A DNA stretch of 64,000 nucleotides. It comes from Halobacteriales archaeon QS_4_70_19 (lineage in GTDB: Archaea; Halobacteriota; Halobacteria; Halobacteriales; Haloarculaceae). Under the pieces are notes generated by a model. It was given only the letters and a program-made list of their open reading frames with translations, made no database searches and was not told the origin of the DNA. The stretch covers positions 1 to 64,000 of the forward strand of contig PXRM01000035.1 of assembly GCA_003020985.1 (NCBI GenBank), given 5' to 3'. This document shows, one piece after another, positions 1-64,000 of the stretch (within the stretch, counting starts at the first letter, position 1; each line of letters starts with the position of its first letter). The position numbers were made by a program, and so were the translations under genes.

Positions 1-1
1 G

Positions 2-1006
2 GACGGCCAGCTCACGGAGGGGACCATCGACGAGGACGCCGTCGGGGCGTTCGGCGGCGAGATCGTCGACACCATCTGCAAGCTCCACTCGAACACGCGG
101 GCCCGCCAGTTCGTCAACGAGGTGGCGACGCTCGCGATGCGCTCGATCATGCACTTCGGGTTCTCGCTGGCCATCGACGACGAGTCCATCGAGCCCGAGG
201 CGGAGGCCCAGATCGGCGAGGCCATCGCCAACGCCGAGGAGCGGGTCCAGGAGCTCATCTCGACGTACGAGGCCGGCGAGCTGGAGTCGCTCCCCGGCCG
301 CACGGTCGACGAGACGCTGGAGATGAAGATCATGCAGACGCTGGGCAAGGCGCGTGACTCCGCCGGTGACATCGCGGAGGACTACTTCGACGACGACAAC
401 CCGGCCGTCGTCATGGCCCGGTCCGGCGCGCGTGGGTCGATGCTGAACCTGACCCAGATGGCCGGCTGCGTCGGCCAGCAGGCGGTCCGTGGCGAGCGCA
501 TCAACCGCGGCTACGAGGGCCGCACGCTCAGCCACTACCTGCCCGAGGACCTCTCCGCGGACGCCCACGGCTTCGTGGAGAACTCCTACCGGAACGGCCT
601 GACCCCGCGGGAGTTCTTCTTCCACGCGATGGGCGGCCGGGAGGGGCTGGTCGACACGGCCGTCCGGACCTCGAAGTCCGGCTACCTCCAGCGCCGGCTC
701 ATCAACGCACTGTCCGAGCTGGAGACGCAGTACGACGGCACGGTCCGGGACACCTCGGACACCATCGTCCAGTTCGAGTTCGGCGAGGACGGCACCTCCC
801 CGGTGCAGGTCTCCTCGAGCGACGACAACGACATCGACGTCGAGGCGATCACCGAGCGCGTCCTGGACGAGGAGTTCGCCGACGAGGCCGAGAAGGAGCA
901 GTTCCTCTCGCGGGCCTCCGTCGACACGAACATCTCCGAGCACCAGGACTCCTGGAAGACCGGCCGCACCGCCGGCACGGGCACGGAGGTGGAGTCGGAT
1001 GACTGA
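2..1006 (+). CDS. rpoA1: DNA-directed RNA polymerase subunit A' (3' part)
   Basis: This is the C-terminal part of archaeal RNA polymerase subunit A', the N-terminal two thirds of the split largest subunit that holds the catalytic site. The reading frame is open from the first bases of the window, so the gene begins upstream. Visible RNAP signatures are [23 protein letters not shown] and [19 protein letters not shown] followed by the bridge-helix stretch [12 protein letters not shown]. The tail is acidic, as expected in a halophile. The stop overlaps the rpoA2 start by 8 nt, so the two halves are translationally coupled. Confidence 0.97.
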
Positions 1007-3734
1007 GTTCGACGTGAGCGACGACGTCGAGGCCATCGTGGAGGACACGGACCTCCCCCGCCGCCTCAAGAACGAGGTGTACGAGGCCGTCGAGAGTCGC
1101 GACGTGCCCCTCGAGAAGGTAGACGAGATCGCGCAGGCCGTCGAGTCGCGCTATCTCGAGACGCGCGTCGACCCGCTTGACCCCGTCGGCACCGTCTCCG
1201 CGCAGTCTATCGGGGAGCCCGGGACGCAGATGTCGCTCGATGAGGCGGAGCGGGTACTGATTCGTCGAGACGGGAAAACTGATACCGTCCGTATCGGACC
1301 TCTCGTCGATTCACTGCTGGAATCGTCCGAACAGCGCGAACTCGATGATCACGAGGTCGCGCTGGCACCTGACGGTCTGGAGGTTCTGAGTCTCGGCTCC
1401 GACGAGACCGTTCAGTGGAAGACGGTTGAGGAAGTGAGCCGGCATACTGCACCGGACGAGCTGCTGGAGATTGAACTTGAGTCGGGTCGCGAGATACAGG
1501 CGACGAAAGCGCACTCGTTCGTCACTCGTCAGGAAAACGAAATCGTCCCGGTCGCCGGTGAAGACCTCGATGTCGGCGACTGGCTTCCCGTGATCGGTGA
1601 ATTCGATTCTCACGGACCCGGGAGCGTGAATCTCAAGCGATATCTCTCGTCGTCGGACTACTGGTTCACCTCCGCACTGACTGATGGCGGTGATGTCGAA
1701 TCTCGGACCCCTTCGGGCCCCGAACAGACGAGGAACAAGCGATCGAAACTCGAAACCGGCGAGCTGCAGGAGGCGACTGCTTACCCGGTGCAAGGAACCG
1801 TTGGACTCCCGGAGCAGTTCCCGCTCGACGAGGAGACGGGGTTCTTCATCGGCGCCTGGCTCGCTAAAGGTTCCACGACGGATCGACACACGTCGATCTC
1901 GAACACTGATCCGGCGTTCCAGACCCGGATTCGGGAGTTCGGTGACCGGTTCGACCTCGCCGTCACCGGATACGAATCCTCGCGCGGGTTCGCAAAGGGA
2001 TATGATATGCGGCTCAACGGCAAGGTCCTGTCCGAGTTCCTTGACGCGGCCTGCCGAGATGATGACGGTAACCGGATCGTTCCTAGTTTCGCGTTTGGTG
2101 CCCCCGAAGTGTTCGTCAAAGGGCTTCTCTGTGGGTACTTCAGCGGAGATGGGAACGTTGCAAAGAACGCGATCAGAGCAGCTTCGACGAGTAGCCGGCT
2201 CGCCACTGGAATCGGGCTCCTGCTGAGTCGTGTCGGTGTGTATGGTCGCTTCGGAGAGAACAAGAACACTACGACGCTCCGAATCCCGAAGAAGTTCGTG
2301 CCGCGGTTCGCCGAACGCGTTGGGCTCGTCGGCGAGCGTAAGGCACAGATCGAGGAGTTAGCTGCGGATGTCCAGCCTGACGATCCGGATGTGAGTGACC
2401 AGATCCCCAACTTCGGTGATGCTCTCGAAGCTGCCGCGACTACCGCTGGCATACCGCAGCGGCAGGTGAACAGTGCTACGAAGCGACAGCGAATCGGACG
2501 GCGACGGCTCAAACGGCTCGTTGGCGAGATCGAACGCCTCTCCGAGGAACCTCCCGCAGAACTCGGCGCGTTAGAGCGTGCTGTCGAGGGGGATGTTGTC
2601 TGGGAACGAATCGAGCGAATCGAGCCAGTGGAGCCAACAGGCGACTACGTCTACGACCTCTCGGTCGCGGGGCTGGAGACGTTCACTACCGCGGAGGGTG
2701 TCGTCACACACAACACGATGAACACCTTCCACTACGCGGGCGTCGCGGAGATCGACGTCACGCAGGGGCTCCCCCGGCTCATCGAGCTGGTGGACGCCCG
2801 GAAGACCCCGGACACGCCGATGATGACGGTCCACCTGGAGGGCGAGTACGCGGTCGACCGCGAGCGCGCCCACGAGGTCGTCTGGGGCATCGAGGCCACC
2901 CGCATCCTCGCGCTGGGTGACGTCTCGACGAACGTGGCGGACATGATCGTCCGCATCGACCTCAACGAGGACACGCTCCACGAGCGCTGGCCCACGGTCG
3001 ACGACACGGCGGAGATCGTCGGCGAGATCGCCGACACCATCGAGTCGAAGCTGGGTGTCGAGACCAGCACGATGACCGGCACTGACGGCTCCGTCATCGA
3101 GTTCGGCCCCGAGGACCCCTCCTACCGGGAGCTGCTCCAGCAGGTCGAGGAGCTGCGCGACATCGTGTTCAAGGGGATCGACGAGGTCTCCCGCGTCGTC
3201 ATCCGGAAGGAGGAGATCGAGGACGAGGAGATCGCCGCCGACCTCGACGCCGACGAGGAGTTCGTCCTCTACACGGAGGGGAGCGCCTTCGGCCAGGTGC
3301 TCGACATCGAGGGCGTCGACGCCTCCCGGACCACCTGCAACAACATCCACGAGATCTACCGGAACCTCGGCGTGGAGGCGGCCCGCGAGGCCATCATCGA
3401 GGAGACGATGAACACCCTCGAGGAACAGGGGCTGGACGACGTGAACATCCGGCACCTGATGCTGGTCGCCGACATCATGACCAACCGCGGCACCGTCGAG
3501 TCCATCGGCCGACACGGCATCTCCGGCAACAAGCAGTCCGTGCTTGCCCGCGCCGCGTTCGAGGTGACGGTCAATCACCTGCTCGACGCGGCCATCCACG
3601 GCGAGGTCGACGACCTCAACGGCGTCACGGAGAACGTCATCGTCGGGAAGCCGATCAAGCTCGGCACCGGCGACGTGAACCTGCGGATGGGCGCAAAGCA
3701 GAGTGGCAGCGAAGGCGGCCCCGCGGACGACTGA
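999..3734 (+). CDS. rpoA2: RNA polymerase subunit A'' precursor with intein
   Basis: This is the C-terminal half of the archaeal largest RNA polymerase subunit, 911 aa as encoded. The N-extein (residues 1-78) ends in IGEPGTQM and the C-extein resumes at [10 protein letters not shown], the start of the trigger loop needed for nucleotide addition. Residues 79-572 are an intein (separate entry). Removing it leaves 417 aa, a normal A'' length. The C-extein continues with [18 protein letters not shown] and ends in [18 protein letters not shown]. The gene starts inside the rpoA1 stop. In most haloarchaea nusA follows directly; here it does not. Functional polymerase must depend on intein splicing. 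Confidence 0.97.
1233..2714 (+). mobile_element. intein with LAGLIDADG homing endonuclease domain in RpoA''
   Basis: This in-frame insertion of 494 residues sits between GTQM and TMNTFHYAG. It starts with Ser1 (SLDEAERVL) instead of the commoner Cys1, has a block B TxxH motif (TKAHSF), and ends in block F/G with [13 protein letters not shown] and GVVTHN, followed by Thr+1. Two dodecapeptide-like helices are present: [10 protein letters not shown] near nt 1840-1870 and [11 protein letters not shown] near nt 2121-2156. The second keeps its acidic residue. The first has Lys (codon 1866-1868) where an acidic residue is expected, so cleavage activity may be lost although splicing looks intact. The codons are visibly more AT-rich than in the exteins, which fits horizontal spread. 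Confidence 0.95.
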
Positions 3735-3824
3735 CCACGAGGGCCCCCTCGTTCCCGTGACCCCCCGACAGACAGTCGCGAGCCGTCGGCTCGCGCAGTC
3801 AGCACCGCCGGACGTTCGGGCGAC

Positions 3825-4215
3825 TCAGACGTCCGCGTCGGCCGTCCGCTCGGGCGACCCCTCTTCGGGGAGTCGTCCGATCTTCTCCCGTCCCATCCGG
3901 AGCCGGACGATCAACCCGTCCTCTATCGCCGTGAGCCGGCGCGAGACCGACGACCCGGACCAGTCCGTCCGGTCGCACAGGTCCTGCTGGCGGACCTCTC
4001 CTCCCCTCCGCGCGGAGTTTCCCGAGGATGTACTCCTCGGGGGTCAGCCCCGTCTCCCGGGTGACGGCCCGTCGCGTCGGACAGTCGGCCGACAGGGCGC
4101 CCGGTTCGTCGGGGTCACCTTCCTCCGGGGCTGCCGCTCGCTCGTCACCACCGTCGGGTACTCCCGGGACCCGCCGGTACAGGCGTCGTATCCGGTCCCT
4201 GAACGAGTCCCCCAT
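3825..4215 (-). pseudogene. winged-helix DNA-binding protein, frameshifted
   Basis: The gene starts at MGDSFRDRIRRLYRR and reads to LTPEEYILGKLRAEG, then the frame is lost. The next frame continues with EVRQQDLCDRTDWSGSSVS, RRLTAIEDGLIVR and ends in ERTADADV. The span is 391 nt, one base over a multiple of three. Removing one base from the C run at 4003-4006 restores a single frame reading LRAEGGEVRQQDL. The layout matches the intact paralogue at 34561-35007: a basic N-terminus, a LxPxxFVxxxV-like helix, QQDLC and a wing ending in KI. It is either a recent pseudogene or a sequencing indel. It is probably a DNA-binding regulator; the target is unknown. Confidence 0.75.
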
Positions 4216-4484
4216 GTCAGGATCCGGACCCCTCCCGGTCGTCGCTACAGTCCCCGCCGTGGAGGATACACGTGCCGAGTCGCCAGGAGTTGCTGATTGC
4301 GGTGCTGACGCGCCGTGGAGTAACGAGTGTGCCCCAGGACGGTAAGTCCCTCGTTTTGTGGAATTGCGTCGGAAGTATATAGAAAATAGAGGGAATTTGT
4401 CCATTAGTTTCGTGATAATCGGTAAAACCGCCCCGAATCAACTCGTCGGACGGGCCCGCGCCGCCGATGTCGGGTGCCGACCGT

Positions 4485-4943
4485 TCAGGGCTCCGCGTTC
4501 GCGTCCCCCTCGTCGGCCGCTCCCCCCTCCTCGTCCTCCTCCTCGCGAAGCGGGTCGAGCAGCGAGTCCGAGTCGCGGTGGCCGATCTCGAAGACGCGGC
4601 CGGCGTTGGCGATGGCGACGACGCCGAGGCCGCTCGCGGTGATGAGGGCCTCGCTGTAGGCGTACGCGACGACGGCCCCGGCAGCGGCCGACAGGGTGAC
4701 GATGCCGTAGAGGCCGGTGGAGGGTCGAAAGCCCGGTCGCAGGACGTCGGCGGCGACACCGAGCAGCGAGGCGGCCGTGGCGATGGTGCCGAGCAGGACG
4801 GCCGTCGGGAGGCCGCCGCCGAGCGCGTAGAGGGCCGTGACGACGCCCGCCGCGAGTCCCCAGATGAGCAGGAAGTCGCCCTCGGGCGAGAGCCGCCCGT
4901 CCCGCCCGGGGCCGCGCGGGCCGTCCCCGTTCTCGTCGCTCAT
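4485..4943 (-). CDS. hypothetical membrane protein
   Basis: This 152-aa protein has about four hydrophobic segments between residues 22 and 115 (LLIWGLAAGVVTALYALGG, AVLLGTIATAASLLGVAAD, a third around GIVTLSAAAGAVVAYAYS, a fourth around ITASGLGVVAIANA). A short charged N-terminus and an acidic tail (REEEDEEGGAADEGD) flank them. The ATG at 4941-4943 is chosen because it leaves the hydrophobic core complete and lies just outside the divergent gatB start region. I do not recognise the family. The divergent arrangement with gatB suggests a shared promoter region of about 70 nt. Confidence 0.7.
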   Translation of the reverse strand: MSDENGDGPRGPGRDGRLSPEGDFLLIWGLAAGVVTALYALGGGLPTAVLLGTIATAASLLGVAADVLRPGFRPSTGLYGIVTLSAAAGAVVAYAYSEALITASGLGVVAIANAGRVFEIGHRDSDSLLDPLREEEDEEGGAADEGDANAEP

Positions 4944-5013
4944 ACCCCGGGGTCGGCAGGGTGGCGTATGTGCCTTGCGACCCCCGGCGTCCGCGGACGC
5001 CCAGGACGTGCCA

Positions 5014-6504
5014 ATGACCGCACAGACCGCCCGGTCGCGCGACCTCGCGACCGTCATCGGGCTGGAGGTGCACGTCCAACTGGAGACGGACACGAAGATC
5101 TTCTGTGGCTGCTCGACGGAGCCGGCCGACGACGAGGAGCCGAACAGCCGGACGTGCCCGGTCTGTCTCGGTCTGCCGGGGGCGCTCCCGGTCCTGAACG
5201 AGGCCGCCGTGGCGGCCGCCGTGAAGGTGGGGAAGGCCATCGACGCTTCCATCCCCGAGGAGACCCGGTTCCACCGGAAGAACTACTACTACCCCGACCT
5301 GCCGAAGAACTTCCAGATCACCCAGTACGACGCGCCCATCTGCCAGGACGGCGAGCTCGCGTTCGGCGTCGAGGGGGAAGAGCGGGCCGTCGCCATCCGC
5401 CGGGCGCACCTCGAGGAGGACCCCGGCAGCCTCCAGCACGTCGGCGGCGGCATCGACACGGCCGACTACACGCTCGTCGACTACAACCGCGCCGGGACGC
5501 CGCTGATGGAGATCGTCACGGAGCCGGACTTCCGGTCGCCCGGCGAGGTCCGCGCGTTCCTCGCGAAGCTGGAGGAGGTCCTCGAGTACCTGGGCGTGTT
5601 CGACGCCACCCGCGACGGCTCGCTGCGCGTCGACGCCAACCTCTCGATGGTGGACGCCGACGCGGTGGGCGAGGGCGGCGCCATCGACGCGGCCACGCTG
5701 GAGGACGCGAACCGGACGGAGGTCAAGAACATCTCCAGCCACACGGGCGCGGAGAAGGCGCTGGCTTACGAGCAGTCCCGGCAGAAGAACGCCATCCAGC
5801 GCGGAGCCGACGTGGAGCAGGAGACCCGCCACTGGGACGAGTCAAAGGGCGTGACGCTCTCGATGCGGACGAAGGAGGAGGAGAAGGACTACCGCTACTT
5901 CCGCGAGGCCGACCTGCCGCCGCTGCGGGTGGCAGATTGGAAGGAGCGCATCGCCATCCCGGAGCTGCCCGCCGCCCGCCGCGAGCGGTTCCGCGGGGAG
6001 TACGGCCTCTCGCGGGAGGCCGCGGACAAGCTGACGAGCACGAAGCAGGTGGCGGACTTCTTCGAGGAGGTGGCCGAGGCGTTCGATCCGAACCTGGCGG
6101 CGACGTGGGTCGCCGACGAGCTGCTGGGCGAGCTGAACTACCGGGACATACACGTCACCGACATCGAGGGACGGCTGGACGAGGTGACGCGGCTCGTCGA
6201 ACTCGTCGCCGCCGACGAGATTACGGCGAAGAACGCCCGCGAGACCGTGCTCCGCGGGATGCTCGACGACGGCGACGCGCCCGACGAGATCGTCGAGCGC
6301 GAGGGGCTGGGCAAGACGGGCGACGACGAGGTCGCGGCCGCCGTCCGCGAGGCCATCGACGAGAACTCGGACGCGGTCGCGGACTACCACGCGGGCGAGG
6401 ACGGCGCGCTCAACTTCCTCGTCGGGCAGGTGATGCAGTCGACGGGGGGGAGCGCCGACCCCGGGACGGTGAACGAACTGCTGCGCGAGGAACTCGAGGA
6501 CTGA
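5014..6504 (+). CDS. gatB: Asp-tRNA(Asn)/Glu-tRNA(Gln) amidotransferase subunit B
   Basis: GatB binds and activates the misacylated tRNA so that the GatCAB complex can transamidate Glu-tRNA(Gln) or Asp-tRNA(Asn), using ammonia delivered from GatA. The 496-aa product starts at ATG 5014, just before the family hallmark VIGLEVHVQLETDTKIFC. It keeps the zinc-binding cysteine pairs CGCSTE and CPVCLGLPG, the YYYPDLPKNFQITQYD kinase-like segment, AHLEEDPGSLQH and VDYNRAGTPLMEIVTEP. The C-terminal GatB/Yqey helical domain ends in NELLREELED. The length is normal. gatA and gatC are not in the window. Confidence 0.97.
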   Translation: MTAQTARSRDLATVIGLEVHVQLETDTKIFCGCSTEPADDEEPNSRTCPVCLGLPGALPVLNEAAVAAAVKVGKAIDASIPEETRFHRKNYYYPDLPKNFQITQYDAPICQDGELAFGVEGEERAVAIRRAHLEEDPGSLQHVGGGIDTADYTLVDYNRAGTPLMEIVTEPDFRSPGEVRAFLAKLEEVLEYLGVFDATRDGSLRVDANLSMVDADAVGEGGAIDAATLEDANRTEVKNISSHTGAEKALAYEQSRQKNAIQRGADVEQETRHWDESKGVTLSMRTKEEEKDYRYFREADLPPLRVADWKERIAIPELPAARRERFRGEYGLSREAADKLTSTKQVADFFEEVAEAFDPNLAATWVADELLGELNYRDIHVTDIEGRLDEVTRLVELVAADEITAKNARETVLRGMLDDGDAPDEIVEREGLGKTGDDEVAAAVREAIDENSDAVADYHAGEDGALNFLVGQVMQSTGGSADPGTVNELLREELED

Positions 6505-6708
6505 GCCCGTCGCCGTTTCCCGGCGTGGTACCGCGTCGCTCCCCGGGGTCACCGCCGGCAGGATTCGCGCCGACCGACAGCGCCGCGCCCGCCCGAAGTT
6601 GTGAATCGCCGCCCAGTTCCGCCGGGTGATGCACATACGGGTACATCGAACTCGCCGTGCCGACCGTTCTGGGGGCCGCCGGAGGGTTTCGCGGCAGTGG
6701 TATCCTCA

Positions 6709-6722
6709 AAGCTTAAACACGC
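6709..6722 (+). promoter_or_regulatory. probable leaderless promoter (TATA-like box)
   Basis: The segment aaagcttaaacacg is an AT-rich island in GC-rich DNA. It is centred about 27 nt upstream of the ATG at 6742, the spacing expected for a TATA/BRE element driving a leaderless archaeal transcript. Confidence 0.5.
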
Positions 6723-6741
6723 GGGGCGGCAACTACCGGCA

Positions 6742-7404
6742 ATGTCCGAACTGCTGTCCTCCGACTCGGACGTCCCGTCGGGGGAGTTCGTGGACGAGTC
6801 CGCCGAGGCCGAGGCGGAGGCCGAGACCGGCGCCGGGGTCCCGGCCGAGGCCGACGGGGACCTCCAGACGCTCTGGCTCGACTCCGACGAGGCCGGGGAT
6901 CTGCTCTCCTCGCTGGCCTCCGACACCGCGCGGTCGGTCCTCACGACGCTCCACGAGGAGCCCGCGACCGCCTCGGAGGTCGCCGACAGGGTGGACACCT
7001 CACTCCAGAACGCCCGCCACCACCTGAACAGCCTCCAGGACGCCGACCTGGTCGAGGTCGCGGAGACGCGCTACTCCTCGAAAGGTCGGGAGATGAGCGT
7101 CTACGCGCCGGCCAGCGACCCGACGGTCGTCTTCGTCGGCAGCCAGGAACACGACGGGGGCCTGTTGGACTCGCTCCGGAGCCTCCTCCCCGCGGTCGCG
7201 GTCCTGGCCGTCGTGAGCCTGCTCGTCCAGTGGCTAGTCGTCCCCAGCGTCGGCACGGCCGCCAGCGAGGGGCTGCCCCGCGTCGGCGAGAGCCTGGGTG
7301 CCAGCGGCCCGCTGGCGCTTCCGGTCGGCCTGGTCTTCCTCGCCGGCGGGCTCCTCGTGGTCGGTCTCGTCGCCGCGCTGTCGCGGTGGCGTGCCACCAC
7401 ATAG
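6742..7404 (+). CDS. ArsR-like winged-helix protein with C-terminal membrane anchor
   Basis: The 220-aa protein has an acidic N-terminus (ESAEAEAEAETGAG). A winged-helix domain spans about residues 45-120 (LASDTARSVLTTLHEEPAT, SEVADRVDTSLQNARHHL, then LVEVAETRYSSKGREMSVY). Two hydrophobic segments form the C-terminus (SLLPAVAVLAVVSLLVQWLV and ALPVGLVFLAGGLLVVGLVA). It is probably a membrane-tethered transcription regulator. Upstream start codons exist, but the TATA-like box at 6709-6722 supports ATG 6742. It is followed 51 nt later, on the same strand, by a secreted subtilase, which is a possible target; that link is inference only. Confidence 0.85.
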   Translation: MSELLSSDSDVPSGEFVDESAEAEAEAETGAGVPAEADGDLQTLWLDSDEAGDLLSSLASDTARSVLTTLHEEPATASEVADRVDTSLQNARHHLNSLQDADLVEVAETRYSSKGREMSVYAPASDPTVVFVGSQEHDGGLLDSLRSLLPAVAVLAVVSLLVQWLVVPSVGTAASEGLPRVGESLGASGPLALPVGLVFLAGGLLVVGLVAALSRWRATT

Positions 7405-7455
7405 GCGGGCCAACGTTTTTACTAGGTCCTCGGGAACTCCGCACGAACCGAACTC

Positions 7456-9144
7456 ATGAACCGGGAGACTGGCGTCAGACTGGTACTCGCCGTCGCGATA
7501 CTGGCGGCACCGCTGCTGCCCGTCTTCGCCGTCGACCTCGGGCCGGAACGACAGACCTTCGCCGACAGCTCGCAGGCCGTGGACGAGCTGGAGCGGCTGT
7601 TCCGGGACGAGACGGTGTCGCCGGACCCCGTCGACCGCGAGGTGCTCGTGACGGTGAAACTCCGCGAGGCGGGGGCCCTGTCCGCGGCCGGGCTCGACGT
7701 CCAGCGCCGGTACGTCCGGCAGGGCACCCACCACGTCGAGGCCTATATGCCCCTGTCGGCGGTGCGCGACCTCTCGACCGACCCGGCGGTCGAGACGATC
7801 CGGCTGCGCGACATCCGCGGCCCCGGCGGACGTGTCACCGACGGGGCCGCTCGCATCGGTGCCCTCGACCTCCACGAACAGGGGCTGACCGGGGAGAACG
7901 TCACCGTCGGCATCATCGACGGTGACTTCCGGGTCTCGCATCCCGAACTCGCGGGCCACGTGGTGGCCTACCGCTCCTTCGGCACGACCGACGACATCGA
8001 CCACGGGACCGCCGTCGCCAGCGTGGTCGCCGACACGGCGCCGGGTGCGAACATCCACGTCGCCGCGGTCGGGGACGAAACCGCCGCCGAGGAGTACCGC
8101 GAGGCCGTGACCTGGCTCCGCGCGTCGGGCGCCGACATCATCGTGGACGCCGGGAGCTACTTCGGCAACGCGGGCGCCGACACGGACGCCCTGTCGACGA
8201 TCGCCCGGAACGCCTCCGGGGAGGCCCTTTTCGTCACGTCGGCGGGCAACTACGGCCAGCGCCACTGGGCGGCCGTCCACGGGCCCAGCGAGCGGCGCTG
8301 GGTCACGTTCCAGCCCGGCGCCGAGGGGAACGCGCTGGCGGGCGGTGACGTGTTCGCCGGTCGGGTCCGCGCCAGCCTCCAGTGGTCGCCCGTCGACGAG
8401 AACACGACCGCCGCCGACTACGAGCTCTACCTCATCCGTCGCGGCGTCGGCGGGCAGCGCGTCGTCGCGTCGGCCACCGGCGAGGGCGCCGCCTCCATTG
8501 ACGCCACCGTCCCCCGGGGGCGGTACTACCTCGCCGTCGAGGGGGCGAACGCCTCGACCGCCCACCGGCTGGAGCTGTTCGCCACCCACGACCTGACCTA
8601 CCGGACGCCCAACGGGAGCCTCGCCGTCCCCGCGACGGTGCCCGGCGTCCTCGCGGTGGGTGCGTACGACTACGAAACAAGTGACGTCGCCGACTTCAGT
8701 TCGCGCGGCCCGGTCGACAACCGGACCGGCGTGAGCCTGGTCGCCCCGGACACGGTCGCGGCGCCGGGGACGGACATCACCGGCGGGACCTCGCTCGCGG
8801 CGCCGTACGCCGCCGGGACGGCCGCACTGCTGCTCGAACAGTACCCCGACGCGACGCCGACCGACCTGCGGGCGGTACTCACCGAGAGTGCCCACGACGT
8901 GGCCGCGGCTGGTCCCGACCCGGCCGCAGGGTACGGGGTACTCGACGCACGGGACGCGGTGGCGCTCGCGGAGGCACGACTCGGCTCGGCGGACGCGACC
9001 GCAGCCGAGGCGATCGCCGCTGCAGCCACCAACTCGACCGTCGACCCGACCACCGACTCGACCGACGGCTCGACGCCGCCGACCGAGGAATCCGAGGAGG
9101 ACGACGCGGGGTCCGACACGACGGGGGCCGCGCTCCGGCGCTGA
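7456..9144 (+). CDS. secreted S8 family (subtilisin-like) serine protease
   Basis: This 562-aa exported protease begins with a signal-like hydrophobic stretch (VRLVLAVAILAAPLLPVFA). An inhibitor/propeptide-like region of about 120 residues follows. The catalytic triad is visible: Asp155 in VGIIDGDF, His183 in DHGTAVASVVAD and Ser446 in GGTSLAAPYAAGTAALLLE. Between His and Ser lies a pre-peptidase-C-like beta insertion (RASLQWSPVDENTTAADYEL to YYLAVEGANAS). The C-terminus is Thr/Ser/Asp-rich (TNSTVDPTTDSTDGS) without a clear anchor. It probably degrades extracellular protein or processes surface proteins. A TATA-like acgtttttac lies near 7413-7422. Confidence 0.92.
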   Translation: MNRETGVRLVLAVAILAAPLLPVFAVDLGPERQTFADSSQAVDELERLFRDETVSPDPVDREVLVTVKLREAGALSAAGLDVQRRYVRQGTHHVEAYMPLSAVRDLSTDPAVETIRLRDIRGPGGRVTDGAARIGALDLHEQGLTGENVTVGIIDGDFRVSHPELAGHVVAYRSFGTTDDIDHGTAVASVVADTAPGANIHVAAVGDETAAEEYREAVTWLRASGADIIVDAGSYFGNAGADTDALSTIARNASGEALFVTSAGNYGQRHWAAVHGPSERRWVTFQPGAEGNALAGGDVFAGRVRASLQWSPVDENTTAADYELYLIRRGVGGQRVVASATGEGAASIDATVPRGRYYLAVEGANASTAHRLELFATHDLTYRTPNGSLAVPATVPGVLAVGAYDYETSDVADFSSRGPVDNRTGVSLVAPDTVAAPGTDITGGTSLAAPYAAGTAALLLEQYPDATPTDLRAVLTESAHDVAAAGPDPAAGYGVLDARDAVALAEARLGSADATAAEAIAAAATNSTVDPTTDSTDGSTPPTEESEEDDAGSDTTGAALRR

Positions 9145-9189
9145 CGGGTGCTGGCTCCTCTCGCGGCGGCTCGCGCTCCCCCTTCCGCC

Positions 9190-9840
9190 TCAGTCCGACT
9201 CCGGCGGCTCGCGCTCCGTCTCCGGCCGGTCGAGCGTCAGTCCGGCGTCGTCCGGCCGCTCGATGGTCGGGTCCCCGCGGAGGAGGAGCCCGAGGACGAC
9301 CAGCCCGGCCAGCTCCAGCGTGACCGACGCGACGCCCAGCAGCGTCCGGCCGCTCCCGGGCGTTCCGGAGCCGGCGGCTCCCAGGGTCGTCAACAGGGGC
9401 TCCACGTAGTGCGAGAAGAGAGTGGCCAGCAGGCCGCCGTGCGTGTGGGTGGGCCCCTCCGTGCCCGGCGGTGCGCCGCCGGCCAGCGCGAGCCCGTGGT
9501 CGAGGACGGTGTGCCACGCCACCCAGCCGACGAGGTACGTCGCCAGGACGCCCATGCCGAGCAGGTACGCCCGCCGGCGGGCCAGCCGACCACGTGCGGT
9601 CGCGACCATCCCGGCGAGGATGGCGACCCCGGAGACGGTGAACAGGAGCGTCCGCGGCCGCTCGAAGACGTACTGGGTGAGGTAGGCACCCAGGAGCCCG
9701 TTGGCGAGGATCTCGGCCAGCCCGGTCACCCCGACGACGAGGTGGACGACTGCGACCGCTCCGACGAGCTGGACCGCCAGGAAGCGCAGCTTCCGGGCCC
9801 CCGACGGCGACAGCTCCCGCCCCAGCGAGGCCAGTTCCAT
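9190..9840 (-). CDS. hypothetical polytopic membrane protein
   Basis: From ATG 9838-9840 the 216-aa product (MELASLGRELSPSGARKLRF) has five or so hydrophobic segments. They include LAVQLVGAVAVVHLVVGVTG, LLFTVSGVAILAGMVATA, YLLGMGVLATYLVGWVAW, TLFSHYVEPLLTTLG and LELAGLVVLGLLLRG. Histidines sit near the fourth segment (EGPTHTHGGL and FSHYVEP), which could bind metal or haem. The frame runs open upstream into the kinase relic, but the family-like start is the ATG just before the first membrane segment. The function is unknown. Confidence 0.75.
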   Translation of the reverse strand: MELASLGRELSPSGARKLRFLAVQLVGAVAVVHLVVGVTGLAEILANGLLGAYLTQYVFERPRTLLFTVSGVAILAGMVATARGRLARRRAYLLGMGVLATYLVGWVAWHTVLDHGLALAGGAPPGTEGPTHTHGGLLATLFSHYVEPLLTTLGAAGSGTPGSGRTLLGVASVTLELAGLVVLGLLLRGDPTIERPDDAGLTLDRPETEREPPESD

Positions 9841-9879
9841 GCCCAGCAGTGGGGGTTGCGCGCACAAGAGCACCGCGGT

Positions 9880-10311
9880 CGGCCGTCGAGCCCCGCAGCC
9901 GTCGGTCCGGACCGCGAAGCGGGCGCCGCCGGCCGCGCTCTCGTCGACGACGGCGAACCCGTCCGCCGTCCCCCGGACCGTGACTATGAGGGGGTCGTCA
10001 CCGCCGTCGGTCGCTGTCTCGGGCTGCTCCTCCCCTCCGTGCTCGACGGCGTTCTCCGGCAGGTTGGCGGGCTGCTGCTCCAGCCGCGTCGGGTCGGCCT
10101 CGACGTGTCCCGGGTCGTCGACCTCGATGGTCGCGGCCGGCGTCCCCGGCGTACTCCGGACCTACCGGGCGAGCGCGCCGACCGCTACCGGCTCCCGCTC
10201 GCCCGTCGGCTCGCCCGGCCTGGCCAGCGAGAGCAGGTCGTCATCGACGTGGCGGAAGGTGATCGGCGCCTTCTCCCCGTCCGTGGTCAGTGACGCGTCC
10301 CCCATACGATC
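9880..10311 (-). pseudogene. sensor histidine kinase relic (HATPase region)
   Basis: The minus-strand frame starting MDRMGDASLTTDG carries degenerate histidine-kinase signatures. They are VDDDLLSLARPGEPTGER (normally the IDDLLTLAREG segment after the phospho-His helix), then an in-frame TAG, then EADPTRLEQQPANLPENAVE (normally RLxQLLENLxRNAVEHG). LIVTVRGTADGFAVVDE then passes straight to SAAGGARFAVRT. The kinase core, G1/F/G2 boxes and N-terminal sensor are missing. The frame continues without a stop into the membrane protein at 9190-9840. It is an old, partly deleted gene copy. Confidence 0.65.
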
Positions 10312-10454
10312 CATCGGCTCCCACCTCGGGTCCGGGGGCTAACGGATGTCGGCTCGTCGGAGGTGTTCCGGGCCTCCCGCCGAGAACGGGGCTCGACGGC
10401 CGGGAGAGCGACTGACGGCGGCCCCGTGCTGTGCTCGTTCGAGCCGACGGCGGT

Positions 10455-10473
10455 GGGGGAAGGGATTCGAACC
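10455..10473. repeat. 19-bp direct repeat of the tRNA-Leu 3' end
   Basis: The 19 bases gggggaagggattcgaacc are identical to 10571-10589, the T-arm and acceptor part of the adjacent tRNA-Leu. The copies are 116 bp apart and in the same orientation. Further T-loop-like fragments (gggttcgaaccacgg near 10495, cttcgaatcg near 10522) lie between them. The pattern resembles attachment-site scars left by integrative elements at tRNA 3' ends, or a decayed tandem tRNA copy. Confidence 0.7.
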
Positions 10474-10567
10474 ATCGTCACTTCGCTCGTGACGGGGTTC
10501 GAACCACGGTCCACTCCCTGCTTCGAATCGACAGTCCGCACTCACGGCTCACTGGCGTTCGCCGGAG

Positions 10568-10652
10568 TGCGGGGGAAGGGATTCGAACCCTCGAACCACT
10601 ACTGGAGCGGATCTTAAGTCCGCCGCCTTTGTCCGGACTCGGCCACCCCCGC
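10568..10652 (-). tRNA. tRNA-Leu(TAA)
   Basis: The minus strand folds as an 85-nt class II tRNA. It has acceptor stem GCGGGGG / CCCCCGC with discriminator A, a D-arm beginning GCCGAG, anticodon stem GCGGA / TCCGC with loop CTTAAGA (anticodon TAA), a long variable arm, and a T-arm with loop TTCGAAT. No intron is visible. The CCA end is not encoded. Confidence 0.95.
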
Positions 10653-10831
10653 GCGTCCCACAGTCCGCGGGGCCGCCGCTTGTCGGTTTCGGTCACCGCG
10701 GCACCAGGGCGGGCCGCGCAGAGTTGTCACGGTGTGGAATTGCTGTCACTATCTGGAACGTATCGGAGCGATAGCCCGAAAACCGGGGATATATTACGGG
10801 TAGTCCGGATATACCTATGATATCTATCCAA

Positions 10832-11173
10832 CTACCAGTCGACCGACAGCGTCCCGTCGCCGTGCGGGTCCGGGGCGAGTTCCTCGTCCGTCCGGCGGTC
10901 GACGACGTGGATGACGCCCCGGTCCTTCTTGGCCGGGCAGACCTCAGCGGCCCGGACGTTGTGGTCGAGTTCGGACTCGTCGAAGAAGTACGTCTCCGGC
11001 TTCGCGATGCCGGAGACGAGGTCCATCTCCCAGTTGGCGGAGACCTCGGCGCACTTCCCGGCGGCGATGCACTTGTTGGCCTCGAAGATGATCTTGTACG
11101 GTTTCTCCTCGACCGGCGGGGCATCCGTCTCCCCGATCTCGGCGGGGTCGACCGGCTCGTCCGCGTCGCTCAT
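10832..11173 (-). CDS. ferredoxin-like (4Fe-4S or 3Fe-4S) protein
   Basis: This 113-aa acidic protein has a single-cluster ferredoxin pattern: NKCIAAGKCAEVS around residues 34-46 and EVCPAKKDRGVIHV around residues 78-91. Only one cysteine lies in the second motif, giving Cys-x5-Cys...Cys-Pro, which fits a single Fe-S cluster of the Fer4-15 type. Between the motifs lies ANWEMDLVSGIAKPETYFF. It probably donates electrons to an unidentified oxidoreductase. The gene is monocistronic, and its C-terminus lies beside an AT-rich stretch (10735-10830). Confidence 0.8.
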   Translation of the reverse strand: MSDADEPVDPAEIGETDAPPVEEKPYKIIFEANKCIAAGKCAEVSANWEMDLVSGIAKPETYFFDESELDHNVRAAEVCPAKKDRGVIHVVDRRTDEELAPDPHGDGTLSVDW

Positions 11174-11301
11174 GTCCGTCCACAGGAGGTGATGCGGTTA
11201 AGCGGTGTCGGTGGCGGGCCGCCGGCGTGGGCCGGGGGCGGTCGCCCCGTGTGTGCCATCCGAACCCTTCAAACAGGCCCGAGCCGACCACCCGACAACC
11301 G

Positions 11302-12132
11302 ATGGCCGACACTGCCGAGAGGAATGCCGACCCGCACGTGCGCCGGCTGCGCGTCTACCCGGTGAAGTCACTGGACCCGTACGAGTCCGAGCGGGCGACG
11401 GTCCTCCCCGAGGGGAGCCTCTCGCTCGACCGGGAGTTCGCACTGGTCGACGACGGCGGCGACTACGTCAACGGGAAGAACGAGCGCGCGGTCCACCGGC
11501 TCCGGTCGGCGTTCGAGCCGCCCGCGACCGTCCGGCTCCACCCGAACGGGGAGCCCGACGCCGCGCGGACGTTCGACCTCGCCGACGACGGGGGCCGGGC
11601 CGACGCGGAGGACTGGCTGACCGACTTTTTCGGCTACCCGGCCCGCGTGCAGCGCAACGAGCGCGGCGGCTTCCCCGACGACACGCACGCCCACGGGCCC
11701 ACGGTCGTCTCCACGGGCACGGTCGAGCGGTTCGCCGACTGGTTCGACCTCTCCGTCGAGAGCGCCCGCCGTCGGCTGCGCGCCAACGTCGAGGTGGGCG
11801 GCGTCCCCGCCTTCTGGGAGGACCACCTGTATCCGAGCGACGACCGCGAGCACGTCGTCGGGGTCCGGGTCGGGGACGCGGCGTTCGAGGGCGTCAACCC
11901 CTGCCAGCGGTGTGTCGTCCCGTCGCGGGACCCCGACACGGGCGCGGAGACCCCGGACTTCACCGAGCGGTTCGTCGAGCACCGGGCCGCCGAGAAGCCG
12001 GACTGGGCCGGCGACGCGTGGTTCGACCACGAGTTCCGACTGATGGTGAACACGCGCGTCCCGCGCGCCACGGTCGGCGCCGAGGTGGCGGTCGGAGACC
12101 CCGTCGAGGTGCTGGACGAGCGCCCGCGCTGA
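11302..12132 (+). CDS. MOSC domain-containing protein (MOSC beta-barrel N-terminal type)
   Basis: This 276-aa protein of the mARC/YcbX-like group opens with the N-terminal MOSC beta-barrel sequence VRRLRVYPVKSLDPYESE. The MOSC core contains RRRLRANVEVGGVPAFWED and FEGVNPCQRCVVPSRDPDTG, where the cysteine is the expected molybdenum-cofactor or sulfur ligand, and ends in FDHEFRLMVNTRVPRA. Members transfer sulfur or reduce N-hydroxylated compounds; the substrate here is unknown. The ATG at 11302 follows an atypically long GC-rich leader. It is divergent from the ferredoxin-like gene 128 nt away, which could be its electron donor (inference). Confidence 0.9.
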   Translation: MADTAERNADPHVRRLRVYPVKSLDPYESERATVLPEGSLSLDREFALVDDGGDYVNGKNERAVHRLRSAFEPPATVRLHPNGEPDAARTFDLADDGGRADAEDWLTDFFGYPARVQRNERGGFPDDTHAHGPTVVSTGTVERFADWFDLSVESARRRLRANVEVGGVPAFWEDHLYPSDDREHVVGVRVGDAAFEGVNPCQRCVVPSRDPDTGAETPDFTERFVEHRAAEKPDWAGDAWFDHEFRLMVNTRVPRATVGAEVAVGDPVEVLDERPR

Positions 12133-12367
12133 GGCGCCGTACCCCTGTCGGCCCGCCGCGTCGCCGCGCTGCGACGTGCGGGACAGCGCTGCCGCTCGGT
12201 GGGTCGTATCGTGACAGCACCACGGCGACACCCGGTCACGGACCACGGCGGTCGTCGAAAGGCAGGCGGCGCCGGTTACTGCCGACTGGTCCCACGAGAC
12301 CCCCGGGTGATGAGTGGTCCGGGAGCAGGCACCGCCGCCACTGGCCGGGCGACGGGCCCGTGCCGAC

Positions 12368-12895
12368 TCAGGGCAGGTATCGGACGCTCAGGACTCCCTC
12401 CTCCTCGTCGGTCCGGAGTTCGACCCGTCGCGCGCCCACGCGGGCGGCGACCGTCCGGGTGGCCTCGTCGTCGGCCACCTCGGCGGCGGCGTCCGCGACG
12501 CTCCCGGGGGAGAGTGTCAACACGTGGAGCTCCCCCTCGCCGGCGCGCTCCTGCCGTGTCACCTCGCCGGTTGGCTGTCCGGCGGCGAGTTCGTCGGCCA
12601 GTTCGGTCGGGGGCTCGGGGCTGTGCTCGATTGCGAGCGCCCGCTGCGACTCCAGTTCGACGACCCGCCAGGTCACCTCCATCGGCGGCTCCGGGGCGAG
12701 CGTCGCCGCCACCAGGTCGTCCTCGGACAGGTTGGGGTTCGTCGCGAGCGTGTGGACCTGTCCGCCGTCGACGGCCTTCAGCACCGCGCTGTCGGCGTCG
12801 GCGTGCGTGACAACGAACCGGCCGCGCACGGCGTTCGCGGGGACCTCCCCCTCCTCGTCCTCGGCCTCGGCCTCGGTCGTCGGGTCCTCGGTCAT
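12368..12895 (-). CDS. conserved haloarchaeal protein (probably DUF5812)
   Basis: The protein starts MTEDPTTEAEAEDEEGE and is 175 aa, highly acidic and soluble. The core begins with GRFVVTHADADSAVLKAVDG and continues with QVHTLATNPNLSEDDLV and PPMEVTWRVVELE. It matches my memory of a small Halobacteria-only family annotated DUF5812. No catalytic motif is visible. It ends in EEEGVLSVRYLP. It is transcribed toward the MOSC gene and away from the next membrane protein. The function is unknown. Confidence 0.8.
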   Translation of the reverse strand: MTEDPTTEAEAEDEEGEVPANAVRGRFVVTHADADSAVLKAVDGGQVHTLATNPNLSEDDLVAATLAPEPPMEVTWRVVELESQRALAIEHSPEPPTELADELAAGQPTGEVTRQERAGEGELHVLTLSPGSVADAAAEVADDEATRTVAARVGARRVELRTDEEEGVLSVRYLP

Positions 12896-12946
12896 ACCCG
12901 CCGGTGGGGGTTCCCGACGGTTCACGGTTTCGTGCTGCCGCCGGCC

Positions 12947-13402
12947 TCACATCCGCATCCTGACGGTCTCGACGAACGCGGCCGCCGCCTCGTCGTCGGG
13001 GAGCCGCCAGTCGTCCGTCGCCGCGAGGCCGGCCGTGCCGTGGAACTGGTAGTAGGGCTCGTTCGAGCGGTTCCAGCGGTAGAAGCCGCCGACGGCGACC
13101 ACGGCGAAGACGCCCGCGACGGCCGACGCGGGGGCGACGGCCACGTCCGCCAGGCCCATCAGGAGCGCCGGCACCAGCGCCGCCAGCAGTACCGCCGAGA
13201 GCGCGCCGACCAGGTAACGGGTGTCGCGCCCGGCGACGTGGCCGACCCGCTCGATCTCCTCGAAGGCGAGCGACTCCGGGTCCGGGTCCGTGGCCGCCGC
13301 GGGCACCCGCAGCACCCGCTTGTCCGTACAGCACCACAGCCAGTCCCCCTCGTAGCGGGCGTGGACCGCCTCGTCACCTCTGAGGTGGCGCTCGAATGAC
13401 AC
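12947..13402 (-). CDS. hypothetical protein with two membrane segments
   Basis: The GTG at 13400-13402 gives a 151-aa protein starting MSFERHLRGDEAVHARYEGD. The first 55 residues resemble a PH-like domain (WLWCCTDKRVLRVP). Two hydrophobic segments follow around residues 63-110 (YLVGALSAVLLAALVPALLM and AVAGVFAVVAVGGFY). The C-terminal part reads WNRSNEPYYQFHGTAG and DDEAAAAFVETVRMRM. A TATA-like tttattgcg lies about 27 nt upstream of the GTG on the minus strand, supporting this start over longer options. It is probably a membrane-anchored PH-like protein of unknown role. Confidence 0.75.
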   Translation of the reverse strand: MSFERHLRGDEAVHARYEGDWLWCCTDKRVLRVPAAATDPDPESLAFEEIERVGHVAGRDTRYLVGALSAVLLAALVPALLMGLADVAVAPASAVAGVFAVVAVGGFYRWNRSNEPYYQFHGTAGLAATDDWRLPDDEAAAAFVETVRMRM

Positions 13403-13500
13403 GGGCGATCTGCCACGTCCCGACGCAATAAAGCCGGGCGAACCGGCGCCGGCGGCCGAGAGGCGGGGCCTTGATGCACCCGGCGGGCGGAGCGGCTGTC

Positions 13501-14250
13501 GTGCTTCCGCCGCTGGCCGTGGACATCGACGGGACGCTGACGGACGACCGGCGCGCGCTCGACGAGCGGGTGCTGCCGGCGCTCCGGGAGTGGGCCGCCG
13601 AGGCGCCCGTGGTCGTCGCGACGGGGAAGGCACTGCCGTACCCCATCGCCCTCTGCGAGTTCCTCGCCACGCCGACACGGGTCATCGCGGAGAACGGCGG
13701 TGCCGTCTACATCGAGCCGGGGCCGGCGCCACGCGCCGACGGGTCGAGCGGCGATGCCGAGAACGGGCACGGGGGCGAGGGTGAACTGCGGTTCACCGGC
13801 GACCGACAGGCCGCTGCCGACGTGGCCCGCGAGTACGAGACCGAGGGCTACGACGTGGGCTGGGGGCCGACGGACTTCGTCAACCGCTGGCGGGAGACGG
13901 AGTTCGCGGTGGCGCACGACTCCCCGCTGGAGCCGCTGGAGCGCATCGCCGCCGACCACGGGATGGACGTCGTCGACACCGGGTTCGCCTACCACGTCAA
14001 GTCGCCCGAGGTCGACAAGGGTCGGGGGCTGCGCGCGGCCGCGGAGGCGCTCGACCTGAGCCCTGCCGAGTTCGCCGCGGTCGGGGACTCCGAGAACGAC
14101 GCCGAACTGCTGGCGCTCGCCGGTCGGTCGTTCGCGGTCGCGAACGCGGACGACGCCGCACGGACCGCGGCCGACACGGTCTGCGCGAGCGCGTACGCGG
14201 ACGGGTTCCTGGAGGCCGTCGCCGCGGTCCGCGACGAGTTCGCGGACTGA
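13501..14250 (+). CDS. phosphoglycolate phosphatase (archaeal HAD type)
   Basis: This HAD-superfamily phosphatase hydrolyses 2-phosphoglycolate or related sugar phosphates. Motif I is LAVDIDGTLTDD with the nucleophilic Asp. Motif II is VVVATGKALPYP. The Cof-type cap holds VGWGPTDFVNRWRETEFAV. Motif III/IV is VKSPEVDKGRGLRAAAEAL followed by AAVGDSENDAELLALAG. The length (249 aa) fits archaeal phosphoglycolate phosphatase. The GTG at 13501 places motif I near the N-terminus, as usual in the family. ATG 13474 would add nine residues and remains possible. A low-complexity Gly/Glu insert (SSGDAENGHGGEGE) interrupts the cap. Confidence 0.85.
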   Translation: MLPPLAVDIDGTLTDDRRALDERVLPALREWAAEAPVVVATGKALPYPIALCEFLATPTRVIAENGGAVYIEPGPAPRADGSSGDAENGHGGEGELRFTGDRQAAADVAREYETEGYDVGWGPTDFVNRWRETEFAVAHDSPLEPLERIAADHGMDVVDTGFAYHVKSPEVDKGRGLRAAAEALDLSPAEFAAVGDSENDAELLALAGRSFAVANADDAARTAADTVCASAYADGFLEAVAAVRDEFAD

Positions 14251-14457
14251 CGCGTCGCCCGCGAGTCGCTCCAGCGGCCCGCTGATTGATGAAATCGGCG
14301 TTTTATCGTGCGCCAGCTGTATCGATGCGGGGTGGCTCGCCCCTCGCGTACGGTCCCCAGTCACGGTCCGGGGCAGCTCGGCCCTCCACGTCGGGTTCCA
14401 CACCGCGTCCACGCCCCGTCCGTCAGCAGCGGTGTGAGCAACGGCAACAGCGATAGC

Positions 14458-14560
14458 ATGTCAGGAACCGACGACGGACTCTCGAGACGACGGTTCCTGC
14501 GGGCGACCGGCGGCGCCGCGACGGCGGCGAGTAACTCCCGGGGCGATGCCCCGACCGATG
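14458..14560 (+). pseudogene. orphan Tat signal peptide (truncated gene remnant)
   Basis: ATG 14458 starts a textbook Tat leader: MSGTDDGLS, the twin-arginine motif SRRRFLRATGG and a short alanine-rich stretch ending AATAAS. The sequence then loses protein character (NSRGDAPTDGAAADDRR) and runs into the antisense side of the convergent monooxygenase gene. A TATA-like gttttatc lies near 14300. It looks like the 5' end of a deleted exported protein such as a halocyanin. Coordinates mark only the recognisable part. Confidence 0.45.
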
Positions 14561-14637
14561 GTGCCGCCGCCGACGATCGTCGCGTCGCCGACACGCCGTG
14601 TCCGGCGCGGTCCGTTCGAACGACCGCCGAGCGGCCG

Positions 14638-14940
14638 CTACATCATGCGGGACTTCTCGTCGACGTCGAATCGGTACAGCTCGACGTCGCCGGCGACGAA
14701 CTCGGGGATGCGTCCCTGGAACGCCTGGAAGTGGTCGCTCTCCATGTGGGACTCGACCGCCGCGTCGTCCTCGTACTGCTCGAAGACCCGGAGCGTCGCG
14801 TCGTCCTCGATGTCGAGTGCGACCCGATAGTCGACGACGCCGTCCTCCTCGCGGGACTGCCGGGCGAGTTCGGTCGCGGCGTCGACGGCGGCCTCGCGGC
14901 TGTCGGGGTCGATGGGGATGCTCGCGTTGAGTACGATCAT
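14638..14940 (-). CDS. putative quinol monooxygenase (ABM domain)
   Basis: This 100-aa antibiotic-biosynthesis-monooxygenase-fold protein has the typical small ferredoxin-like layout. It begins MIVLNASIPIDPDSREA, continues REEDGVVDYRVALDIEDDAT and LRVFEQYEDDAAVESHMESD (the E-x-Y and H-x6-F hallmarks), and ends HFQAFQGRIPEFVAGDVEL. Members are cofactor-free dimeric monooxygenases or haem-degrading enzymes; the substrate cannot be read from sequence. An AT-rich caccttttt lies about 30 nt upstream on the minus strand as a likely TATA element. Confidence 0.85.
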   Translation of the reverse strand: MIVLNASIPIDPDSREAAVDAATELARQSREEDGVVDYRVALDIEDDATLRVFEQYEDDAAVESHMESDHFQAFQGRIPEFVAGDVELYRFDVDEKSRMM

Positions 14941-14988
14941 GGTGGCGTGGCTGCCCGCTCGGCTGGCGCCGACAAAAAGGTGTCCGCG

Positions 14989-15207
14989 TCAGTCGCTGAC
15001 CCCGGCCTCCTCCCCCTCCCGCTCGCCGCTGGTCGACCGGGCGACGGCCTCGCCGTGCTCGTCGGTCCCCGCCCACGACCGCTGCCGCCCCACGTGCTCG
15101 GCCTCGAAGTGCGCCACGGACGCCTCGTATCGCGACCACTCGGCGGGCACCCGGATGTCGGTCTCACAGTACTGGCACGCGAGTTGCTCGCCCGCGATGT
15201 CGGCCAT
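14989..15207 (-). CDS. small single zinc-finger (C2H2-type) protein, copy 1
   Basis: This 72-aa protein carries one finger, CQYCETDIRVP then EASVAHFEAEH, giving Cys-x2-Cys...His-x5-His near residues 11-38. A charged, disordered tail follows (GEAVARSTSGEREGEEAGV). It is paralogous to the next gene at 15318-15527, which has the same finger spacing. Haloarchaea carry many such mini-proteins; DNA, RNA or protein binding is possible. It is monocistronic and transcribed toward the monooxygenase gene. Confidence 0.75.
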   Translation of the reverse strand: MADIAGEQLACQYCETDIRVPAEWSRYEASVAHFEAEHVGRQRSWAGTDEHGEAVARSTSGEREGEEAGVSD

Positions 15208-15317
15208 ACGCCACGCTTGGACTGTTTCAGGAAAGCGGTGATGCCGGTACCGCCCGGGTGTATTTGTGCGTGTCTGACGTACGTGTAAGATTCAGCGCGT
15301 CGCCGATCGAAACGGAG

Positions 15318-15527
15318 TCAGTCGTCGGCGTCCTGGGCACCGTCCGCGAGTGCCCCCTGGTCGGTCGCCTCGTGGCGCTGGCGCTCGCGCGGCGTGGCGA
15401 GCCGGTCCCGGATGTGCTCGCTCTCGAAGTGGGCCGTGAACACCTCGAACCGGGTCCGCTCCGGCGGAACCTCGATCTCGATACCACAGTAGTGGCACGG
15501 AACCGTCTGGCTGTCAGGGGGTCCCAT
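15318..15527 (-). CDS. small single zinc-finger (C2H2-type) protein, copy 2
   Basis: From ATG 15525-15527 the product is 69 aa. The finger reads CHYCGIEIEVP then FEVFTAHFESEH, the same Cys-x2-Cys...His-x5-His arrangement as the neighbour 110 nt downstream. The tail is charged (RERQRHEATDQGALADGAQ). A strong TATA-like gtataaaaacc lies near 15582-15592 on the minus strand. Its spacing points to transcription starting near 15560, where an alternative ATG would add eleven residues (MVFQRRLIRPR). A ggaggt motif lies about 14 nt upstream of the downstream ATG, so either start is possible. Confidence 0.75.
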   Translation of the reverse strand: MGPPDSQTVPCHYCGIEIEVPPERTRFEVFTAHFESEHIRDRLATPRERQRHEATDQGALADGAQDADD

Positions 15528-16181
15528 GCGAGGACGTATCAACCTCCTTTGGAAAACCATGCTGCCGGTTCCGACCGGCGGTTTTTATACGCGCTCGCGA
15601 CGCCGGAACGATACTGCCCGGAGCCGGGATTCCCGCGCCGGCACCCTCCGTGGCATCCCTGCGGTCGGCAACCGACTGGACGGGCGACTCGCTCGGGGGG
15701 TCCTGCACTATGTCGACGAGGTCCTCGAGCGTGACGACCTTCGGGAGGCCGCTGTAGTCGTACTCGCAGGGGCCGAGCGGGTCGGCCGCGCCGGGAGCCG
15801 ACGCGTTCTCCAGTTCGCACCGTGCCCTGGCACTGAAACCGTTCCCGAAGACTGCGGTCCGCAGCTTCCCGTCCACGACGCGGCGCTCGACCAGTACGAG
15901 CCCGACGCTCTCGACGTAGAGATACTTCGAGGTCCGGCCGTCCGTCACCTCGAGGCCTCGGCGGCGCCCGCCCGCTCGGGAGTGGCCATGACACCGGCCA
16001 GGCCGACGCCGCGGAAGCCGTCCTCCTCGACGATGGCGAGGGAGCCGCCGGCGACCTCGGCGCCGTCGTCGCCGGAGGTGGCCGCGGTAGGAACCGCTTC
16101 GCCGGAGAGAACGACGGTGAGCGCGAGGAGGGACGAGACGAACGCTGAACGATTGGACAGAGAATCTGAACGTGACGTCAA
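15514..16181 (-). pseudogene. secreted hypothetical protein, frameshifted
   Basis: The 5' half in one frame has a good signal peptide (SLSNRSAFVSSLLALTVVLS then GEAVPTAATSGDD) and continues GGSLAIVEEDGFRGVGLAGV to a TGA near 15950. A neighbouring frame continues protein-like sequence: LEVTDGRTSKYLYVESVGLV, RRVVDGKLRTAVFGNGF, DPLGPCEYDYSGLPKVVTLE, ending at 15514. The switch lies around 15945-15965. AT-rich promoter sequence (TATA-like elements near 16220 and 16262) precedes the likely start at TTG 16181. The frame-B end overlaps the downstream zinc-finger gene and its promoter, so the exact 3' limit is uncertain. No family is recognised. Confidence 0.5.
15582..15592 (-). promoter_or_regulatory. 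TATA-like promoter of zinc-finger copy 2
   Basis: On the minus strand the sequence reads gtataaaaacc, one of the clearest TATA boxes in the window. It is centred about 27 nt upstream of the ATG at 15560. It lies inside the 3' part of the frameshifted secreted-protein reading frame. Confidence 0.55.
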
Positions 16182-16366
16182 TCCGCAAGTTCTTCCGCTT
16201 TCTACCGTGGATGTCCTGTTATTTATGTTCTCGTGTAGAAATTTTACAGTTTCCGATCGTATATATCTTATACGGGCCGCATTCCGATATTGTTCTCGAT
16301 GCAACTGGTGGAATCCACCGCGAATCACAAAACTTGTTAGGGCCCCTCCCGGTGGGGGGTAATGGC

Positions 16367-16738
16367 ATGGCTCGATCCGGAGGTGCTGGCGGTGTGGCCG
16401 CCTTCCAGTGTTCGGTAGCGCGTGAGAAACTAGCCGCCGGTGACTACGACGGGCAGGAGTACAGCATCAGGGGGGTCTCTCTGGAGGGGACGTTCGAGAT
16501 CGGCGTCTCGCACCGCGGCGACGGCACTCCGCCGGAGGACATCCTGCCCACGGCGGTGTACGAGTCCATCGGGGAGTGGGTCCGGTCCCGGGCGGACCTC
16601 GACGTGATCGAGGCCAGGACGGAACCGGACGACTGGCCCGAGATCGGCAGTTGCCGGCTGACGGTCCCCGGGCCGGAGACCGTCGAGGTCCACATCGACT
16701 GCACCGCCGACGGGCTTCTCGAACGGGAGTCGGCGTAA
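16367..16738 (+). CDS. hypothetical acidic protein
   Basis: This 123-aa soluble protein starts MARSGGAGGVAAFQCSVARE. A G-rich purine run, ggtggggggt, lies about 7 nt upstream and could act as a ribosome-binding site. The sequence DYDGQEYSIRGVSLEGTFEI and EDILPTAVYESIGEWVRSRA suggests an alpha/beta domain. It ends TVEVHIDCTADGLLERESA. I do not recognise the family. It is divergent from the frameshifted secreted gene, with a strongly AT-rich spacer (16200-16330) between them that probably holds both promoters. Confidence 0.65.
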   Translation: MARSGGAGGVAAFQCSVAREKLAAGDYDGQEYSIRGVSLEGTFEIGVSHRGDGTPPEDILPTAVYESIGEWVRSRADLDVIEARTEPDDWPEIGSCRLTVPGPETVEVHIDCTADGLLERESA

Positions 16739-16875
16739 GGGCCGGGCCGGCGGTCGGGGCGTCGCTTCCCGAGGAACTACCCGTCCACTCCGCGCCGTAG
16801 CGCCGCCGCTGACGGACGTCGGCTGCACGGGATGAGTTGGCTGGGGAGGTCAGCGCCCCGAGCGGAGGCCCGGTA

Positions 16876-16950
16876 TGGGCCAAACCGGATTTGAACCGGT
16901 GACCTCCCGGTTATCAGCCGAGCGCTCGTACCTGACTGAGCTATTGGCCC
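16876..16950 (-). tRNA. tRNA-Ile(GAT)
   Basis: The minus strand gives a 75-nt tRNA. It has acceptor stem GGGCCAA / TTGGCCC with discriminator A, D-arm GCTCAGTCAGGTACGAGC, anticodon stem CTCGG / CCGGG with loop CTGATAA (anticodon GAT), variable loop and T-loop TTCAAAT. No intron or encoded CCA is visible. Confidence 0.95.
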
Positions 16951-17028
16951 AGGTAGGCGCACTCGGAGGTACTGTCGTCGGTCGTTTAAGGATTACCTTT
17001 CCGGCCGCCGCCCCACCGTCCCGGCCAC

Positions 17029-18918
17029 TCAGGCGTCCTCGACGCCCCGGATCTCGATGCGGGTGCCGCCGGCCGCGCTCTCGGTGAGGGCGAGCGTCCA
17101 GTCGTGAGCCGTGGCGAGCCGCTGGACGATGGCGAGCCCGAAGCCCGTGCCGTCGTCGGTCGTGGACTCGGGGCCGAGCACCCGCTCGCGCTTCTCCGGG
17201 GGGATGCCGACGCCGTCGTCGGCCACGTAGAACCCGCTTCCGTCCGGCAGGTCGCCGACGGTGACGGTCAGGTGGGGCGGGTCCTCCGGGACGTTGTCAT
17301 CGCGCCCGTCGAGGTCGTGGCCGTGCTCCACCGCGTTGCGGACGAGGTTCTCGACGAGCCGCTGGAGGCGGGCGCGGTCGGCGCGGATCGTCCGCTCGGT
17401 CTCGACGACGAGAGAGGCGTTCGGGGTGTCCACGTGCCGCCAGCCTTGCTCGACGACCACGGCCAGTTCGACCGTGTCGGGGTCGGTGACGGCCTCGCCC
17501 TCGCGCCCGAGCGTCAGCAGCTCCTCGATGAGTGCCTCCATCCGCCCGTGAGCGTCGGCCACCGGGTCGAGGTGCTCCGAGTCACACTCCTCTCGCACCT
17601 GCTCCAGGTGGCCCCGGGCCACGTTCAGCGGGTTGCGGAGGTCGTGGCTGACGATGCTGGCGAACTCGTCGAGTCGCTCGTTGCGCGCCTCCAGCTCTCG
17701 CTCTCGCCGCCGCCGCTCCGAGATGTCGCGGGCGATGCCGCAGAACCCCCAGGGCTCGCCCTCGTCGTCGGTGAGCGCCCGGCCGCGGAACTCGTACGGG
17801 ACGCGGGTCCCGTCCGCCATCACGAGGTCGCCCTCGACCGCCGAGCGGCCGGTCTCGAAGGTCTCCTCGATGGAGTCGGCGATGCGGTCGACGTGCGCGT
17901 CCGCGACGAAGTCCGCCGGCCCCAGCTCCGCGAGTTCGGCCTCCGTGTAGCCCGAGACCTCGGTCGCACGGTCGTTCCACCGGATGTAGTTCCCCTCGGC
18001 GTCGAAGACGTAGACGATGTCGTCGAACGCGTTCATCACCGTCTCGGTGAACTGGCGCTGTTCGTGGAGCTCCCGCTCGCGCTCCCGCCGGTCGGTGATG
18101 TCGGTGATGAACCCCTCCAGTGACGTGTTGTCGCCCCTCGCTGCGGTGGCCCCGGACCCGTCGCCGGCCGTCGGCCAGTGCTCGTCACTGCCGGTGACGG
18201 CCCGGCCGCGCTCCCATATCCACCGCACGTCGCCGTCGGCGTCGACGACCCGGTAGGTGAGCTCGAACGGCTCGTCGTCCTCGATGGCGGTCTGTACCGT
18301 CTCCCAGACCTCCTCCCGGTCGCCCGGGTGGAGGATGTCCTCCCCCCACGAGACCTCGCCGCGCTCGATGGCGTCGGCCGGGTAGCCGACCAGTTCCTCG
18401 CACTCGCCGGCCACGTAGCTCATCGGCCACCCCGGCGCGTTCGCACAGCGGTACACGATGCCGGGGAGGTTGCTGATGAGGGTCTCTAGCCGCCGGTTGT
18501 GCTCCTCCAGCGCCCGCTCCGAGCGGTACCGCTCGACCGCCTTCTCGACCCGGTTGGCCAGGAGGGAGAACCGCTCGCGCCCGCCGCCCTTCTGGAGGTA
18601 GTCGGTGACGCCGGCGGAGATGGCCTCGCTGGCGATCTCCTCGCTGCCCTTTCCGGTGAACAGGACGAACGGCAGGTCCGGGTACCGCTCCCGGACCCGC
18701 TCCAGGAACTCGATCCCGTCCGGCCCCGGCATGTCGTAGTCGCTCACCACGCAGTCGAACGGGTCGCGGGCGAGCGCGTCGAGGCCCTCGTCGACGTCGG
18801 GTGCCGGCGTCGGTACGATGACGTCGCTCTCGCGCTCCAGGAACTCCGCGGTCAGCTCCAGGAACGCCGCGTCGTCGTCGACGTGGAGCACCCGAACGGG
18901 TTCGCTCAGCCTGGACAT
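17029..18918 (-). CDS. hybrid receiver-PAS-PAS sensor histidine kinase
   Basis: The 629-aa protein has the order REC (about 8-120), PAS (150-275), PAS (290-405), HisKA (410-480) and HATPase (510-625). REC keeps VLHVDDDAAF, the phospho-acceptor in VVSDYDMPGPDG, and FTGKGSEE. The phospho-His box is SIVSHDLRNPLNVARGHLEQ. The N box reads LVENLVRNAVEHGHD, followed by GVGIPPEKRERV and TGFGLAIVQRLATAH. No transmembrane segment is present, so it is cytoplasmic. An N-terminal receiver points to a phosphorelay. It is a close paralogue of the damaged kinase at 37046-39359, with nearly identical receiver motifs. The ligand is unknown. Confidence 0.93.
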   Translation of the reverse strand: MSRLSEPVRVLHVDDDAAFLELTAEFLERESDVIVPTPAPDVDEGLDALARDPFDCVVSDYDMPGPDGIEFLERVRERYPDLPFVLFTGKGSEEIASEAISAGVTDYLQKGGGRERFSLLANRVEKAVERYRSERALEEHNRRLETLISNLPGIVYRCANAPGWPMSYVAGECEELVGYPADAIERGEVSWGEDILHPGDREEVWETVQTAIEDDEPFELTYRVVDADGDVRWIWERGRAVTGSDEHWPTAGDGSGATAARGDNTSLEGFITDITDRRERERELHEQRQFTETVMNAFDDIVYVFDAEGNYIRWNDRATEVSGYTEAELAELGPADFVADAHVDRIADSIEETFETGRSAVEGDLVMADGTRVPYEFRGRALTDDEGEPWGFCGIARDISERRRRERELEARNERLDEFASIVSHDLRNPLNVARGHLEQVREECDSEHLDPVADAHGRMEALIEELLTLGREGEAVTDPDTVELAVVVEQGWRHVDTPNASLVVETERTIRADRARLQRLVENLVRNAVEHGHDLDGRDDNVPEDPPHLTVTVGDLPDGSGFYVADDGVGIPPEKRERVLGPESTTDDGTGFGLAIVQRLATAHDWTLALTESAAGGTRIEIRGVEDA

Positions 18919-19072
18919 CCCCCGACGTGTTGATTTTCCGCTGCCACGCGAAATAACTAGGGTTCACGAGGGGTCACTCGCGGGTACGGCGAGGTTCCCC
19001 GGGTAGCGGGACCGACCTCGCCACGGAAGCGACCCGATGCCGGGCGCTCGAAGCAGCGATCTTCACGGCCAC

Positions 19073-21154
19073 TCAGAGCAGCGACCCCTTGCCGGCGCCG
19101 ACGACGTACGCCGTGCTCGTCGTCCCCGGCACGTCCGTCCAGTCCGACGCCGCGTACCGCCGCGTCCCGGTCGCCTGCACGGGGCCGAAGGCGTACTCGC
19201 CGGTCCCGTCGGCGCCGTCGGGCACCTCGACGAAGTACTCCGCCCGGAGTTCGACGTCCGGGTCGTCGGTTGCCGACGGGTCGAGGTAGACCACCTTCCG
19301 GTCGGCGTCGGTCGGGTCGGACTCGACCCGGTCGTAGTCGCCACCGACGACCTCCCACTCGGCCGGGATGCGGTCCCGGAGCGCGACGGCGTCGTTGGCC
19401 GCCGTCACCGCCACGACCATCCTGTCGGTCGCGCCGGCGGTGAAGACGTCCCCGTCGTCGCGCCGGTGCCCCTCGACCGAGAGGTCTCCACGCGCCGGCT
19501 GGCGCCCCGACGTATCGACCTGGATCGGCCGGCCGTCGCCGCGCTTGACGATGGAGAACTCGTCGACGACCTGCACGGGCGACTCGCCGTCCAGCGCCGG
19601 GTCGAACTCGTCGGTCAGCGGCGTCGACTCGTCGTACCCCGCCTCGGCGAGCGGCGGGTGGGCGACGTACCGGACGTCGATGGACTGCTCGCCGATGTCC
19701 AGCTGCGTGACGCCGAAGAACCCGTCCGTCGTCCGGGCCATGTACACCTCCTCGGCGCCCAGCGAGTAGTGGCTCACGCCGCCGGTACCGTTGACCACGA
19801 ACGTCGTCCCGTCGTTGCCCCGCTCGAACGGGAGTGTCAGCCCCTCCGCGGCCTCCTCCGGCGGGGGCGCCTCGCTCTGCTCGGTCGGGCCGCGGGGCGC
19901 ACGCCGCTCCGAGTAGGTCAGCATGTCCTCGGTGTGGGTGATGGGTTTCGTGCGCTCGTAGACGTGGTTGTCCCCGTGGAGCACGAGGTCCACGTCGTAC
20001 TCGTCGAGGATGGGCCCCCAGCGCTCCTGGAGGTCCCGCCGGGGTTCGTGGTCCGGCGAGGTCGTCCAGAGCGGCCCGTGGAAGAAGACGATCTTCCACG
20101 TCACGGCGTCGTTCTCCTCGGCCCGCTGGAGGGCGTCCCGCATGTACCGCTCCTGGACCTCGCCGTAGGTGAGCCCCGCCTCGGTCTGGCAGCGGGGGTC
20201 GTACAGGGGGACGAACTCCTCGGAGCGGGCGAGGTCCCCGCAGGCGTCGGCCGTCGTGTTCAGTCCCATGACGAACGTGTTCTCGTGGACGATGTCCCAC
20301 CAGCGCCGCTTCGAGACCGCGTCCAGCTGCGGGTCGACGACGGGCATCGCCGCGTTGAGCCGCCGGTCGTACTGGACCATCCCCGTCCCGACCTCGGCCT
20401 CGTGGTTGCCGGGGACGGTCATGAACGGCGTCCCGGCGAAGAACGACTCGTTGACGTCGAAGTACCGCTCCCAGGTGGAGGGCTTCCCGTTCGAGTAGGA
20501 GATGTCGCCGGCGAGAAGCTGCATGTCGGGGTCGAGCGCCTCCGCGATGGCCATCACCATCTGTGGGTGGGCATCGCTGGGGCGCTGGCCGGGGTTCTCC
20601 GGGTCGGCCGCACCGTGATCGCCGACGGCCGTGATCCGGAACCCGTCCGTGTCGGCACCGGCGGCGGGCGCCGTGCGGACGGTCCGCCGCTCGGCGGTGA
20701 CCCCGTTCAGCTCGACCTCGTACGCGTACGCCGTGTCGGGAGCGAGCCCCGTCAGCGGCACCGTGTACGCCACCGCGTCCCGGCCGGGGACGGGTCGCCC
20801 GCTCGCGCTCGCCGTCGTGTCGAGGTCACCCGGCCGGCCGTACCGGACGAGGCCCTCGCCGGGCGCGCCGGTGAACGCGACCGTCACCGAACTGCTCGGG
20901 TCCCGGCCGTACGCGACGTGGATGCCCTGCGGGCCGTCGCCGATGGCGGCGTCCGCCGCGCCCGCCGCGCTCGCGACGACCGGGGCCGCGCCCAGTACGG
21001 CACCTCCCCGGAGGACGCCCCGTCGGGAGACGGGCTCGCTCGTCGGCCCCTCGCCGCCGGCCGGTTCCGCTGCTCCGTCGCCGCTGTCGCCGGTCGCCCC
21101 CGCTGGCTGCCCCTCGTCGCCCCGCTGCGCCGTGTCGCTCGGTTCGCGTGTCAT
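19073..21154 (-). CDS. Tat-exported purple acid phosphatase-like metallophosphoesterase
   Basis: This 693-aa exported phosphoesterase has a Tat signal (SRRGVLRGGAVLGAAP). A fibronectin-III-like purple-acid-phosphatase N-domain follows (GIHVAYGRDPSSSVTVAFTG to LAPDTAYAYEVEL). The calcineurin-like domain holds the metal motifs AVGDHGAADP, LLAGDISYSNG, VPGNHEAEVG, FFHGPLWTT and LHGDNHVYER. A beta-rich C-terminal domain of about 150 residues follows the phosphatase. The start overlaps the phoD stop (ATGA), so the two are co-translated. The role is probably extracellular phosphate release from phosphomonoesters. Confidence 0.92.
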   Translation of the reverse strand: MTREPSDTAQRGDEGQPAGATGDSGDGAAEPAGGEGPTSEPVSRRGVLRGGAVLGAAPVVASAAGAADAAIGDGPQGIHVAYGRDPSSSVTVAFTGAPGEGLVRYGRPGDLDTTASASGRPVPGRDAVAYTVPLTGLAPDTAYAYEVELNGVTAERRTVRTAPAAGADTDGFRITAVGDHGAADPENPGQRPSDAHPQMVMAIAEALDPDMQLLAGDISYSNGKPSTWERYFDVNESFFAGTPFMTVPGNHEAEVGTGMVQYDRRLNAAMPVVDPQLDAVSKRRWWDIVHENTFVMGLNTTADACGDLARSEEFVPLYDPRCQTEAGLTYGEVQERYMRDALQRAEENDAVTWKIVFFHGPLWTTSPDHEPRRDLQERWGPILDEYDVDLVLHGDNHVYERTKPITHTEDMLTYSERRAPRGPTEQSEAPPPEEAAEGLTLPFERGNDGTTFVVNGTGGVSHYSLGAEEVYMARTTDGFFGVTQLDIGEQSIDVRYVAHPPLAEAGYDESTPLTDEFDPALDGESPVQVVDEFSIVKRGDGRPIQVDTSGRQPARGDLSVEGHRRDDGDVFTAGATDRMVVAVTAANDAVALRDRIPAEWEVVGGDYDRVESDPTDADRKVVYLDPSATDDPDVELRAEYFVEVPDGADGTGEYAFGPVQATGTRRYAASDWTDVPGTTSTAYVVGAGKGSLL

Positions 21155-23181
21155 GGTCGGGTCCCCTCGTCGGACGGTCCCTCGACGTGGTTCGGGACAC
21201 CGTCACCGTCGCTGTCACCGCTCGTAGTGGTGGTGCCGGCGTCGTCCGGGGCGCTTTCCGTCACCCCGGTGGAGGTGCCCCGGACCCGCTCGCCGACGAC
21301 CGCGTCCAGCGAGGGCGCGCGGAGTTCCTGCAGTTCGGCACGCCCCGCGGGGACCCGGTAGCTCCGGAGGAGGGTCCGCGGCGCGTCGGCCGAGTCGACC
21401 GACCGGTCGACCCCGTACGCGGAGTACGTGAGCGCCGAGTCGGTGATGTGGACCGTCGTGTACCCCCAGCGCGAGGAGTTGAACCACTCGACGTGCGGGT
21501 TCTGCGACCGGACCGTCGCGTCGATGGCGTCCTCGGTCGCGTCGGCCGGCAGGCCGCCCGCGGCCGCGAGGTTGTCGCTGGAGACGGCGGGCGTCATGAA
21601 CTCGACGCCGACGCGCGGGCCGCCGGCGTACTCGGACTGCTCGGGATCCCGGTAGTCCTGCTTGAGGTAGGCGGCGACGTAGCTGTGCATGTCGCCGGTG
21701 AGCGTGACGAAGTTGTCGACGTCGTCCAGCAGCAGGCGCTTCATCAGCAGGTTCCGCTCGGCCTCGTAGCCGTCCCAGGCATCGTAGTTGAGGTAGAAAC
21801 TGCCCGGGCCGGCGTTGGTCGTCTTCAGGGCCGCGCTCAGCACCTCGTTCCCGTGGAGCTTCCAGGTCGCGTCCGTCCCGGTCACGCCGTCCGTGTCCGG
21901 GAGGCCGTCGGGGTTCGGGCCGCCGTCGAGGAACCAGTCACGCTGGCGCCGCCCCAGCATCGTGCGGTCGGGGTCGTCGTGCTCCCGCGACGGCGGGGCG
22001 GCCACGTCGCGCTGCCCGGCCTCGTCTTCGGGCGGCGGCGAGCGGTAGAGCCGCTCGTCGGTCATGAACAGCTCCGCCAGGTCCCCGAACCGGAACGAGC
22101 GGTAGAGCCGGAAGTACGCCTGGGCGTCGCTCTCCGCGACCGGCTCGGGCGACTCGTAGGGGTCCGTGTAGTCGACGCGGAGCGGGAGGTACTCCAGGAG
22201 CGCCGTGATGCCCCGCGCGTACAGCCGGCGCATCGCCTCGGGCTCGCCGCTGTAGCTCGGGTGACTGGTCGTGTTCGGGTAGTCGCCCTCGGCGTTCCAC
22301 CAGCGGTTGTTGACGATCTCGTGGTCATCCCAGGTGTGGACGAGCGTGTGCCGCTCCAGCACCGCCTGCATGTGCTCGTCGCTCCGGTAGACGCGGTGCT
22401 GGTGGCGGAAGTCGGCCAGCGTGTGGACGACGTCGTTCCCGCTGGGCAGCTCGATGTCGCGGTTCGGCTGCTGGCCGGCGCCGGCGTACTCGTAGAGGAA
22501 GTCGCCCAGCGAGACGTGGTAGTCGGCACGCTCCGCGGCGGCGTGGGCGAACCCGCCCCAGTACCCGTGCTGGTAGTTGTTGCAGGAGGTGACCACCAGG
22601 CGCAGGTCGTCGGGGGACGCGTCCGGCGCCGGCAGCGTCCGGAGCCGGCCGACCGGGCTCGCCGTCGCGGAGCCGCCCGCGGCGTCGTAGACGAAGCGGT
22701 AGAAGTAGAACGTGTCCGCCTCCAGTCGACCGTCCAGGTCGACCCGGACGGTGTGGTCCTGATCGGCGGCGAGGGCGGTCGCGCCGTCGCGCCGCCCGGC
22801 CGTCGGGACGGTGAACGTCCGGGTCCCGTCGCGCGAGAAGTCCGCGTCCGCGTTCGGCGTCCCGCCGTCGCCCGGGGTCGGGACGACCTGCAGGTAGAGC
22901 CGCCCGCCGGTGACCGTCGCCAGTTCGGGTGCCAGCCGGGTCCAGACGACCGCGCCGCTCGGCGTCGGGCCCCCGCTGGCGACGGACTGCGGGAACGCGC
23001 CGTCCCCGGTGGAGATGCCCGCAGGGACGGTGCCGGTCTCGGTCGGCTCGGTCGGCTCCGCGGCCGCCCCCGTGCTGAACAGCGTCGCGGCCGCCGCGCC
23101 CGCCGTCGCGGCCCCGGCCGCCCGCAGGACGCCTCGTCGTGTCGCGCTGTGCTCGGTCCCGTCGCCACGCCGGTCTGTCAT
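21151..23181 (-). CDS. phoD: Tat-exported alkaline phosphatase D family protein
   Basis: The 676-aa PhoD-family phosphodiesterase/phosphomonoesterase starts at ATG 23179-23181 and carries a Tat signal (TRRGVLRAAGAATAGAAAA). The PhoD N-domain begins FPQSVASGGPTPSGAVVWTR. Metal-binding motifs are VTSCNNYQHGYWGGFAHA, VSLGDFLYEYAG, HTWDDHEIVNNRWW and TLTGDMHSYVAAYLK. A Ser/Thr/Asp-rich tail ends the protein. The promoter is probably in the AT-rich stretch 23205-23320. It is first in a two-gene operon with the purple-acid-phosphatase-like gene. Confidence 0.94.
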   Translation of the reverse strand: MTDRRGDGTEHSATRRGVLRAAGAATAGAAAATLFSTGAAAEPTEPTETGTVPAGISTGDGAFPQSVASGGPTPSGAVVWTRLAPELATVTGGRLYLQVVPTPGDGGTPNADADFSRDGTRTFTVPTAGRRDGATALAADQDHTVRVDLDGRLEADTFYFYRFVYDAAGGSATASPVGRLRTLPAPDASPDDLRLVVTSCNNYQHGYWGGFAHAAAERADYHVSLGDFLYEYAGAGQQPNRDIELPSGNDVVHTLADFRHQHRVYRSDEHMQAVLERHTLVHTWDDHEIVNNRWWNAEGDYPNTTSHPSYSGEPEAMRRLYARGITALLEYLPLRVDYTDPYESPEPVAESDAQAYFRLYRSFRFGDLAELFMTDERLYRSPPPEDEAGQRDVAAPPSREHDDPDRTMLGRRQRDWFLDGGPNPDGLPDTDGVTGTDATWKLHGNEVLSAALKTTNAGPGSFYLNYDAWDGYEAERNLLMKRLLLDDVDNFVTLTGDMHSYVAAYLKQDYRDPEQSEYAGGPRVGVEFMTPAVSSDNLAAAGGLPADATEDAIDATVRSQNPHVEWFNSSRWGYTTVHITDSALTYSAYGVDRSVDSADAPRTLLRSYRVPAGRAELQELRAPSLDAVVGERVRGTSTGVTESAPDDAGTTTTSGDSDGDGVPNHVEGPSDEGTRP

Positions 23182-23356
23182 CGTAGGAACGGGGCCACGG
23201 GACGGAATAAGGTTTCTAGCGAAGCTGTCCAAAAATATAGCCATATTCCTCGAATGTATACGAAATTGCGGTGAAACGTGGCATATTACCGTCCGGAGAG
23301 CTATATACCGGTACGGAGGAACGAGGACCGGTCGATGGTCGGCCCGTCCGGGTCGG

Positions 23357-23890
23357 TCAGTCCTGCGGCGCGTCGCCGGGGCGGCGGCCCTCGTCGTCGT
23401 CGTCCCCGTCGACACCGTCCGACTCGCCGAAGCGGTAGTCGTCCTCGTCCAGTTCGACCTCCGTCCGCGGGGCGCCGCCCCCGTAGACGGTCCCGCTGAC
23501 GAAACCGCCCGTCTTCGCGTCCAGGTACGGCGTCACGACGAACGTGCGGGTGGCCCACCTGAACGGGTAGCGCGTCGGCGGTAGCACCAGCAGCAGGCCG
23601 AACAGGTCGGTCAGGAAGCCGGGCGTGAGGAAGAGCCCGGCCGCCACGAGGATGAGCGCCCCGTCGAGCAGTTCATCGCCCGGGAGCTCCCCGGTCGCGA
23701 CGTCGCGCTGGATCTTCCGGAGGGTGTGCCGGCCCTCGGCCCGGACCAGCAGCAGCCCGACCAGCGACGTGACGACCACGACCAGTACGCCCTGGACGAT
23801 GGTCAGCGGGCCGAAGGCCACCAGCCCCACGAGGAGCAGGAAGTCCAGCACCGGGACCAGGAGCAGCACGGCCACGAGACGCAGGTCCAT
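23357..23890 (-). CDS. fxsA: FxsA family membrane protein
   Basis: The 177-aa protein begins MDLRLVAVLLLVPVLDFLLL and has four hydrophobic segments. It shows the FxsA hallmarks: a first helix followed by GLVAFGPLTIVQGVLVVVVT, LLVRAEGRHTLRKIQRDVAT, and GALILVAAGLFLTPGFLTDL with LLLVLPPTRYPFRW. The C-terminus is a cytosolic acidic tail (GESDGVDGDDDDEGRR). In bacteria FxsA relieves phage F exclusion; the archaeal role is unknown. It is tail-to-tail with no close partner. Confidence 0.88.
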   Translation of the reverse strand: MDLRLVAVLLLVPVLDFLLLVGLVAFGPLTIVQGVLVVVVTSLVGLLLVRAEGRHTLRKIQRDVATGELPGDELLDGALILVAAGLFLTPGFLTDLFGLLLVLPPTRYPFRWATRTFVVTPYLDAKTGGFVSGTVYGGGAPRTEVELDEDDYRFGESDGVDGDDDDEGRRPGDAPQD

Positions 23891-23986
23891 GTCGGCCGTA
23901 GCCCCGGCGGACGCAAAACGTTGACCGTTCCCGCGCCGGGGATGGACGGGTGGCGGTCGTTCCCGGAGCCCGGCCGCGCCGGAGCC

Positions 23987-24175
23987 TTACCGGTACGCGA
24001 AGGCCGTGCCGATGGCGGCCATGACGAGGACGAAGCCGGCCATGGCACCGACCAGCATGATGCCGTCGACGTTCTTGCCGGAGGAGACCCCGACGGCGAC
24101 GATTCCGGCGGCGAACAGCACGACGGCGGCGACGGCGACCACGATCTCGGTCACCGTCTCCCTGTCGGGGGACAT
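23987..24175 (-). CDS. small two-helix membrane protein
   Basis: This 62-aa protein starts MSPDRETVTEIVVAVAAVVL. Two hydrophobic helices (VVAVAAVVLFAAGIVAVGVS and GIMLVGAMAGFVLVMAAIG) are joined by SSGKNVD. It matches small Halobacteria-conserved membrane proteins of unknown function. A TATA-like tttttaattgac lies about 20-30 nt upstream on the minus strand (24192-24205). Confidence 0.75.
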   Translation of the reverse strand: MSPDRETVTEIVVAVAAVVLFAAGIVAVGVSSGKNVDGIMLVGAMAGFVLVMAAIGTAFAYR

Positions 24176-24358
24176 GTCGCGGGATTCCCGCGGTCAATTA
24201 AAAAGGGCTTCGAAGGCGGCCGCCGCGCTCGCGCCGCCGCCGTCCCGCCGAGAACCGAACAGGCGGGCGCCTGCGGGCGATTCCACTTCCACCGCGCTAA
24301 CCGGGCCCTTATGCGCTCGAATACCCTCGTTTCGGATGGAAGCACCGTGATCACCGTC

Positions 24359-25114
24359 ATGACGCACACAGAACACACAGCCGCGTCATCGGACGAATCG
24401 CAGTCGAAACGAAGGGGGGTTTCACCCCCGCGTGAGCGGCCGGTTGTCGAGCACGTAACCGACACCACGGCGGCGAACGGGCGCGCCGGGGACCCGCGGC
24501 GACCCCAGCCGCTCGCGCCGGACACGAGCCGACTCGACGCCCGCTCGGCGCGCGCCTGGACGGAGCCGATGGCGGTGACGGCACGGGGCGAGGGTCGCTA
24601 CGAGGTGGCGAACCGCGAGGGTCGGACCTACGTGGTCGACCTCCCGGAGAGCGACTGCACCTGCCCCGACCACCGCATCCGTGGCCAGTCCTGCAAGCAC
24701 ATCCGCCGGGTCGCCATCGAGGTGACCCGCGGCCGGGTGCCGGCGCCGGGGAAGGTCCGTGGCACCTGCCGCGGCTGCGAGGGCGAGGCGTTCGTCCCCG
24801 AGGACGGCCCGGCCTACTGTCGCGGCTGCCGGCTGGAGCCGGGCGACCTGGCGACCGACCGCGAGACGGGCGACGCCGTCCTCGTGGCCAGCGTGACCGA
24901 CGAGCGCGCCGACGGGGTCGAGGTGGGTGACACGGGCCAGTCCGTCGCCGACTACGAGACGAACGAGGGCTACCCGCGCGACGACCCCGTCGTCGAGGTG
25001 GTCTACCCGTTCGGCGGGGCCACGCTCGAGGAGCGCCGGCGCTACTCGTTCCCCCACTCCCGGCTCCTCCCCCGCGACGCCGCGCTCGTCGACGCCGACG
25101 TCGGTGAAGCCTGA
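24359..25114 (+). CDS. SWIM zinc-finger protein with C-terminal zinc ribbon
   Basis: This 251-aa protein (MTHTEHTAASSDESQSKRR) has a SWIM motif CTCPDHRIRGQSCKH (Cys-x-Cys...Cys-x-His) around residues 97-111. A second zinc site follows (CRGCEGEAFVP then AYCRGCRLEPGD). The C-terminal half is a small beta domain (SVTDERADGVEVGDTGQSV to YSFPHSRLLPRD). SWIM domains bind DNA or protein. ATG 24359 fits a TATA-like element at about 24318-24328; ATG 24311 is an alternative. The N-terminal 60 residues are low-complexity and probably disordered. Confidence 0.85.
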   Translation: MTHTEHTAASSDESQSKRRGVSPPRERPVVEHVTDTTAANGRAGDPRRPQPLAPDTSRLDARSARAWTEPMAVTARGEGRYEVANREGRTYVVDLPESDCTCPDHRIRGQSCKHIRRVAIEVTRGRVPAPGKVRGTCRGCEGEAFVPEDGPAYCRGCRLEPGDLATDRETGDAVLVASVTDERADGVEVGDTGQSVADYETNEGYPRDDPVVEVVYPFGGATLEERRRYSFPHSRLLPRDAALVDADVGEA

Positions 25115-25178
25115 CCTGGTCCTCCAGCGCGACGAGGACGGTCCTCAGCCGCGTTCCGCAGCCCGGACAGCGGCGGCC

Positions 25179-25364
25179 CTACCACTTCTCCGGGTCGAGG
25201 TCACCGAACGTCTCCCGCCGGACGGCCGCCTCCCGTGTCACCGCTCGGTCGCACGTATCGCAGCGGAACGAGTCGGGCAGGTCGGGCAGACACGACAGTA
25301 CGGACCGGCAGCGAGAGAGCGTTGCACCCGGCGCGCCCGACCCCGGCTGCCGGGCCGCGGCCAC
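25179..25364 (-). CDS. small possible zinc-ribbon fragment
   Basis: The minus-strand frame ends FRCDTCDRAVTREAAVRRET then FGDLDPEKW and stop. A Cys-x2-Cys followed by the helix-like segment looks like the first half of a small haloarchaeal zinc-ribbon protein whose second Cys pair is missing. The sequence upstream of RCDTC (about 25 residues) does not look like its natural N-terminus. It may be a truncated gene or a genuine mini-protein. Confidence is low. Confidence 0.35.
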   Translation of the reverse strand: MAAARQPGSGAPGATLSRCRSVLSCLPDLPDSFRCDTCDRAVTREAAVRRETFGDLDPEKW

Positions 25365-25374
25365 GCTCGCAGCG

Positions 25375-26342
25375 TCAGGGCGAGGGTCGCTCCCCGAGCG
25401 TGAGCGTCACCGTCCGCCGACTCCCGTCGCGGACGAGGCGTGCCTCGAGCTCGTCGCCGGGGCTGGTCTCCAGGGCGAGGTGGATGGAGAGGTCGTCCAG
25501 CGTCGGGATGGGCGTCCCGTCCAGCCGGACGATGACGTCGCCGCCGGTCGGCACCTGCACGTTGTTGACGGTCGTGGAGCCGCTCGACCCGCGCAGGACG
25601 CCGGCCGATGGGCCGTCGTTGCGGACGCTGGCGATGTAGGCGCCCCGGACCGCGTCGAGGTCGTTGGCCTCCGCGAGCACCGGGGTCACCGGCCGGAGGC
25701 CGACGCCCATGAACGAGTGGTCGTACGCGCCGGTCTCGATGAGCGAGGGGAGCACGCGCCGCGAGAGGGCCGCGCTGACGGCGAAGGCGATGTTCTCGCC
25801 GCCGCCGGAATTGACCACGCCGACCACGTCCCCGTCGAGGTCGATGAGCGGGCCGCCCGAGTTACCGGGGTTGGCGGCCGCGTCCGTCTGGACGGCGTCC
25901 GGGATGACGTAGTCGTTCACGGCCGACAGCGACCGGTCGACGCCGCTGATGATGCCCGCCGAGACGGACTGGCCCAGGCCGAACGGCGCCCCCACGGCCA
26001 GCACCTCCGTCCCGACGGGCGGTTCGCGCTCGACGAACGAGAGGTCGGTCGCGTACTCGGGCAGCGAGTCGACCGCGACGACCGCGAGGTCCGAGTAGAC
26101 GTCCGTCCCGACGACCTCCCCGTCGCGCCAGTCCTGCTCGGCGAAGCCGACCTCGAACGTGTCGGCCCCCGCGACGACGTGCTCGTTGGTGACGAGGTGG
26201 CCGTCGTAGACGAATCCCGACCCCTGGCCGGCGCGGCCCTCCGGGCCGTACGCCCGGACGACGCCGACGCTGGGGACGGTCGCCCGGTACGCCTTGGTGT
26301 ATCGCCCCCGGTCGCCCGGGGGGGGGGGGGACCGTCGTTCAC
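25375..26342 (-). CDS. HtrA/DegP-like S1C serine protease with PDZ domain
   Basis: The trypsin-like domain reads YRATVPSVGVVRAYGP, GSGFVYDGHLVTNEHVVAG (His), VYSDLAVVAVDSL (Asp) and NPGNSGGPLIDLDG (Ser), with VGAPFGLGQSVSAGIISG between. A PDZ domain follows from about GVGLRPVTPVLAE to VTLTLGERPSP. The N-terminus is disturbed. A run of 13 G (26318-26330) separates this frame from a possible GTG start at 26340-26342 (MNDGPPPP) in another frame. One more or two fewer bases in the run would join them. The usual signal peptide or lipobox is not visible. It is probably an envelope protein-quality-control protease. Confidence 0.8.
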
Positions 26343-26470
26343 ACGCCGGATTCGGACGGGGTCGACAAAGACCCTCCGCCGTCGTGGACGGTCGCCACCA
26401 GAGCGGCCGGGGGTTCCTCCGGCGGGTACCGACCCGTGCGCTTTTGCCCGCGCTCGCCCTCGTCCCGACG

Positions 26471-27421
26471 ATGACCGACGACGCTGCTCCCGACGGCGGG
26501 ACGGACGCCGGCACGTCCCCCGACCCCGAACGGGTCCGCGAGCGGGCGGCCGCCGTCCGCGAGTCGCTGGCCGAACTGGACGGCGTCCTCGTCGCGTTCT
26601 CCGGGGGGGTCGACTCCTCGGTGGTCGCCGCGCTGGCCCACGACGCCCTCGGCGACGACGCCATCGCCTGCACTGCTCGGAGCGAGACGCTCCCGGCCGC
26701 CGAACTCGACGATGCCCGCCGCGTCGCCGACGAGATCGGCATCCGCCACGAGGAGGTCACCTTTTCGGAACTCGACGACCCGAACTTCGTCGAGAACGAC
26801 GGCGACCGGTGCTACCACTGCCGGACGATGCGCCTGGGCGCCATGTTCGAGCGCGCCCGCGACCTCGGTATCGAGACGGTCTGTGACGGCACCAACGCCT
26901 CGGACCCCGGCGAGGGCCACCGCCCGGGCCTGCGGGCCGTCGACGAGATGGACGCCTACTCGCCGCTGCTGGCCGACGACGTCACCAAACCGGAGGTGCG
27001 GGCCATCGCCCGCGAGTACGACCTCTCGGTCGCGGACAAACCCTCGATGGCGTGTCTCTCCTCGCGCATTCCGACGGGGCTCGAGGTCACCGAGGAGCGG
27101 CTCTCCCGCGTCGAGACGGCCGAGCGCCTCCTCCGCACGTGGGGCTTCGACCAGTTCCGCGTGCGCGACCACGACGGCCTCGCACGCATCGAGGTCGGCG
27201 CCGACGAACTGGAGTACGCGCTCGACACCGACTTCGCGGCCGCCGCCCGCGACCACCTCACCGACGTCGGCTTCGACCACGTCACGCTGGACCTCGCGGG
27301 TTACGAGACCGGCAGCGTCTCCCCGGCCGGCGAGACGGCCGACGAGGGGCCCGGTGCCGACGGTGACCTCCCCAGCGAGACGGACGTGTTCGATGCGGAG
27401 TATCCGACCGGCGACGACTGA
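26471..27421 (+). CDS. larE: ATP-dependent sacrificial sulfur transferase LarE
   Basis: LarE thiolates pyridinium dicarboxylate in nickel-pincer cofactor synthesis. The 316-aa product has the PP-loop AFSGGVDSSVVAALAHD, TARSETLPAAELDDA, then DRCYHCRTMRLGAMF, CDGTNASDPGEGHRPG and KPSMACLSSRIPTGL. Three cysteines (CYHC plus ACLSSR) could hold an Fe-S cluster or supply the sacrificed sulfur. The C-terminal domain ends DLAGYETGSVSP followed by an acidic tail. A TATA-like gcttttgc lies near 26440-26447, so ATG 26471 is probably leaderless. larB and larC are not in the window. Confidence 0.9.
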   Translation: MTDDAAPDGGTDAGTSPDPERVRERAAAVRESLAELDGVLVAFSGGVDSSVVAALAHDALGDDAIACTARSETLPAAELDDARRVADEIGIRHEEVTFSELDDPNFVENDGDRCYHCRTMRLGAMFERARDLGIETVCDGTNASDPGEGHRPGLRAVDEMDAYSPLLADDVTKPEVRAIAREYDLSVADKPSMACLSSRIPTGLEVTEERLSRVETAERLLRTWGFDQFRVRDHDGLARIEVGADELEYALDTDFAAAARDHLTDVGFDHVTLDLAGYETGSVSPAGETADEGPGADGDLPSETDVFDAEYPTGDD

Positions 27422-27534
27422 CGCAGTTCTCCGCCACCGTTCTCTCTCCACGCCCCCGACGACCGGCGTTCCGCGCGAGTGGTCGCTCCCGACGACCACC
27501 GGCATTTACGGGCGCGTCCGCCGACCGGCACGGC

Positions 27535-28638
27535 ATGGACGCGGACCCGACTTCGAGTGGGGCCGGGGGCCCGGAGGGCGACTCCCCGCCGAGGCTCCCG
27601 GACGAAGGGCTGTGGACCACCCTCGAGGCGGTCGGCGATCCGCTCGCCCCGGCGGTCGACGCGGCCGTCGAACTCGCCGGGGCGGGCGTCCCGGTGGCGG
27701 TCGTCGGGGCGCCGTTCGGCGGCCGGAGACGGGTGCTCGACCGCGTCGCCGACCGGCTGGACCTCCCCCGGGAGGAATCGACGTTCGGCGAGCGGCCGTC
27801 GCTCGACGGGGGTATGGTCGTCACGGACGCTCATCGCCTCCACCGGCGGTCGGTCGGCGGGTTCGAGCCGCTGGATGCCCTCCTCGACCGGGTCGGGCAC
27901 GTCGACGGACCGCTGGTCACGGGCTGGAACCGGCACGCCTGGTCGTATCTCATCCACGCCCGCGAGATCCACGAGGCGTTCGAGGCCGTCGCGGTCCCGT
28001 CGGTCGGCCGGGAGACGATGGGGGCGCTCGTCGAGGGGTGGTCGCCCAGCGTCACCTTCCGCGCGCCGCCGGAGACGGCGAGCGGGCTCCTGCAGGTCGA
28101 CCGGCAGTCGGTCTCGCTCCCGCTGCTCGGCCGGCAGGAGGTCCCGGTCCCGACGGTCGACCTGTCCGCGTTCGGCCGACGGGAGGCTGCGGCCGACCCC
28201 GAGGCCGCCGTCATCCGCCGGCTGACCGACATCGCGAACGGCAACCCCGGCGTCGCGCGGGCCCTCTGGGTCCACTGTACCGCCGCCGAGCACGTCGCGG
28301 TCGACCCGACGGACCTCCTGACGCCGGTCGAGCGGGCCGACGAGCGGGCCCGCGAGCGCGAGCGAACCCGGCGCGAGCACGGCACCGAGGGCGCCGGGAC
28401 GCCGGCGGACGCCGACACGACCGCGCTCGACCAGCGGGCGGCGTTCTGCTGTCGGCTCGTCCTCGCGGGCGAACGGCTCCCGCGCGATGTCGTCCGCGAG
28501 AGCGTCGCGGACGCCGACCGACTGCTCGCCCGCCTCGAACGCCGTGGCTACCTGACGACGACCGAGGGGACGGTCGAGCTGCGGCCCGCCGCCGTCCCGG
28601 ACGCCGTGACCCTGACCGACCGGAGGCGGATCCCGTGA
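27535..28638 (+). CDS. ATPase-like protein with degenerate P-loop
   Basis: The 367-aa soluble protein resembles haloarchaeal AAA/STAND-like ATPases. VPVAVVGAPFGGRRRVLDRV occupies the Walker A position but lacks the GK[ST] lysine. Walker-B-like and sensor-like segments are MVVTDAHRLHRRSVGG and GPLVTGWNRHAW. A winged-helix-like C-terminus reads RLVLAGERLPRDVVRESVAD then RLLARLERRGYLTTTEG. The stop overlaps the mscS start (GTGA), so the two are coupled. It may be a regulatory partner of the channel, but this is inference. The family is not recognised with certainty. Confidence 0.8.
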   Translation: MDADPTSSGAGGPEGDSPPRLPDEGLWTTLEAVGDPLAPAVDAAVELAGAGVPVAVVGAPFGGRRRVLDRVADRLDLPREESTFGERPSLDGGMVVTDAHRLHRRSVGGFEPLDALLDRVGHVDGPLVTGWNRHAWSYLIHAREIHEAFEAVAVPSVGRETMGALVEGWSPSVTFRAPPETASGLLQVDRQSVSLPLLGRQEVPVPTVDLSAFGRREAAADPEAAVIRRLTDIANGNPGVARALWVHCTAAEHVAVDPTDLLTPVERADERARERERTRREHGTEGAGTPADADTTALDQRAAFCCRLVLAGERLPRDVVRESVADADRLLARLERRGYLTTTEGTVELRPAAVPDAVTLTDRRRIP

Positions 28639-29456
28639 CGGGCGCGCTGCCGGTGCTCCAGTCGAACCCGCTCGCCGAACTCCAGATCGACGCGGGGACG
28701 GTCGCCCAGGCCGTCCTGGTGCTGGTGGCCGCGTACGTGGTGGCGCGGCTGGTGAGCGCCGGGCTGTCGGCCGTCGCCGAGCGCGCCGGCTCCCGACGCA
28801 TCACGGTGAAGGTGTTCGTCCCGCTGGTCCGGTTCGTCATCTACGCGGTCGCGGTCGCCTCCGTCGTCGGGGGCATCTTCCAGTTCGGGTCGGCGCAGCT
28901 CGTCGCAGTCGGGGGACTGCTCGGGGCCGCGCTCGGCTTCGGGCTCAAGGATCTGTTCGCCAGCGTCATCGGCGGGCTCGTGGTGGTGTTCGAGCGCCCC
29001 TACCGGGTCGGCGACAAGGTGACGCTGGGCGAGTACTACGGCGAGGTGACGGACGTGGGACTGCGGGCGACCCGGCTGGTCACGCCCGACGACACGGAGG
29101 TGGTGGTGCCGAACCTCGCCATCTTCGACGGCCCGGTGGCGAACGCGAACGCCGGGGCCGCGGAGCTGCTGGCGGTCACCGAGGTCCACGTCGCGCCCAC
29201 CGCCGACCGGGAGCGCGCGGTCGAGATCGTCCGCGAGGCCGCGCTCACCTCGCCGTACGTCCGGCTCTCCGAGGAGCACCCCGTCACCGTCATCGTCGAG
29301 GACGGGCCCCACTACACGACCATCGAGGGGAAGGCGTACGTCGCGGACCTGCGCGACGAATTCCCGTTCACGTCCGACGTGACCCGGCGCGCGCTGGCAG
29401 CGCTCAACGAGGCCGGCGTCGAGCGCCCGCGGTTTGCGCCCGACGAGCGGGAGTAA
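28635..29456 (+). CDS. mscS: MscS family mechanosensitive ion channel
   Basis: The 273-aa small-conductance mechanosensitive channel has three N-terminal hydrophobic helices (AQAVLVLVAAYVVARLVSAG, VRFVIYAVAVASVVGGIF, and the pore helix LVAVGGLLGAALGFGLKD). The MscS signature follows: FASVIGGLVVVFERPYRVGD, EYYGEVTDVGLRATRLVTPD and VVVPNLAIFDGPVANAN. An alpha/beta cytoplasmic domain ends ERPRFAPDERE. GTG 28635 overlaps the upstream stop. It releases solutes on hypo-osmotic shock, which fits a halophile next to Trk and antiporter genes elsewhere in the window. Confidence 0.93.
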   Translation: MTGALPVLQSNPLAELQIDAGTVAQAVLVLVAAYVVARLVSAGLSAVAERAGSRRITVKVFVPLVRFVIYAVAVASVVGGIFQFGSAQLVAVGGLLGAALGFGLKDLFASVIGGLVVVFERPYRVGDKVTLGEYYGEVTDVGLRATRLVTPDDTEVVVPNLAIFDGPVANANAGAAELLAVTEVHVAPTADRERAVEIVREAALTSPYVRLSEEHPVTVIVEDGPHYTTIEGKAYVADLRDEFPFTSDVTRRALAALNEAGVERPRFAPDERE

Positions 29457-29558
29457 CGGACGCTGCCCGCGGCTGTCCCTCCGTGCGTTGCCTGCGTCCC
29501 CGCGAGTGGTCGCTCCCGACGGAACGGGATTTAAGACGTTGCCACGCCGCCTTCGGGT

Positions 29559-30137
29559 ATGGACTACGAGCTGGCCATCGAAGGCGCGCCGGCGACGATT
29601 CCCGGCGGGACCGGCGTGTTGCTGGTCCACCCGAGCACGGGCGAGACGGACCGCATCGACACGGACTTCCTGAAGACGGACACGGACCACCTGCTGGTCG
29701 TCTCCACCCGGACCACCGCGCGCGAGGTCCAGCAGAAGCTGGAGTACTACGGCGTGAACGAGGAGAACGCCGTCATCCTCGACACGCTCTCGGTCGAGCG
29801 GGGCTACTCCCGGCGGTCGGCCAGCAACGTCCACTACGTGGGCGCGCCGGACGACCTGGACGGCATCGTGGCGGTGGTCCGCGAGTTCCTCGACACCCAC
29901 GACGGGAAGCTTCGCATCAGCTTCGACTCCATCACGGAGCTGGCGTACTACGCCGACGAGGAGCGGACCCGCGGCGCCGTCGAGGACGTGCTGGCGCTGC
30001 TGGACGAGCACGACGCCGTCGGGCTGTTCCACCTCGCCGAGGAGGTCCACGACCGGGACGTGGTCGAGGGGTACCGCGGGCTGTTCGACGGGGGCGTCAC
30101 ACTCACCGAGGACGGCACCGTCACCTGCGAGTTCTGA
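29559..30137 (+). CDS. conserved haloarchaeal protein, RecA-like fold without P-loop
   Basis: The 192-aa protein (MDYELAIEGAPATIPGGTGV) has the alternating beta/alpha look of a RecA/KaiC-like domain: LLVHPSTGETDRIDTDFL, HLLVVSTRTTAREVQQKLEY, AVILDTLSVERGYSRRSA and DGKLRISFDSITELAYYADE. It has no Walker A motif. It ends GGVTLTEDGTVTCEF. The family is conserved in Halobacteria as far as I recall, but no function is known. An AT-rich gatttaagacg lies near 29530-29540, about 27 nt before the ATG, consistent with a leaderless transcript. Confidence 0.82.
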   Translation: MDYELAIEGAPATIPGGTGVLLVHPSTGETDRIDTDFLKTDTDHLLVVSTRTTAREVQQKLEYYGVNEENAVILDTLSVERGYSRRSASNVHYVGAPDDLDGIVAVVREFLDTHDGKLRISFDSITELAYYADEERTRGAVEDVLALLDEHDAVGLFHLAEEVHDRDVVEGYRGLFDGGVTLTEDGTVTCEF

Positions 30138-30191
30138 GGTGCAGGTCGGCGAGTGGAGAACGGGACCCGCGTGACCGGTCGACGCGTCAGT

Positions 30192-30461
30192 TCAGGCGCC
30201 GGCGCGCTCCAGCGCGTCCTCGATGTCCTCGCGCTGGGTGACGCCGACGAACCGCTCGACGATACCGTCGTCGTTCTCGACGACGAGCGTCGGGAGCGAG
30301 CGGACCTGGTACTCGTTGGCGACGTCCTGTTCCTCGTCGACGTTCACCTTCTCCAGGTCGAACCGGTCGCCCCAGTCCTCCTTCAGTTCGTCGAGGATCG
30401 GGTCCTGTGTCTTGCAGGGGCCACACCAGTCCGCGTGGAAGTCCTTCAGGCTGACCGTCAT
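30192..30461 (-). CDS. thioredoxin-like protein
   Basis: This 89-aa protein has the redox motif FHADWCGPCKTQDPILDELK (Cys-Gly-Pro-Cys), then LEKVNVDEEQDVANEYQVRS, the cis-proline loop SLPTLVVENDDG and FVGVTQREDIEDALERAG. It is shorter at the N-terminus than classical thioredoxin, because the first beta strand and helix are missing. It probably reduces protein disulfides or acts as a glutaredoxin-like electron carrier. It is convergent with the preceding RecA-like gene. Confidence 0.9.
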   Translation of the reverse strand: MTVSLKDFHADWCGPCKTQDPILDELKEDWGDRFDLEKVNVDEEQDVANEYQVRSLPTLVVENDDGIVERFVGVTQREDIEDALERAGA

Positions 30462-30617
30462 ACTGTCGCCGGTTGCCGAGGCACGCGCATAAGGATTTCC
30501 CAGTCACTGCCGGCCCCGCCCGGACGCGCCGGGTCGCCGTTCGTCCCTGGCGCCCGCGGGTGACGACCGGACCCGCGGGCCGAAAGGCTTAGGCACAGCG
30601 CTCGCTCACCGATGGGT

Positions 30618-30779
30618 ATGAGCAGTGGCCAGAACTCCGGCGGGCTGATGTCCAGTGCCGGGCTCGTCCGGTACTTCGACTCCGAGGACCGCAACGCGCC
30701 GACCATGGACCCGAAGACGGTGGTCGCCTTCGGCGTCCTGTTCGGCGTCCTCATCCAGGTCCTGAACGCGGTCGCCTGA
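30618..30779 (+). CDS. preprotein translocase subunit Sec61-beta
   Basis: The 53-aa translation starts [20 protein letters not shown], continues [18 protein letters not shown], and ends in one membrane helix ([15 protein letters not shown]). The [10 protein letters not shown] and DPKTVV signatures are those of archaeal Sec61-beta (SecG equivalent), a tail-anchored subunit of the SecYEbeta channel. A TATA-like aaaggcttaggc lies at 30581-30592, about 30 nt upstream. An in-frame ATG is not available earlier. Confidence 0.93.
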
Positions 30780-30877
30780 TCGGCCGGTACTCTCCTCGTC
30801 GTCGCTCCCCGACCAGCCGTGCGGCCGTCGCACGCAGCCGCGAATCCGTTATCGGTCCCTCGCCCGGTGGTCCCGAC

Positions 30878-31711
30878 ATGAGACGCCGAGCGATGCTGTC
30901 GGCCGTCGCGACGGCGGGGCTGGCCGGCTGTCTCACGGGCTACCGTGGCGAGGGCACCGTCGACCGCGAGGCCGAGCGAGGGGCCGTGCTCGGGGAGCGG
31001 CCGCCGGGGAACGCCGGTCGGGTCGCCGAGCACGGCCTCCCGTCGACCATCTGCGAGGAGCCGCCACAACGGACGGACATCCTCGCCGTCGACGAGCCGT
31101 CGTTCGCGGCCGACTGGGAGGCCGTCGACCCGGCCCGGCGCTACCGGCCGACCGACGACCACGACGGCCTGCCCGACGACGCCGTCGTCGCCGGGCTGGC
31201 GGCGGGCGACCGCGCGCGGGCGTACCCACTCTCGGTTCTCCGGCACCACGAGGTCGTCAACGACCGGTTCGGCGGCCCGGTGCTGGTGACGTACTGCCCG
31301 CTCTGTCGGAGCGGGCTGGTCGCGACCCGGCGTGTCGACGGCGTGGCTACCCGCTTCCAGGTGACCGGCCTCCTCTGGAAGCCGTCCGGGGCGTACGGCG
31401 GCGCGAGCCGGACCGAGGGCCGGGTGTTCGGGGCCGACGCCGACGGTACGACCGACCCCGCCCGCAACGGCAACCTCGTGATGCTCGACGACGCCACCGG
31501 GAGCTACTGGAGCCAGTTCCTCGGCCGGGCCATCTGCGGGCCTGCCGAGGGGACCCGCCTGGAGATACGGCCGTCGACGGTGGCGGGCTGGGGCGACTGG
31601 CGACGCGACCACCCGGCGACGGACGTCCTGCTGCCGCCGCCCCGGTCCGGAACGGTCGACTACGAGGGCGTCGATGCGGACGGTGGTCGCCGGGTGGAGC
31701 GCGGCCGCTGA
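30878..31711 (+). CDS. DUF3179 domain lipoprotein
   Basis: The 277-aa protein starts MRRRAMLSAVATAGLAGCLT, with a lipobox (LAGC), so it is a lipid-anchored exported protein. The body is typical DUF3179: DGLPDDAVVAGLAAGDRARA, LRHHEVVNDRFGGPVLVTYC, then PLCRSGLVATRRVDG, FQVTGLLWKPSGAYG, MLDDATGSYWSQFLGRAI and RPSTVAGWGDWRRDHP. The conserved CPLC cysteines and the first-domain histidines suggest metal or haem binding. The function of the family is not established. Its end lies 35 nt from the convergent HTH gene. Confidence 0.88.
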   Translation: MRRRAMLSAVATAGLAGCLTGYRGEGTVDREAERGAVLGERPPGNAGRVAEHGLPSTICEEPPQRTDILAVDEPSFAADWEAVDPARRYRPTDDHDGLPDDAVVAGLAAGDRARAYPLSVLRHHEVVNDRFGGPVLVTYCPLCRSGLVATRRVDGVATRFQVTGLLWKPSGAYGGASRTEGRVFGADADGTTDPARNGNLVMLDDATGSYWSQFLGRAICGPAEGTRLEIRPSTVAGWGDWRRDHPATDVLLPPPRSGTVDYEGVDADGGRRVERGR

Positions 31712-31745
31712 TCGGTCGGGAGAAGAGAGAAGGTCCGAGCAGGCG

Positions 31746-32021
31746 TCAGTCGTCGGCCGCCGCGGGCGTCTCGGCCTCGGCTTCGGACTCCGGTTCGACG
31801 ATCTCGTAGAGGTTCTGCCGGGCGTCCGCGAAGTAGACGTCCTCCTCCACCGTGTCGATCTCCTCGAGCCGCTCGAGCGCGTAGCGAACCGTCCGGGCCG
31901 AGAGCATCGACTCCTCGACGATGCCCTTCTGCGTCATCGGCCCGTTGTACTCGAGCACTTTGAAAACCAGTTTCGCGCTCGGCGGAAGGTCCGAGAGCTC
32001 CTCCGCATCGGATTCTGCCAT
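31746..32021 (-). CDS. small winged-helix transcription regulator (MarR/TrmB-like)
   Basis: The 91-aa protein reads MAESDAEELSDLPPSAKLVF then KVLEYNGPMTQKGIVEES, MLSARTVRYALERLEEIDTV and EEDVYFADARQNLYEI. It is a compact winged helix with recognition helix LSARTVRYALERL and an acidic tail. Single-domain proteins like this are common haloarchaeal regulators. A TATA-like ctttatacgg lies near 32051-32060 on the minus strand. The target is unknown. Confidence 0.85.
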   Translation of the reverse strand: MAESDAEELSDLPPSAKLVFKVLEYNGPMTQKGIVEESMLSARTVRYALERLEEIDTVEEDVYFADARQNLYEIVEPESEAEAETPAAADD

Positions 32022-32225
32022 CTGTACCTGCAACTGACGCGTGCCATCCGTATAAAGATTGAGGCATCGGGGCGGCTGAGGCCCGGAAACGGGCAGAACG
32101 GTCGGACCGAGCGGGGGTGTCGAGCGGTCGTCGCGGCGACCCGCTCGCGGCCGCAACGAGGGGCCGGTCGCGGACGTGACGGCCGGAGCGAACCGCTTTT
32201 GGCCGCGGGCGGCCGAGTCCCGGGT

Positions 32226-32546
32226 ATGGCAACCGACACGGTCGACCGTCGGACCGCGCACCTGCGCGGCGTGACGGTGACGACGCTGGCCTCGCTGGCG
32301 GGCATCGCGGCCGCGCTGGTGTCGTCGACCGTCGCGACGGGCGCGACGGACCGGACGGCACTGTTCGTGCTCGTCGGGTTCACGTTCGCGCAGTTCGCCG
32401 TTCTCCAGGTCATCGACACGGCCGGCCTCCTCCAGCTCGACGTCGACGAGTTCGGCGCGAAAGACGTCCTCTACGTCGTCTTCATGACGTTCGCCTTCTG
32501 GTACGTCAGCTGGGGTGTCCTGCTGACTTCGGGGGCCTCGCTGTAA
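32226..32546 (+). CDS. EMC6-like membrane protein
   Basis: The 106-aa protein starts MATDTVDRRTAHLRGVTVTT and has three membrane helices: LASLAGIAAALVSSTVATGA, LFVLVGFTFAQFAVLQVID and DVLYVVFMTFAFWYVSWGVL. The charged loop DVDEFGAKDV lies before the last helix. It resembles the archaeal EMC6-like family, thought to help insert membrane proteins. Its TAA overlaps the RLI start (TAATG), so translation of the two is coupled. Confidence 0.82.
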   Translation: MATDTVDRRTAHLRGVTVTTLASLAGIAAALVSSTVATGATDRTALFVLVGFTFAQFAVLQVIDTAGLLQLDVDEFGAKDVLYVVFMTFAFWYVSWGVLLTSGASL

Positions 32547-34399
32547 TGGCGGACGACAGTATCGCGGTCGTGGATCTGGACCGGTGCCAGCCCGACCGCT
32601 GCAACTACGAGTGTGCCAACTACTGTCCACCCAACCGTACCGGGAAGGAGTGCATCGTCACTCGCGAGGAGCGCCACGGGGACGAGCCGTACGAGGGTGG
32701 TCCCGACCAGATCTCCATCTCCGAGGAGATCTGCCTGGGCGAGACCTGCGGCATCTGCGTCGAGAAGTGCCCGTTCGACGCCATCGAGATCATCAACCTC
32801 CCGCAGGAGCTCGAGGAGTCGCCGGCCCACCGCTACGGCGAGAACGCCTTCGGGCTCTACGGCCTGCCCGCGCCCCAGGAGGGCCGCGTGACGGGCGTCC
32901 TCGGCCCGAACGGCATCGGGAAGTCCACGGCCGTCCGCATCCTCGCGGGCGAGACCACGCCCAACCTCGGGAACCATCAGGACGTGCCGTCCTGGGAGGC
33001 GGTGCTCGACGAGTATCGGGGTACCGCGCTCCAGGACTACCTGGCGGCGCTCCGCGACGGCGAGCTGTCGGTCGCGCGCAAGCCCCAGTACGTCGACCGC
33101 ATCCCCGACCAGTTCGACGGCCGGACCATCGACCTGCTGGAGGGCGTCGACGAGCGCGACGCCGTCGCCGAGGTCACCGAGCGGCTCGGCATCGCCGGCG
33201 TCGTCGACCAGGACATCGACACGCTGTCCGGCGGCGAGCTCCAGCGCGTCGCGCTCGCGGCCGCCCTCGTCCGGGACGCTGATTTCTACTTCGTCGACGA
33301 GATCACGCCGTACCTGGACATCGGCCAGCGGGTGACCGCGGCGCGGCTCATCCGCGAACTCGCCGAGGCGGAGGACCGCTCGATGATGGTCATCGAGCAC
33401 GACCTCGCCATCCTCGACCTCGTGGCGGACACGGTCCACGTCACCTACGGTGAGCCGGGCGCGTTCGGCGTCGTGACGACGCCCAAGTCGACGCGAAACG
33501 GCATCAACGAGTACCTCGACGGCTACCTGGAGGCGGAGAACATGCGCATCCGGCAGTCCCCCATCCGCTTCGAGGAGCACGCCCCCCGGCAGACCACCCG
33601 CGGCGAGCCCCTGGTCGAGTACCCCGCGCTCACCAGATCGTACGGCGAGGGGGAGTTCACGCTGGAGGTCGACGCCGGCGAGATACGGCACAACGAGGTG
33701 CTGGGCATCGTCGGCCCGAACGGCATCGGGAAATCGACGTTTGCGGAGCTGCTGACGGGTCGCCTGGAGCCGACCGAGGGCGAGGTCGAGACCGACCTCG
33801 ACATCGCCTACAAGCCCCAGTACATCGAGATCGACCAGCCGATGCGGGTGGACGGCTTCCTCGCCTCCGTCACGGACGACTTCGGCTCCTCGTACTGGAA
33901 CACGGAGATCGCGGGGCCGCTCCAGCTGGAGCGCATCATGGAGCAGCAGCTCACCGACCTCTCCGGCGGGGAGCGCCAGCGGGTCGCCATCGCGGCCTGC
34001 CTCTCGAAGGACGCCGACCTCTACCTGCTGGACGAGCCCTCCGCCTTCCTCGACGTGGAGCAGCGGGTCCAGGCGACGACGGCCATCCGGCGGTACACGG
34101 AGAACCACGACGCCACCGCGATGGTCATCGACCACGACATCTACATGATCGACCTGCTGGCCGACCGCCTGCAGGTGTTCGACGGCGAGCCCGCCGCGCA
34201 CGGCCACGCCGGCCAGCCCGTCGGGATGCGCGAGGGGATGAACCAGTTCCTCTCGAACTTGGACGTGACCTTCCGGCGCGACCGGAACACGGGCCGCCCC
34301 CGCATCAACAAGCCCGGCTCGCAGCTCGACCGGAGGCAGAAAAAGCAGGGCGAGTACTACTACGCCCCCGCCGACGAGCAGGAGCTGGACGAGGAGTAG
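32546..34399 (+). CDS. ribosome recycling ATPase RLI/ABCE1
   Basis: This twin-ABC ATPase of 617 aa splits the ribosome after termination. The N-terminal Fe-S domain holds eight cysteines (RCQPDRCNYECANYC, CLGETCGICVEKCPFDAIEI). ABC1 has VLGPNGIGKSTAVRI, DTLSGGELQRVALAAALVRD and FYFVDEITPYLDIGQR. The hinge begins near ESLIRFEEH-like sequence PIRFEEHAPRQ. ABC2 has VGPNGIGKSTFAELL, DLSGGERQRVAIAACLSKD and LYLLDEPSAFLDVEQR. All nucleotide-binding residues are present. It is co-transcribed with the EMC6-like gene. Confidence 0.97.
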   Translation: MADDSIAVVDLDRCQPDRCNYECANYCPPNRTGKECIVTREERHGDEPYEGGPDQISISEEICLGETCGICVEKCPFDAIEIINLPQELEESPAHRYGENAFGLYGLPAPQEGRVTGVLGPNGIGKSTAVRILAGETTPNLGNHQDVPSWEAVLDEYRGTALQDYLAALRDGELSVARKPQYVDRIPDQFDGRTIDLLEGVDERDAVAEVTERLGIAGVVDQDIDTLSGGELQRVALAAALVRDADFYFVDEITPYLDIGQRVTAARLIRELAEAEDRSMMVIEHDLAILDLVADTVHVTYGEPGAFGVVTTPKSTRNGINEYLDGYLEAENMRIRQSPIRFEEHAPRQTTRGEPLVEYPALTRSYGEGEFTLEVDAGEIRHNEVLGIVGPNGIGKSTFAELLTGRLEPTEGEVETDLDIAYKPQYIEIDQPMRVDGFLASVTDDFGSSYWNTEIAGPLQLERIMEQQLTDLSGGERQRVAIAACLSKDADLYLLDEPSAFLDVEQRVQATTAIRRYTENHDATAMVIDHDIYMIDLLADRLQVFDGEPAAHGHAGQPVGMREGMNQFLSNLDVTFRRDRNTGRPRINKPGSQLDRRQKKQGEYYYAPADEQELDEE

Positions 34400-34560
34400 T
34401 CGGATACGGGCGCCGTTCCCCCGAAATATCCGGTTCTGGGGAAGTATTCGGAGAGTAAACGGCTTCTCCAGTGGATTCTGTATCTAGTGGGGGCTTCGCG
34501 GTAGCCACCCGACGCGCAGTCGGCACCAGCACGTACTGCCTCGGGAGGGGCCCGGGAGCC

Positions 34561-35007
34561 TCATCGTCCCCGCCGGGCATCCGTCGAGCCGTCCGCCGGA
34601 TCGGCCGCGGTCGGCGTGTCGGCGGCCTCCGTGGTGAGAGCCGGCTCCTCGGCGAGGGTGACGATCTTGCCCTGTCCGATCCGGTACCGCTTGATGACGC
34701 CCTCCTCCTCCAGGTCCTGGAGCAGCCGACAGCCGGTCGACTGGGAGAAGCTCCAGTACTGGCAGAGATCCTGCTGGGGGACCATGCCCCCCCTCTGCTC
34801 GACGATGCGCCGCACGAACTGCGCGGGGCGCAACCCCAGCTCGGTGTAGATGTCGGCCCGTCTCTCGATCCCCTCGGGGTCGTACTCCAAGGACTCCAGC
34901 GGCGACCCCTGCTCGGTTCGTTCCGCCGTCCCCTCGCCGCCGGGTTTCAAGCGGCGAATCCATCGGGTGACCGTCCCCAAGACACTGGTACCCTGCTTGC
35001 TATCCAT
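34561..35007 (-). CDS. winged-helix transcription regulator (intact paralogue)
   Basis: The 148-aa protein (MDSKQGTSVLGTVTRWIRRL) has a winged helix at about residues 55-115: LGLRPAQFVRRIVEQRGGMV, PQQDLCQYWSFSQSTGCRLL, QDLEEEGVIKRYRIGQGKIV. An alanine/aspartate-rich tail follows. It parallels the frameshifted gene at 3825-4215 in layout and motif order. A 12-bp perfect palindrome (cattatataatg, 35062-35073) lies about 55 nt upstream and may be an operator or TATA region. The target is unknown. Confidence 0.82.
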   Translation of the reverse strand: MDSKQGTSVLGTVTRWIRRLKPGGEGTAERTEQGSPLESLEYDPEGIERRADIYTELGLRPAQFVRRIVEQRGGMVPQQDLCQYWSFSQSTGCRLLQDLEEEGVIKRYRIGQGKIVTLAEEPALTTEAADTPTAADPADGSTDARRGR

Positions 35008-35306
35008 CCTACTAAACCAAGCCCTATCGTCCGGTATCTATCTCCTGCCTAGTATGTGTGACATTATATAATGATACGGGGGTCGTTCCGCCTCCCGGGT
35101 GCATCGGGGTTCCCGGCGAGCGCGCGCCTCGCCCTGGTCCGTCGTGCCTCCGGCGGCCACGGGCCAGAACGGCGAGGCGCAGGTGGTTCGGCTGCCACTG
35201 TGAGGCCGCGGGCACTTCACTAGAGGCCTCGTAACCCCGTTCAGCGGGACCGGCCCGGGCCCGGACTCTCGAAACGATTAACCTCGGCCGCCCGCGACGA
35301 CGAGGT
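35008..35306. other. 299-bp intergenic region
   Basis: This is the divergent spacer between the winged-helix regulator and GAPDH. The left part (35010-35080) is AT-rich and contains the palindrome cattatataatg at 35062-35073. The remainder is GC-rich with no convincing reading frame. A TATA-like cgattaacc lies near 35274-35282 for the GAPDH transcript. Confidence 0.6.
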
Positions 35307-36332
35307 ATGATCCAGGTCGCGGTCAACGGCTACGGGACCATCGGCAAGCGCGTCGCGGACGCGGTCACGCTCCAGCCGGACATGGAACTGGTCGGGGTCG
35401 CGAAGACGAGCCCGAACCACGAGGCCGAACTCGCCGTCGAGAACGGCTACCCGCTGTACGCGGCGGTCGAGGACCGGATCGAGCTGTTCGACGAGGCCGG
35501 CATCGAGCTGGCCGGGACCGTCGACGAACTCGTCGCGGCCGCGGACATCGTGGTCGACGCCTGCCCGTCGGGCATCGGCGCGCAGAACAAGGAGCTGTAC
35601 GAGGCCCACGACACGCCCGCGCTCTACCAGGGTGGCGAGGACGCCGACCTCGTGGACACGTCGTTCAACGCCCGCGCGAACTACAGCGACGCGGAGGGTG
35701 CAGACCACGTCCGCGTGGTCTCCTGCAACACGACCGGGCTGTCGCGGCTGCTCGCACCCCTCGAGGAGGAGTACGGCGTCGAGAAGGCCCGCGTGACGCT
35801 CGTGCGCCGTGGTGGCGACCCCGGCCAGACCGGGCGCGGCCCCATCGACGACATCCTCCCGAATCCGGTCACGCTCCCCTCGCACCACGGCCCGGACGTG
35901 AACACCATCTTCCCCGACCTCAACATCGACACGCTGGGGCTGAAGGTCCCCGCGACGCTGATGCACACCCACTCCGTGAACGTCCAGCTGGCGCCCGACG
36001 CCGCGGACGTGCCCGGCGCCGACGAGGTGCGCGACCTGCTCGCCGGCGAGGAGCGGACGTTCATGGTCCGGCCCCGGCACGACATCGACGGCGCGGGCAA
36101 GCTCAAGGAGTTCGCGCTGGACCGGGGCCGGCCGCGGGGCGACCTCTGGGAGAACTGCATCTGGGACGAGTCCGTCAGCGTCGAGGACGACGACCTCTAC
36201 CTGTTCCAGGCCATCCACCAGGAGTCCGACGTGGTGCCCGAGAACGTCGACGCCATCCGTGCGGTGCTGGGGACGGCCGACGCCGCCGGGTCCCGCGAGC
36301 GGACGAACGAGACGATGGGCGTCGGGCTATAA
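35307..36332 (+). CDS. gap2: type II glyceraldehyde-3-phosphate dehydrogenase
   Basis: The 341-aa archaeal (type II) GAPDH converts glyceraldehyde-3-phosphate to 1,3-bisphosphoglycerate with NAD(P). The Rossmann start is [20 protein letters not shown]. The catalytic Cys140 lies in [33 protein letters not shown] and [18 protein letters not shown] follow, with the catalytic-domain HTHSVNV. The length is normal. In haloarchaea the type II enzyme mainly serves gluconeogenesis. ATG 35307 fits a TATA-like element near 35274-35282. Immediately downstream lies a 29-bp tandem repeat. Confidence 0.96.
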
Positions 36333-36400
36333 CCGGGGCCCGGATGCACGCCGGCCCGCAACCGGGGCCTGGATGCACGCCGGTCCGTAACCGGCGCCCA
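36331..36400. repeat. 29-bp tandem repeat, about 2.4 copies
   Basis: Copies begin at 36331, 36360 and 36389. The unit opens aaccggggcc then cggatgcacgccggcccgc. The second copy differs at three positions and the third is only its first part. It starts just after the GAPDH stop and precedes the Hsp20 promoter. Confidence 0.8.
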
Positions 36401-36498
36401 TCGGACGGATTCCGTCCCGCGACCGACCCGTTCGGTCCCCCTCGAACAGTGTCATCGTGCGAAGTCTTTTGCCGTGCGATACCGTAGCTGTGCGCGTA

Positions 36499-36864
36499 AT
36501 GCGCCGCGATGACCGCGACGACGACCCGTTCTCGGATGTCTCCGATTTCTTCCGCGAGATCGAGCGGATGATGGGTGGTGCCGACTCGGGTTTCGGCGAC
36601 GACGTCCACTTCCGGGTCGACCGCGAGGACGACATGGTGCGGGTGGTGGGTGACCTGCCGGGCGTCGAGAAGGAGGCGATCGACGTCCAGTGCGACGGCC
36701 ACGACCTCATCGTCGGGGCCGACACCGACCGGCACGAGTACCGCGAGCGGATCGACCTCCCGGTCCGGGTCGACGAGCACTCCGCCGAGGCGACGTTCAA
36801 CAACGGCGTCCTCGAGATCGTCCTCGACCGGGCCGACAGCGGCACCGGCATCGACCTCGACTGA
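36499..36864 (+). CDS. Hsp20/alpha-crystallin small heat-shock protein
   Basis: The 121-aa small heat-shock protein starts MRRDDRDDDPFSDVSDFFRE. The alpha-crystallin beta-sandwich covers HFRVDREDDMVRVVGDLPGV, KEAIDVQCDGHDLIVGA, RERIDLPVRVDEHSAEATF and the closing NNGVLEIVLDRA, the counterpart of the A-x-x-x-NGVL motif. It prevents aggregation of unfolded protein. A TATA-like gtcttttgcc lies at 36465-36474, roughly 30 nt upstream; GTG 36490 is an alternative start. Confidence 0.92.
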   Translation: MRRDDRDDDPFSDVSDFFREIERMMGGADSGFGDDVHFRVDREDDMVRVVGDLPGVEKEAIDVQCDGHDLIVGADTDRHEYRERIDLPVRVDEHSAEATFNNGVLEIVLDRADSGTGIDLD

Positions 36865-37045
36865 GCGGTCCCCTCCCGTCCTCCCCCGGCTCGACCCGCG
36901 AGCCTCGACCGACACGCTCCGAGCGACGCCGTCGATCCCCGCTTCCGACTGCGGCGCCCGGCGGGCGGTCTCCGGTCGGGCGGCTGCCCATGTCTGTGTC
37001 ACCGGCGATAAACGCTCATTAGCGCCGAGCCTGTACACCGTCATC

Positions 37046-39359
37046 ATGGTGGAGCGGGTGCTTGACGAACCGGTGGTGGCGACCGACGGTGACAGTATCT
37101 CGGTTCTCCACGTCGACGACGACAGGGCGTTCCTGGATCTGACCCGGCGGTGGCTGTCGGCCGAGCGGGATGACATCTCCGTCACGTCGACCACCAATAC
37201 GGACGAAGCACTCTCGCTCCTCGGACTCGACGGGGCGACCGACGACGGGGCGACCAACGGCAGAACGACCGACGAGGCGGTGGGTGGTGACGGCGACGCG
37301 GCGACGCCGGACGCGGGGACCGGGCCGACGGACGGACCGGGTGCCGAACCGGCCGACCCGCAGGCCGACGGCGTGCCGCCGTTCGACTGCGTGGTGAGCG
37401 ACTACGACATGCCGGGACTGGACGGCCTGGAGTTCCTCGAGCGGGTCCGGGAGCGGTACCCGGACCTGCCGTTCGTCCTGTTCACCGGGAAGGGTAGCGA
37501 GGAGATCGCCAGCGAGGCCATCTCCGCCGGCGTCACCGACTACCTCCAGAAGGAGACCGGCAGCGACCAGTTCACCGTCCTCGCGAACCGCGTGGAGAAC
37601 GCCGTCGCGCAGCGACGCGCCGAGCGCGAGGCCGAGCGGTCGGCCCAGCGCATCCAGCAGGTGTTCGAGCGAATCACGGACGCGTTCGTCGCCACCGACC
37701 GGGAGTTGCGGTACACCTACGTCAACGACCGGGCCGCGGAGCTGCTGGAGACCGACCCCGACGACCTCCTCGGACAGCACGTGCTGGAGGCGTTTCCGGA
37801 GCTGGAGGGGACGGCCTTCGAGGATGCGTTCGAGCGGGCGATGCGGGACCAGGAGCCCGTCACCGTCGACGAGCACTTCGAACCGCTCGACACCTGGTTC
37901 GAGGTCCGGGTGTTCCCCGCCCGCGACGGGCTCTCCATCTACTTCCGCGACATCACGGAGCGCAAGCGACGCGAGGAGGCGCTCCGCGAGGAGCGGGCGT
38001 TCACCGAGAGCATCTTCGCCGGGTTGCCGGACGCGCTGTACACCTTCGACGAGACCGGGACCTTCCTCCGGTGGAACGACGAGTTCGCCGCGGCGACCGG
38101 CTACTCCGACGCGGAGATCGCGGAGATGCACCCGCTGGAGTTCGTCCCGGACGACGAGAAGTCGAAGACCGCGGCGAGCGTCGCGGCGGTCGTCGAGAAC
38201 GGCGAGCAGGTCACGGTCGAGAGCTACCTCGAGACGAAGGCGGGCGAGCGCGTCCCCTACGAGTTCACGGGCGCGCCGCTGGTCGACCAGGACGGCACCG
38301 AGCTGGGGCTGGTCGGGATCGGGCGGGACATCACCGACCGGCGCGAGCGCGAGCGCGAGTTCGCGGCCGTCTTCAACAACACCTACCAGTTCACGGGGTT
38401 GCTGGAGCCCGACGGGACGCTCATCCGGGCCAACGACACCGCCCTCGAGTTCGGCGGTGTCGACCGCGAGGCGGTGGTCGGCTCGCATCTCGCCGAGACG
38501 GTCTGGGTCACGGAGGAGAACCGCGAGCGGGTCGGGGAGGCCGTCGAGCGCGCCGCCGAGGGAGAGTTCGTCCGCTTCGAGATGGAGATCGAGGGGGCCG
38601 GGGAGCCGGCCGTCATCGACTTCTCGGTGAAGCCGGTCACCGACGAGGACGGCGAGGTGGTGCTGCTCATCCCGGAGGGCCGGGACATCACGGAGCGCAA
38701 CCGCCGCGAGCAGGAGCTGGCCCGGAAGAACGAGCGGCTGGAGGCGTTCACGAGCGTCGTCAGCCACGACCTCAAGAACCCGCTGTCGGTCGCCTCCGGG
38801 TGTCTGGAGCTCTACCGCGAGTCCGCGGAGCCGGACCCGGAGCTGATCGAGCGAGCGGCCGACGCGCTCGACCGGATGGAGTGGCTCATCGACGACAACG
38901 CCCGACTCGACGCTCGTCTCGAATCCGGTCGACGAGCCGGTCGCCGTGGCGCTGTCCCCGGTGCTCGACCGGGCCATCGGGGTCGTCGACACCGACGGCG
39001 TCGACGTCGAGGTAGCCGTCTCGGGGGACGAGGCCACCGTCCTGGCGGACCGCGACCGGCTGGCCCAGTTGGTCGAGAACCTGCTCTCGAACGCGACCGA
39101 ACACGCCGACGAGCGGGTCCGGGTCGAGGTGGACGACGGGGGACGGCGGCTCGCCGTCGCCGACGACGGCCCCGGCATCCCCCCGGAGGAGCGCGAGGCC
39201 GTGTTCCAGCCCGGCTACAGCGACACCGACGAGGGGCACGGCTTCGGGCTCGCCATCGCGCGCGACATCGCCGAGGCGCACGGCTGGTCGCTGGACGCGG
39301 AGGACGGCGAGCTGGGTGGCGCGCGGTTCGTCGTCGAGGGACTGGAGCCGGCCGAGTGA
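37046..39359 (+). pseudogene. receiver-PAS(x3) sensor histidine kinase, frameshifted
   Basis: Domains in order are REC (VLHVDDDRAF to GVTDYLQKE), PAS (RIQQVFERITDAFVATDREL), PAS (FAGLPDALYTFDETGTFLRW), PAS (FNNTYQFTGLLEPDGTL) and HisKA (TSVVSHDLKNPLSVASGCLE). The frame then changes near 38890-38930. HATPase (LVENLLSNATEHADERV, DDGPGIPPEEREAVF, GHGFGLAIARDIAEAHG) is in another frame. The span is 2314 nt, one base over a multiple of three. REC also carries an approximately 50-residue Gly/Asp/Thr-rich insertion before FDCVVSDYDMPGLDG. The kinase core is therefore separated from the ATPase unless the indel is an error. It is a paralogue of the kinase at 17029-18918. Confidence 0.82.
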
Positions 39360-39389
39360 CCCGCCGCCGGTGTGTCCCGGCGCGGACGG

Positions 39390-40158
39390 TCAGGCGTCGG
39401 CCGTCTGCCGGATCAGCCCCGCCAGCCGGTCGTAGAACCCGGGCTCGTACTTCGTCGCCGCGTCCACCGTCGGCCGGGCGTTCGTCTCGTTGACCACCGC
39501 CCGGCCGACGGCGAGCGCGGTGGACGTTGTGCTTCCAGCGGCCCGCCGCGCGGGCGTCGGCCGGGAGCCGCCGCTCCACCGCGCCGACGTAGGTGCCCTC
39601 GACGCACATCACCCGGAAGTCGCGCGCGTCCGGGACCAGCGACTGGACCAGGAACGAGCGGTCGCCCGTGGCCGGGAACTCGTGGAGCAGGTCGAGGTAG
39701 TCCGTGACGCCGAGCAGCGAGTCCGCGTCGCCGACCCGCGCGACGCCGATGCCCCGGGTCGCGGAGTTGGGCTTCACGACGGCGGGCGTGCCCACGCGGT
39801 CGAGCGCGTCCAGCAGGGTCGTCTCGTCCGCCGGGTTCGAGACGACCACGGAGGCGGGCGTCGGGACTCCGCCCCGGCCGAGTCGTGCCAGCGCCTCCCC
39901 CTTGTGTCGCGAGCGCAGCACCGCCTCGCGCTCGTTCACCCACGGCACGTCCAGCAGCGCGTCGGCGACGCCTCCCTCGGCGAGCCGCGGCGGGTAGACG
40001 AACCCCACGTCCACGTCCGGGTAGGCGTCCCCGGGGGCGGTCAGGTCGACCGTCCGCTCGGCGGTCGGCAGGTGGACGGCCTCGATGTCGCGCTCCGCGA
40101 GCGGTTCGCGGACCCGGGCGAGCGTCTCGGCGTCGGTCGCGACCCCGAGTCTGAGCAT
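39390..40158 (-). pseudogene. RimK-like ATP-grasp ligase, frameshifted with internal deletion
   Basis: The 5' part reads MLRLGVATDAETLARVREPL with ATP-grasp features: ALDRVGTPAVVKPNSATRGI, RSFLVQSLVPDARDFRVMCV and GAVERRLPADARAAGRWKHN. After WKHNVH the frame breaks. The 3' signature AVVNETNARPTVDAATKYEP and GFYDRLAGLIRQTADA lies in another frame only about 35 nt on. RimK-type ligases normally have some 40 more residues here, including the metal-binding acidic motif, so a stretch is deleted too. It was probably an alpha-L-glutamate ligase. The gene is convergent with the damaged histidine kinase. Confidence 0.78.
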
Positions 40159-40337
40159 ACCACCCCTCCGGCCGCCGGCATCATGAAGCGGGTGGCTCGG
40201 CCGCGGTCGGTGTCCGCTGCGAGCACGATCGGGATTGTGGGTTTATATCATTAAAATTCAGAAAAAGTCGGAATATATCTATCAAATGCGGAATAAACTG
40301 GAGGGTGGCTGTATTTCTCGGCTGTGGGGCAGACAGC

Positions 40338-41672
40338 TCAGTCGTCCGCCCGGACCTCCGTCGCGTCGGCGGTCCCCTCGAACTGCCGACGCGAGAGCGA
40401 GGCGACCCGCTTGAGGTCGTCGAGTCGGGTCGCGAACATCGCCAGCCCGAGCAGGAGGTAGACCCCGGTGAAGGCGAACAGGAGCGTGATGGACCACTGC
40501 TCGGCGGCCGCCTCCGACAGCGCCCTGATGAGGACGAACTCGCCGACGACCTGCGAGAGGAACAGGACGAGCAGGACGAGGGCCTCCTTGACCGAGATGC
40601 GGAAGTTGATGAGGATGGCCAGGGCGAAGAAGCTCTGCGCGGCGGTGAGCCAGATTTCGACGGCCTGCTTCTGGCCGAACGGGAGCGCCCCGTAGCGGCC
40701 GAGCGCGATGGAGTAGACCACCACGAGCGTCCCGATGAGCAGCGTCCACTGGTTGAGCTTCGAGGAGATGAGCGCGTTGAACGAGGCGGTCGTGCGGGCC
40801 TTGTTCACGAGGTAGGCGGTGACGATGAGCTCCGGGGACTCGCTGGCCAGCGGCGCGAACCACTGGACCATGAAGAACTCGGGGATGCCGTTGGCGACGC
40901 CGATGGCCTCCAGCCCGTGCGCGAACGGCTCGACAGCGGTGAAGATGAGAAAGCCCGAGTAGGCGAACAGGCCGAGGACGATCGGGATGCGGAGCTGCGT
41001 CCGGAACCCCTGGAGGTAGGCGGGCACCCCCACGTGGGCCTCGTTCTCCTCGACGTCCCCGCGGACGATGACGAAGATGTAGGTGGCGTACAGCCCGACG
41101 AGGACGAGCATGTCGACGACGTCGATGCCGCGCCCGCCGCCGATAATCCCGAACGGGACGAGGAACGCCCAGAGGGTCGCGGCGGTGAGAAAGAGGATCT
41201 CGGTGGCGATGCTCTCGTCGAGTTTGACGGAGTTCGAGAGGAGTCCGGTGCTCGTGTCGACGGCCGAGTCACCGGACGACCGGGCCTTGTAGATGGAGAA
41301 GAGCGCGATTCCGGACCAGCCCAGGCCGATGAGGATGCGGTTGGCGCCGGTCATGTTCGCGACCGCGAGGTCGGCGGCGGCGGCGTCACCCTGTCCGGCC
41401 TGGTAGGCGTACAGCGCGTCGACGGCGTACTCGGGGGCGACGGCGAGTACCGCCAGGACGGCGAGCGCGAACGCCCGGGGCACGTCCTTCTCGGCGGTCT
41501 CGGCCCCCCAGGCGAGCAGGAAGGAGGCGCCGAGGACGGCCGCCCCGGAGACGAGGACCCGGAGCCCCGTCGAGAGCCCGTGGACGGAGCCGGTCCCCCA
41601 GACCACGACCCACGGCAGTGTGAACAGCGCCGCGACCGCCAGCGAGCCGATCGAATACCGGGCGTCTGCCAT
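40338..41672 (-). CDS. sodium/calcium antiporter (CaCA family)
   Basis: The 444-aa protein has about eleven hydrophobic helices in two inverted halves. The ion-binding alpha repeats are recognisable as AVLAVLAVAPEYAVDALYAY in the first half and WFAPLASESPELIVTAYLVN in the second. ASESPEL keeps the acidic residue of the CaCA motif. The first repeat (APEYAVD) is atypical. It probably exchanges Na+ for Ca2+ or another cation across the membrane. The C-terminus is an acidic tail. The promoter is probably the AT-rich stretch upstream near 41690-41710. Confidence 0.9.
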   Translation of the reverse strand: MADARYSIGSLAVAALFTLPWVVVWGTGSVHGLSTGLRVLVSGAAVLGASFLLAWGAETAEKDVPRAFALAVLAVLAVAPEYAVDALYAYQAGQGDAAAADLAVANMTGANRILIGLGWSGIALFSIYKARSSGDSAVDTSTGLLSNSVKLDESIATEILFLTAATLWAFLVPFGIIGGGRGIDVVDMLVLVGLYATYIFVIVRGDVEENEAHVGVPAYLQGFRTQLRIPIVLGLFAYSGFLIFTAVEPFAHGLEAIGVANGIPEFFMVQWFAPLASESPELIVTAYLVNKARTTASFNALISSKLNQWTLLIGTLVVVYSIALGRYGALPFGQKQAVEIWLTAAQSFFALAILINFRISVKEALVLLVLFLSQVVGEFVLIRALSEAAAEQWSITLLFAFTGVYLLLGLAMFATRLDDLKRVASLSRRQFEGTADATEVRADD

Positions 41673-41811
41673 TGTTCGGGCTACGCCGCCCGGTGCTTGT
41701 ATCGCTTCTGCTTCCGTATCCCGTTCGTGAGGCGCTACCGGGGGGACGCTGGCGGAACCGGCGGCCGGGGTCGCGTCGACGGCCGGGTCGCCGCAGCGGG
41801 CGGTCGACGGG

Positions 41812-44403
41812 TCAGACGTCGTCGGGCTGGTCGGCCGCCGCGACGGTGCGGACGGCGGCGACGTTCTCGGCCACGTCGTGGACCCGGACCACGTCGGCGC
41901 CGCGCTCGGCCGCGAGCGCCGTCGCCGCCACGGTGGGCGCCAGCCGCTCGCCGGCCTCGGCGCCGACCAGGTCGAACATCGACTTGTGGGAGTGCCCGAC
42001 GAGCACCGGACAGCCCAGCGCCCGGAACTCGTCGATACGGCCGAGCAGCTCGAAGTTCTCGTGGCGGGACTTCCCGAACCCCAGCCCCGGGTCGACGAGG
42101 ATCTGCGAGCGGTCGAGCCCGGCCTTCTCTGCCAGCAGGACGCGCTCGACCAGGCCGGCGAGCGTGTCCTCGACCACGTCGTCATAGTCGACCGCCACGT
42201 CCGGGTCGACCGGCGCGTTCACCGAGTGCATCACCGCGACGGGGACGTCCCGCTCGGCTGCGAGCAGCCGCATCGCGGGGTCCTCCAGCCCGGAGACGTC
42301 GTTGAGCAGGTCCGCGCCGGCGTCGAGCGCGGCCCTCGCCACGGACGCCTTCCGCGTGTCGATGCTCACCATCGCGTCGAGGTCGGCGATGCGCTCGATG
42401 ACCGGGACGACGCGGTCGCGCTCCTCGTCGGCCGGGACGGGCTCCGCGCCCGGCCGGGTCGATTCCCCGCCCACGTCGACGATGTCGGCGCCCGCCTCGA
42501 CCATCGCCTCCGCGCGGGCGACGGCGTCCCCGACGGTGTCGTACCGGCCGCCGTCGTGGAACGAGTCCGGGGTGACGTTGAGGATGCCCATGACGGCGGT
42601 CCCGTCGGCCCAGGGATAGCCCCGCTCGCGAGCGGCGGCGTCCGGGTCCGTCCGGATGCCGAGGCGACGCCGGAGCTGGTCACCGAGCCGGGAGAGCCCG
42701 TACGGCTGCCCGTCCAGCTTCTCGACGAGCCGGTTGAACTGCGCGAGCGTCGCCGACATGACCACGTCGACGGGCTCCTCGTCCTGGCGGGAGAGCCCGG
42801 AGGTGGCGCACTCGCCGCCCAGCGAGAGCAGTTCCTGCTTGAGGTACTCGGCCTGCCGGACCCGGACGCGGGTCTTCACCGTCCGGTGGACCGTCTTGCC
42901 GCGCATCCGCCAGACGCCCGGCTCCGTCACGTTCGCGTCCCGGAGCGTCGCCTCGGCGGTCGGGAGGTCGTCGACCCGTTTGGGCACGTGGAGCCGGGTC
43001 CACCGGGTCCGCGCCTCCGCGACGGTGTACAGCGAGCCCGTCACGACCACCGCGTCACCGGGGCCGGCGGCGTCCAGCGCCGCCTCCAGCGCCCCGGGGA
43101 CGTTCCCCTTCGAGTGGACGGGTCCGTGGCGGCCGCCGCCAGCACCACCGTCGCCGTCGCCACCACCGCCCTCGCCGTCGTCGCTGTCACCGTCCGCGTC
43201 GCCTCCGGCGGCCTCGAAGGCGGCCGCGAGCGCCGTCGACGACTCCGCGCGGTCCACGTCCGGGCGGCAGGTCCAGACCTCCGCGGGCGGGAGCGCGGCG
43301 GCCATCCCGGCGTGGTCCTTGTCGGCCATCGCGCCGACGACGAGGTGGCAGTCGTCGACCGCGTCGTCGAACTCGGCGAGCGTGTCGGCCAGCGACGCAC
43401 AGCCGCCGGGGTTGTGTGCCCCGTCGAGGACGACCAGCGGGTCCCGCGAGAGCACCTCGAACCGGCCGGGCCAGTGCGCGTTCCGCAGGCCAGTCCGGAG
43501 TGCGCTGTCGGGGTCGACCGCCACGGTGGAGCCGTCGTCCCCGAGCGCGTGGAGGGTCTGCCGGACGAGGGCCGCGGCGACGCCCGCGTTCCGTGCCTGG
43601 TGAGCACCGAGAAGCGCGAGCCGCGTCTCCAGCGACCAGTCCGGGCCCGCCAGCGTGGCCGCGCCCTCGACCCCCTCGCGCCCGTGGTAGTCGACGGTCA
43701 CGTCCGGGGCGGCGTCCCGGTCCCCCTCGTCGGCCGCGTCGCCGGTGCCGACCGTCAGCGTGCCGCCGCGCGCGTCGGCCACCTCGCGGACGGCCGCGAG
43801 CGCCTCGCCCGTCGCGCCCGTGACCAGCGGTCGGTCCGCGGGGGCGACGTGAGCCTTGTCGCGGGCGATCTCCGGGACGGTGTCGCCCAGCACGTCGGCG
43901 TGCTCCAGCGTGACGCTCGTGACCGCACTCGCGACCGGGTCGACGACGCTGGTCGCGTCGTGCCGGCCGCCGATTCCCACCTCCAGCACCGCCACGTCCA
44001 CGTCGGCGCGGGCGAACGCCCAGAGCGCCATCGCCGTCACGGTCTCGAAGAACGTCGGCGACTCGCCCGCGCCCGCGCGATCGACGACGTAGTCCTCGAC
44101 GACGGCGACGAACTCGCCGACGGCCGACTTCGTCATCGGACGGCCGTTCACGAGGATCCGCTCGCGGAGGTCGTCGAGGTGCGGGGAGGTGTAGAGTCCC
44201 ACGTCGAGGCCGGCCTCCCGCAGCGACCGCTCCACCATCCGCGCGGTCGACCCCTTCCCGTTCGAGCCGGCCACCTGCACGCAGGCCAGGTCGGCGCGTG
44301 GGTCGTCGAGGTGTGCGAGGAGGCGCTCCGTGGACGCCACGCCGGTCCGGGGCGAGTACCGGCGGAGGTCGAACAGGAAGTTCGCCGCCTCGTGGTAGTC
44401 CAT
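41812..44403 (-). CDS. folCP: folylpolyglutamate synthase / dihydropteroate synthase fusion (FolC-FolP)
   Basis: This 863-aa bifunctional folate enzyme has a FolC half (1 to about 450) with P-loop VQVAGSNGKGSTARMVERSL, YTSPHLDDLRERILVNG, VLEVGIGGRHDATSVVDP and LDGAHNPGGCASLADTL. A Gly/Asp-rich insert (DDGEGGGGDGDGGAGGG) interrupts its C-domain. A linker domain of about 140 residues follows (RMRGKTVHRTVKTRVRVR to FNRLVEKLDGQPYGLSRLG). The FolP half (from about 596) has VMGILNVTPDSFHDGGRYD, DVGGESTRPGAEPV, SIDTRKASVARAALDAG and DPGLGFGKSRHENF. Such fusions are known in haloarchaea. ATG 44401-44403 opens the FolC motif MDYHEAANFLFDLRRY. Confidence 0.95.
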   Translation of the reverse strand: MDYHEAANFLFDLRRYSPRTGVASTERLLAHLDDPRADLACVQVAGSNGKGSTARMVERSLREAGLDVGLYTSPHLDDLRERILVNGRPMTKSAVGEFVAVVEDYVVDRAGAGESPTFFETVTAMALWAFARADVDVAVLEVGIGGRHDATSVVDPVASAVTSVTLEHADVLGDTVPEIARDKAHVAPADRPLVTGATGEALAAVREVADARGGTLTVGTGDAADEGDRDAAPDVTVDYHGREGVEGAATLAGPDWSLETRLALLGAHQARNAGVAAALVRQTLHALGDDGSTVAVDPDSALRTGLRNAHWPGRFEVLSRDPLVVLDGAHNPGGCASLADTLAEFDDAVDDCHLVVGAMADKDHAGMAAALPPAEVWTCRPDVDRAESSTALAAAFEAAGGDADGDSDDGEGGGGDGDGGAGGGRHGPVHSKGNVPGALEAALDAAGPGDAVVVTGSLYTVAEARTRWTRLHVPKRVDDLPTAEATLRDANVTEPGVWRMRGKTVHRTVKTRVRVRQAEYLKQELLSLGGECATSGLSRQDEEPVDVVMSATLAQFNRLVEKLDGQPYGLSRLGDQLRRRLGIRTDPDAAARERGYPWADGTAVMGILNVTPDSFHDGGRYDTVGDAVARAEAMVEAGADIVDVGGESTRPGAEPVPADEERDRVVPVIERIADLDAMVSIDTRKASVARAALDAGADLLNDVSGLEDPAMRLLAAERDVPVAVMHSVNAPVDPDVAVDYDDVVEDTLAGLVERVLLAEKAGLDRSQILVDPGLGFGKSRHENFELLGRIDEFRALGCPVLVGHSHKSMFDLVGAEAGERLAPTVAATALAAERGADVVRVHDVAENVAAVRTVAAADQPDDV

Positions 44404-44645
44404 ACGCCCGAACAGCCCTGCGGGGCGCTTCAGGGTGTCGGAGTCGAAGAACTGTTCCGCTCGGTCACGTATGATACGCCCGATAACCGGCAACAGGGTC
44501 GAACGGGGGAGTGACCGTACCCACGGGTACGGCCCTCTGAGTGGCCACTACATCACGAGACTCCTCGACCGGCTCTCTCATTGCCGGCAGCAGTTGGTCG
44601 CGGAGGGAGGGGGAGCGCGCCTGAGCCGCCGCGCGGCCGCCCGCG

Positions 44646-45272
44646 TCAGCAGACGGGCTTCGGGTTGACGCCCATCTCCTCCAGCGTCTCGAAGTAGTCG
44701 TCGTACGCGGCGCCGACGACCTCGTCGGCGGCCGCCTCGGCCGCGTCCCAGTCGTCCTCGTCGGCCGCGAGCGCGCCCAGCCGGTCGACGGCGTCGGTGA
44801 GGCCGTCCTCCAGGTCGTCGCCGAGGCCGCGGAACGTGCTCGCCGTTCCCGGGTCGGCCTGCCCGGTGAAGAAGCCGGTCGCCTGCGAGCGGTGCGCCTT
44901 CGCCACGAGCGTCCGGCCGACGAACGCCCCCAGGCGCTCGACGGTCGTCCCGGCGCGCTCCATCGCCGCGTACAGTTCCGGCTCCGCGCCGGGGTCGTGG
45001 GCGTCCAGTTCCTCGGCGACCGTCTCGTAGGCGTCTCGCTCGGCGTCGGCCGCGGCCGCGAGGCGGTCGGCCGTCTCGTCGTCGGCCGCGTCGCGGGCCC
45101 AGCCGTCGTAGAGGTCGGCCGCGGCGGCGTGGTCGTCGGCCATCGCCGCCAGCACGGCCTCGGGCTCCATATCGCCCGCGGTGAGCGCGTACAGGGCCTT
45201 CGAGGAGCCGAGCCGGGAGAGTTCGGTCTTGTTCGCCTCGCGGACCGCCGGTGAGAAGTCCTCCGGAGTCAT
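44646..45272 (-). CDS. ferritin-like/rubrerythrin-like helical protein
   Basis: The 208-aa acidic, mostly alpha-helical protein starts MTPEDFSPAVREANKTELSR. Helices carry E/D and H residues in ferritin-like spacing (LAAMADDHAAAADLYDGWAR, DRLAAAADAERDAYETVAEE, TLVAKAHRSQATGFFTGQ). It ends in a cysteine tail (MGVNPKPVC). It resembles haloarchaeal proteins with a ferritin/TtdA-like bundle; iron binding is not proven. The open frame continues upstream into the damaged zinc-finger gene without a stop, but a normal ATG is present here. Confidence 0.7.
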   Translation of the reverse strand: MTPEDFSPAVREANKTELSRLGSSKALYALTAGDMEPEAVLAAMADDHAAAADLYDGWARDAADDETADRLAAAADAERDAYETVAEELDAHDPGAEPELYAAMERAGTTVERLGAFVGRTLVAKAHRSQATGFFTGQADPGTASTFRGLGDDLEDGLTDAVDRLGALAADEDDWDAAEAAADEVVGAAYDDYFETLEEMGVNPKPVC

Positions 45273-45359
45273 ATGCGGCCGTTCGACGGCCTCCGGTTTA
45301 TGATGGTCGATAGGACGCCCCCGGGTACACCCCGGAGCGGGCCGTCCTCGGGCGAAGCC

Positions 45360-45703
45360 GGTGTCACTGGCGAGGCAGTAGTACGGCGACCCCGGCCCCG
45401 CCCCCGGGGTGGAGATGGTCCGCTCGGACCGACAGGACGGACAGGACTCGTGGGCGGGCGGATGATCGAACCCGATGGTCTCGAACCGCTGGACCGTGGT
45501 CGCCCGGAAGGGCCCGGCCTGGAGCGAGTCCTCCAGGTCGGGCCGTTCCGCGTGGTCGAGCAGTACCCGCTCGTGGAGTCCCGCCCGCGGACGACCCGCT
45601 CCTCCGAGATGTCGTTCCGCCTGTAGAGCCCGGAGAACTCGTCCTCGGAGTACTCGGCGACGAACCGGAGCTTCCCGACCAGCGCACTGTTCGTCGACTG
45701 CAT
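45360..45703 (-). pseudogene. zinc-finger protein, frameshifted
   Basis: The gene starts MQSTNSALVGKLRFVAEYSE then DEFSGLYRRNDISEERV. Near 45590 the frame changes and continues HERVLLDHAERPDLEDSLQ, FRATTVQRFETIGFDHPPAH and ESCPSCRSERTISTPGAG, then GSPYYC. A Cys-x2-Cys zinc site is visible, but the expected second pair after PYYC is lost. The second frame then runs without a stop into the ferritin-like gene. I do not recognise a function. It is a pseudogene or assembly error; the 3' limit is approximate. Confidence 0.6.
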
Positions 45704-45804
45704 GACACTTGCTAGGTGAGGGGATGGGAAAGATATCCGACGAGCCGGCTCCGGCCGAGTCCCGGACGGCGAGGGTTATAGGGGTCCGTCGTCTACCGCC
45801 GTGT

Positions 45805-46686
45805 ATGGAGTGGGAGACCGACTGGGGACTGCGCGGGCGCATGTTCGTCACCATGTTCCTGCTGTTCGTCCTCTACATCGTCTTCATCGCCGTCCTCTCG
45901 GCGCTGGACGTCGGGCTGTTCCTCATCGTCGTGGTCATGGGGGCGTTCTCGCTGGGACAGTTCTTCCTCAGCGACAAGCTCGCGCTCTACTCGATGGGCG
46001 CGACGGAGGTCAGCGAGGAGGAGTACCCCGAACTGCACGCGACGGTGACGCGGCTCTCCCGGCAGGCCGACCTCCCGAAGCCGACGGTCGCCGTCGCGGA
46101 CAGCCGCGTCCCGAACGCCTTCGCGACCGGCCGCTCGAAGGACAGCAGCGCCGTCTGCGTGACGACCGGCCTCATGCGCCGCCTCGACGACGAGGAACTC
46201 GAGGGCGTGCTCGCCCACGAACTCGCCCACATCAAGAACCGCGACGTGATGGTGATGACCATCGCCTCCTTCCTCTCGACCATCGCCTTCCTGGTCGTCC
46301 GGTTCGGCTGGCTGTTCGGCGGCGGCCGGAACCGCAACGGCGGCGTCGTGGTCGCGGTCCTGGCCTCCCTCGTGGTGTGGATCCTCTCTTTCCTCCTCAT
46401 CCGGGCGCTGTCGCGGTACCGGGAGTACTCGGCCGACCGCGGCGCCGCCGCCATCACCGGCAAGCTCGGCGCACTCGCGTCCGCCCTGCTCGCCATCGAC
46501 GACTCGATGGACCAGGTCCCGACGGAGGACCTCCGCGACCAGTCGGAGATGAACGCCTTCTTCATCATCCCCATCCGCTCGGGCTTCGTCGGCCGGGTGT
46601 TCTCCACGCACCCACCCACCGAGAAGCGCGTCGAGGCGCTGCGCGAACTGGAGCGGGAGCTGGAAACCCAGGGACCCGCCCGGTAA
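45805..46686 (+). CDS. htpX: zinc metalloprotease HtpX
   Basis: This 293-aa membrane protease of the M48B family has two N-terminal membrane helices (MFVTMFLLFVLYIVFIAVLS and LFLIVVVMGAFSLGQFFLS), then ADSRVPNAFATGRSKDSSAV, the zinc motif GVLAHELAHIKNRDVMVM, a third/fourth helix pair around FLSTIAFLVVRFGWLF and VVWILSFLLIRALS, the third ligand region REYSADRGAAAITGK, and FSTHPPTEKRVEALREL. It degrades misfolded membrane proteins. A TATA-like gggttatagg lies near 45774-45783. pspAB follows downstream, the usual haloarchaeal partner. Confidence 0.96.
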   Translation: MEWETDWGLRGRMFVTMFLLFVLYIVFIAVLSALDVGLFLIVVVMGAFSLGQFFLSDKLALYSMGATEVSEEEYPELHATVTRLSRQADLPKPTVAVADSRVPNAFATGRSKDSSAVCVTTGLMRRLDDEELEGVLAHELAHIKNRDVMVMTIASFLSTIAFLVVRFGWLFGGGRNRNGGVVVAVLASLVVWILSFLLIRALSRYREYSADRGAAAITGKLGALASALLAIDDSMDQVPTEDLRDQSEMNAFFIIPIRSGFVGRVFSTHPPTEKRVEALRELERELETQGPAR

Positions 46687-46698
46687 CCTCCGGGATTA

Positions 46699-46753
46699 CC
46701 GGGTAATATCTGTCCCAGTCGGAATATCAGACAGATATCCCAGTTACCCCCGG
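46699..46753. repeat. imperfect inverted repeat downstream of htpX
   Basis: Left arm ccgggtaatatctgt (46699-46713) is inversely repeated in acagatatcccagttaccccc plus gg (46731-46753), with extra bases in the right arm. It lies between the htpX stop and the next start. It could be a terminator or a regulator site; no T-tract follows. Confidence 0.55.
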
Positions 46754-46814
46754 TTGATTACGAGTTCAGCCGCGGAGAAGGAACTAATTGACTCACTCTG
46801 CTAGCGGGGGGAGC

Positions 46815-47051
46815 ATGCGACGGACACGGCGGGGGGCGCTCGCCGCGCCCGGAACGGCCGCTGTCGGGGGACTGGTGGGACTGGGGGGAACGGACGGTGC
46901 CGTGCGGGCGGCGGCCGGGACGTGGCCGCAGCCGGGTGGGGACGCGGCGAACGATGCGGCCGAGCGGGCCCACTGGACCTGCCCGGAGCGGTACGTCCGC
47001 GTCGGCGGGGCCGAGGCTACCGGACCGACGACGACCGCACCGGACGACTGA
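46815..47051 (+). pseudogene. truncated exported PQQ-like beta-propeller leader
   Basis: The 78-aa frame starts MRRTRRGALAAPGTAAVGGL, a Tat-like leader, then VRAAAGTWPQPGGDAAND. The phrase WPQxxxDAAN is the usual beginning of haloarchaeal PQQ-like beta-propeller proteins, but the propeller is missing and the frame ends after TGPTTTAPDD. The leader is unusually rich in Gly and Pro. It is probably a remnant left by deletion, wedged between htpX and pspAB. Confidence 0.45.
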
Positions 47052-47081
47052 AACGGCTACCCGGCGTACGCCCCGGCGAGC

Positions 47082-47719
47082 ATGGGACTCCTCGACTCGC
47101 TCCGCGAGGCGCTGGGGATGCGCGCGGAGGCCGACGCCACCCGCCGGGCGGACCCGGACGACCTGTTCGGCATGTCGACGGCGTACGTGACGATGGAGGC
47201 GGACCTGGGCTACCGCTCGACGGGCGACGCGGCGCTCTGTTTCTCCGGCGTCGACTCGACGGACTTCACCGGGGCCGTCCGGGCCATCGAGGACATCCTC
47301 GCGGCCGGCGCCGAGGAGACCGGCACGGAGTTCGACGTTCGCACCGACGGGAAGGGGTACGAGTGGGTGGTGCTGCACGACGACGACCCGGAGGACCTGG
47401 TGACGAGCGTCCACTTCGCCGCGGACGAACTGACCGAGCGCGGGTTCGGCTCGCGACTGCCACGACTCGCCGCGGCGGAGGCCGCGGAGCCGCCGGAGCG
47501 CCGGACGCGCTCGACGACGCGGTCGTGGCCTACTGGCTCTACTCCTTTCGCCGGGGGACGTACTACCCGTTCGTCCCGGACCCGGACGGGGGCAAGGAGC
47601 GCGTCGGCCGCATCGAGCGGAAACTAGAGTCGGTGCTGGACGGCGAACTCGCGGTGGAACCCGAACGGGAGTACTGGTACCCGCTGTGGCCCGAGCGCGG
47701 CCAGCACCCGTGGCAGTGA
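47082..47719 (+). pseudogene. pspAB: PspA-associated protein PspAB, frameshifted
   Basis: The first frame reads MGLLDSLREALGMRAEADAT, DDLFGMSTAYVTMEADLGY, CFSGVDSTDFTGAVRAIEDI and YEWVVLHDDDPEDLVTSVHF, as in haloarchaeal PspAB. Around 47470-47515 the frame changes. The second frame gives VVAYWLYSFRRGTYYPFVPD, LESVLDGELAVEPEREYWYP and LWPERGQHPWQ. The span of 638 nt lacks one base (or has two extra). PspAB is encoded with HtpX in haloarchaea and is linked to the PspA membrane-stress response. An intact protein would be about 212 aa. Confidence 0.85.
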
Positions 47720-47807
47720 GGTGGACCGGGCGGCCGAGCGCGAGCACTGGCCGGAGCGGACCGCCCGGACCGTCGCGTTCATTACGACGGCTCCGTAGGT
47801 GACGGGC

Positions 47808-48854
47808 GTGCAACGGCTCCACGCGCGCTACCCGTTCCTGTCCGGCGCCCGCGAGGCCGTCGAAGCCGCCGACGTGGACCTGGTCTCGCTGGTCCGGGAG
47901 GGCGGTCCGGCGGTCGAGCGCGGCGTCGAGCGGGTGCGGCGCGCGCTACTGGAGGGGACCGCCGAGAGCGAGGAACGCCTCGGCGCCCGCGCGGAACTGC
48001 TCTCGTACCCGGTCGCGCGCGTACTCGTCTCGCTGATCGACGCGCCGGGCGCGACCGAGAAGTACGCCCGCGCGGAGGCCGCGCTCGCCCAGCGGCGGTT
48101 CGGCGCGGACTTCGAGGAGGAGCGCTCGCTCCAGAGCGGCGGCGAGACGCTCTCGCTCCAGCAGCTGCTCGCGGACTTCGACCTCTCGGGCGACGTGCGG
48201 CCGACGGGCGACGGCCGGTTCGACGTCGCCGTGACCGCCTACCTCCGGCTGAGCAGCACGCTCGAGGGCGCGGACTGGCGGCTGGTCCGACGGCCGCTCC
48301 GGGACGGGTGGGTCCCCGTCTCGAACGACGAACTGGAGACCCTGCTTCGCGAGGCCGTCCGGGCGCGGGTCGCCGAGGGGCTCCCGCTGACCGTCCCCGA
48401 CCCCATCGCCGACGCCCTCGCCGAGGAGGTGGGGCGCCTGCGGACGGCCGTCGCGGACGCCGACCCGCCGCGCTCGTTCCACGAGTTCGAGGTCGAGGCG
48501 CTCCCACCCTGCGCCCACGCGCTGCTCGACCGTGCCCGCGACGGCGAGGAGCTCCCCGCCAACTCCCGGTTCGCGCTGGTCGGCTTCCTCGCCACGTTCG
48601 ACGAGCTCGACGCCCACGACATCAGCGCCGTCTGCGGGTTCGACGACCCCGAGCGGGTGCGCTACCAGCTCGACCGGCTCCGCGACGACCGCGGTGTCGC
48701 CTTCGCGCCGCCGTCCTGCGCGACGATGCAGGCCTACGGCGACTGCGTGAACCAGGACGACCTCTGTGCGGAGATCGCCCACCCGCTCTCATACTACGAG
48801 CGCCGGACCCGGGACGCGGGCGATGAGGCCGGCGCCGACGCGTCGGCCGACTGA
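47808..48854 (+). CDS. priL: DNA primase large subunit PriL
   Basis: The 348-aa regulatory subunit of archaeal/eukaryotic primase works with PriS to make RNA primers. It opens MQRLHARYPFLSGAREAVEA (GTG 47808; GTG 47799 would add three residues). The C-terminal Fe-S domain holds cysteines in EALPPCAHALLD, ISAVCGFDDPERV, PPSCATMQAYGDCVNQDDLC and ends EIAHPLSYYERR. More cysteines are present than the four cluster ligands. The length is normal for haloarchaea. priS is not in the window. Confidence 0.95.
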   Translation: MQRLHARYPFLSGAREAVEAADVDLVSLVREGGPAVERGVERVRRALLEGTAESEERLGARAELLSYPVARVLVSLIDAPGATEKYARAEAALAQRRFGADFEEERSLQSGGETLSLQQLLADFDLSGDVRPTGDGRFDVAVTAYLRLSSTLEGADWRLVRRPLRDGWVPVSNDELETLLREAVRARVAEGLPLTVPDPIADALAEEVGRLRTAVADADPPRSFHEFEVEALPPCAHALLDRARDGEELPANSRFALVGFLATFDELDAHDISAVCGFDDPERVRYQLDRLRDDRGVAFAPPSCATMQAYGDCVNQDDLCAEIAHPLSYYERRTRDAGDEAGADASAD

Positions 48855-48960
48855 CGTCCGGGACGGCATCCGTCCGTCGGTTACTAGGACAGTCCCCGCC
48901 AGCGACCCGACCTCGGCCGCGAGCGGTAGACGTTTATCGGACCCCTCACACACGCCGAGC

Positions 48961-49680
48961 GTGTATCTCATCATCGTCGGGGCGGGCGACATCGGGAGCC
49001 CACTCATCGAGATCGCGACCGAGGCCGGCAACGAGGTGGTCGTCGTCGAGCGGGACCCCGAACGGGCCGAGCGTGCCGCCCAGCGGTACGACTGCCTCGT
49101 CCTGGAGGACGACGCGACGGTGAAGGAGACGCTGGAGGAGGCTGGTACGGACCGGGCTGACGCCCTGGTGTCGACGACGGACCACGACGCGACGAACGTG
49201 ATGGTCTGTCTGCTCGGCACGGAGCTCGGCGTGCCCGACATCGTCAGCGTGGTCCACGGCCCCCAGCACATGACGCTGTTCGACCGCATCGGCGTCAACA
49301 CGATGGGCAACCCGCAACGGCTCATCGCCGAGTACCTCTACCGTGCGGTCGAGCGCCCCGCCATCGTCGACTACATGAGCGTCGGCGAGCGGGCGGAGGT
49401 GTTCGAGATACGGGTGGCGTCGGACGCCCCCGTCGCCGGGATGACCGTGCAGGCGGCCGCGGAGGCCGGCCACCTCGCGGAGGACATGCTCATCGTCGCG
49501 GTCGAGCGCGAGGACGTCGACGACCCCATCACGCCCCGCGGGATGACGAACCTGCAGGCCGGCGACCTGCTGACGGTCTACTCCGCGCGCGGCGCGGTTC
49601 CGGAGGTGACGGACGTATTCGGCCACTACGAGGACCACAATATAGGGAACAGTCCGAGGGACGAGGACGCGGGTGAGTGA
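48961..49680 (+). CDS. trkA: TrkA family potassium uptake protein (single RCK)
   Basis: The 239-aa cytoplasmic gating subunit has the NAD-binding RCK-N start MYLIIVGAGDIGSPLIEIAT, VVVVERDPERAERAAQRYDC, and STTDHDATNVMVCLLGTELG. An RCK-C domain follows (VFEIRVASDAPVAGMTVQAA to LQAGDLLTVYSARGAV). GTG 48961 is chosen because a TATA-like gtttatcgg lies at 48931-48939, suggesting a leaderless transcript. It overlaps the trkH start by 8 nt and forms a two-gene K+ uptake operon. Confidence 0.93.
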   Translation: MYLIIVGAGDIGSPLIEIATEAGNEVVVVERDPERAERAAQRYDCLVLEDDATVKETLEEAGTDRADALVSTTDHDATNVMVCLLGTELGVPDIVSVVHGPQHMTLFDRIGVNTMGNPQRLIAEYLYRAVERPAIVDYMSVGERAEVFEIRVASDAPVAGMTVQAAAEAGHLAEDMLIVAVEREDVDDPITPRGMTNLQAGDLLTVYSARGAVPEVTDVFGHYEDHNIGNSPRDEDAGE

Positions 49681-51346
49681 CGTGTCGCGCCGGAACCGTA
49701 CCGCCGGGCTCCCATCGGACCTCGCCACGGTGCTGCGCGACGTGGGGTCGCTGCTGCTCATCGAGGCGCTCGTCATGACCGTCTCCATCGGCGTGGCGCT
49801 GCTGGCCGGCGAGTACTACGCCGCGCTGGCGTTCGCGCTGTCCGGGGGCATCACCGCCGCGGTCGGGGGTCTCGCCCGCAAGCGGCTCGCGGACGCCCCC
49901 GCGCCGCGGATGAAACACGGGATGGTCATCGCCGCCGCCGGCTGGTTCACCGTCGCGCTGTTCGGGGTGCTCCCGTTCTTCCTGACCGCCCACCTCACGC
50001 CCGTCAGCGTGATGGCGACCTACGTGCCGGCGGGAGCGTCGTACGACCCCGTCACGACCTGGGGGCCGGCGACACGGTCGAGTCTGGGTTACTTCCGGTC
50101 GCCGCTGCACGCCCTCTTCGAGTCGATGAGCGGGTGGACCGGCAGCGGCCTGACGATGGCGGCCCACGAACCCTCGCTCCCCCGGGCCATCCAGTGGTGG
50201 CGCTCGGTCATCCAGTGGGTCGGCGGCATCGGCGTCATCGTCCTCACCGTCTCCATCCTCGCGCGGCCCGGCTCCGGGAGCTACGCGCTCTACCGCTCGG
50301 AGACCCGCGAGGAGCGTATCCACCCCAGCATCATCTCCACGGTCCGCACCATCTGGAAGATCTTCGTCGGCTACACCGCCGTCGCCATCGTCGCCTTCTT
50401 CCTCGCGCTCCGGGCCTCGGACTACGGGGCCACGCTCACACTGGGCGAGCAGCTCTGGCAGTCGCTCAACCACGCCATGACCGGGCTCTCGACCGGCGGG
50501 TTCTCCGTGACGGACAACTCCATCGGCACCTACAACGCCCCCGTCATCGAGACCGTCCTGCTGCCCATCATGACGCTCGGGGCCATCGCCTTCCCCGTCC
50601 ACTACGTCGTGCTCCACGACAGGCGCTACCGGGAGTTCGTCGAGGACCTCCAGACCCGGTGGCTGCTCACCCTCCTCGCGGTCGGGACGGTGGTACTGGT
50701 CGTCCAGAACGTGTTGACGGTCTCGGTCGGTGACTTCGGAGCCAGCGTCGCCGCCCCGTTCGGCCTCGACCGGGTCGCGGCCGACGCCACCCGCGACAGC
50801 GTCTTCCAGTTCGTCAGCGCGCTCACCTGCACCGGCTTCCAGTCCTCGCCCATCGGCTCGTGGGGCGACGGCGGGAAGCTCGTCCTGTCGGTGGCGATGA
50901 CCATCGGCGGGGCCGCCGGGTCGACCGTCGGTGGCATCAAGATCATCCGGGCGTACACCATCGCGCGCGGCATCCGGTGGCAGTTCGGCCGCGTCTTCCT
51001 GCCGTCGAGCGCCGTCGTCTCCACCGAGATCGACGGCCGCCGGCTCGGCCAGCAGGCGATGGAACGCGAGTTCTCCGAGGCGGCCATCATCAGCCTGCTG
51101 TGGGTCCTGCTGTTGATCAGCTCCAGCGTCGTCCTCGTGAACGCCGCGCCCGACTTCGGCTACGCCGACGCGCTGTTCGAGGTCGCCAGCGCACAGGGCA
51201 ACGTCGGCCTCTCGACCGGCATCGTCGGCCCCTCGATGCACCCGGTCGCCGAGGCGATGTTCGTCCTCAACATGTGGATCGGCCGGCTGGAGATCATCCC
51301 CGTCCTCGTCTTCGGCCGGGCGCTGGTGAAGGGACTCGACCCGTAG
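49673..51346 (+). CDS. trkH: TrkH family potassium transporter
   Basis: The 557-aa K+ channel-like subunit has ten or so membrane helices with four pore loops. They are visible as [57 protein letters not shown] and ASAQGNVGLSTGIVG. RIHPSIISTVRTIWKIFVGY is the usual middle segment, and it ends MWIGRLEIIPVLVFGRALVK. GTG 49673 lies inside the trkA stop. A second, divergent TrkA/TrkH set occurs at 53927-57055. The first filter sequence (WTGSGL) deviates from TTTGA in the other copy. Confidence 0.94.
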   Translation: MSDVSRRNRTAGLPSDLATVLRDVGSLLLIEALVMTVSIGVALLAGEYYAALAFALSGGITAAVGGLARKRLADAPAPRMKHGMVIAAAGWFTVALFGVLPFFLTAHLTPVSVMATYVPAGASYDPVTTWGPATRSSLGYFRSPLHALFESMSGWTGSGLTMAAHEPSLPRAIQWWRSVIQWVGGIGVIVLTVSILARPGSGSYALYRSETREERIHPSIISTVRTIWKIFVGYTAVAIVAFFLALRASDYGATLTLGEQLWQSLNHAMTGLSTGGFSVTDNSIGTYNAPVIETVLLPIMTLGAIAFPVHYVVLHDRRYREFVEDLQTRWLLTLLAVGTVVLVVQNVLTVSVGDFGASVAAPFGLDRVAADATRDSVFQFVSALTCTGFQSSPIGSWGDGGKLVLSVAMTIGGAAGSTVGGIKIIRAYTIARGIRWQFGRVFLPSSAVVSTEIDGRRLGQQAMEREFSEAAIISLLWVLLLISSSVVLVNAAPDFGYADALFEVASAQGNVGLSTGIVGPSMHPVAEAMFVLNMWIGRLEIIPVLVFGRALVKGLDP

Positions 51347-51464
51347 ACCCACCGTCGCCGCCCCCCGGCTCGCCGGCTCCGCCTCCCCAGGACGCACCGT
51401 AAGCCGGCCCGGTTACCCATACGTTCATTGACGTATTTGTTGGACGGACACTCAGTCGAATCGT

Positions 51465-53117
51465 ATGTGGGTACGCGCCCGGTGGCTGACGGCGGCGGCT
51501 GTCTCCCTGGCGGTGCTGGCACTCGTGAGCACCCTCGGAGCGGTGCCAGCGGCGGGAGCGACGGCGACGGCCGCCCCGGGACCGCACGTCGCCGGCGGAC
51601 AGGGCGTCGACATCAACGTCACGGTCCAGTGGTCGGCGAACCGCCCCGACCGGGTCCGCTACACCTACACGTTCGACGCCCCGTCCACGGCCGCGTTCGC
51701 GCTCGTCATCGACGAGCACGTCGACGCCATCACGGGCTTCGAGCGTGCCGGCGACGGGCGCTGGGTGTACGACGGGACGGCCACGGAGCATTCGGTCACG
51801 GTGACCCAGTCGGTCGAGACGGCCACGAGCGAGAACGACTGGGTGTACAGCGCCGACTCCGGCGTGCTCGTCTCGCCACCCCGACTGTCGGTGGTCCAGG
51901 AGACGGGCGGGGACGTCCGCGAGACGAACCCGCTCGGACGGGCGTACGAGAACGTCGCGGTCGACTTCGGCGACCGCTCCGGCTTCCGGGCCTGGGAGCG
52001 CATCTACGTCGGCTCCTACACGACGTACACGGCCGAGCACGGCGGCGAGACGGTCACCATCTACCGGCCGGCGCTCGCGGCCGACGGGCGGTACGAGGTG
52101 GCGGTCCGCTCGGTCCTGGCGACCGCCGACCACGTCCCGATGTCGGACCCGCCCGCGACGGCCGAGTTCGTCGTCTTCCCGGACGCCGAGGCGTCGGCCG
52201 ACGCCGTCCACACCTACCGCGGGAGCAGGTACGCCGGCTACGCGGAGGGGACGGCCGAGGACAGCGGCATCGTCGACGCCGGCCGGCCCGTCGACGACTA
52301 CGGCAATACCTGGGCCCACGAGTACGTCCACTTCGAGCAGGAGTACCGGGACGGCACGGAGACCCGCTGGCTCCACGAGGCGCAGGCGGAGTACCTCACG
52401 GCGCGGAGCATGCACGCCGCGGGCTGTGGCCACGGCGACCTGCAGGGGTGGCTGTCGGCCACCGGCCGGACCAGCGGCGACGTGCTCTCCGACCCGAGCA
52501 CGTGGGACGGTCCCACGCAGTACCAGAAGGGCTCGGCTGTCGTCGCGGCCTTCGACACCCGCCTCCACGCGCGGACGAGCGGCCGCGTCACGATGCGGGA
52601 CGTCTTCGCGGCCATGGAGGACGACGCGGTCCGGACGCACGCGGCGTTCCTCGAGCGGGTGAACCGGACGGTCGGCGACCCTGCACTGAACGAGGGGAAC
52701 GCGCGCTACCTGGCCCGCTACGTGACGACGGCCGACTTCCCGGGCGAGGACGCCATCGATCACCCACCGATGGAGCGGGCCCCGTCCTGTCTCGCGGACT
52801 ACCAGCACGTCACCGTCGAGACGACGAGCCACGACGGCGGAACGACGGAGCCGTCGCCCCCGGCACCGATGTCGACCCTCTCGACGACGCCCACCCCGAC
52901 GGCCTCGGTGACAGCCACCCCGGCCCCGGGGGCCACGGCGACACCCGCGCCGATGGCGGCTGCCCCGCCGACCGCAACGATGACCCGTGCGCCGGCTCCT
53001 GCCTCGACGGCTACCCCCCCGCCGGCACCGGACGCCGACACGAACGACGGCTCCGGGAACTGGCTGCTGGACCTCCTCGAGAACGTCTCGGCGCTCGGCC
53101 CCATCTCGATCCGGTAG
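51465..53117 (+). CDS. secreted gluzincin metallopeptidase with Pro/Thr-rich stalk
   Basis: The 550-aa exported protein has a signal peptide (WLTAAAVSLAVLALVSTLGA). A beta-rich N-domain of about 200 residues (VDINVTVQWSANRPDRVRYT) precedes the catalytic domain. The zinc site is HEYVH (residues 285-289), with Glu308 exactly 18 residues on in HEAQAEYL, the HExxH-x18-E pattern of M1/M61 gluzincins. GSAVVAAFDTRLHARTSGRV follows. The C-terminus is a repetitive Pro/Thr/Ala stalk (TPTPTASVTATPAPGATATP) ending NWLLDLLENVSALGPISIR. It is probably a cell-surface or extracellular aminopeptidase/protease. Confidence 0.88.
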   Translation: MWVRARWLTAAAVSLAVLALVSTLGAVPAAGATATAAPGPHVAGGQGVDINVTVQWSANRPDRVRYTYTFDAPSTAAFALVIDEHVDAITGFERAGDGRWVYDGTATEHSVTVTQSVETATSENDWVYSADSGVLVSPPRLSVVQETGGDVRETNPLGRAYENVAVDFGDRSGFRAWERIYVGSYTTYTAEHGGETVTIYRPALAADGRYEVAVRSVLATADHVPMSDPPATAEFVVFPDAEASADAVHTYRGSRYAGYAEGTAEDSGIVDAGRPVDDYGNTWAHEYVHFEQEYRDGTETRWLHEAQAEYLTARSMHAAGCGHGDLQGWLSATGRTSGDVLSDPSTWDGPTQYQKGSAVVAAFDTRLHARTSGRVTMRDVFAAMEDDAVRTHAAFLERVNRTVGDPALNEGNARYLARYVTTADFPGEDAIDHPPMERAPSCLADYQHVTVETTSHDGGTTEPSPPAPMSTLSTTPTPTASVTATPAPGATATPAPMAAAPPTATMTRAPAPASTATPPPAPDADTNDGSGNWLLDLLENVSALGPISIR

Positions 53118-53255
53118 CCCTCAACGCGCGACCTGACCCATGCGCCGGTGGTGAACCGCCGTGACTTCGCTTCAGGCGCGCCGAAGCCCCCATATGCTGC
53201 TGATAATACGTGCATGTGTACAAAAAGGGCGTACCCGCATCGGCCGTCTCTACGA

Positions 53256-53513
53256 TTACAAGCGGACGACCACGACAAGGGCCATCAATACAGCCGCGAT
53301 TACGTATATTTCGAGGCCGTTGTTCATTAAGCTGCAGGCATCAAGGCTGCTTCCGAACATCCGACAGAGACCAGCGTACCACACCACGTAACCGCTCACA
53401 ATACAGAGAATCACAGTAATTCCCCAGCGGGCCGCCCAGGAGATAACTTTACGGAACACGTTCGTCCTCAATGCCGAATTCTCATCGATTTTTCGATAGC
53501 TGTAGCGTAGCAA
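53256..53513 (-). CDS. small two-helix membrane protein in AT-rich island
   Basis: The 85-aa frame starts MLRYSYRKIDENSALRTNVF. Two hydrophobic segments follow (WGITVILCIVSGYVVWYAG and IYVIAAVLMALVVVVRL), with the loop CRMFGSSLDACSLMNNG holding two cysteines. Base composition and codons are clearly AT-richer than neighbouring genes, so it may have been acquired by transfer. A TATA-like gattaaatc lies near 53553-53561 on the minus strand. I do not recognise a family. Confidence 0.55.
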   Translation of the reverse strand: MLRYSYRKIDENSALRTNVFRKVISWAARWGITVILCIVSGYVVWYAGLCRMFGSSLDACSLMNNGLEIYVIAAVLMALVVVVRL

Positions 53514-53926
53514 ATCAGGCGGGCAGAAGAACCGTTGAGCTCACCTCAGAACCGATTTAATCCGTCTTGACTTCATTCAGATACGCTCTCCACCGAATTA
53601 CCGTGCACACATATTGATCACTATCGACGATCAGGTTTTTTCGCCTGCTGTAATCTGTTTGATAGATCGTATTTCTAATGATTACTCGATAGATTCATAG
53701 ATCTTGGTATTATATTCTTTAGGAGTGATAAAAAAGGTTGTTACCTCCTTCCCGCGGTAAACGGCGGGTTTTTACCGTCTGTTCCGCAGCGGATGATATC
53801 GGATTCTCACGGGAACGTCTCGATATACTACGCGCAGGGAGTATACGTACGACGAACGAGTCCCGTACCGGAGGACGGTCCTGGCCGGCTCGGAGCCGCG
53901 TCGGGACTGGCGGCCGCGACCGACGG
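53514..53926. other. AT-rich non-coding region with hairpin
   Basis: The 413-bp spacer is far more AT-rich than the rest of the window (53570-53745 especially), with no convincing reading frame. Near its right side lies cctccttcccgcggtaaacg followed by gcgggttttta: stem cccgc 53751-53755 / gcggg 53764-53768 plus a T-tract. This resembles the subterminal hairpin of IS200/IS605-type element ends in haloarchaea. It could equally act as a transcription terminator. Confidence 0.6.
53751..53774 (+). terminator. hairpin plus T-tract
   Basis: A short GC stem (cccgc / gcggg, loop ggtaaacg) is followed directly by ttttta. On the plus strand it would stop transcription coming from the metallopeptidase side. 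It may also be a relic of an IS605-family element end. Confidence 0.45.
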
Positions 53927-55519
53927 CTACGACCGCCAGTAGCCGCTCGTCAGCAGGACGAGCACCGGGAGGATCTCTAGGCGGCCCGCCCACATCAGGA
54001 ACACCATCAGCAGTTTCGAGGAGTTCGGGAAGGCGAGGTAGGAGCCGAACGGCCCCAGCGAGCCGAACCCCGGCCCGACGTTCCCGAGCGTGGCCGCGAC
54101 GGCGCTCATCGACTCCAGCGTGTCGAGCGTGTAGCCGATGCGGGCCGCGTCGAGGCTGATGAGGACCGTCGCGACCGCGAAGATGACGAGGTACAGCAGG
54201 GTAAAGCCCATCACGCCCCGGACGGCGTCCTCGTCGACCACCTCGCCGGCCAGCCGGATGGGGCGGATGGCCTCGGGGTGGGTGGTGGTGAACAGCTCCC
54301 GGCGGACGACCTTGATGATGACCAGCCACCGGATGATCTTGATGCTCCCGCCGGTGGAGCCGCCGGAGCCGCCGATGAACATCGCGAACAGCAGCAGGTA
54401 CTTGCCGGCCTCGGACCACTCGGCGAAGTCGCTGGTCGCGTATCCCGTCGTGGTGACGATACTGACCACCTGGAAGACGGCCTGGCGGGCACTGTTCTCG
54501 ACGTCGCCGGCCACGACGCCGCCGAGGTCGCCCAGCGGCGGTGCGCCACCGAGAAACAGAACGCCCCCGAGGATGGCCGTCAGGACGGCCATGATGCCGG
54601 CGTAGCCGCGGAACTCGGCGTCCTCGCCCATCTTCCCGAGGTTCCCCCGGAAGACGGCGTAGAACAGCGCGAAGTTGGTGCCCGCGACCACCATGAACGG
54701 GACGATGACCCACTGGACCGCCGCCGAGAACGCCGCGATGGAGTCGGCCTCGGGGGAGAAGCCGCCGGTCGGGAGCGTCGTCAGTCCGTGCGCGACGGCG
54801 TTGTAGGCGTTCATGTTCGGGGCCATCCCGGCGAGGTGGAGGCCGTACAGGAGGACGATCTCCAGGGCGGTGAACGCGAAGTAGGCGATCCAGAGGACCC
54901 GCGCGGTCTCCGCGATGCGCGGGGTCAGTTTCTCGATGCCGACGCCCGGCGCCTCGGCGTCCATCAGCTGGGCGCCACCGACCGACAGCTCGGGCAGGAT
55001 GGCGATGGCGAGCACGATGATGCCCATGCCGCCGAGCCACTGGGTGAGCTGGCGCCAGATGAGAACGGCGTGGGAGTGTCGGTCGAGCGAGATCTCGCCC
55101 AGCAGCGTCGCCCCGGTGGTGGTGACACCGGACATCGACTCGAACAGGGCGTTGACGGGGTTCGCGAGCGTGGACGCGGGCGCGGTCGGCGCGAACAGGC
55201 CGGGGACGCCGTGGGCGGCCAGCAGGTACGGGACGGCCCCGACGGCGGCGACGGCCAGCCACGTCCCGGCCACCATCAGGAATCCCTCGCGTGCCCCGAG
55301 GTCCGGCTCCGGTTCGAGCCGTTCGAGCCCGGTGCCGACCACCATCGTGAACAGGACGGTCAGGAGGAAGACGTAGATTGCCTCCCGGTAGATGATACCG
55401 ACGAGCAGCGGCAGCCCCAGCGGGACGGCGAGGTACTTCAGGACGGTCCCGACGAGGCTCAGCGACGTGCGCCAGTCGACGCGGACACTACGGTTCCCGG
55501 CCGGACCGAGCAGTGACAC
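53927..55519 (-). CDS. trkH: TrkH family potassium transporter (second copy)
   Basis: The 530-aa K+ transporter subunit has the four pore loops [58 protein letters not shown] and [18 protein letters not shown], so its filters are more canonical than in the copy at 49673. It ends [23 protein letters not shown] 55517-55519 is the likely start. It lies 61 nt downstream of a 47-residue microprotein and, before that, trkA, so the three form one operon. Confidence 0.93.
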
Positions 55520-55580
55520 GGCTCCGGTAATTCACCGGGCTCGAATCAATCCATCGCTTCCGTCACCGGGCGTGTGCCGC

Positions 55581-55724
55581 TCAGGGGCGCCAGAACGTCG
55601 TCAGGTCCCGGGTCTGGGACTCGCGCTCCATCAACTGGCCCCCCGCGACGGCTGCCAGCGGGACCGACAGCAGCGACGGGATGGTCCCGGTGAGACCGGC
55701 AACCGCCCGGCCGTCGACGAGCAT
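55581..55724 (-). CDS. 47-aa membrane microprotein between trkA and trkH
   Basis: The minus-strand frame reads MLVDGRAVAGLTGTIPSLLS then VPLAAVAGGQLMERESQTRD and LTTFWRP. Its ATG (55722-55724) overlaps the trkA stop in a TGATG arrangement, which predicts translational coupling. One hydrophobic segment (about residues 7-30) suggests a single membrane helix followed by a charged cytosolic tail. It may be an accessory subunit of the Trk system. This is read directly from sequence and has no known family that I can name. Confidence 0.75.
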   Translation of the reverse strand: MLVDGRAVAGLTGTIPSLLSVPLAAVAGGQLMERESQTRDLTTFWRP

Positions 55725-57055
55725 CAGAGCCGGGCCGTCACCTGTTCGATGTGGTCGCCACCGACGAACGCCACGACGTGGTCGCCGACCTCGACGAGGG
55801 TGTCACCCCGGGGGACGACGAGTTCCCCCTGCCTGGTGATGGCACCGACGACGACCTGGTCGGGGAGGTCGGCGGCTGCGTCCACGATCGTCCGTCCGGC
55901 GAAGACGCTATCCTCGTCGATCTCCACCTCGAGCACCTCCGCGCGGTCCCCCTCGACGATGGAGACGTTCTCGGCGTGGCGGCCGCGGGTGAAGCGGGTG
56001 ATCTCCTCAGCGGTCGCCTCCCGCGGGGAGACCGCCACGTCGACGCCGACGGCCTCGAACAGCTCCGCGAACGTGACCGTGTCGACCACGGCGACCGCCC
56101 GCTGGGCGCCGAGCCGCTTGCCGAGTAGCGTGGCCAGCAGGTTCTGCTGGTCGTTCTCCAGCGCCGCGATGACGACATCCGCACTCCCGACGTTCTCGCG
56201 CTCGAGGAACCCGCGGTCGGTGGCGTCGCTCTCGAGGACCGTCGTTTTCGGGAGCTTCTCGGCCAGCCAGCGCGCCCGGTCCGGGTCGTGTTCGACGAGT
56301 CGTGGCGTGAAGCCGCGCTGTTCGAGCAGCGTGGCGGTCTGGTAGCCGATCTCGCCGCCGCCGACGATGACCACGTCGCGGGGACGGTCCTCCTGCGGGG
56401 CGATGGCGGAGGAGAACGCCCGGGCGCTCTCCGGGCTCCCGATGACGACCACGTCGTCGCCGGCCTCGATGGTGGTGGCGCCCTTCGGGACGACCAGTTC
56501 GCTCTCCCGGATGATGCCGACGAACGTGAGCGAGTCGAATCGGTCGGCCTCCTGGACGGTCTGTCCGGCGACCGGGGAGTCCGCGGGGATCTCGAACTCC
56601 GTCATCTGGACGGCGCCGTCGCAGAACGTGTCCATGTCCTGGGCGGTCGGGAGCCCGATGACGCCGACGATGGTCTGTGCGGCCAGCAGGTCCGTACAGA
56701 TCATGAAGTCGACGCCGAAGGCACGGTTGTCCCGCTCCCAGGTGTGGAGGTACTGGGGTCGTTTCACCCGTGCGATGCTGAAGGGGTCGCCGCCGACGGC
56801 CCCGGTGCCGCAGGTGACGATGTTGGTCTGGTCGTCGTCGGTGGAGGCGATCAGCATGTCCGCCTCGCCGATGCCGGCCTCCCGCAGGGTCTCGAGGTCC
56901 CCGCCGTCGCCCTGGATCGCCAGCACGTCGAGTTCGTAGGTGAGCGTCTCCACCCGGTCCGGGTCCACGTCGATGACGACCACGTCATGTGCACTCGAGA
57001 GGCTCTCGGCGATGGTCGAACCGACTTCGCCGGCGCCGACGATGATGACGCGCAT
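55724..57055 (-). CDS. trkA: TrkA potassium uptake protein, two RCK modules
   Basis: The 443-aa full-length TrkA starts MRVIIVGAGEVGSTIAESLS. Two NAD-binding RCK-N domains are visible (VVVIDVDPDRVETLTYELDV, STDDDQTNIVTCGTGA; and VVIVGGGEIGYQTATLLEQR, VIAALENDQQNLLATLLGKR). Each is followed by an RCK-C domain (ADSPVAGQTVQEADRFDSL; EIDEDSVFAGRTIVDAAADL). It gates TrkH in response to nucleotide binding. It heads the operon with the microprotein and the second trkH. It differs in architecture from the single-module trkA at 48961. Confidence 0.95.
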   Translation of the reverse strand: MRVIIVGAGEVGSTIAESLSSAHDVVVIDVDPDRVETLTYELDVLAIQGDGGDLETLREAGIGEADMLIASTDDDQTNIVTCGTGAVGGDPFSIARVKRPQYLHTWERDNRAFGVDFMICTDLLAAQTIVGVIGLPTAQDMDTFCDGAVQMTEFEIPADSPVAGQTVQEADRFDSLTFVGIIRESELVVPKGATTIEAGDDVVVIGSPESARAFSSAIAPQEDRPRDVVIVGGGEIGYQTATLLEQRGFTPRLVEHDPDRARWLAEKLPKTTVLESDATDRGFLERENVGSADVVIAALENDQQNLLATLLGKRLGAQRAVAVVDTVTFAELFEAVGVDVAVSPREATAEEITRFTRGRHAENVSIVEGDRAEVLEVEIDEDSVFAGRTIVDAAADLPDQVVVGAITRQGELVVPRGDTLVEVGDHVVAFVGGDHIEQVTARL

Positions 57056-57272
57056 TCGTTCGTGGTGTGCGGGCCGCGTGGAAATCGGTTTCCCTCCGCT
57101 GGCGTCAGCCCCGGCGGTCCGCTGATACGAGTGCCCGAGGCCCCGGAGCCGAGCCGGGTGTCCGGCGACGGCGGCACCCAGTACGGAGCGCCCGACGAGA
57201 CGGGTCCGTTATCGAGTGACCGCCGACCGAAGGGGCCGGGGTTAAGTACGCGGAGCGGCTCCGCGGGAACGT

Positions 57273-58424
57273 ATGGCAGACAACACGCCGGTAGTCGTGC
57301 AGGCGTATCGGACCCCGCAGGGGAAGGAGGACGGTGTCTTCAGCGAGGTGCGCTCGGAGGACCTCTCCATCCCGCTCATCAACGAGATGCTCGCCGAGAC
57401 GGGCCTCTCGGGCGGGCAGGTGGACGACCTGATGTGGGGCTGTGCCCAGCAGCGCGACGAGCAGGGCAACAACATGGCGCGGGTCATCGCCCTGATGAGC
57501 GACCTGGGCGAGAAGGTCCCCGCGACCACCATCAACCGCTGGTGCGCCTCGTCGGCGCAGTCCATCATCTCCGCCTCGGACGCGGTCCGGGCGGGGCAGC
57601 GTGACTGCGTCATCGCGGGCGGCGTCGAGAACATGTCCCGGGTGCCGATGGGCCAGAACAACGCCATCCACCCCGGCCTCAACGACCACCACAACATCGC
57701 GGCGCTCCAGATGGGGATGACCGCCGAGGAGGTCGCCGACCGCTACGAGGTCTCCCGCGAGGCGCAGGACGAGTACGCCGCCCGCTCCCAGCAGCGCGCG
57801 GTCGCGGCCACCGAGGAGGGCCGCTTCGACGACGAGATCATCCCGATCGAGGGCCACGACGACGAGGGCAACCAGATCACCGTCGAGAAGGACGGGGGGC
57901 TCCGCCCCGGCACCACGGCCGAGAAGCTCGCCGAGCTCCCGACCGTGTTCAAGGCCGACGGCACCGTCACGCCCGGGAACGCCTCCCAGGTCTCCGACGG
58001 CGCCGCCGCCACGATGATCACCTCGAAGGCGTTCGCCGAGGACCACGACCTCGACGTCCTCGCGGAGGTCGGCAACAACAACGTGGCCGGCGTCGAGCCC
58101 GAAGTAATGGGCATCGGCCCGGTCCCGGCCTGCGAGGGGCTGTTCGAGCGCTCGGGCACCACCGCCGACGACTACGACCTCGTCGAGTTGAACGAGGCGT
58201 TCGCCTCGCAGTGCCTATACAGCCAGGAGCAGCTGGGCTTCGACGACGACATCTACAACGTCAACGGCGGCGCCATCGCCATTGGGCACCCGCTCGGGGC
58301 GTCCGGGGCGCGGCTGCCGGTGACGCTCGTCCACGAGATGCAGAAGCGCGACGACGCCGAACTCGGGCTCGCCACGGAGTGTGTCGGCTTCGGGCAGGGC
58401 GCCGCCATCGAGTTCCGCGTCTGA
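57273..58424 (+). CDS. thiolase (acetyl-CoA C-acyltransferase)
   Basis: The 383-aa thiolase condenses or cleaves acyl-CoA (beta-oxidation, acetoacetyl-CoA formation). The first active-site Cys91 is in TTINRWCASSAQSIISASDA. CVIAGGVENMSRVPMGQNNA follows, then GTVTPGNASQVSDGAAATMI, the NEAFASQ motif (YDLVELNEAFASQCLYSQEQ), the catalytic His in NGGAIAIGHPLGASGAR, and the second Cys in ATECVGFGQGAAIEFRV. All catalytic residues are present. A TATA-like gttaagtacg lies near 57241-57250. It is not obviously part of an operon here. Confidence 0.95.
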   Translation: MADNTPVVVQAYRTPQGKEDGVFSEVRSEDLSIPLINEMLAETGLSGGQVDDLMWGCAQQRDEQGNNMARVIALMSDLGEKVPATTINRWCASSAQSIISASDAVRAGQRDCVIAGGVENMSRVPMGQNNAIHPGLNDHHNIAALQMGMTAEEVADRYEVSREAQDEYAARSQQRAVAATEEGRFDDEIIPIEGHDDEGNQITVEKDGGLRPGTTAEKLAELPTVFKADGTVTPGNASQVSDGAAATMITSKAFAEDHDLDVLAEVGNNNVAGVEPEVMGIGPVPACEGLFERSGTTADDYDLVELNEAFASQCLYSQEQLGFDDDIYNVNGGAIAIGHPLGASGARLPVTLVHEMQKRDDAELGLATECVGFGQGAAIEFRV

Positions 58425-58854
58425 ACGTCCGCGCCCGACCCCCCAACAGCTCCTTCGTGTTCCGGCCGGGTGCGACGGCCGGACGGGACTCTCCGATCAC
58501 AGCGAGCCCGCGCCGCCCGTCCCCGACCGTCCCCCGGCACGGTCCGAGCCATCCCGCCTCGGGTGGCTCCCTGCGTGTGCCGTCGCGTTACTCGTTCTGT
58601 GATCATTTCTGGATACTGTATCGACTTACGACAGATAGTAATGGTAATCTACACTTACTGAAAGATTTATGTGGAAACGTCGTTTTTCGCACTCAAGGAC
58701 GACGGGGGACGGTCACCGACGACGATCCTCCGACGGTTCCGAGGACCGGCAGACCGACCCCGGAGACGAGTCCGACCGTGTGGCCTGTTCGTCCACCGCT
58801 CGACGGGTATCACCGGCGACCGGCCCGTCTCCCTCTCCGGACCGATCAGACGAC
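58425..58854. other. 430-bp intergenic region
   Basis: The left part is GC-rich with no credible gene. The middle (58600-58680) is AT-rich (tggatactgtatcgacttac, gtaatggtaatctacactta), probably a promoter region for the downstream winged-helix gene. An in-frame upstream ATG at 58669 would extend that gene by 62 low-complexity residues. Confidence 0.55.
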
Positions 58855-59397
58855 ATGACCAGCGACGATTCACCCGCCATCTGGAAACGCGACGACCCGA
58901 CCGACGCCCGTGAGTACGACGACCCGACCGCCCGCGAGTCCGACACGAGGGAGGGAGCCGCCACGCGTTCTGACGGGGGCCGGCGGTCCGAACTCGACCG
59001 GGAGACGCTGTTCGACCTCCTGAGCAGCACGCGCCGCCGACACGTGGTCCGGTACCTCCTCCGGACCGGGGGCGAAATTCCGTTCGGCGAACTCACCGAC
59101 CGGATCGCGGCGCTGGAGGCCGGCACCACGGTCGAGGCGCTGACGGACGACGAACGCAAGCCCGTCTACGTCTCCCTCCGGCAGACCCACCTGCCGCGGC
59201 TGCACGAGGCCGGTGTCGTCCGGTACGACCCGGACCAGGGGACGGTCGGTCCCACCGCGCGGCTGGCCGACCTGGTGCCGCCGCTGCGCGCGGTGGACGA
59301 GGCGCTCGGTGCAGACCCGGCGCTCCCGCTCCCGGACGACGTGACGCCGCCCCTCGGCGAGGAGAGCCACGGCTGTACCGCCGGCGGGAGCGGCTGA
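58855..59397 (+). CDS. winged-helix domain protein (haloarchaeal DUF7344-like)
   Basis: From ATG 58855 the 180-aa protein starts MTSDDSPAIWKRDDPTDARE. The winged helix covers ETLFDLLSSTRRRHVVRYLL, GGEIPFGELTDRIAALEAG, DERKPVYVSLRQTHLPRLHE and AGVVRYDPDQGTVGPTARL. This DLLSxxRRRxVLxYL plus VxxxLxxxHLPxLxxxGVVxYD pattern marks a large haloarchaeal HTH family. The target is unknown. The C-terminal tail ends CTAGGSG. ATG 58669 remains a possible longer start. Confidence 0.85.
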   Translation: MTSDDSPAIWKRDDPTDAREYDDPTARESDTREGAATRSDGGRRSELDRETLFDLLSSTRRRHVVRYLLRTGGEIPFGELTDRIAALEAGTTVEALTDDERKPVYVSLRQTHLPRLHEAGVVRYDPDQGTVGPTARLADLVPPLRAVDEALGADPALPLPDDVTPPLGEESHGCTAGGSG

Positions 59398-59456
59398 GGT
59401 CGCCGGGCCGCTCCCACCGACCGAACGGTTAAGACGGCCCGCGCCGACCCGCCGGC

Positions 59457-60515
59457 ATGCGAATCGACGGGTTCGACCACGCGACTGGCGCCCACTGTGG
59501 GTCGACCTCGCTGCGCGACCTCTCGGACTGCTACGGCTGGGGGCTCTCCGAGCCGGCCTGCTTCGGCCTCGGGTCCGGGCTGGGCTTCGTCTACCTCGAC
59601 CTGCCGATGTCGCCGTGGCACATGCTCATCGGCCGGCCGCTGTGGCTGGAGACGGCGTTCTTCGAGACGCTCGCCGTCCCACACACCGAGCGCCGGGGCG
59701 ACGACTGGGAGCGCGCGTGGGACGACGTGAAGGACCACCTCGCGGCCGGCGACCCGGTCATGGTGTTCGTCGACCTCTACTATCTCGACTACTACGACAC
59801 GGACACCCACTTCGCGCCGCACTCGCTGCTCGTCGTGGGGTACGACGAGGACGCCGACGCGACGGAGGCCCCCCACGCCGACCCCGACGCCGGCACGGGC
59901 GTCGCCTACATGGCCGACAGCGAGTTCGAGGAGGTGCAGCCGCTCCCGCTCTCCTCTCTGCGCGCGGCCTGGAGCGCGACGGACATGCTCCCGCTCGACA
60001 ATCGCTACATCGTCGCCGAGGGCGACCCGCGGGCCGACGTGGGAGCGGCCGTCCGTGAGGCCATCGTCGAGACCGCCCGCTACATGCTCGACCCGGCCGA
60101 CGCGACCCGCGACACCCTGGGCGACCGGATGAACATGGGCACGCACGGGCTCCCGGGAATCCACGCGTTCGCCGAGTCGATGGCCGACTGGCCCGCCGTC
60201 GAGGACCCATCCTGGACCGCCCGGTTCGCCTACCAGAACGTCGAGCGCCGGGGGACCGGCGGCGGCGCGTTCCGCGGGCTGTACGCCCCGTTCCTCGACG
60301 AACTCGGCACCGAGGCGGGGCTCCCTGACCGGTTCGCCGAGGAGATGCACGGCATCGCCGGCGACTGGTCCTCGCTCGCGGCCGTCCTGTACGAGGCCAG
60401 CGAGCGCGACCCGGACGACATGGCGCCGCTCCTCGACGAGGCCGCCGAGCGCGTCCACGCGGTCGCCGACCGGGAGGAGACGTTTTACGGGGACGTGCTG
60501 GCGGCGCTGGAGTGA
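59457..60515 (+). CDS. BtrH N-terminal domain-containing protein
   Basis: The 352-aa protein begins MRIDGFDHATGAHCGSTSLR then DLSDCYGWGLSEPACFGLGS, the Cys-containing BtrH N-terminal domain, related to acyl transferases of butirosin synthesis. DPVMVFVDLYYLDYYDTDTH and FAPHSLLVVGYDEDADA give the peptidase-C39-like His/Asp region. The second half (MNMGTHGLPGIHAFAESMAD, RGTGGGAFRGLYAPFLDEL) is the DUF4872-type helical domain. Cys and His in these positions suggest an acyltransferase or peptidase-like activity. A TATA-like cggttaaga lies at 59425-59433. The substrate is unknown. Confidence 0.85.
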   Translation: MRIDGFDHATGAHCGSTSLRDLSDCYGWGLSEPACFGLGSGLGFVYLDLPMSPWHMLIGRPLWLETAFFETLAVPHTERRGDDWERAWDDVKDHLAAGDPVMVFVDLYYLDYYDTDTHFAPHSLLVVGYDEDADATEAPHADPDAGTGVAYMADSEFEEVQPLPLSSLRAAWSATDMLPLDNRYIVAEGDPRADVGAAVREAIVETARYMLDPADATRDTLGDRMNMGTHGLPGIHAFAESMADWPAVEDPSWTARFAYQNVERRGTGGGAFRGLYAPFLDELGTEAGLPDRFAEEMHGIAGDWSSLAAVLYEASERDPDDMAPLLDEAAERVHAVADREETFYGDVLAALE

Positions 60516-60606
60516 TGGCCGGTCCCTCCCCCGGCCCCGTCGGGGCCGCCCGCCGGCCGGCGGGCCGAGGCGGTCCGCCTAAGCCGGTGCCTCCCGACCG
60601 GCGGGT

Positions 60607-61053
60607 ATGGACGTCGAGTCGATGTTCGAGCACATGCCGTTCAACCGCGAGGTCGGCATCGAGATTACGCACGCCGTGGACGGCCACGCCGAGGGCCGCA
60701 TCGAACTGGAGGACCGCCACTCCTCCAGCCCCCTGACGCAGGTGGCCCACGGGGGCGTGACGTACGCGCTCGCGGACACGGTCGGCGGCGCGGCGGTCGT
60801 CTCCGCCGTCGAGGACATCACGCCCACCATCGACATGCGCATCGACTACCTCGCGCCCGGGACGGGCGAGGTGCTACTGGCCGAGGCCGACTGCACCCGC
60901 GTCGGCGAGAGCGTCGCGACGGTCGACGTGGTCGTCACGGACGGCGGGGGCGAGCGGCTCGCGACGGCGCGCGGGACGTACAAGACGGGCGGGGACTCCA
61001 GCGACTCGGCCTGGGACGCCGAGGAGACGCGGAGCCGGCTCGATGAGGAGTGA
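60607..61053 (+). CDS. PaaI-type hotdog thioesterase
   Basis: The 148-aa hotdog-fold acyl-CoA thioesterase starts MDVESMFEHMPFNREVGIEI. The catalytic/CoA-binding segment is LTQVAHGGVTYALADTVGG (HGG motif). The second conserved part is TPTIDMRIDYLAPGTGEVLL, with TRVGESVATVDVVVTDGGGE and TARGTYKTGG closing the fold. It probably hydrolyses phenylacetyl- or medium-chain acyl-CoA. The TATA-like region is weak (60577-60590). It follows the BtrH-like gene on the same strand 91 nt away. Confidence 0.9.
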   Translation: MDVESMFEHMPFNREVGIEITHAVDGHAEGRIELEDRHSSSPLTQVAHGGVTYALADTVGGAAVVSAVEDITPTIDMRIDYLAPGTGEVLLAEADCTRVGESVATVDVVVTDGGGERLATARGTYKTGGDSSDSAWDAEETRSRLDEE

Positions 61054-61074
61054 CCGGCGACCGCGCCGTGTGAC

Positions 61075-62109
61075 TCACTTCTGCCAGTCGATCACATTGC
61101 GGAAGTCGAGGGGGCAGTCGCCCACGCGGTAGCCCTCGAAGCGCCCGTCGGGGCGGGCGCGGAAGACGACGGTGGGCTGGTGGGCGACCCGGGGGCACTC
61201 GCCGGCGACCCGGTGCCACTCGTCGTCGCGGAAGGAGGAGCAGTCGACCAGCAGGAGCGTGCCCGGGTGGGCCCGGAGCTGGCCGTCGTTCTTCGACTTG
61301 CCGGTCTGGCGGACGGCCGCGACGGCGGTGTCCGCGCGCTGCCGACGGGTCGGCGGCCGGGGACGGGTCACCTCGACCAGCTGGTCGCCGACGCGGAAGT
61401 CGAGCACGTGGCCGCTGTCTAGCTCGACCTCGGCGTCGAACGCGAGGCCGGCGTCGGTCAGCAGCTTCGCGACCGTGAACTCCGACATGGTGGCGGCCAT
61501 GCGGAACCAGTCGCCGCCCTGCGAGGTACCGAGCTTGGCCGCCATCGTGTAGCGGTGCGGGTCGAGGGCGCCCGTCGCGAGGAACGCGTCGTAGTACGCC
61601 AGCGCCTCGTCGCGGTCCGTGTCGGGGAAGCCGGCGGCGTGCTCGGCAAAGAACTCGCGGGTCGTCTCGCGGCCGTCCTTCGAGAACAGCACCGGGAGGA
61701 AGAACCGCGAGAGGTGCTCGTGGCGCGCCAGCCACGGCTCCTCGACCTCGAGCCGGGCGAACAGCTCGTTCTCGGCCCACTCGCCCACCGCGGCCGGCGC
61801 CTCGTCGAACGTGTACTTGTCCGTCCGCCAGAGCGTCTCCGGCGTCTCCGTGTTGCCGAGCCAGTAGGCGTCTGGGCCGCCGTCGACCGGCTCGCCGTCC
61901 GGCGCGGCGGTGACCTCGTGGGTCCAGCAGAACAGGGCGAAATCACCGTTGTCCATCTCCAGCCGGCGGGACTCGTACTCCTCCGGCGTGAACCACGGGT
62001 CCGCGAGGGTCGCGCCGAACCGCTCGTCGAGCGGCCCGAACAGCTCACGGCGCACCCGGTCGGCGTCCCAGTGCTCCCGCGACCGGCGGAGGCGGAGTGG
62101 CCCTGCCAC
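61075..62109 (-). CDS. conserved haloarchaeal protein, possible nuclease fold (DUF5784-like)
   Basis: The 344-aa protein (MAGPLRLRRSREHWDADRVR) matches a Halobacteria-restricted family I recall as DUF5784. The N-terminal two thirds are helical and acidic (LARHEHLSRFFLPVLFSKDG, RYTMAAKLGTSQGGDWFRMA). The C-terminal third has a PD-(D/E)xK-like layout: LAFDAEVELDSGHVLDFRVG then DQLVEVTRPRP, with TGKSKNDGQLRAHPGTLLLV afterwards. This gives candidate D and E-x-T acidic positions, so a nuclease is possible but unproven. It is convergent with the thioesterase. Confidence 0.8.
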   Translation of the reverse strand: MAGPLRLRRSREHWDADRVRRELFGPLDERFGATLADPWFTPEEYESRRLEMDNGDFALFCWTHEVTAAPDGEPVDGGPDAYWLGNTETPETLWRTDKYTFDEAPAAVGEWAENELFARLEVEEPWLARHEHLSRFFLPVLFSKDGRETTREFFAEHAAGFPDTDRDEALAYYDAFLATGALDPHRYTMAAKLGTSQGGDWFRMAATMSEFTVAKLLTDAGLAFDAEVELDSGHVLDFRVGDQLVEVTRPRPPTRRQRADTAVAAVRQTGKSKNDGQLRAHPGTLLLVDCSSFRDDEWHRVAGECPRVAHQPTVVFRARPDGRFEGYRVGDCPLDFRNVIDWQK

Positions 62110-62257
62110 ACCGGCGCTACGACACCCCGACGGGTAATGGTTCGCTTCCCCCGGGGCCGCGGGCCGTCACTGACGCCGGTGGTCGCTATATGAACGCCCG
62201 GATATCGGACGCGATAGATTCATTATCGATAACCAGTAACGCTCGTGTGTAGTTACC

Positions 62258-62434
62258 ATGTCAATGGGTGCCTATGACGAGCACGAGCACGAGCGTCGGG
62301 AGCAGAAGTCGACAACCGTCGACACCGACTTCGACGACGAGCGGACGGAGTACCGCGGTTCCGTGGAGTTCGAGGCCGGTGAGTCGACGGAGGCACTCCT
62401 CGATCAGTTCCAGGAGATCAAGGAGGACCGCTGA
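62258..62434 (+). CDS. small acidic haloarchaeal protein (DUF5786-like)
   Basis: The 58-aa protein reads MSMGAYDEHEHERREQKSTT then VDTDFDDERTEYRGSVEFEA and GESTEALLDQFQEIKEDR. It is highly charged and resembles the Halobacteria-wide small protein family annotated DUF5786. A strongly AT-rich promoter region (62207-62240, gatagattcattatcgataa) precedes it. No function is known; such conserved micro-proteins are often zinc-free regulators or chaperone-like adaptors (inference). Confidence 0.85.
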   Translation: MSMGAYDEHEHERREQKSTTVDTDFDDERTEYRGSVEFEAGESTEALLDQFQEIKEDR

Positions 62435-62463
62435 CCCGCTTCTTCGGTTCGGTGTAGCGGCGG

Positions 62464-63183
62464 TCACGCGTTCATCCGTGCCTGCAGCAACAGGACCGAG
62501 AGCCCACAGACCGCCGTGACCGCGGCGACGTGGGTGACGAGCGTCGCCAGCAGCACCGGGAAGTCGGTGATGAACGGGACCAGCAGCAGCTGGAGGAGCC
62601 CGAACGCGACCGTCTCGAGGTCGGCCCGCTGGAACGACCGGGCCGTCTCGGGGTCGAACCGGAACCGGGCCGACCGCCACAGCGCCGTCACGGAGGCCCA
62701 CCAGTTCGTCCCGATGCGGTAGCAGACGTCCCACAGCACCAGCAGCGTCAGGTAGACGACCAGCACCGGCGGCTCCGGCCCGAACAGCCGCTCGACGAGC
62801 GGCGTTCCGCCGGTGGTCGGGTCGAAGACGAACAGGTGCGTGACGAGCGCGATGTACGCCAGCACCGCCAGCACCACCTCCACGCTGGAGCCGAAGAGGA
62901 GCTGCCGGTACGAGTCCGGGACGGCCACCGAGCGGGTGAGGGTGCTGATGCGGAGCATCTCGGCGCTCCCGACGGCGGCGACGAAGACGGCGGCCGTCCC
63001 GGCGACCGCCGCGCTCCAGAGTCCGTAGTAGGCGGCCAGCGCGAGGACGCCGACCTCGAAGATGGCGAGCTGGATGGCGATGGCGACGGGCTGTGAGAGT
63101 TCGACGCCCGGGAGCGCGGAGATGATGCTCTCGTACACCCAGGTCTCGCCGAACTCCGGCTTCCGGCGGGTCGGCGATGCCAT
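62464..63183 (-). CDS. polytopic membrane protein
   Basis: The 239-aa protein (MASPTRRKPEFGETWVYESI) has five or six hydrophobic helices: PVAIAIQLAIFEVGVLALAA, AAVAGTAAVFVAAVGSA, EVVLAVLAYIALVTHLFVF, VLVVYLTLLVLWDVCYRIG, LLQLLLVPFITDFPVLLATL and VTAVCGLSVLLLQARM. YRIGTNWWASVTALWRSARF lies in a cytosolic loop. The ATG overlaps the stop of the NAD-binding gene (TGATG), so it is the second gene of a coupled pair. The family is Halobacteria-conserved as far as I can judge; the function is unknown. Confidence 0.8.
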   Translation of the reverse strand: MASPTRRKPEFGETWVYESIISALPGVELSQPVAIAIQLAIFEVGVLALAAYYGLWSAAVAGTAAVFVAAVGSAEMLRISTLTRSVAVPDSYRQLLFGSSVEVVLAVLAYIALVTHLFVFDPTTGGTPLVERLFGPEPPVLVVYLTLLVLWDVCYRIGTNWWASVTALWRSARFRFDPETARSFQRADLETVAFGLLQLLLVPFITDFPVLLATLVTHVAAVTAVCGLSVLLLQARMNA

Positions 63184-64000
63184 CAGCGCTCCCCCCCGTC
63201 CGACTGCTCGCCCGGGTCCGGGGGACGGCCCCCGTCCGTCTCGGCGCGTGCGGTCGTGGGCTCGGCCGGCGGCTCCGTCTCGACCGGCGACAGCGCCCGC
63301 AGTACGGCCGTCTCGAACGGCGTCCGGTCGACGGACACCAGCGACTCGATGCGCCGGTCCGAGACGACCACCGGGTTCCGGAGCCCCTTCACCAGCGGCA
63401 CCGCCACGGCCGGCGGGACGTCGGTCACGAGCCCGAGCCACCGGGAGGAGAGCCCCGGCGAGAGCACCGGCGCGGGCAGGATGAGCGGCTCGCGCCGCCC
63501 CGATAGCCGTGCCGTCCGCCGGAGCATCGCCTCGTAGGTCAGCACCTCCGGGCCGCCGATCTCGAACGTGTCGGCCCGCGTCTCGGGCACGTCGAGCACG
63601 CCGACCAGGTAGGCGACGACGTCGTCGATGGCGATGGGCTGGCACGGCGTCCGGACCCACCGCGGGGTCACCATCACGGGGAGCCGGGCGACGAGCTGTC
63701 GGATGATGTCGAACGAGAGGGAGCCGTCGCCGATGATGACGGCGGCCCGGAGCGTCGTCAGGTCGTAGTCGCCTGCCCCGAGGACGCGCTCGACCTCGCG
63801 ACGCGAGCGGAGGTGTTCGGAGAGGTCGTCCCCATCGTCACCCAGGCCGCCGAGGTAGACGACGCGGTCGACGCCCGCCGCGCTCGCCGCGTCGGCGAAG
63901 TGCCGGGCCGCCCGCCGGTCGCGCTCGGCGAACTCCTCGCCGGAGCCCATCGAGTGGACGAGGTAGTAAGCGGCGTCGGTTCCCTCGAGTGCCCCCTCCC
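63183..64000 (-). CDS. NAD(P)-binding atypical SDR/NmrA-like protein (5' truncated by window)
   Basis: The gene enters from beyond the right edge; the frame is open to base 64000 (upstream residues EGTDAAYYLVHSMGSGEEF). The visible part has AARHFADAASAAGVDRVVYL then GGLGDDGDDLSEHLRSRREV, TLRAAVIIGDGSLSFDIIRQ and MVTPRWVRTPCQPIAIDDVV, typical of atypical SDRs of the complex I NDUFA9/YbjT type. The Rossmann GxxGxxG is outside the window. The C-terminus is a low-complexity tail (ARAETDGGRPPDPGEQSDGG). It is coupled to the downstream membrane-protein gene. Confidence 0.88.
   Translation of the reverse strand, partial: EGALEGTDAAYYLVHSMGSGEEFAERDRRAARHFADAASAAGVDRVVYLGGLGDDGDDLSEHLRSRREVERVLGAGDYDLTTLRAAVIIGDGSLSFDIIRQLVARLPVMVTPRWVRTPCQPIAIDDVVAYLVGVLDVPETRADTFEIGGPEVLTYEAMLRRTARLSGRREPLILPAPVLSPGLSSRWLGLVTDVPPAVAVPLVKGLRNPVVVSDRRIESLVSVDRTPFETAVLRALSPVETEPPAEPTTARAETDGGRPPDPGEQSDGGER

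Follow-up and report, generated by a model that had tools for sequence, protein, structure and literature searches.

We analysed a stretch of 64,000 nucleotides (hereafter referred to as the window) from the draft genome of Halobacteriales archaeon QS_4_70_19. The window contains a gene for RNA polymerase subunit A'' that is interrupted by an intein. The features of the locus are as follows.

999 to 3734, + strand: RpoA'' gene (RNA polymerase subunit A''/Rpo1C), intein-interrupted; ORF of 911 amino acids (Pfam and NCBIfam)
999 to 1232, + strand: N-extein, last residues GEPGTQM; its alignment reaches residue 81 of P. furiosus Rpo1C
1233 to 2714, + strand: intein, 494 amino acids, Ser1 to HN (ORF translation, Pfam, NCBIfam)
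1233 to 1607, + strand: N-terminal splicing half, residues 1-125, boundary approximate (NCBIfam); region also kept in mini-inteins
1503 to 1514, + strand: block B TKAH, residues 91-94 (translation)
1794 to 2387, + strand: LAGLIDADG endonuclease (HEN) domain, residues 188-385, boundary approximate (Pfam, predicted model, Foldseek, profile alignment)
1839 to 1871, + strand: block C of the HEN (same-site intein alignment, HEN profile)
1866 to 1868, + strand: Lys212 (AAA), where the nearest relatives have the catalytic Glu (GAA) (same-site alignment)
1968 to 1970, + strand: Gly246 (GGA); Glu in 48/48 other distinct full-length relatives (alignment)
2127 to 2156, + strand: block E of the HEN, with Asp306 at 2148-2150 (alignment, HEN profile)
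2571 to 2714, + strand: C-terminal splicing half, residues 447-494, HN at the end, boundary approximate (NCBIfam)
2715 to 3734, + strand: C-extein from Thr+1 of TMNTFHYAG, stop included; begins at residue 82 of P. furiosus Rpo1C

The intein occupies residues 79-572 of the 911-residue RpoA'' ORF, its 494 codons running from Ser1 to His493-Asn494 and being followed by Thr+1. The exteins align to adjacent residues, 81 and 82, of the solved P. furiosus Rpo1C, and the intein junctions are therefore exact, in agreement with the initial annotation of a 494-residue Ser1 intein between GTQM and TMNTF. Pfam analysis of the ORF revealed Intein_splicing (E 9.8e-20) and LAGLIDADG_3 (E 2.2e-12) domains; in NCBIfam, the intein_Nterm and intein_Cterm models were matched and the RpoA'' model PRK14898 covers intein residues 1-494 (E 7.1e-175). 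Class 1 inteins splice by means of a nucleophile at position 1, a TxxH motif, a penultimate His, a terminal Asn and a nucleophile at position +1. All of these are present in the window intein as Ser1, TKAH, HN and Thr+1, and the splice residues are thus intact, as had been noticed earlier. Ser1, TxxH and HN are found in 66/66 distinct same-site inteins, the window intein included. The insertion pair of the window, with TMNTFHYAG downstream, is found in 63 of these, while three have TMNTFHFAG; since the loci were selected by the junction motif, this count is a check on the window intein and not on the family. Residue 89 (1497-1499), beside block B, is Gln in the window intein, whereas at least 47 of the 48 other full-length relatives have Arg there.

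With its HEN domain and 494 amino acids, the window intein is not a mini-intein, and it is 55-74% identical to its full-length relatives. On sequence grounds, it is a new member of the known haloarchaeal rPol A'' intein allele. The haloarchaeal rPol A'' inteins found here share with it the site, Ser1/Thr+1 and both domains, but nearly all have Glu as the block C acid where the window intein has Lys. Passages of PMC1635734 name the Nph (Natronomonas pharaonis) and Mja rPol A'' inteins, which reside in the same subunit as the window's. Table 2 of PMC4071816 includes an allele 'rpolA' with 10 Halobacteria, and we infer that it is the same RpoA'' insertion site.

In M. jannaschii A'', the trigger loop has G72 in its N base helix and I98/E99 in its C base helix, according to passages of PMC2776397. 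A manual count along the window sequence across the junction and on to PRLIE, with no gaps assumed, puts the junction between residues 75 and 76 in M. jannaschii numbering. By this count the insertion point is inside the trigger loop, between the N base helix glycine and the C base helix, rather than immediately N-terminal to the trigger loop, where it had originally been placed.

Catalytic acids of the endonuclease

The predicted model of the window intein (pLDDT 83) was compared with solved structures using Foldseek. Top fold matches include PI-PkoII, TliVMA, PI-PfuI, PhoVMA, PI-SceI and I-DmoI, with E 1.5e-26 for 2cw7, 3.9e-20 for 1dq3 and 1.1e-7 for I-DmoI, and identify a LAGLIDADG fold. 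PI-PkoII (2cw7), TliVMA (7qss) and PI-SceI have the architecture of the window intein and match its fold strongly at 10-20% identity, but their exteins differ from the window's. An acid is present at both aligned positions in TliVMA and PI-SceI, while PI-PkoII is aligned at block E only.

Position 212 in block C is Glu in 47 of the 49 distinct full-length same-site inteins and Lys in the window intein and in L038. Glu212 is also present in all six further large inteins (L101, L102, L105 and L107, full length; L109 and L113, partial), which gives a block C Glu in 53 of the 55 same-site inteins examined. The block E acid Asp306 is found in 54/55, including the window intein, where block E contains GYFSGDGN; L040 has GDS instead of GDG. 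In block E of L105 (G445) the other catalytic acid is lost, with Asn in a GNG instead of a GDG. Codon 212 is GAA in the nearest relatives L008, L037, L039 and L040 and AAA in the window and L038, and on the intein tree Lys212 in the latter two represents two separate changes, each one G-to-A.

A HEN profile pairs position 212 with the Asp in block C of TliVMA (YLIADG) and position 306 with the Asp in block E of that intein (E 4.3e-5), so that both window positions could be mapped onto a solved intein. The same profile puts 212 and 306 at PI-SceI chain positions 218 and 326, in a weak match (E 0.26); D218 and D326 are the catalytic acids of PI-SceI. In passages of PMC8966425, the aspartates of blocks C and E are given as the catalytic residues. 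A compensating acid was looked for in the window HEN and not found, the gained D276 and D384 being away from blocks C and E in the sequence. The sole other carrier of Lys212, L038, is not a known active enzyme. The initial annotation had noted Lys for the expected acid in the first LAGLIDADG helix next to a retained GDG in the second, and had regarded the endonuclease as possibly dead unless active relatives carried the same Lys or the catalytic acid lay elsewhere; the same-site alignment upholds the loss of one catalytic acid, and neither exception was encountered.

Of the two acids of an active HEN, the window intein thus has the one in block E and lacks the one in block C. Since Lys212 replaces the block C catalytic acid, the endonuclease is probably dead or crippled, while nicking is conceivable because one catalytic acid remains. 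A second acid of this domain, Glu246, is invariant in the relatives and lost in the window intein alone (E246G), which is only suggestive as a sign of HEN decay. The PhoVMA intein (7qst; Foldseek E 3.3e-17), described in passages of PMC8966425 as inactive and devoid of the block C and E acids, is like the window's a full-length intein in which HEN acids are lost and the fold is kept. It differs in host gene and site, and both acids together with part of block E are missing from it, whereas the window intein lacks one acid.

Distribution and movement of inteins at the RpoA'' site

The class search was carried out in a sample of 391 genomes drawn from a larger group, with matches taken at E <= 1e-20. 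Matches were found in 55 genomes: 37 with full-length same-site inteins, 17 with mini-inteins (198-215 amino acids) and one (G354) with another intein. The exact empty-site pattern was present in 227 of the 391 genomes, G354 among them. Mini forms and empty sites are thus common at this insertion point, and the initial proposal that the insert persists only because precise loss is rare is not supported in that form. The 110 genomes without a class (full, mini or exactly empty) include many from family f3, in which the exact pattern is nearly blank. A further scan yielded 24 loci, 23 of them with a whole intein. The deduplicated set contained 49 distinct full-length and 17 distinct mini-inteins; mini-intein L099 and the six large inteins named above were added later. 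Many loci come from MAGs. In viral contigs, 18 stretches matched a search pattern and none of them was a relative.

The GC3 of the window intein is 0.672, compared to 0.962 for the extein and a median of 0.944 for 34 coding-like window ORFs. The AT-richer codons had been taken initially as support for a foreign origin. However, a GC3 deficit is found in 65/66 distinct same-site inteins and correlates with the GC3 of the host (r 0.78). That of the window intein is one of the largest, at rank 4 among 77 loci counted with duplicates. Since the deficit is general and follows the host, low GC3 is by itself weak evidence of foreign origin, and GC content as proof of such origin was rejected. A horizontal history of the intein is better supported by the tree and by comparisons within the genus.

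The genus of the window was represented by four genomes, the window's included. In the other three, the DNA flanking the site (999 bases upstream, which include the end of the preceding gene, and 1019 downstream) is 91.7-93.2% identical to the window's. G391 carries a Glu-bearing intein of another branch, with 64% amino acid identity to the window's, G392 has an empty RpoA'' site, which answers the question of whether close relatives lack the intein, and G393 carries a 199-residue mini-intein. Four states, large-Lys (window), large-Glu, mini and empty, are therefore present within four genomes. The intein closest to the window's, L008, comes from another genus code, while the intein of a genus-mate whose RpoA'' DNA is about 93% identical is only distantly related. 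A distant intein behind flanks that are about 92-93% identical indicates that at least one of the inteins of this genus probably arrived after the species split. One genus with four allele states provides a natural series for the homing cycle in a gene presumably needing splicing.

Further evidence of movement comes from L038, L039 and L040, three MAGs of one genus code (g9). The inteins of L038 and L039 differ at 9/1404 bases (0.64%) and their flanks, compared over a stretch in register of 200 bases upstream and 800 downstream, at 77/1000 (7.7%; p 7e-21). The inteins of L038 and L040 differ at 14/1404 bases and the flanks at 60/800; for L039 and L040 the values are 11/1404 and 38/1700 (p 0.001). 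Near-identical inteins in clearly diverged flanks point to a recent horizontal movement of this intein line. In a simple comparison the C-extein flanks of the trio lose register, perhaps as a result of indel errors in MAGs. Five of the six amino-acid changes within the trio fall in the HEN, compared to two of the 11 silent changes (Fisher p 0.035), and include Lys212 and a second Glu-to-Lys change in L038 and GDS in L040. Such a pattern suggests that constraint on the HEN was relaxed soon after the spread.

Cores of mini and full-length inteins

The rPol A'' mini-inteins (L061-L077, L099) share the window's site and have similar ends, but are 198-215 amino acids long, with no HEN and with a distinct middle. 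In the genus of the window, the inteins of G391 and G393 share 91.6% identity across bases 1-298 and 95.1% across the final 123, and between these segments only short stray matches occur; their flanks are about 96-97% identical. In five other mini/full pairs, matched by their ends (L061/L019, L065/L018, L070/L047, L073/L013 and L075/L013), 78-91 of the 97 residues at positions 1-97 are the same, compared to 11-14 of 24-25 at positions 98-122. For four of these five, DNA comparison gives a drop in identity that is abrupt in certain pairs and gradual in the rest.

Separate trees of the ends (about the first 97 and the last 38 residues) and of the middle (57 columns) were obtained for 18 mini- and 49 full-length inteins. 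The tree of the ends requires 12 mini/full changes, or at least seven if judged by the starred branches, and the data from the ends reject a mini clade (AU p 1.1e-9). In the tree of the middle, the mini-inteins form one side of a branch with support 100/99. Ends and middle each reject the tree of the other (AU p 1.3e-14 or less). At residues shared within the five pairs the same codon is used in 436/602 cases in the ends and in 45/102 in the middle (p 6e-8). Tested singly, G393/G391 (p 8e-8) and L065/L018 (p 0.0035) were significant and the other three were not (p 0.083, 0.43 and 0.17); two extra pairs outside the pooled five gave p 0.044 and 0.11. Pooling the four pairs without G393/G391 gave p 0.0007, and pooling all seven, p 1e-9. 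In control comparisons, 0/8 full-full and 2/6 mini-mini pairs were significant. Since the pairs other than G393/G391 were chosen for similar ends, the pair test is biased; the trees are free of that bias.

From these data we infer that cores were repeatedly exchanged by recombination behind shared ends. An origin of the mini-inteins in five or so independent deletions was given up after the trees and codon tests. Part of the middle clade could reflect convergence once the HEN had been lost. Convergence as the origin of the mini clade is weakened but keeps some probability: 24 gap-free columns without Trp117 still separate the mini-inteins, at an SH-aLRT of only 80, and a faster middle is also seen in 2/6 mini-mini control pairs. 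A tentative reading, to which we give slightly less than even weight, is that HEN-bearing and HEN-less inteins are two old core lineages that go on swapping behind shared, recombining ends, so that the HEN would be lost, and perhaps regained, by cassette exchange between alleles and not by one-way deletion. HEN loss at the RpoA'' site may then be cassette swapping rather than fresh deletion. Passages of PMC3229294 present a homing-cycle model that neglects reciprocal conversion and assumes irreversible HEN loss. If mini and full cores do exchange, this assumption needs revisiting, and recombination could disarm or re-arm a dead full-length copy such as the one in the window. No description of an allelic series in one genus or of a mini/full core mosaic was found in the literature searched, mostly without subscription papers, that is, in passages of PMC4071816, PMC8966425, PMC2776397, PMC3024317, PMC1635734, PMC10643990 and PMC3229294; these two features may be what is new here.

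State and history of the window endonuclease

Selection on the HEN was assessed with a codon model (custom script, six taxa, long branches). Omega was 0.135 for the branch leading to the window intein, compared to 0.137 for its Glu-bearing sister L008, and with these six taxa neither differed significantly from background (2dL 1.03 and 1.55). Significantly lower values were obtained for L037 (0.008) and L039 (0.026; 2dL 10.3 and 8.2, respectively). For the splicing halves, omega was 0.032 on the window branch versus 0.070 for background, a difference that was not significant. The window intein departs from its relatives at six conserved columns, E212K, E246G and L373I in the HEN, R89Q and S462R (common to L008) in the splicing halves and D133N in the linker. 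The three departures in its HEN are not exceptional, since L038 and L040 also have three and L085 and L086 have five. As there is no significant relaxation of selection in the HEN, the Lys212 lesion is likely recent rather than a product of long decay, and the initial description of an endonuclease in decay is not borne out.

We consider it quite probable that the window harbours a large rPol A'' intein with intact splicing residues and a HEN most likely disabled by a recent Glu-to-Lys change. Judging from the intact residues, the splicing halves would fold together after translation and join GTQM to TMNTF inside the trigger loop. The HEN domain, to judge from homologues, would formerly have cleaved RpoA'' genes with an empty site and so spread the intein. 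One G-to-A change, probably recent, would have converted the block C catalytic Glu to Lys, leaving one of two acids, and the enzyme would most likely no longer be able to make a double-strand break. The intein would now be inherited vertically, or move only together with the host gene, and would be retained since the polymerase needs splicing. A role in splicing could also account for the retention of the window HEN, as reported for the HEN of an Hfx. volcanii polB intein in passages of PMC10643990, although HEN-less inteins occur at the RpoA'' site. The separate catalytic lesions at this site, Lys212 in two inteins and Asn306 in one, indicate which positions inactivation can hit first.

The independent origin of Lys212 in two lineages, the conservation of the window HEN domain and the very recent spread of the L038 trio would also be expected if Lys212 were tolerated or selected, the enzyme still binding its site and nicking one strand or blocking it in some homing or regulatory role. 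We regard this as unlikely. The block C acid is retained by 53 of the 55 inteins examined, and L039, which is nine nucleotides away from L038, keeps Glu, so the transfer within the trio need not have used Lys. The excess of amino-acid changes in the trio HEN is as expected once constraint is lost. Moreover, only two transitions of GAA are non-silent and one of them yields Lys, so that mutation bias can explain the repeat. Somewhat less likely still is a sequencing or assembly artefact: Lys212 rests on a single base of a draft assembly (81.9% complete, 46 contigs), but the same AAA codon is present in L038, an independent assembly of a separate lineage, the reading frame is intact over 911 codons and the HEN domain has a further private change, E246G. 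Precise loss of inteins is thought to be rare (passages of PMC3229294), which would suit a HEN that is ancient, long-decayed baggage retained only since precise removal is impossible, but such long decay is very improbable given an open intein frame with no stops, the omega and conserved-column results, both catalytic acids in the nearest intein, L008, and the mini and empty alleles within the genus of the window.

In four further inteins of this genome both HEN acids are preserved, as read by eye. Inteins were seen by eye in an apparent DNA polymerase II large subunit (L003/L006), GyrB (L004), ATPase subunit A (L005) and dCTP deaminase (L007). One more intein (L002, contig C6 of G000) lies in the P-loop (PPNAGK/C...HN/TT) of a GTPase-like protein, named by eye, and has unusual LAGLIDADG motifs, FLALTIGEA and LFDCEG.
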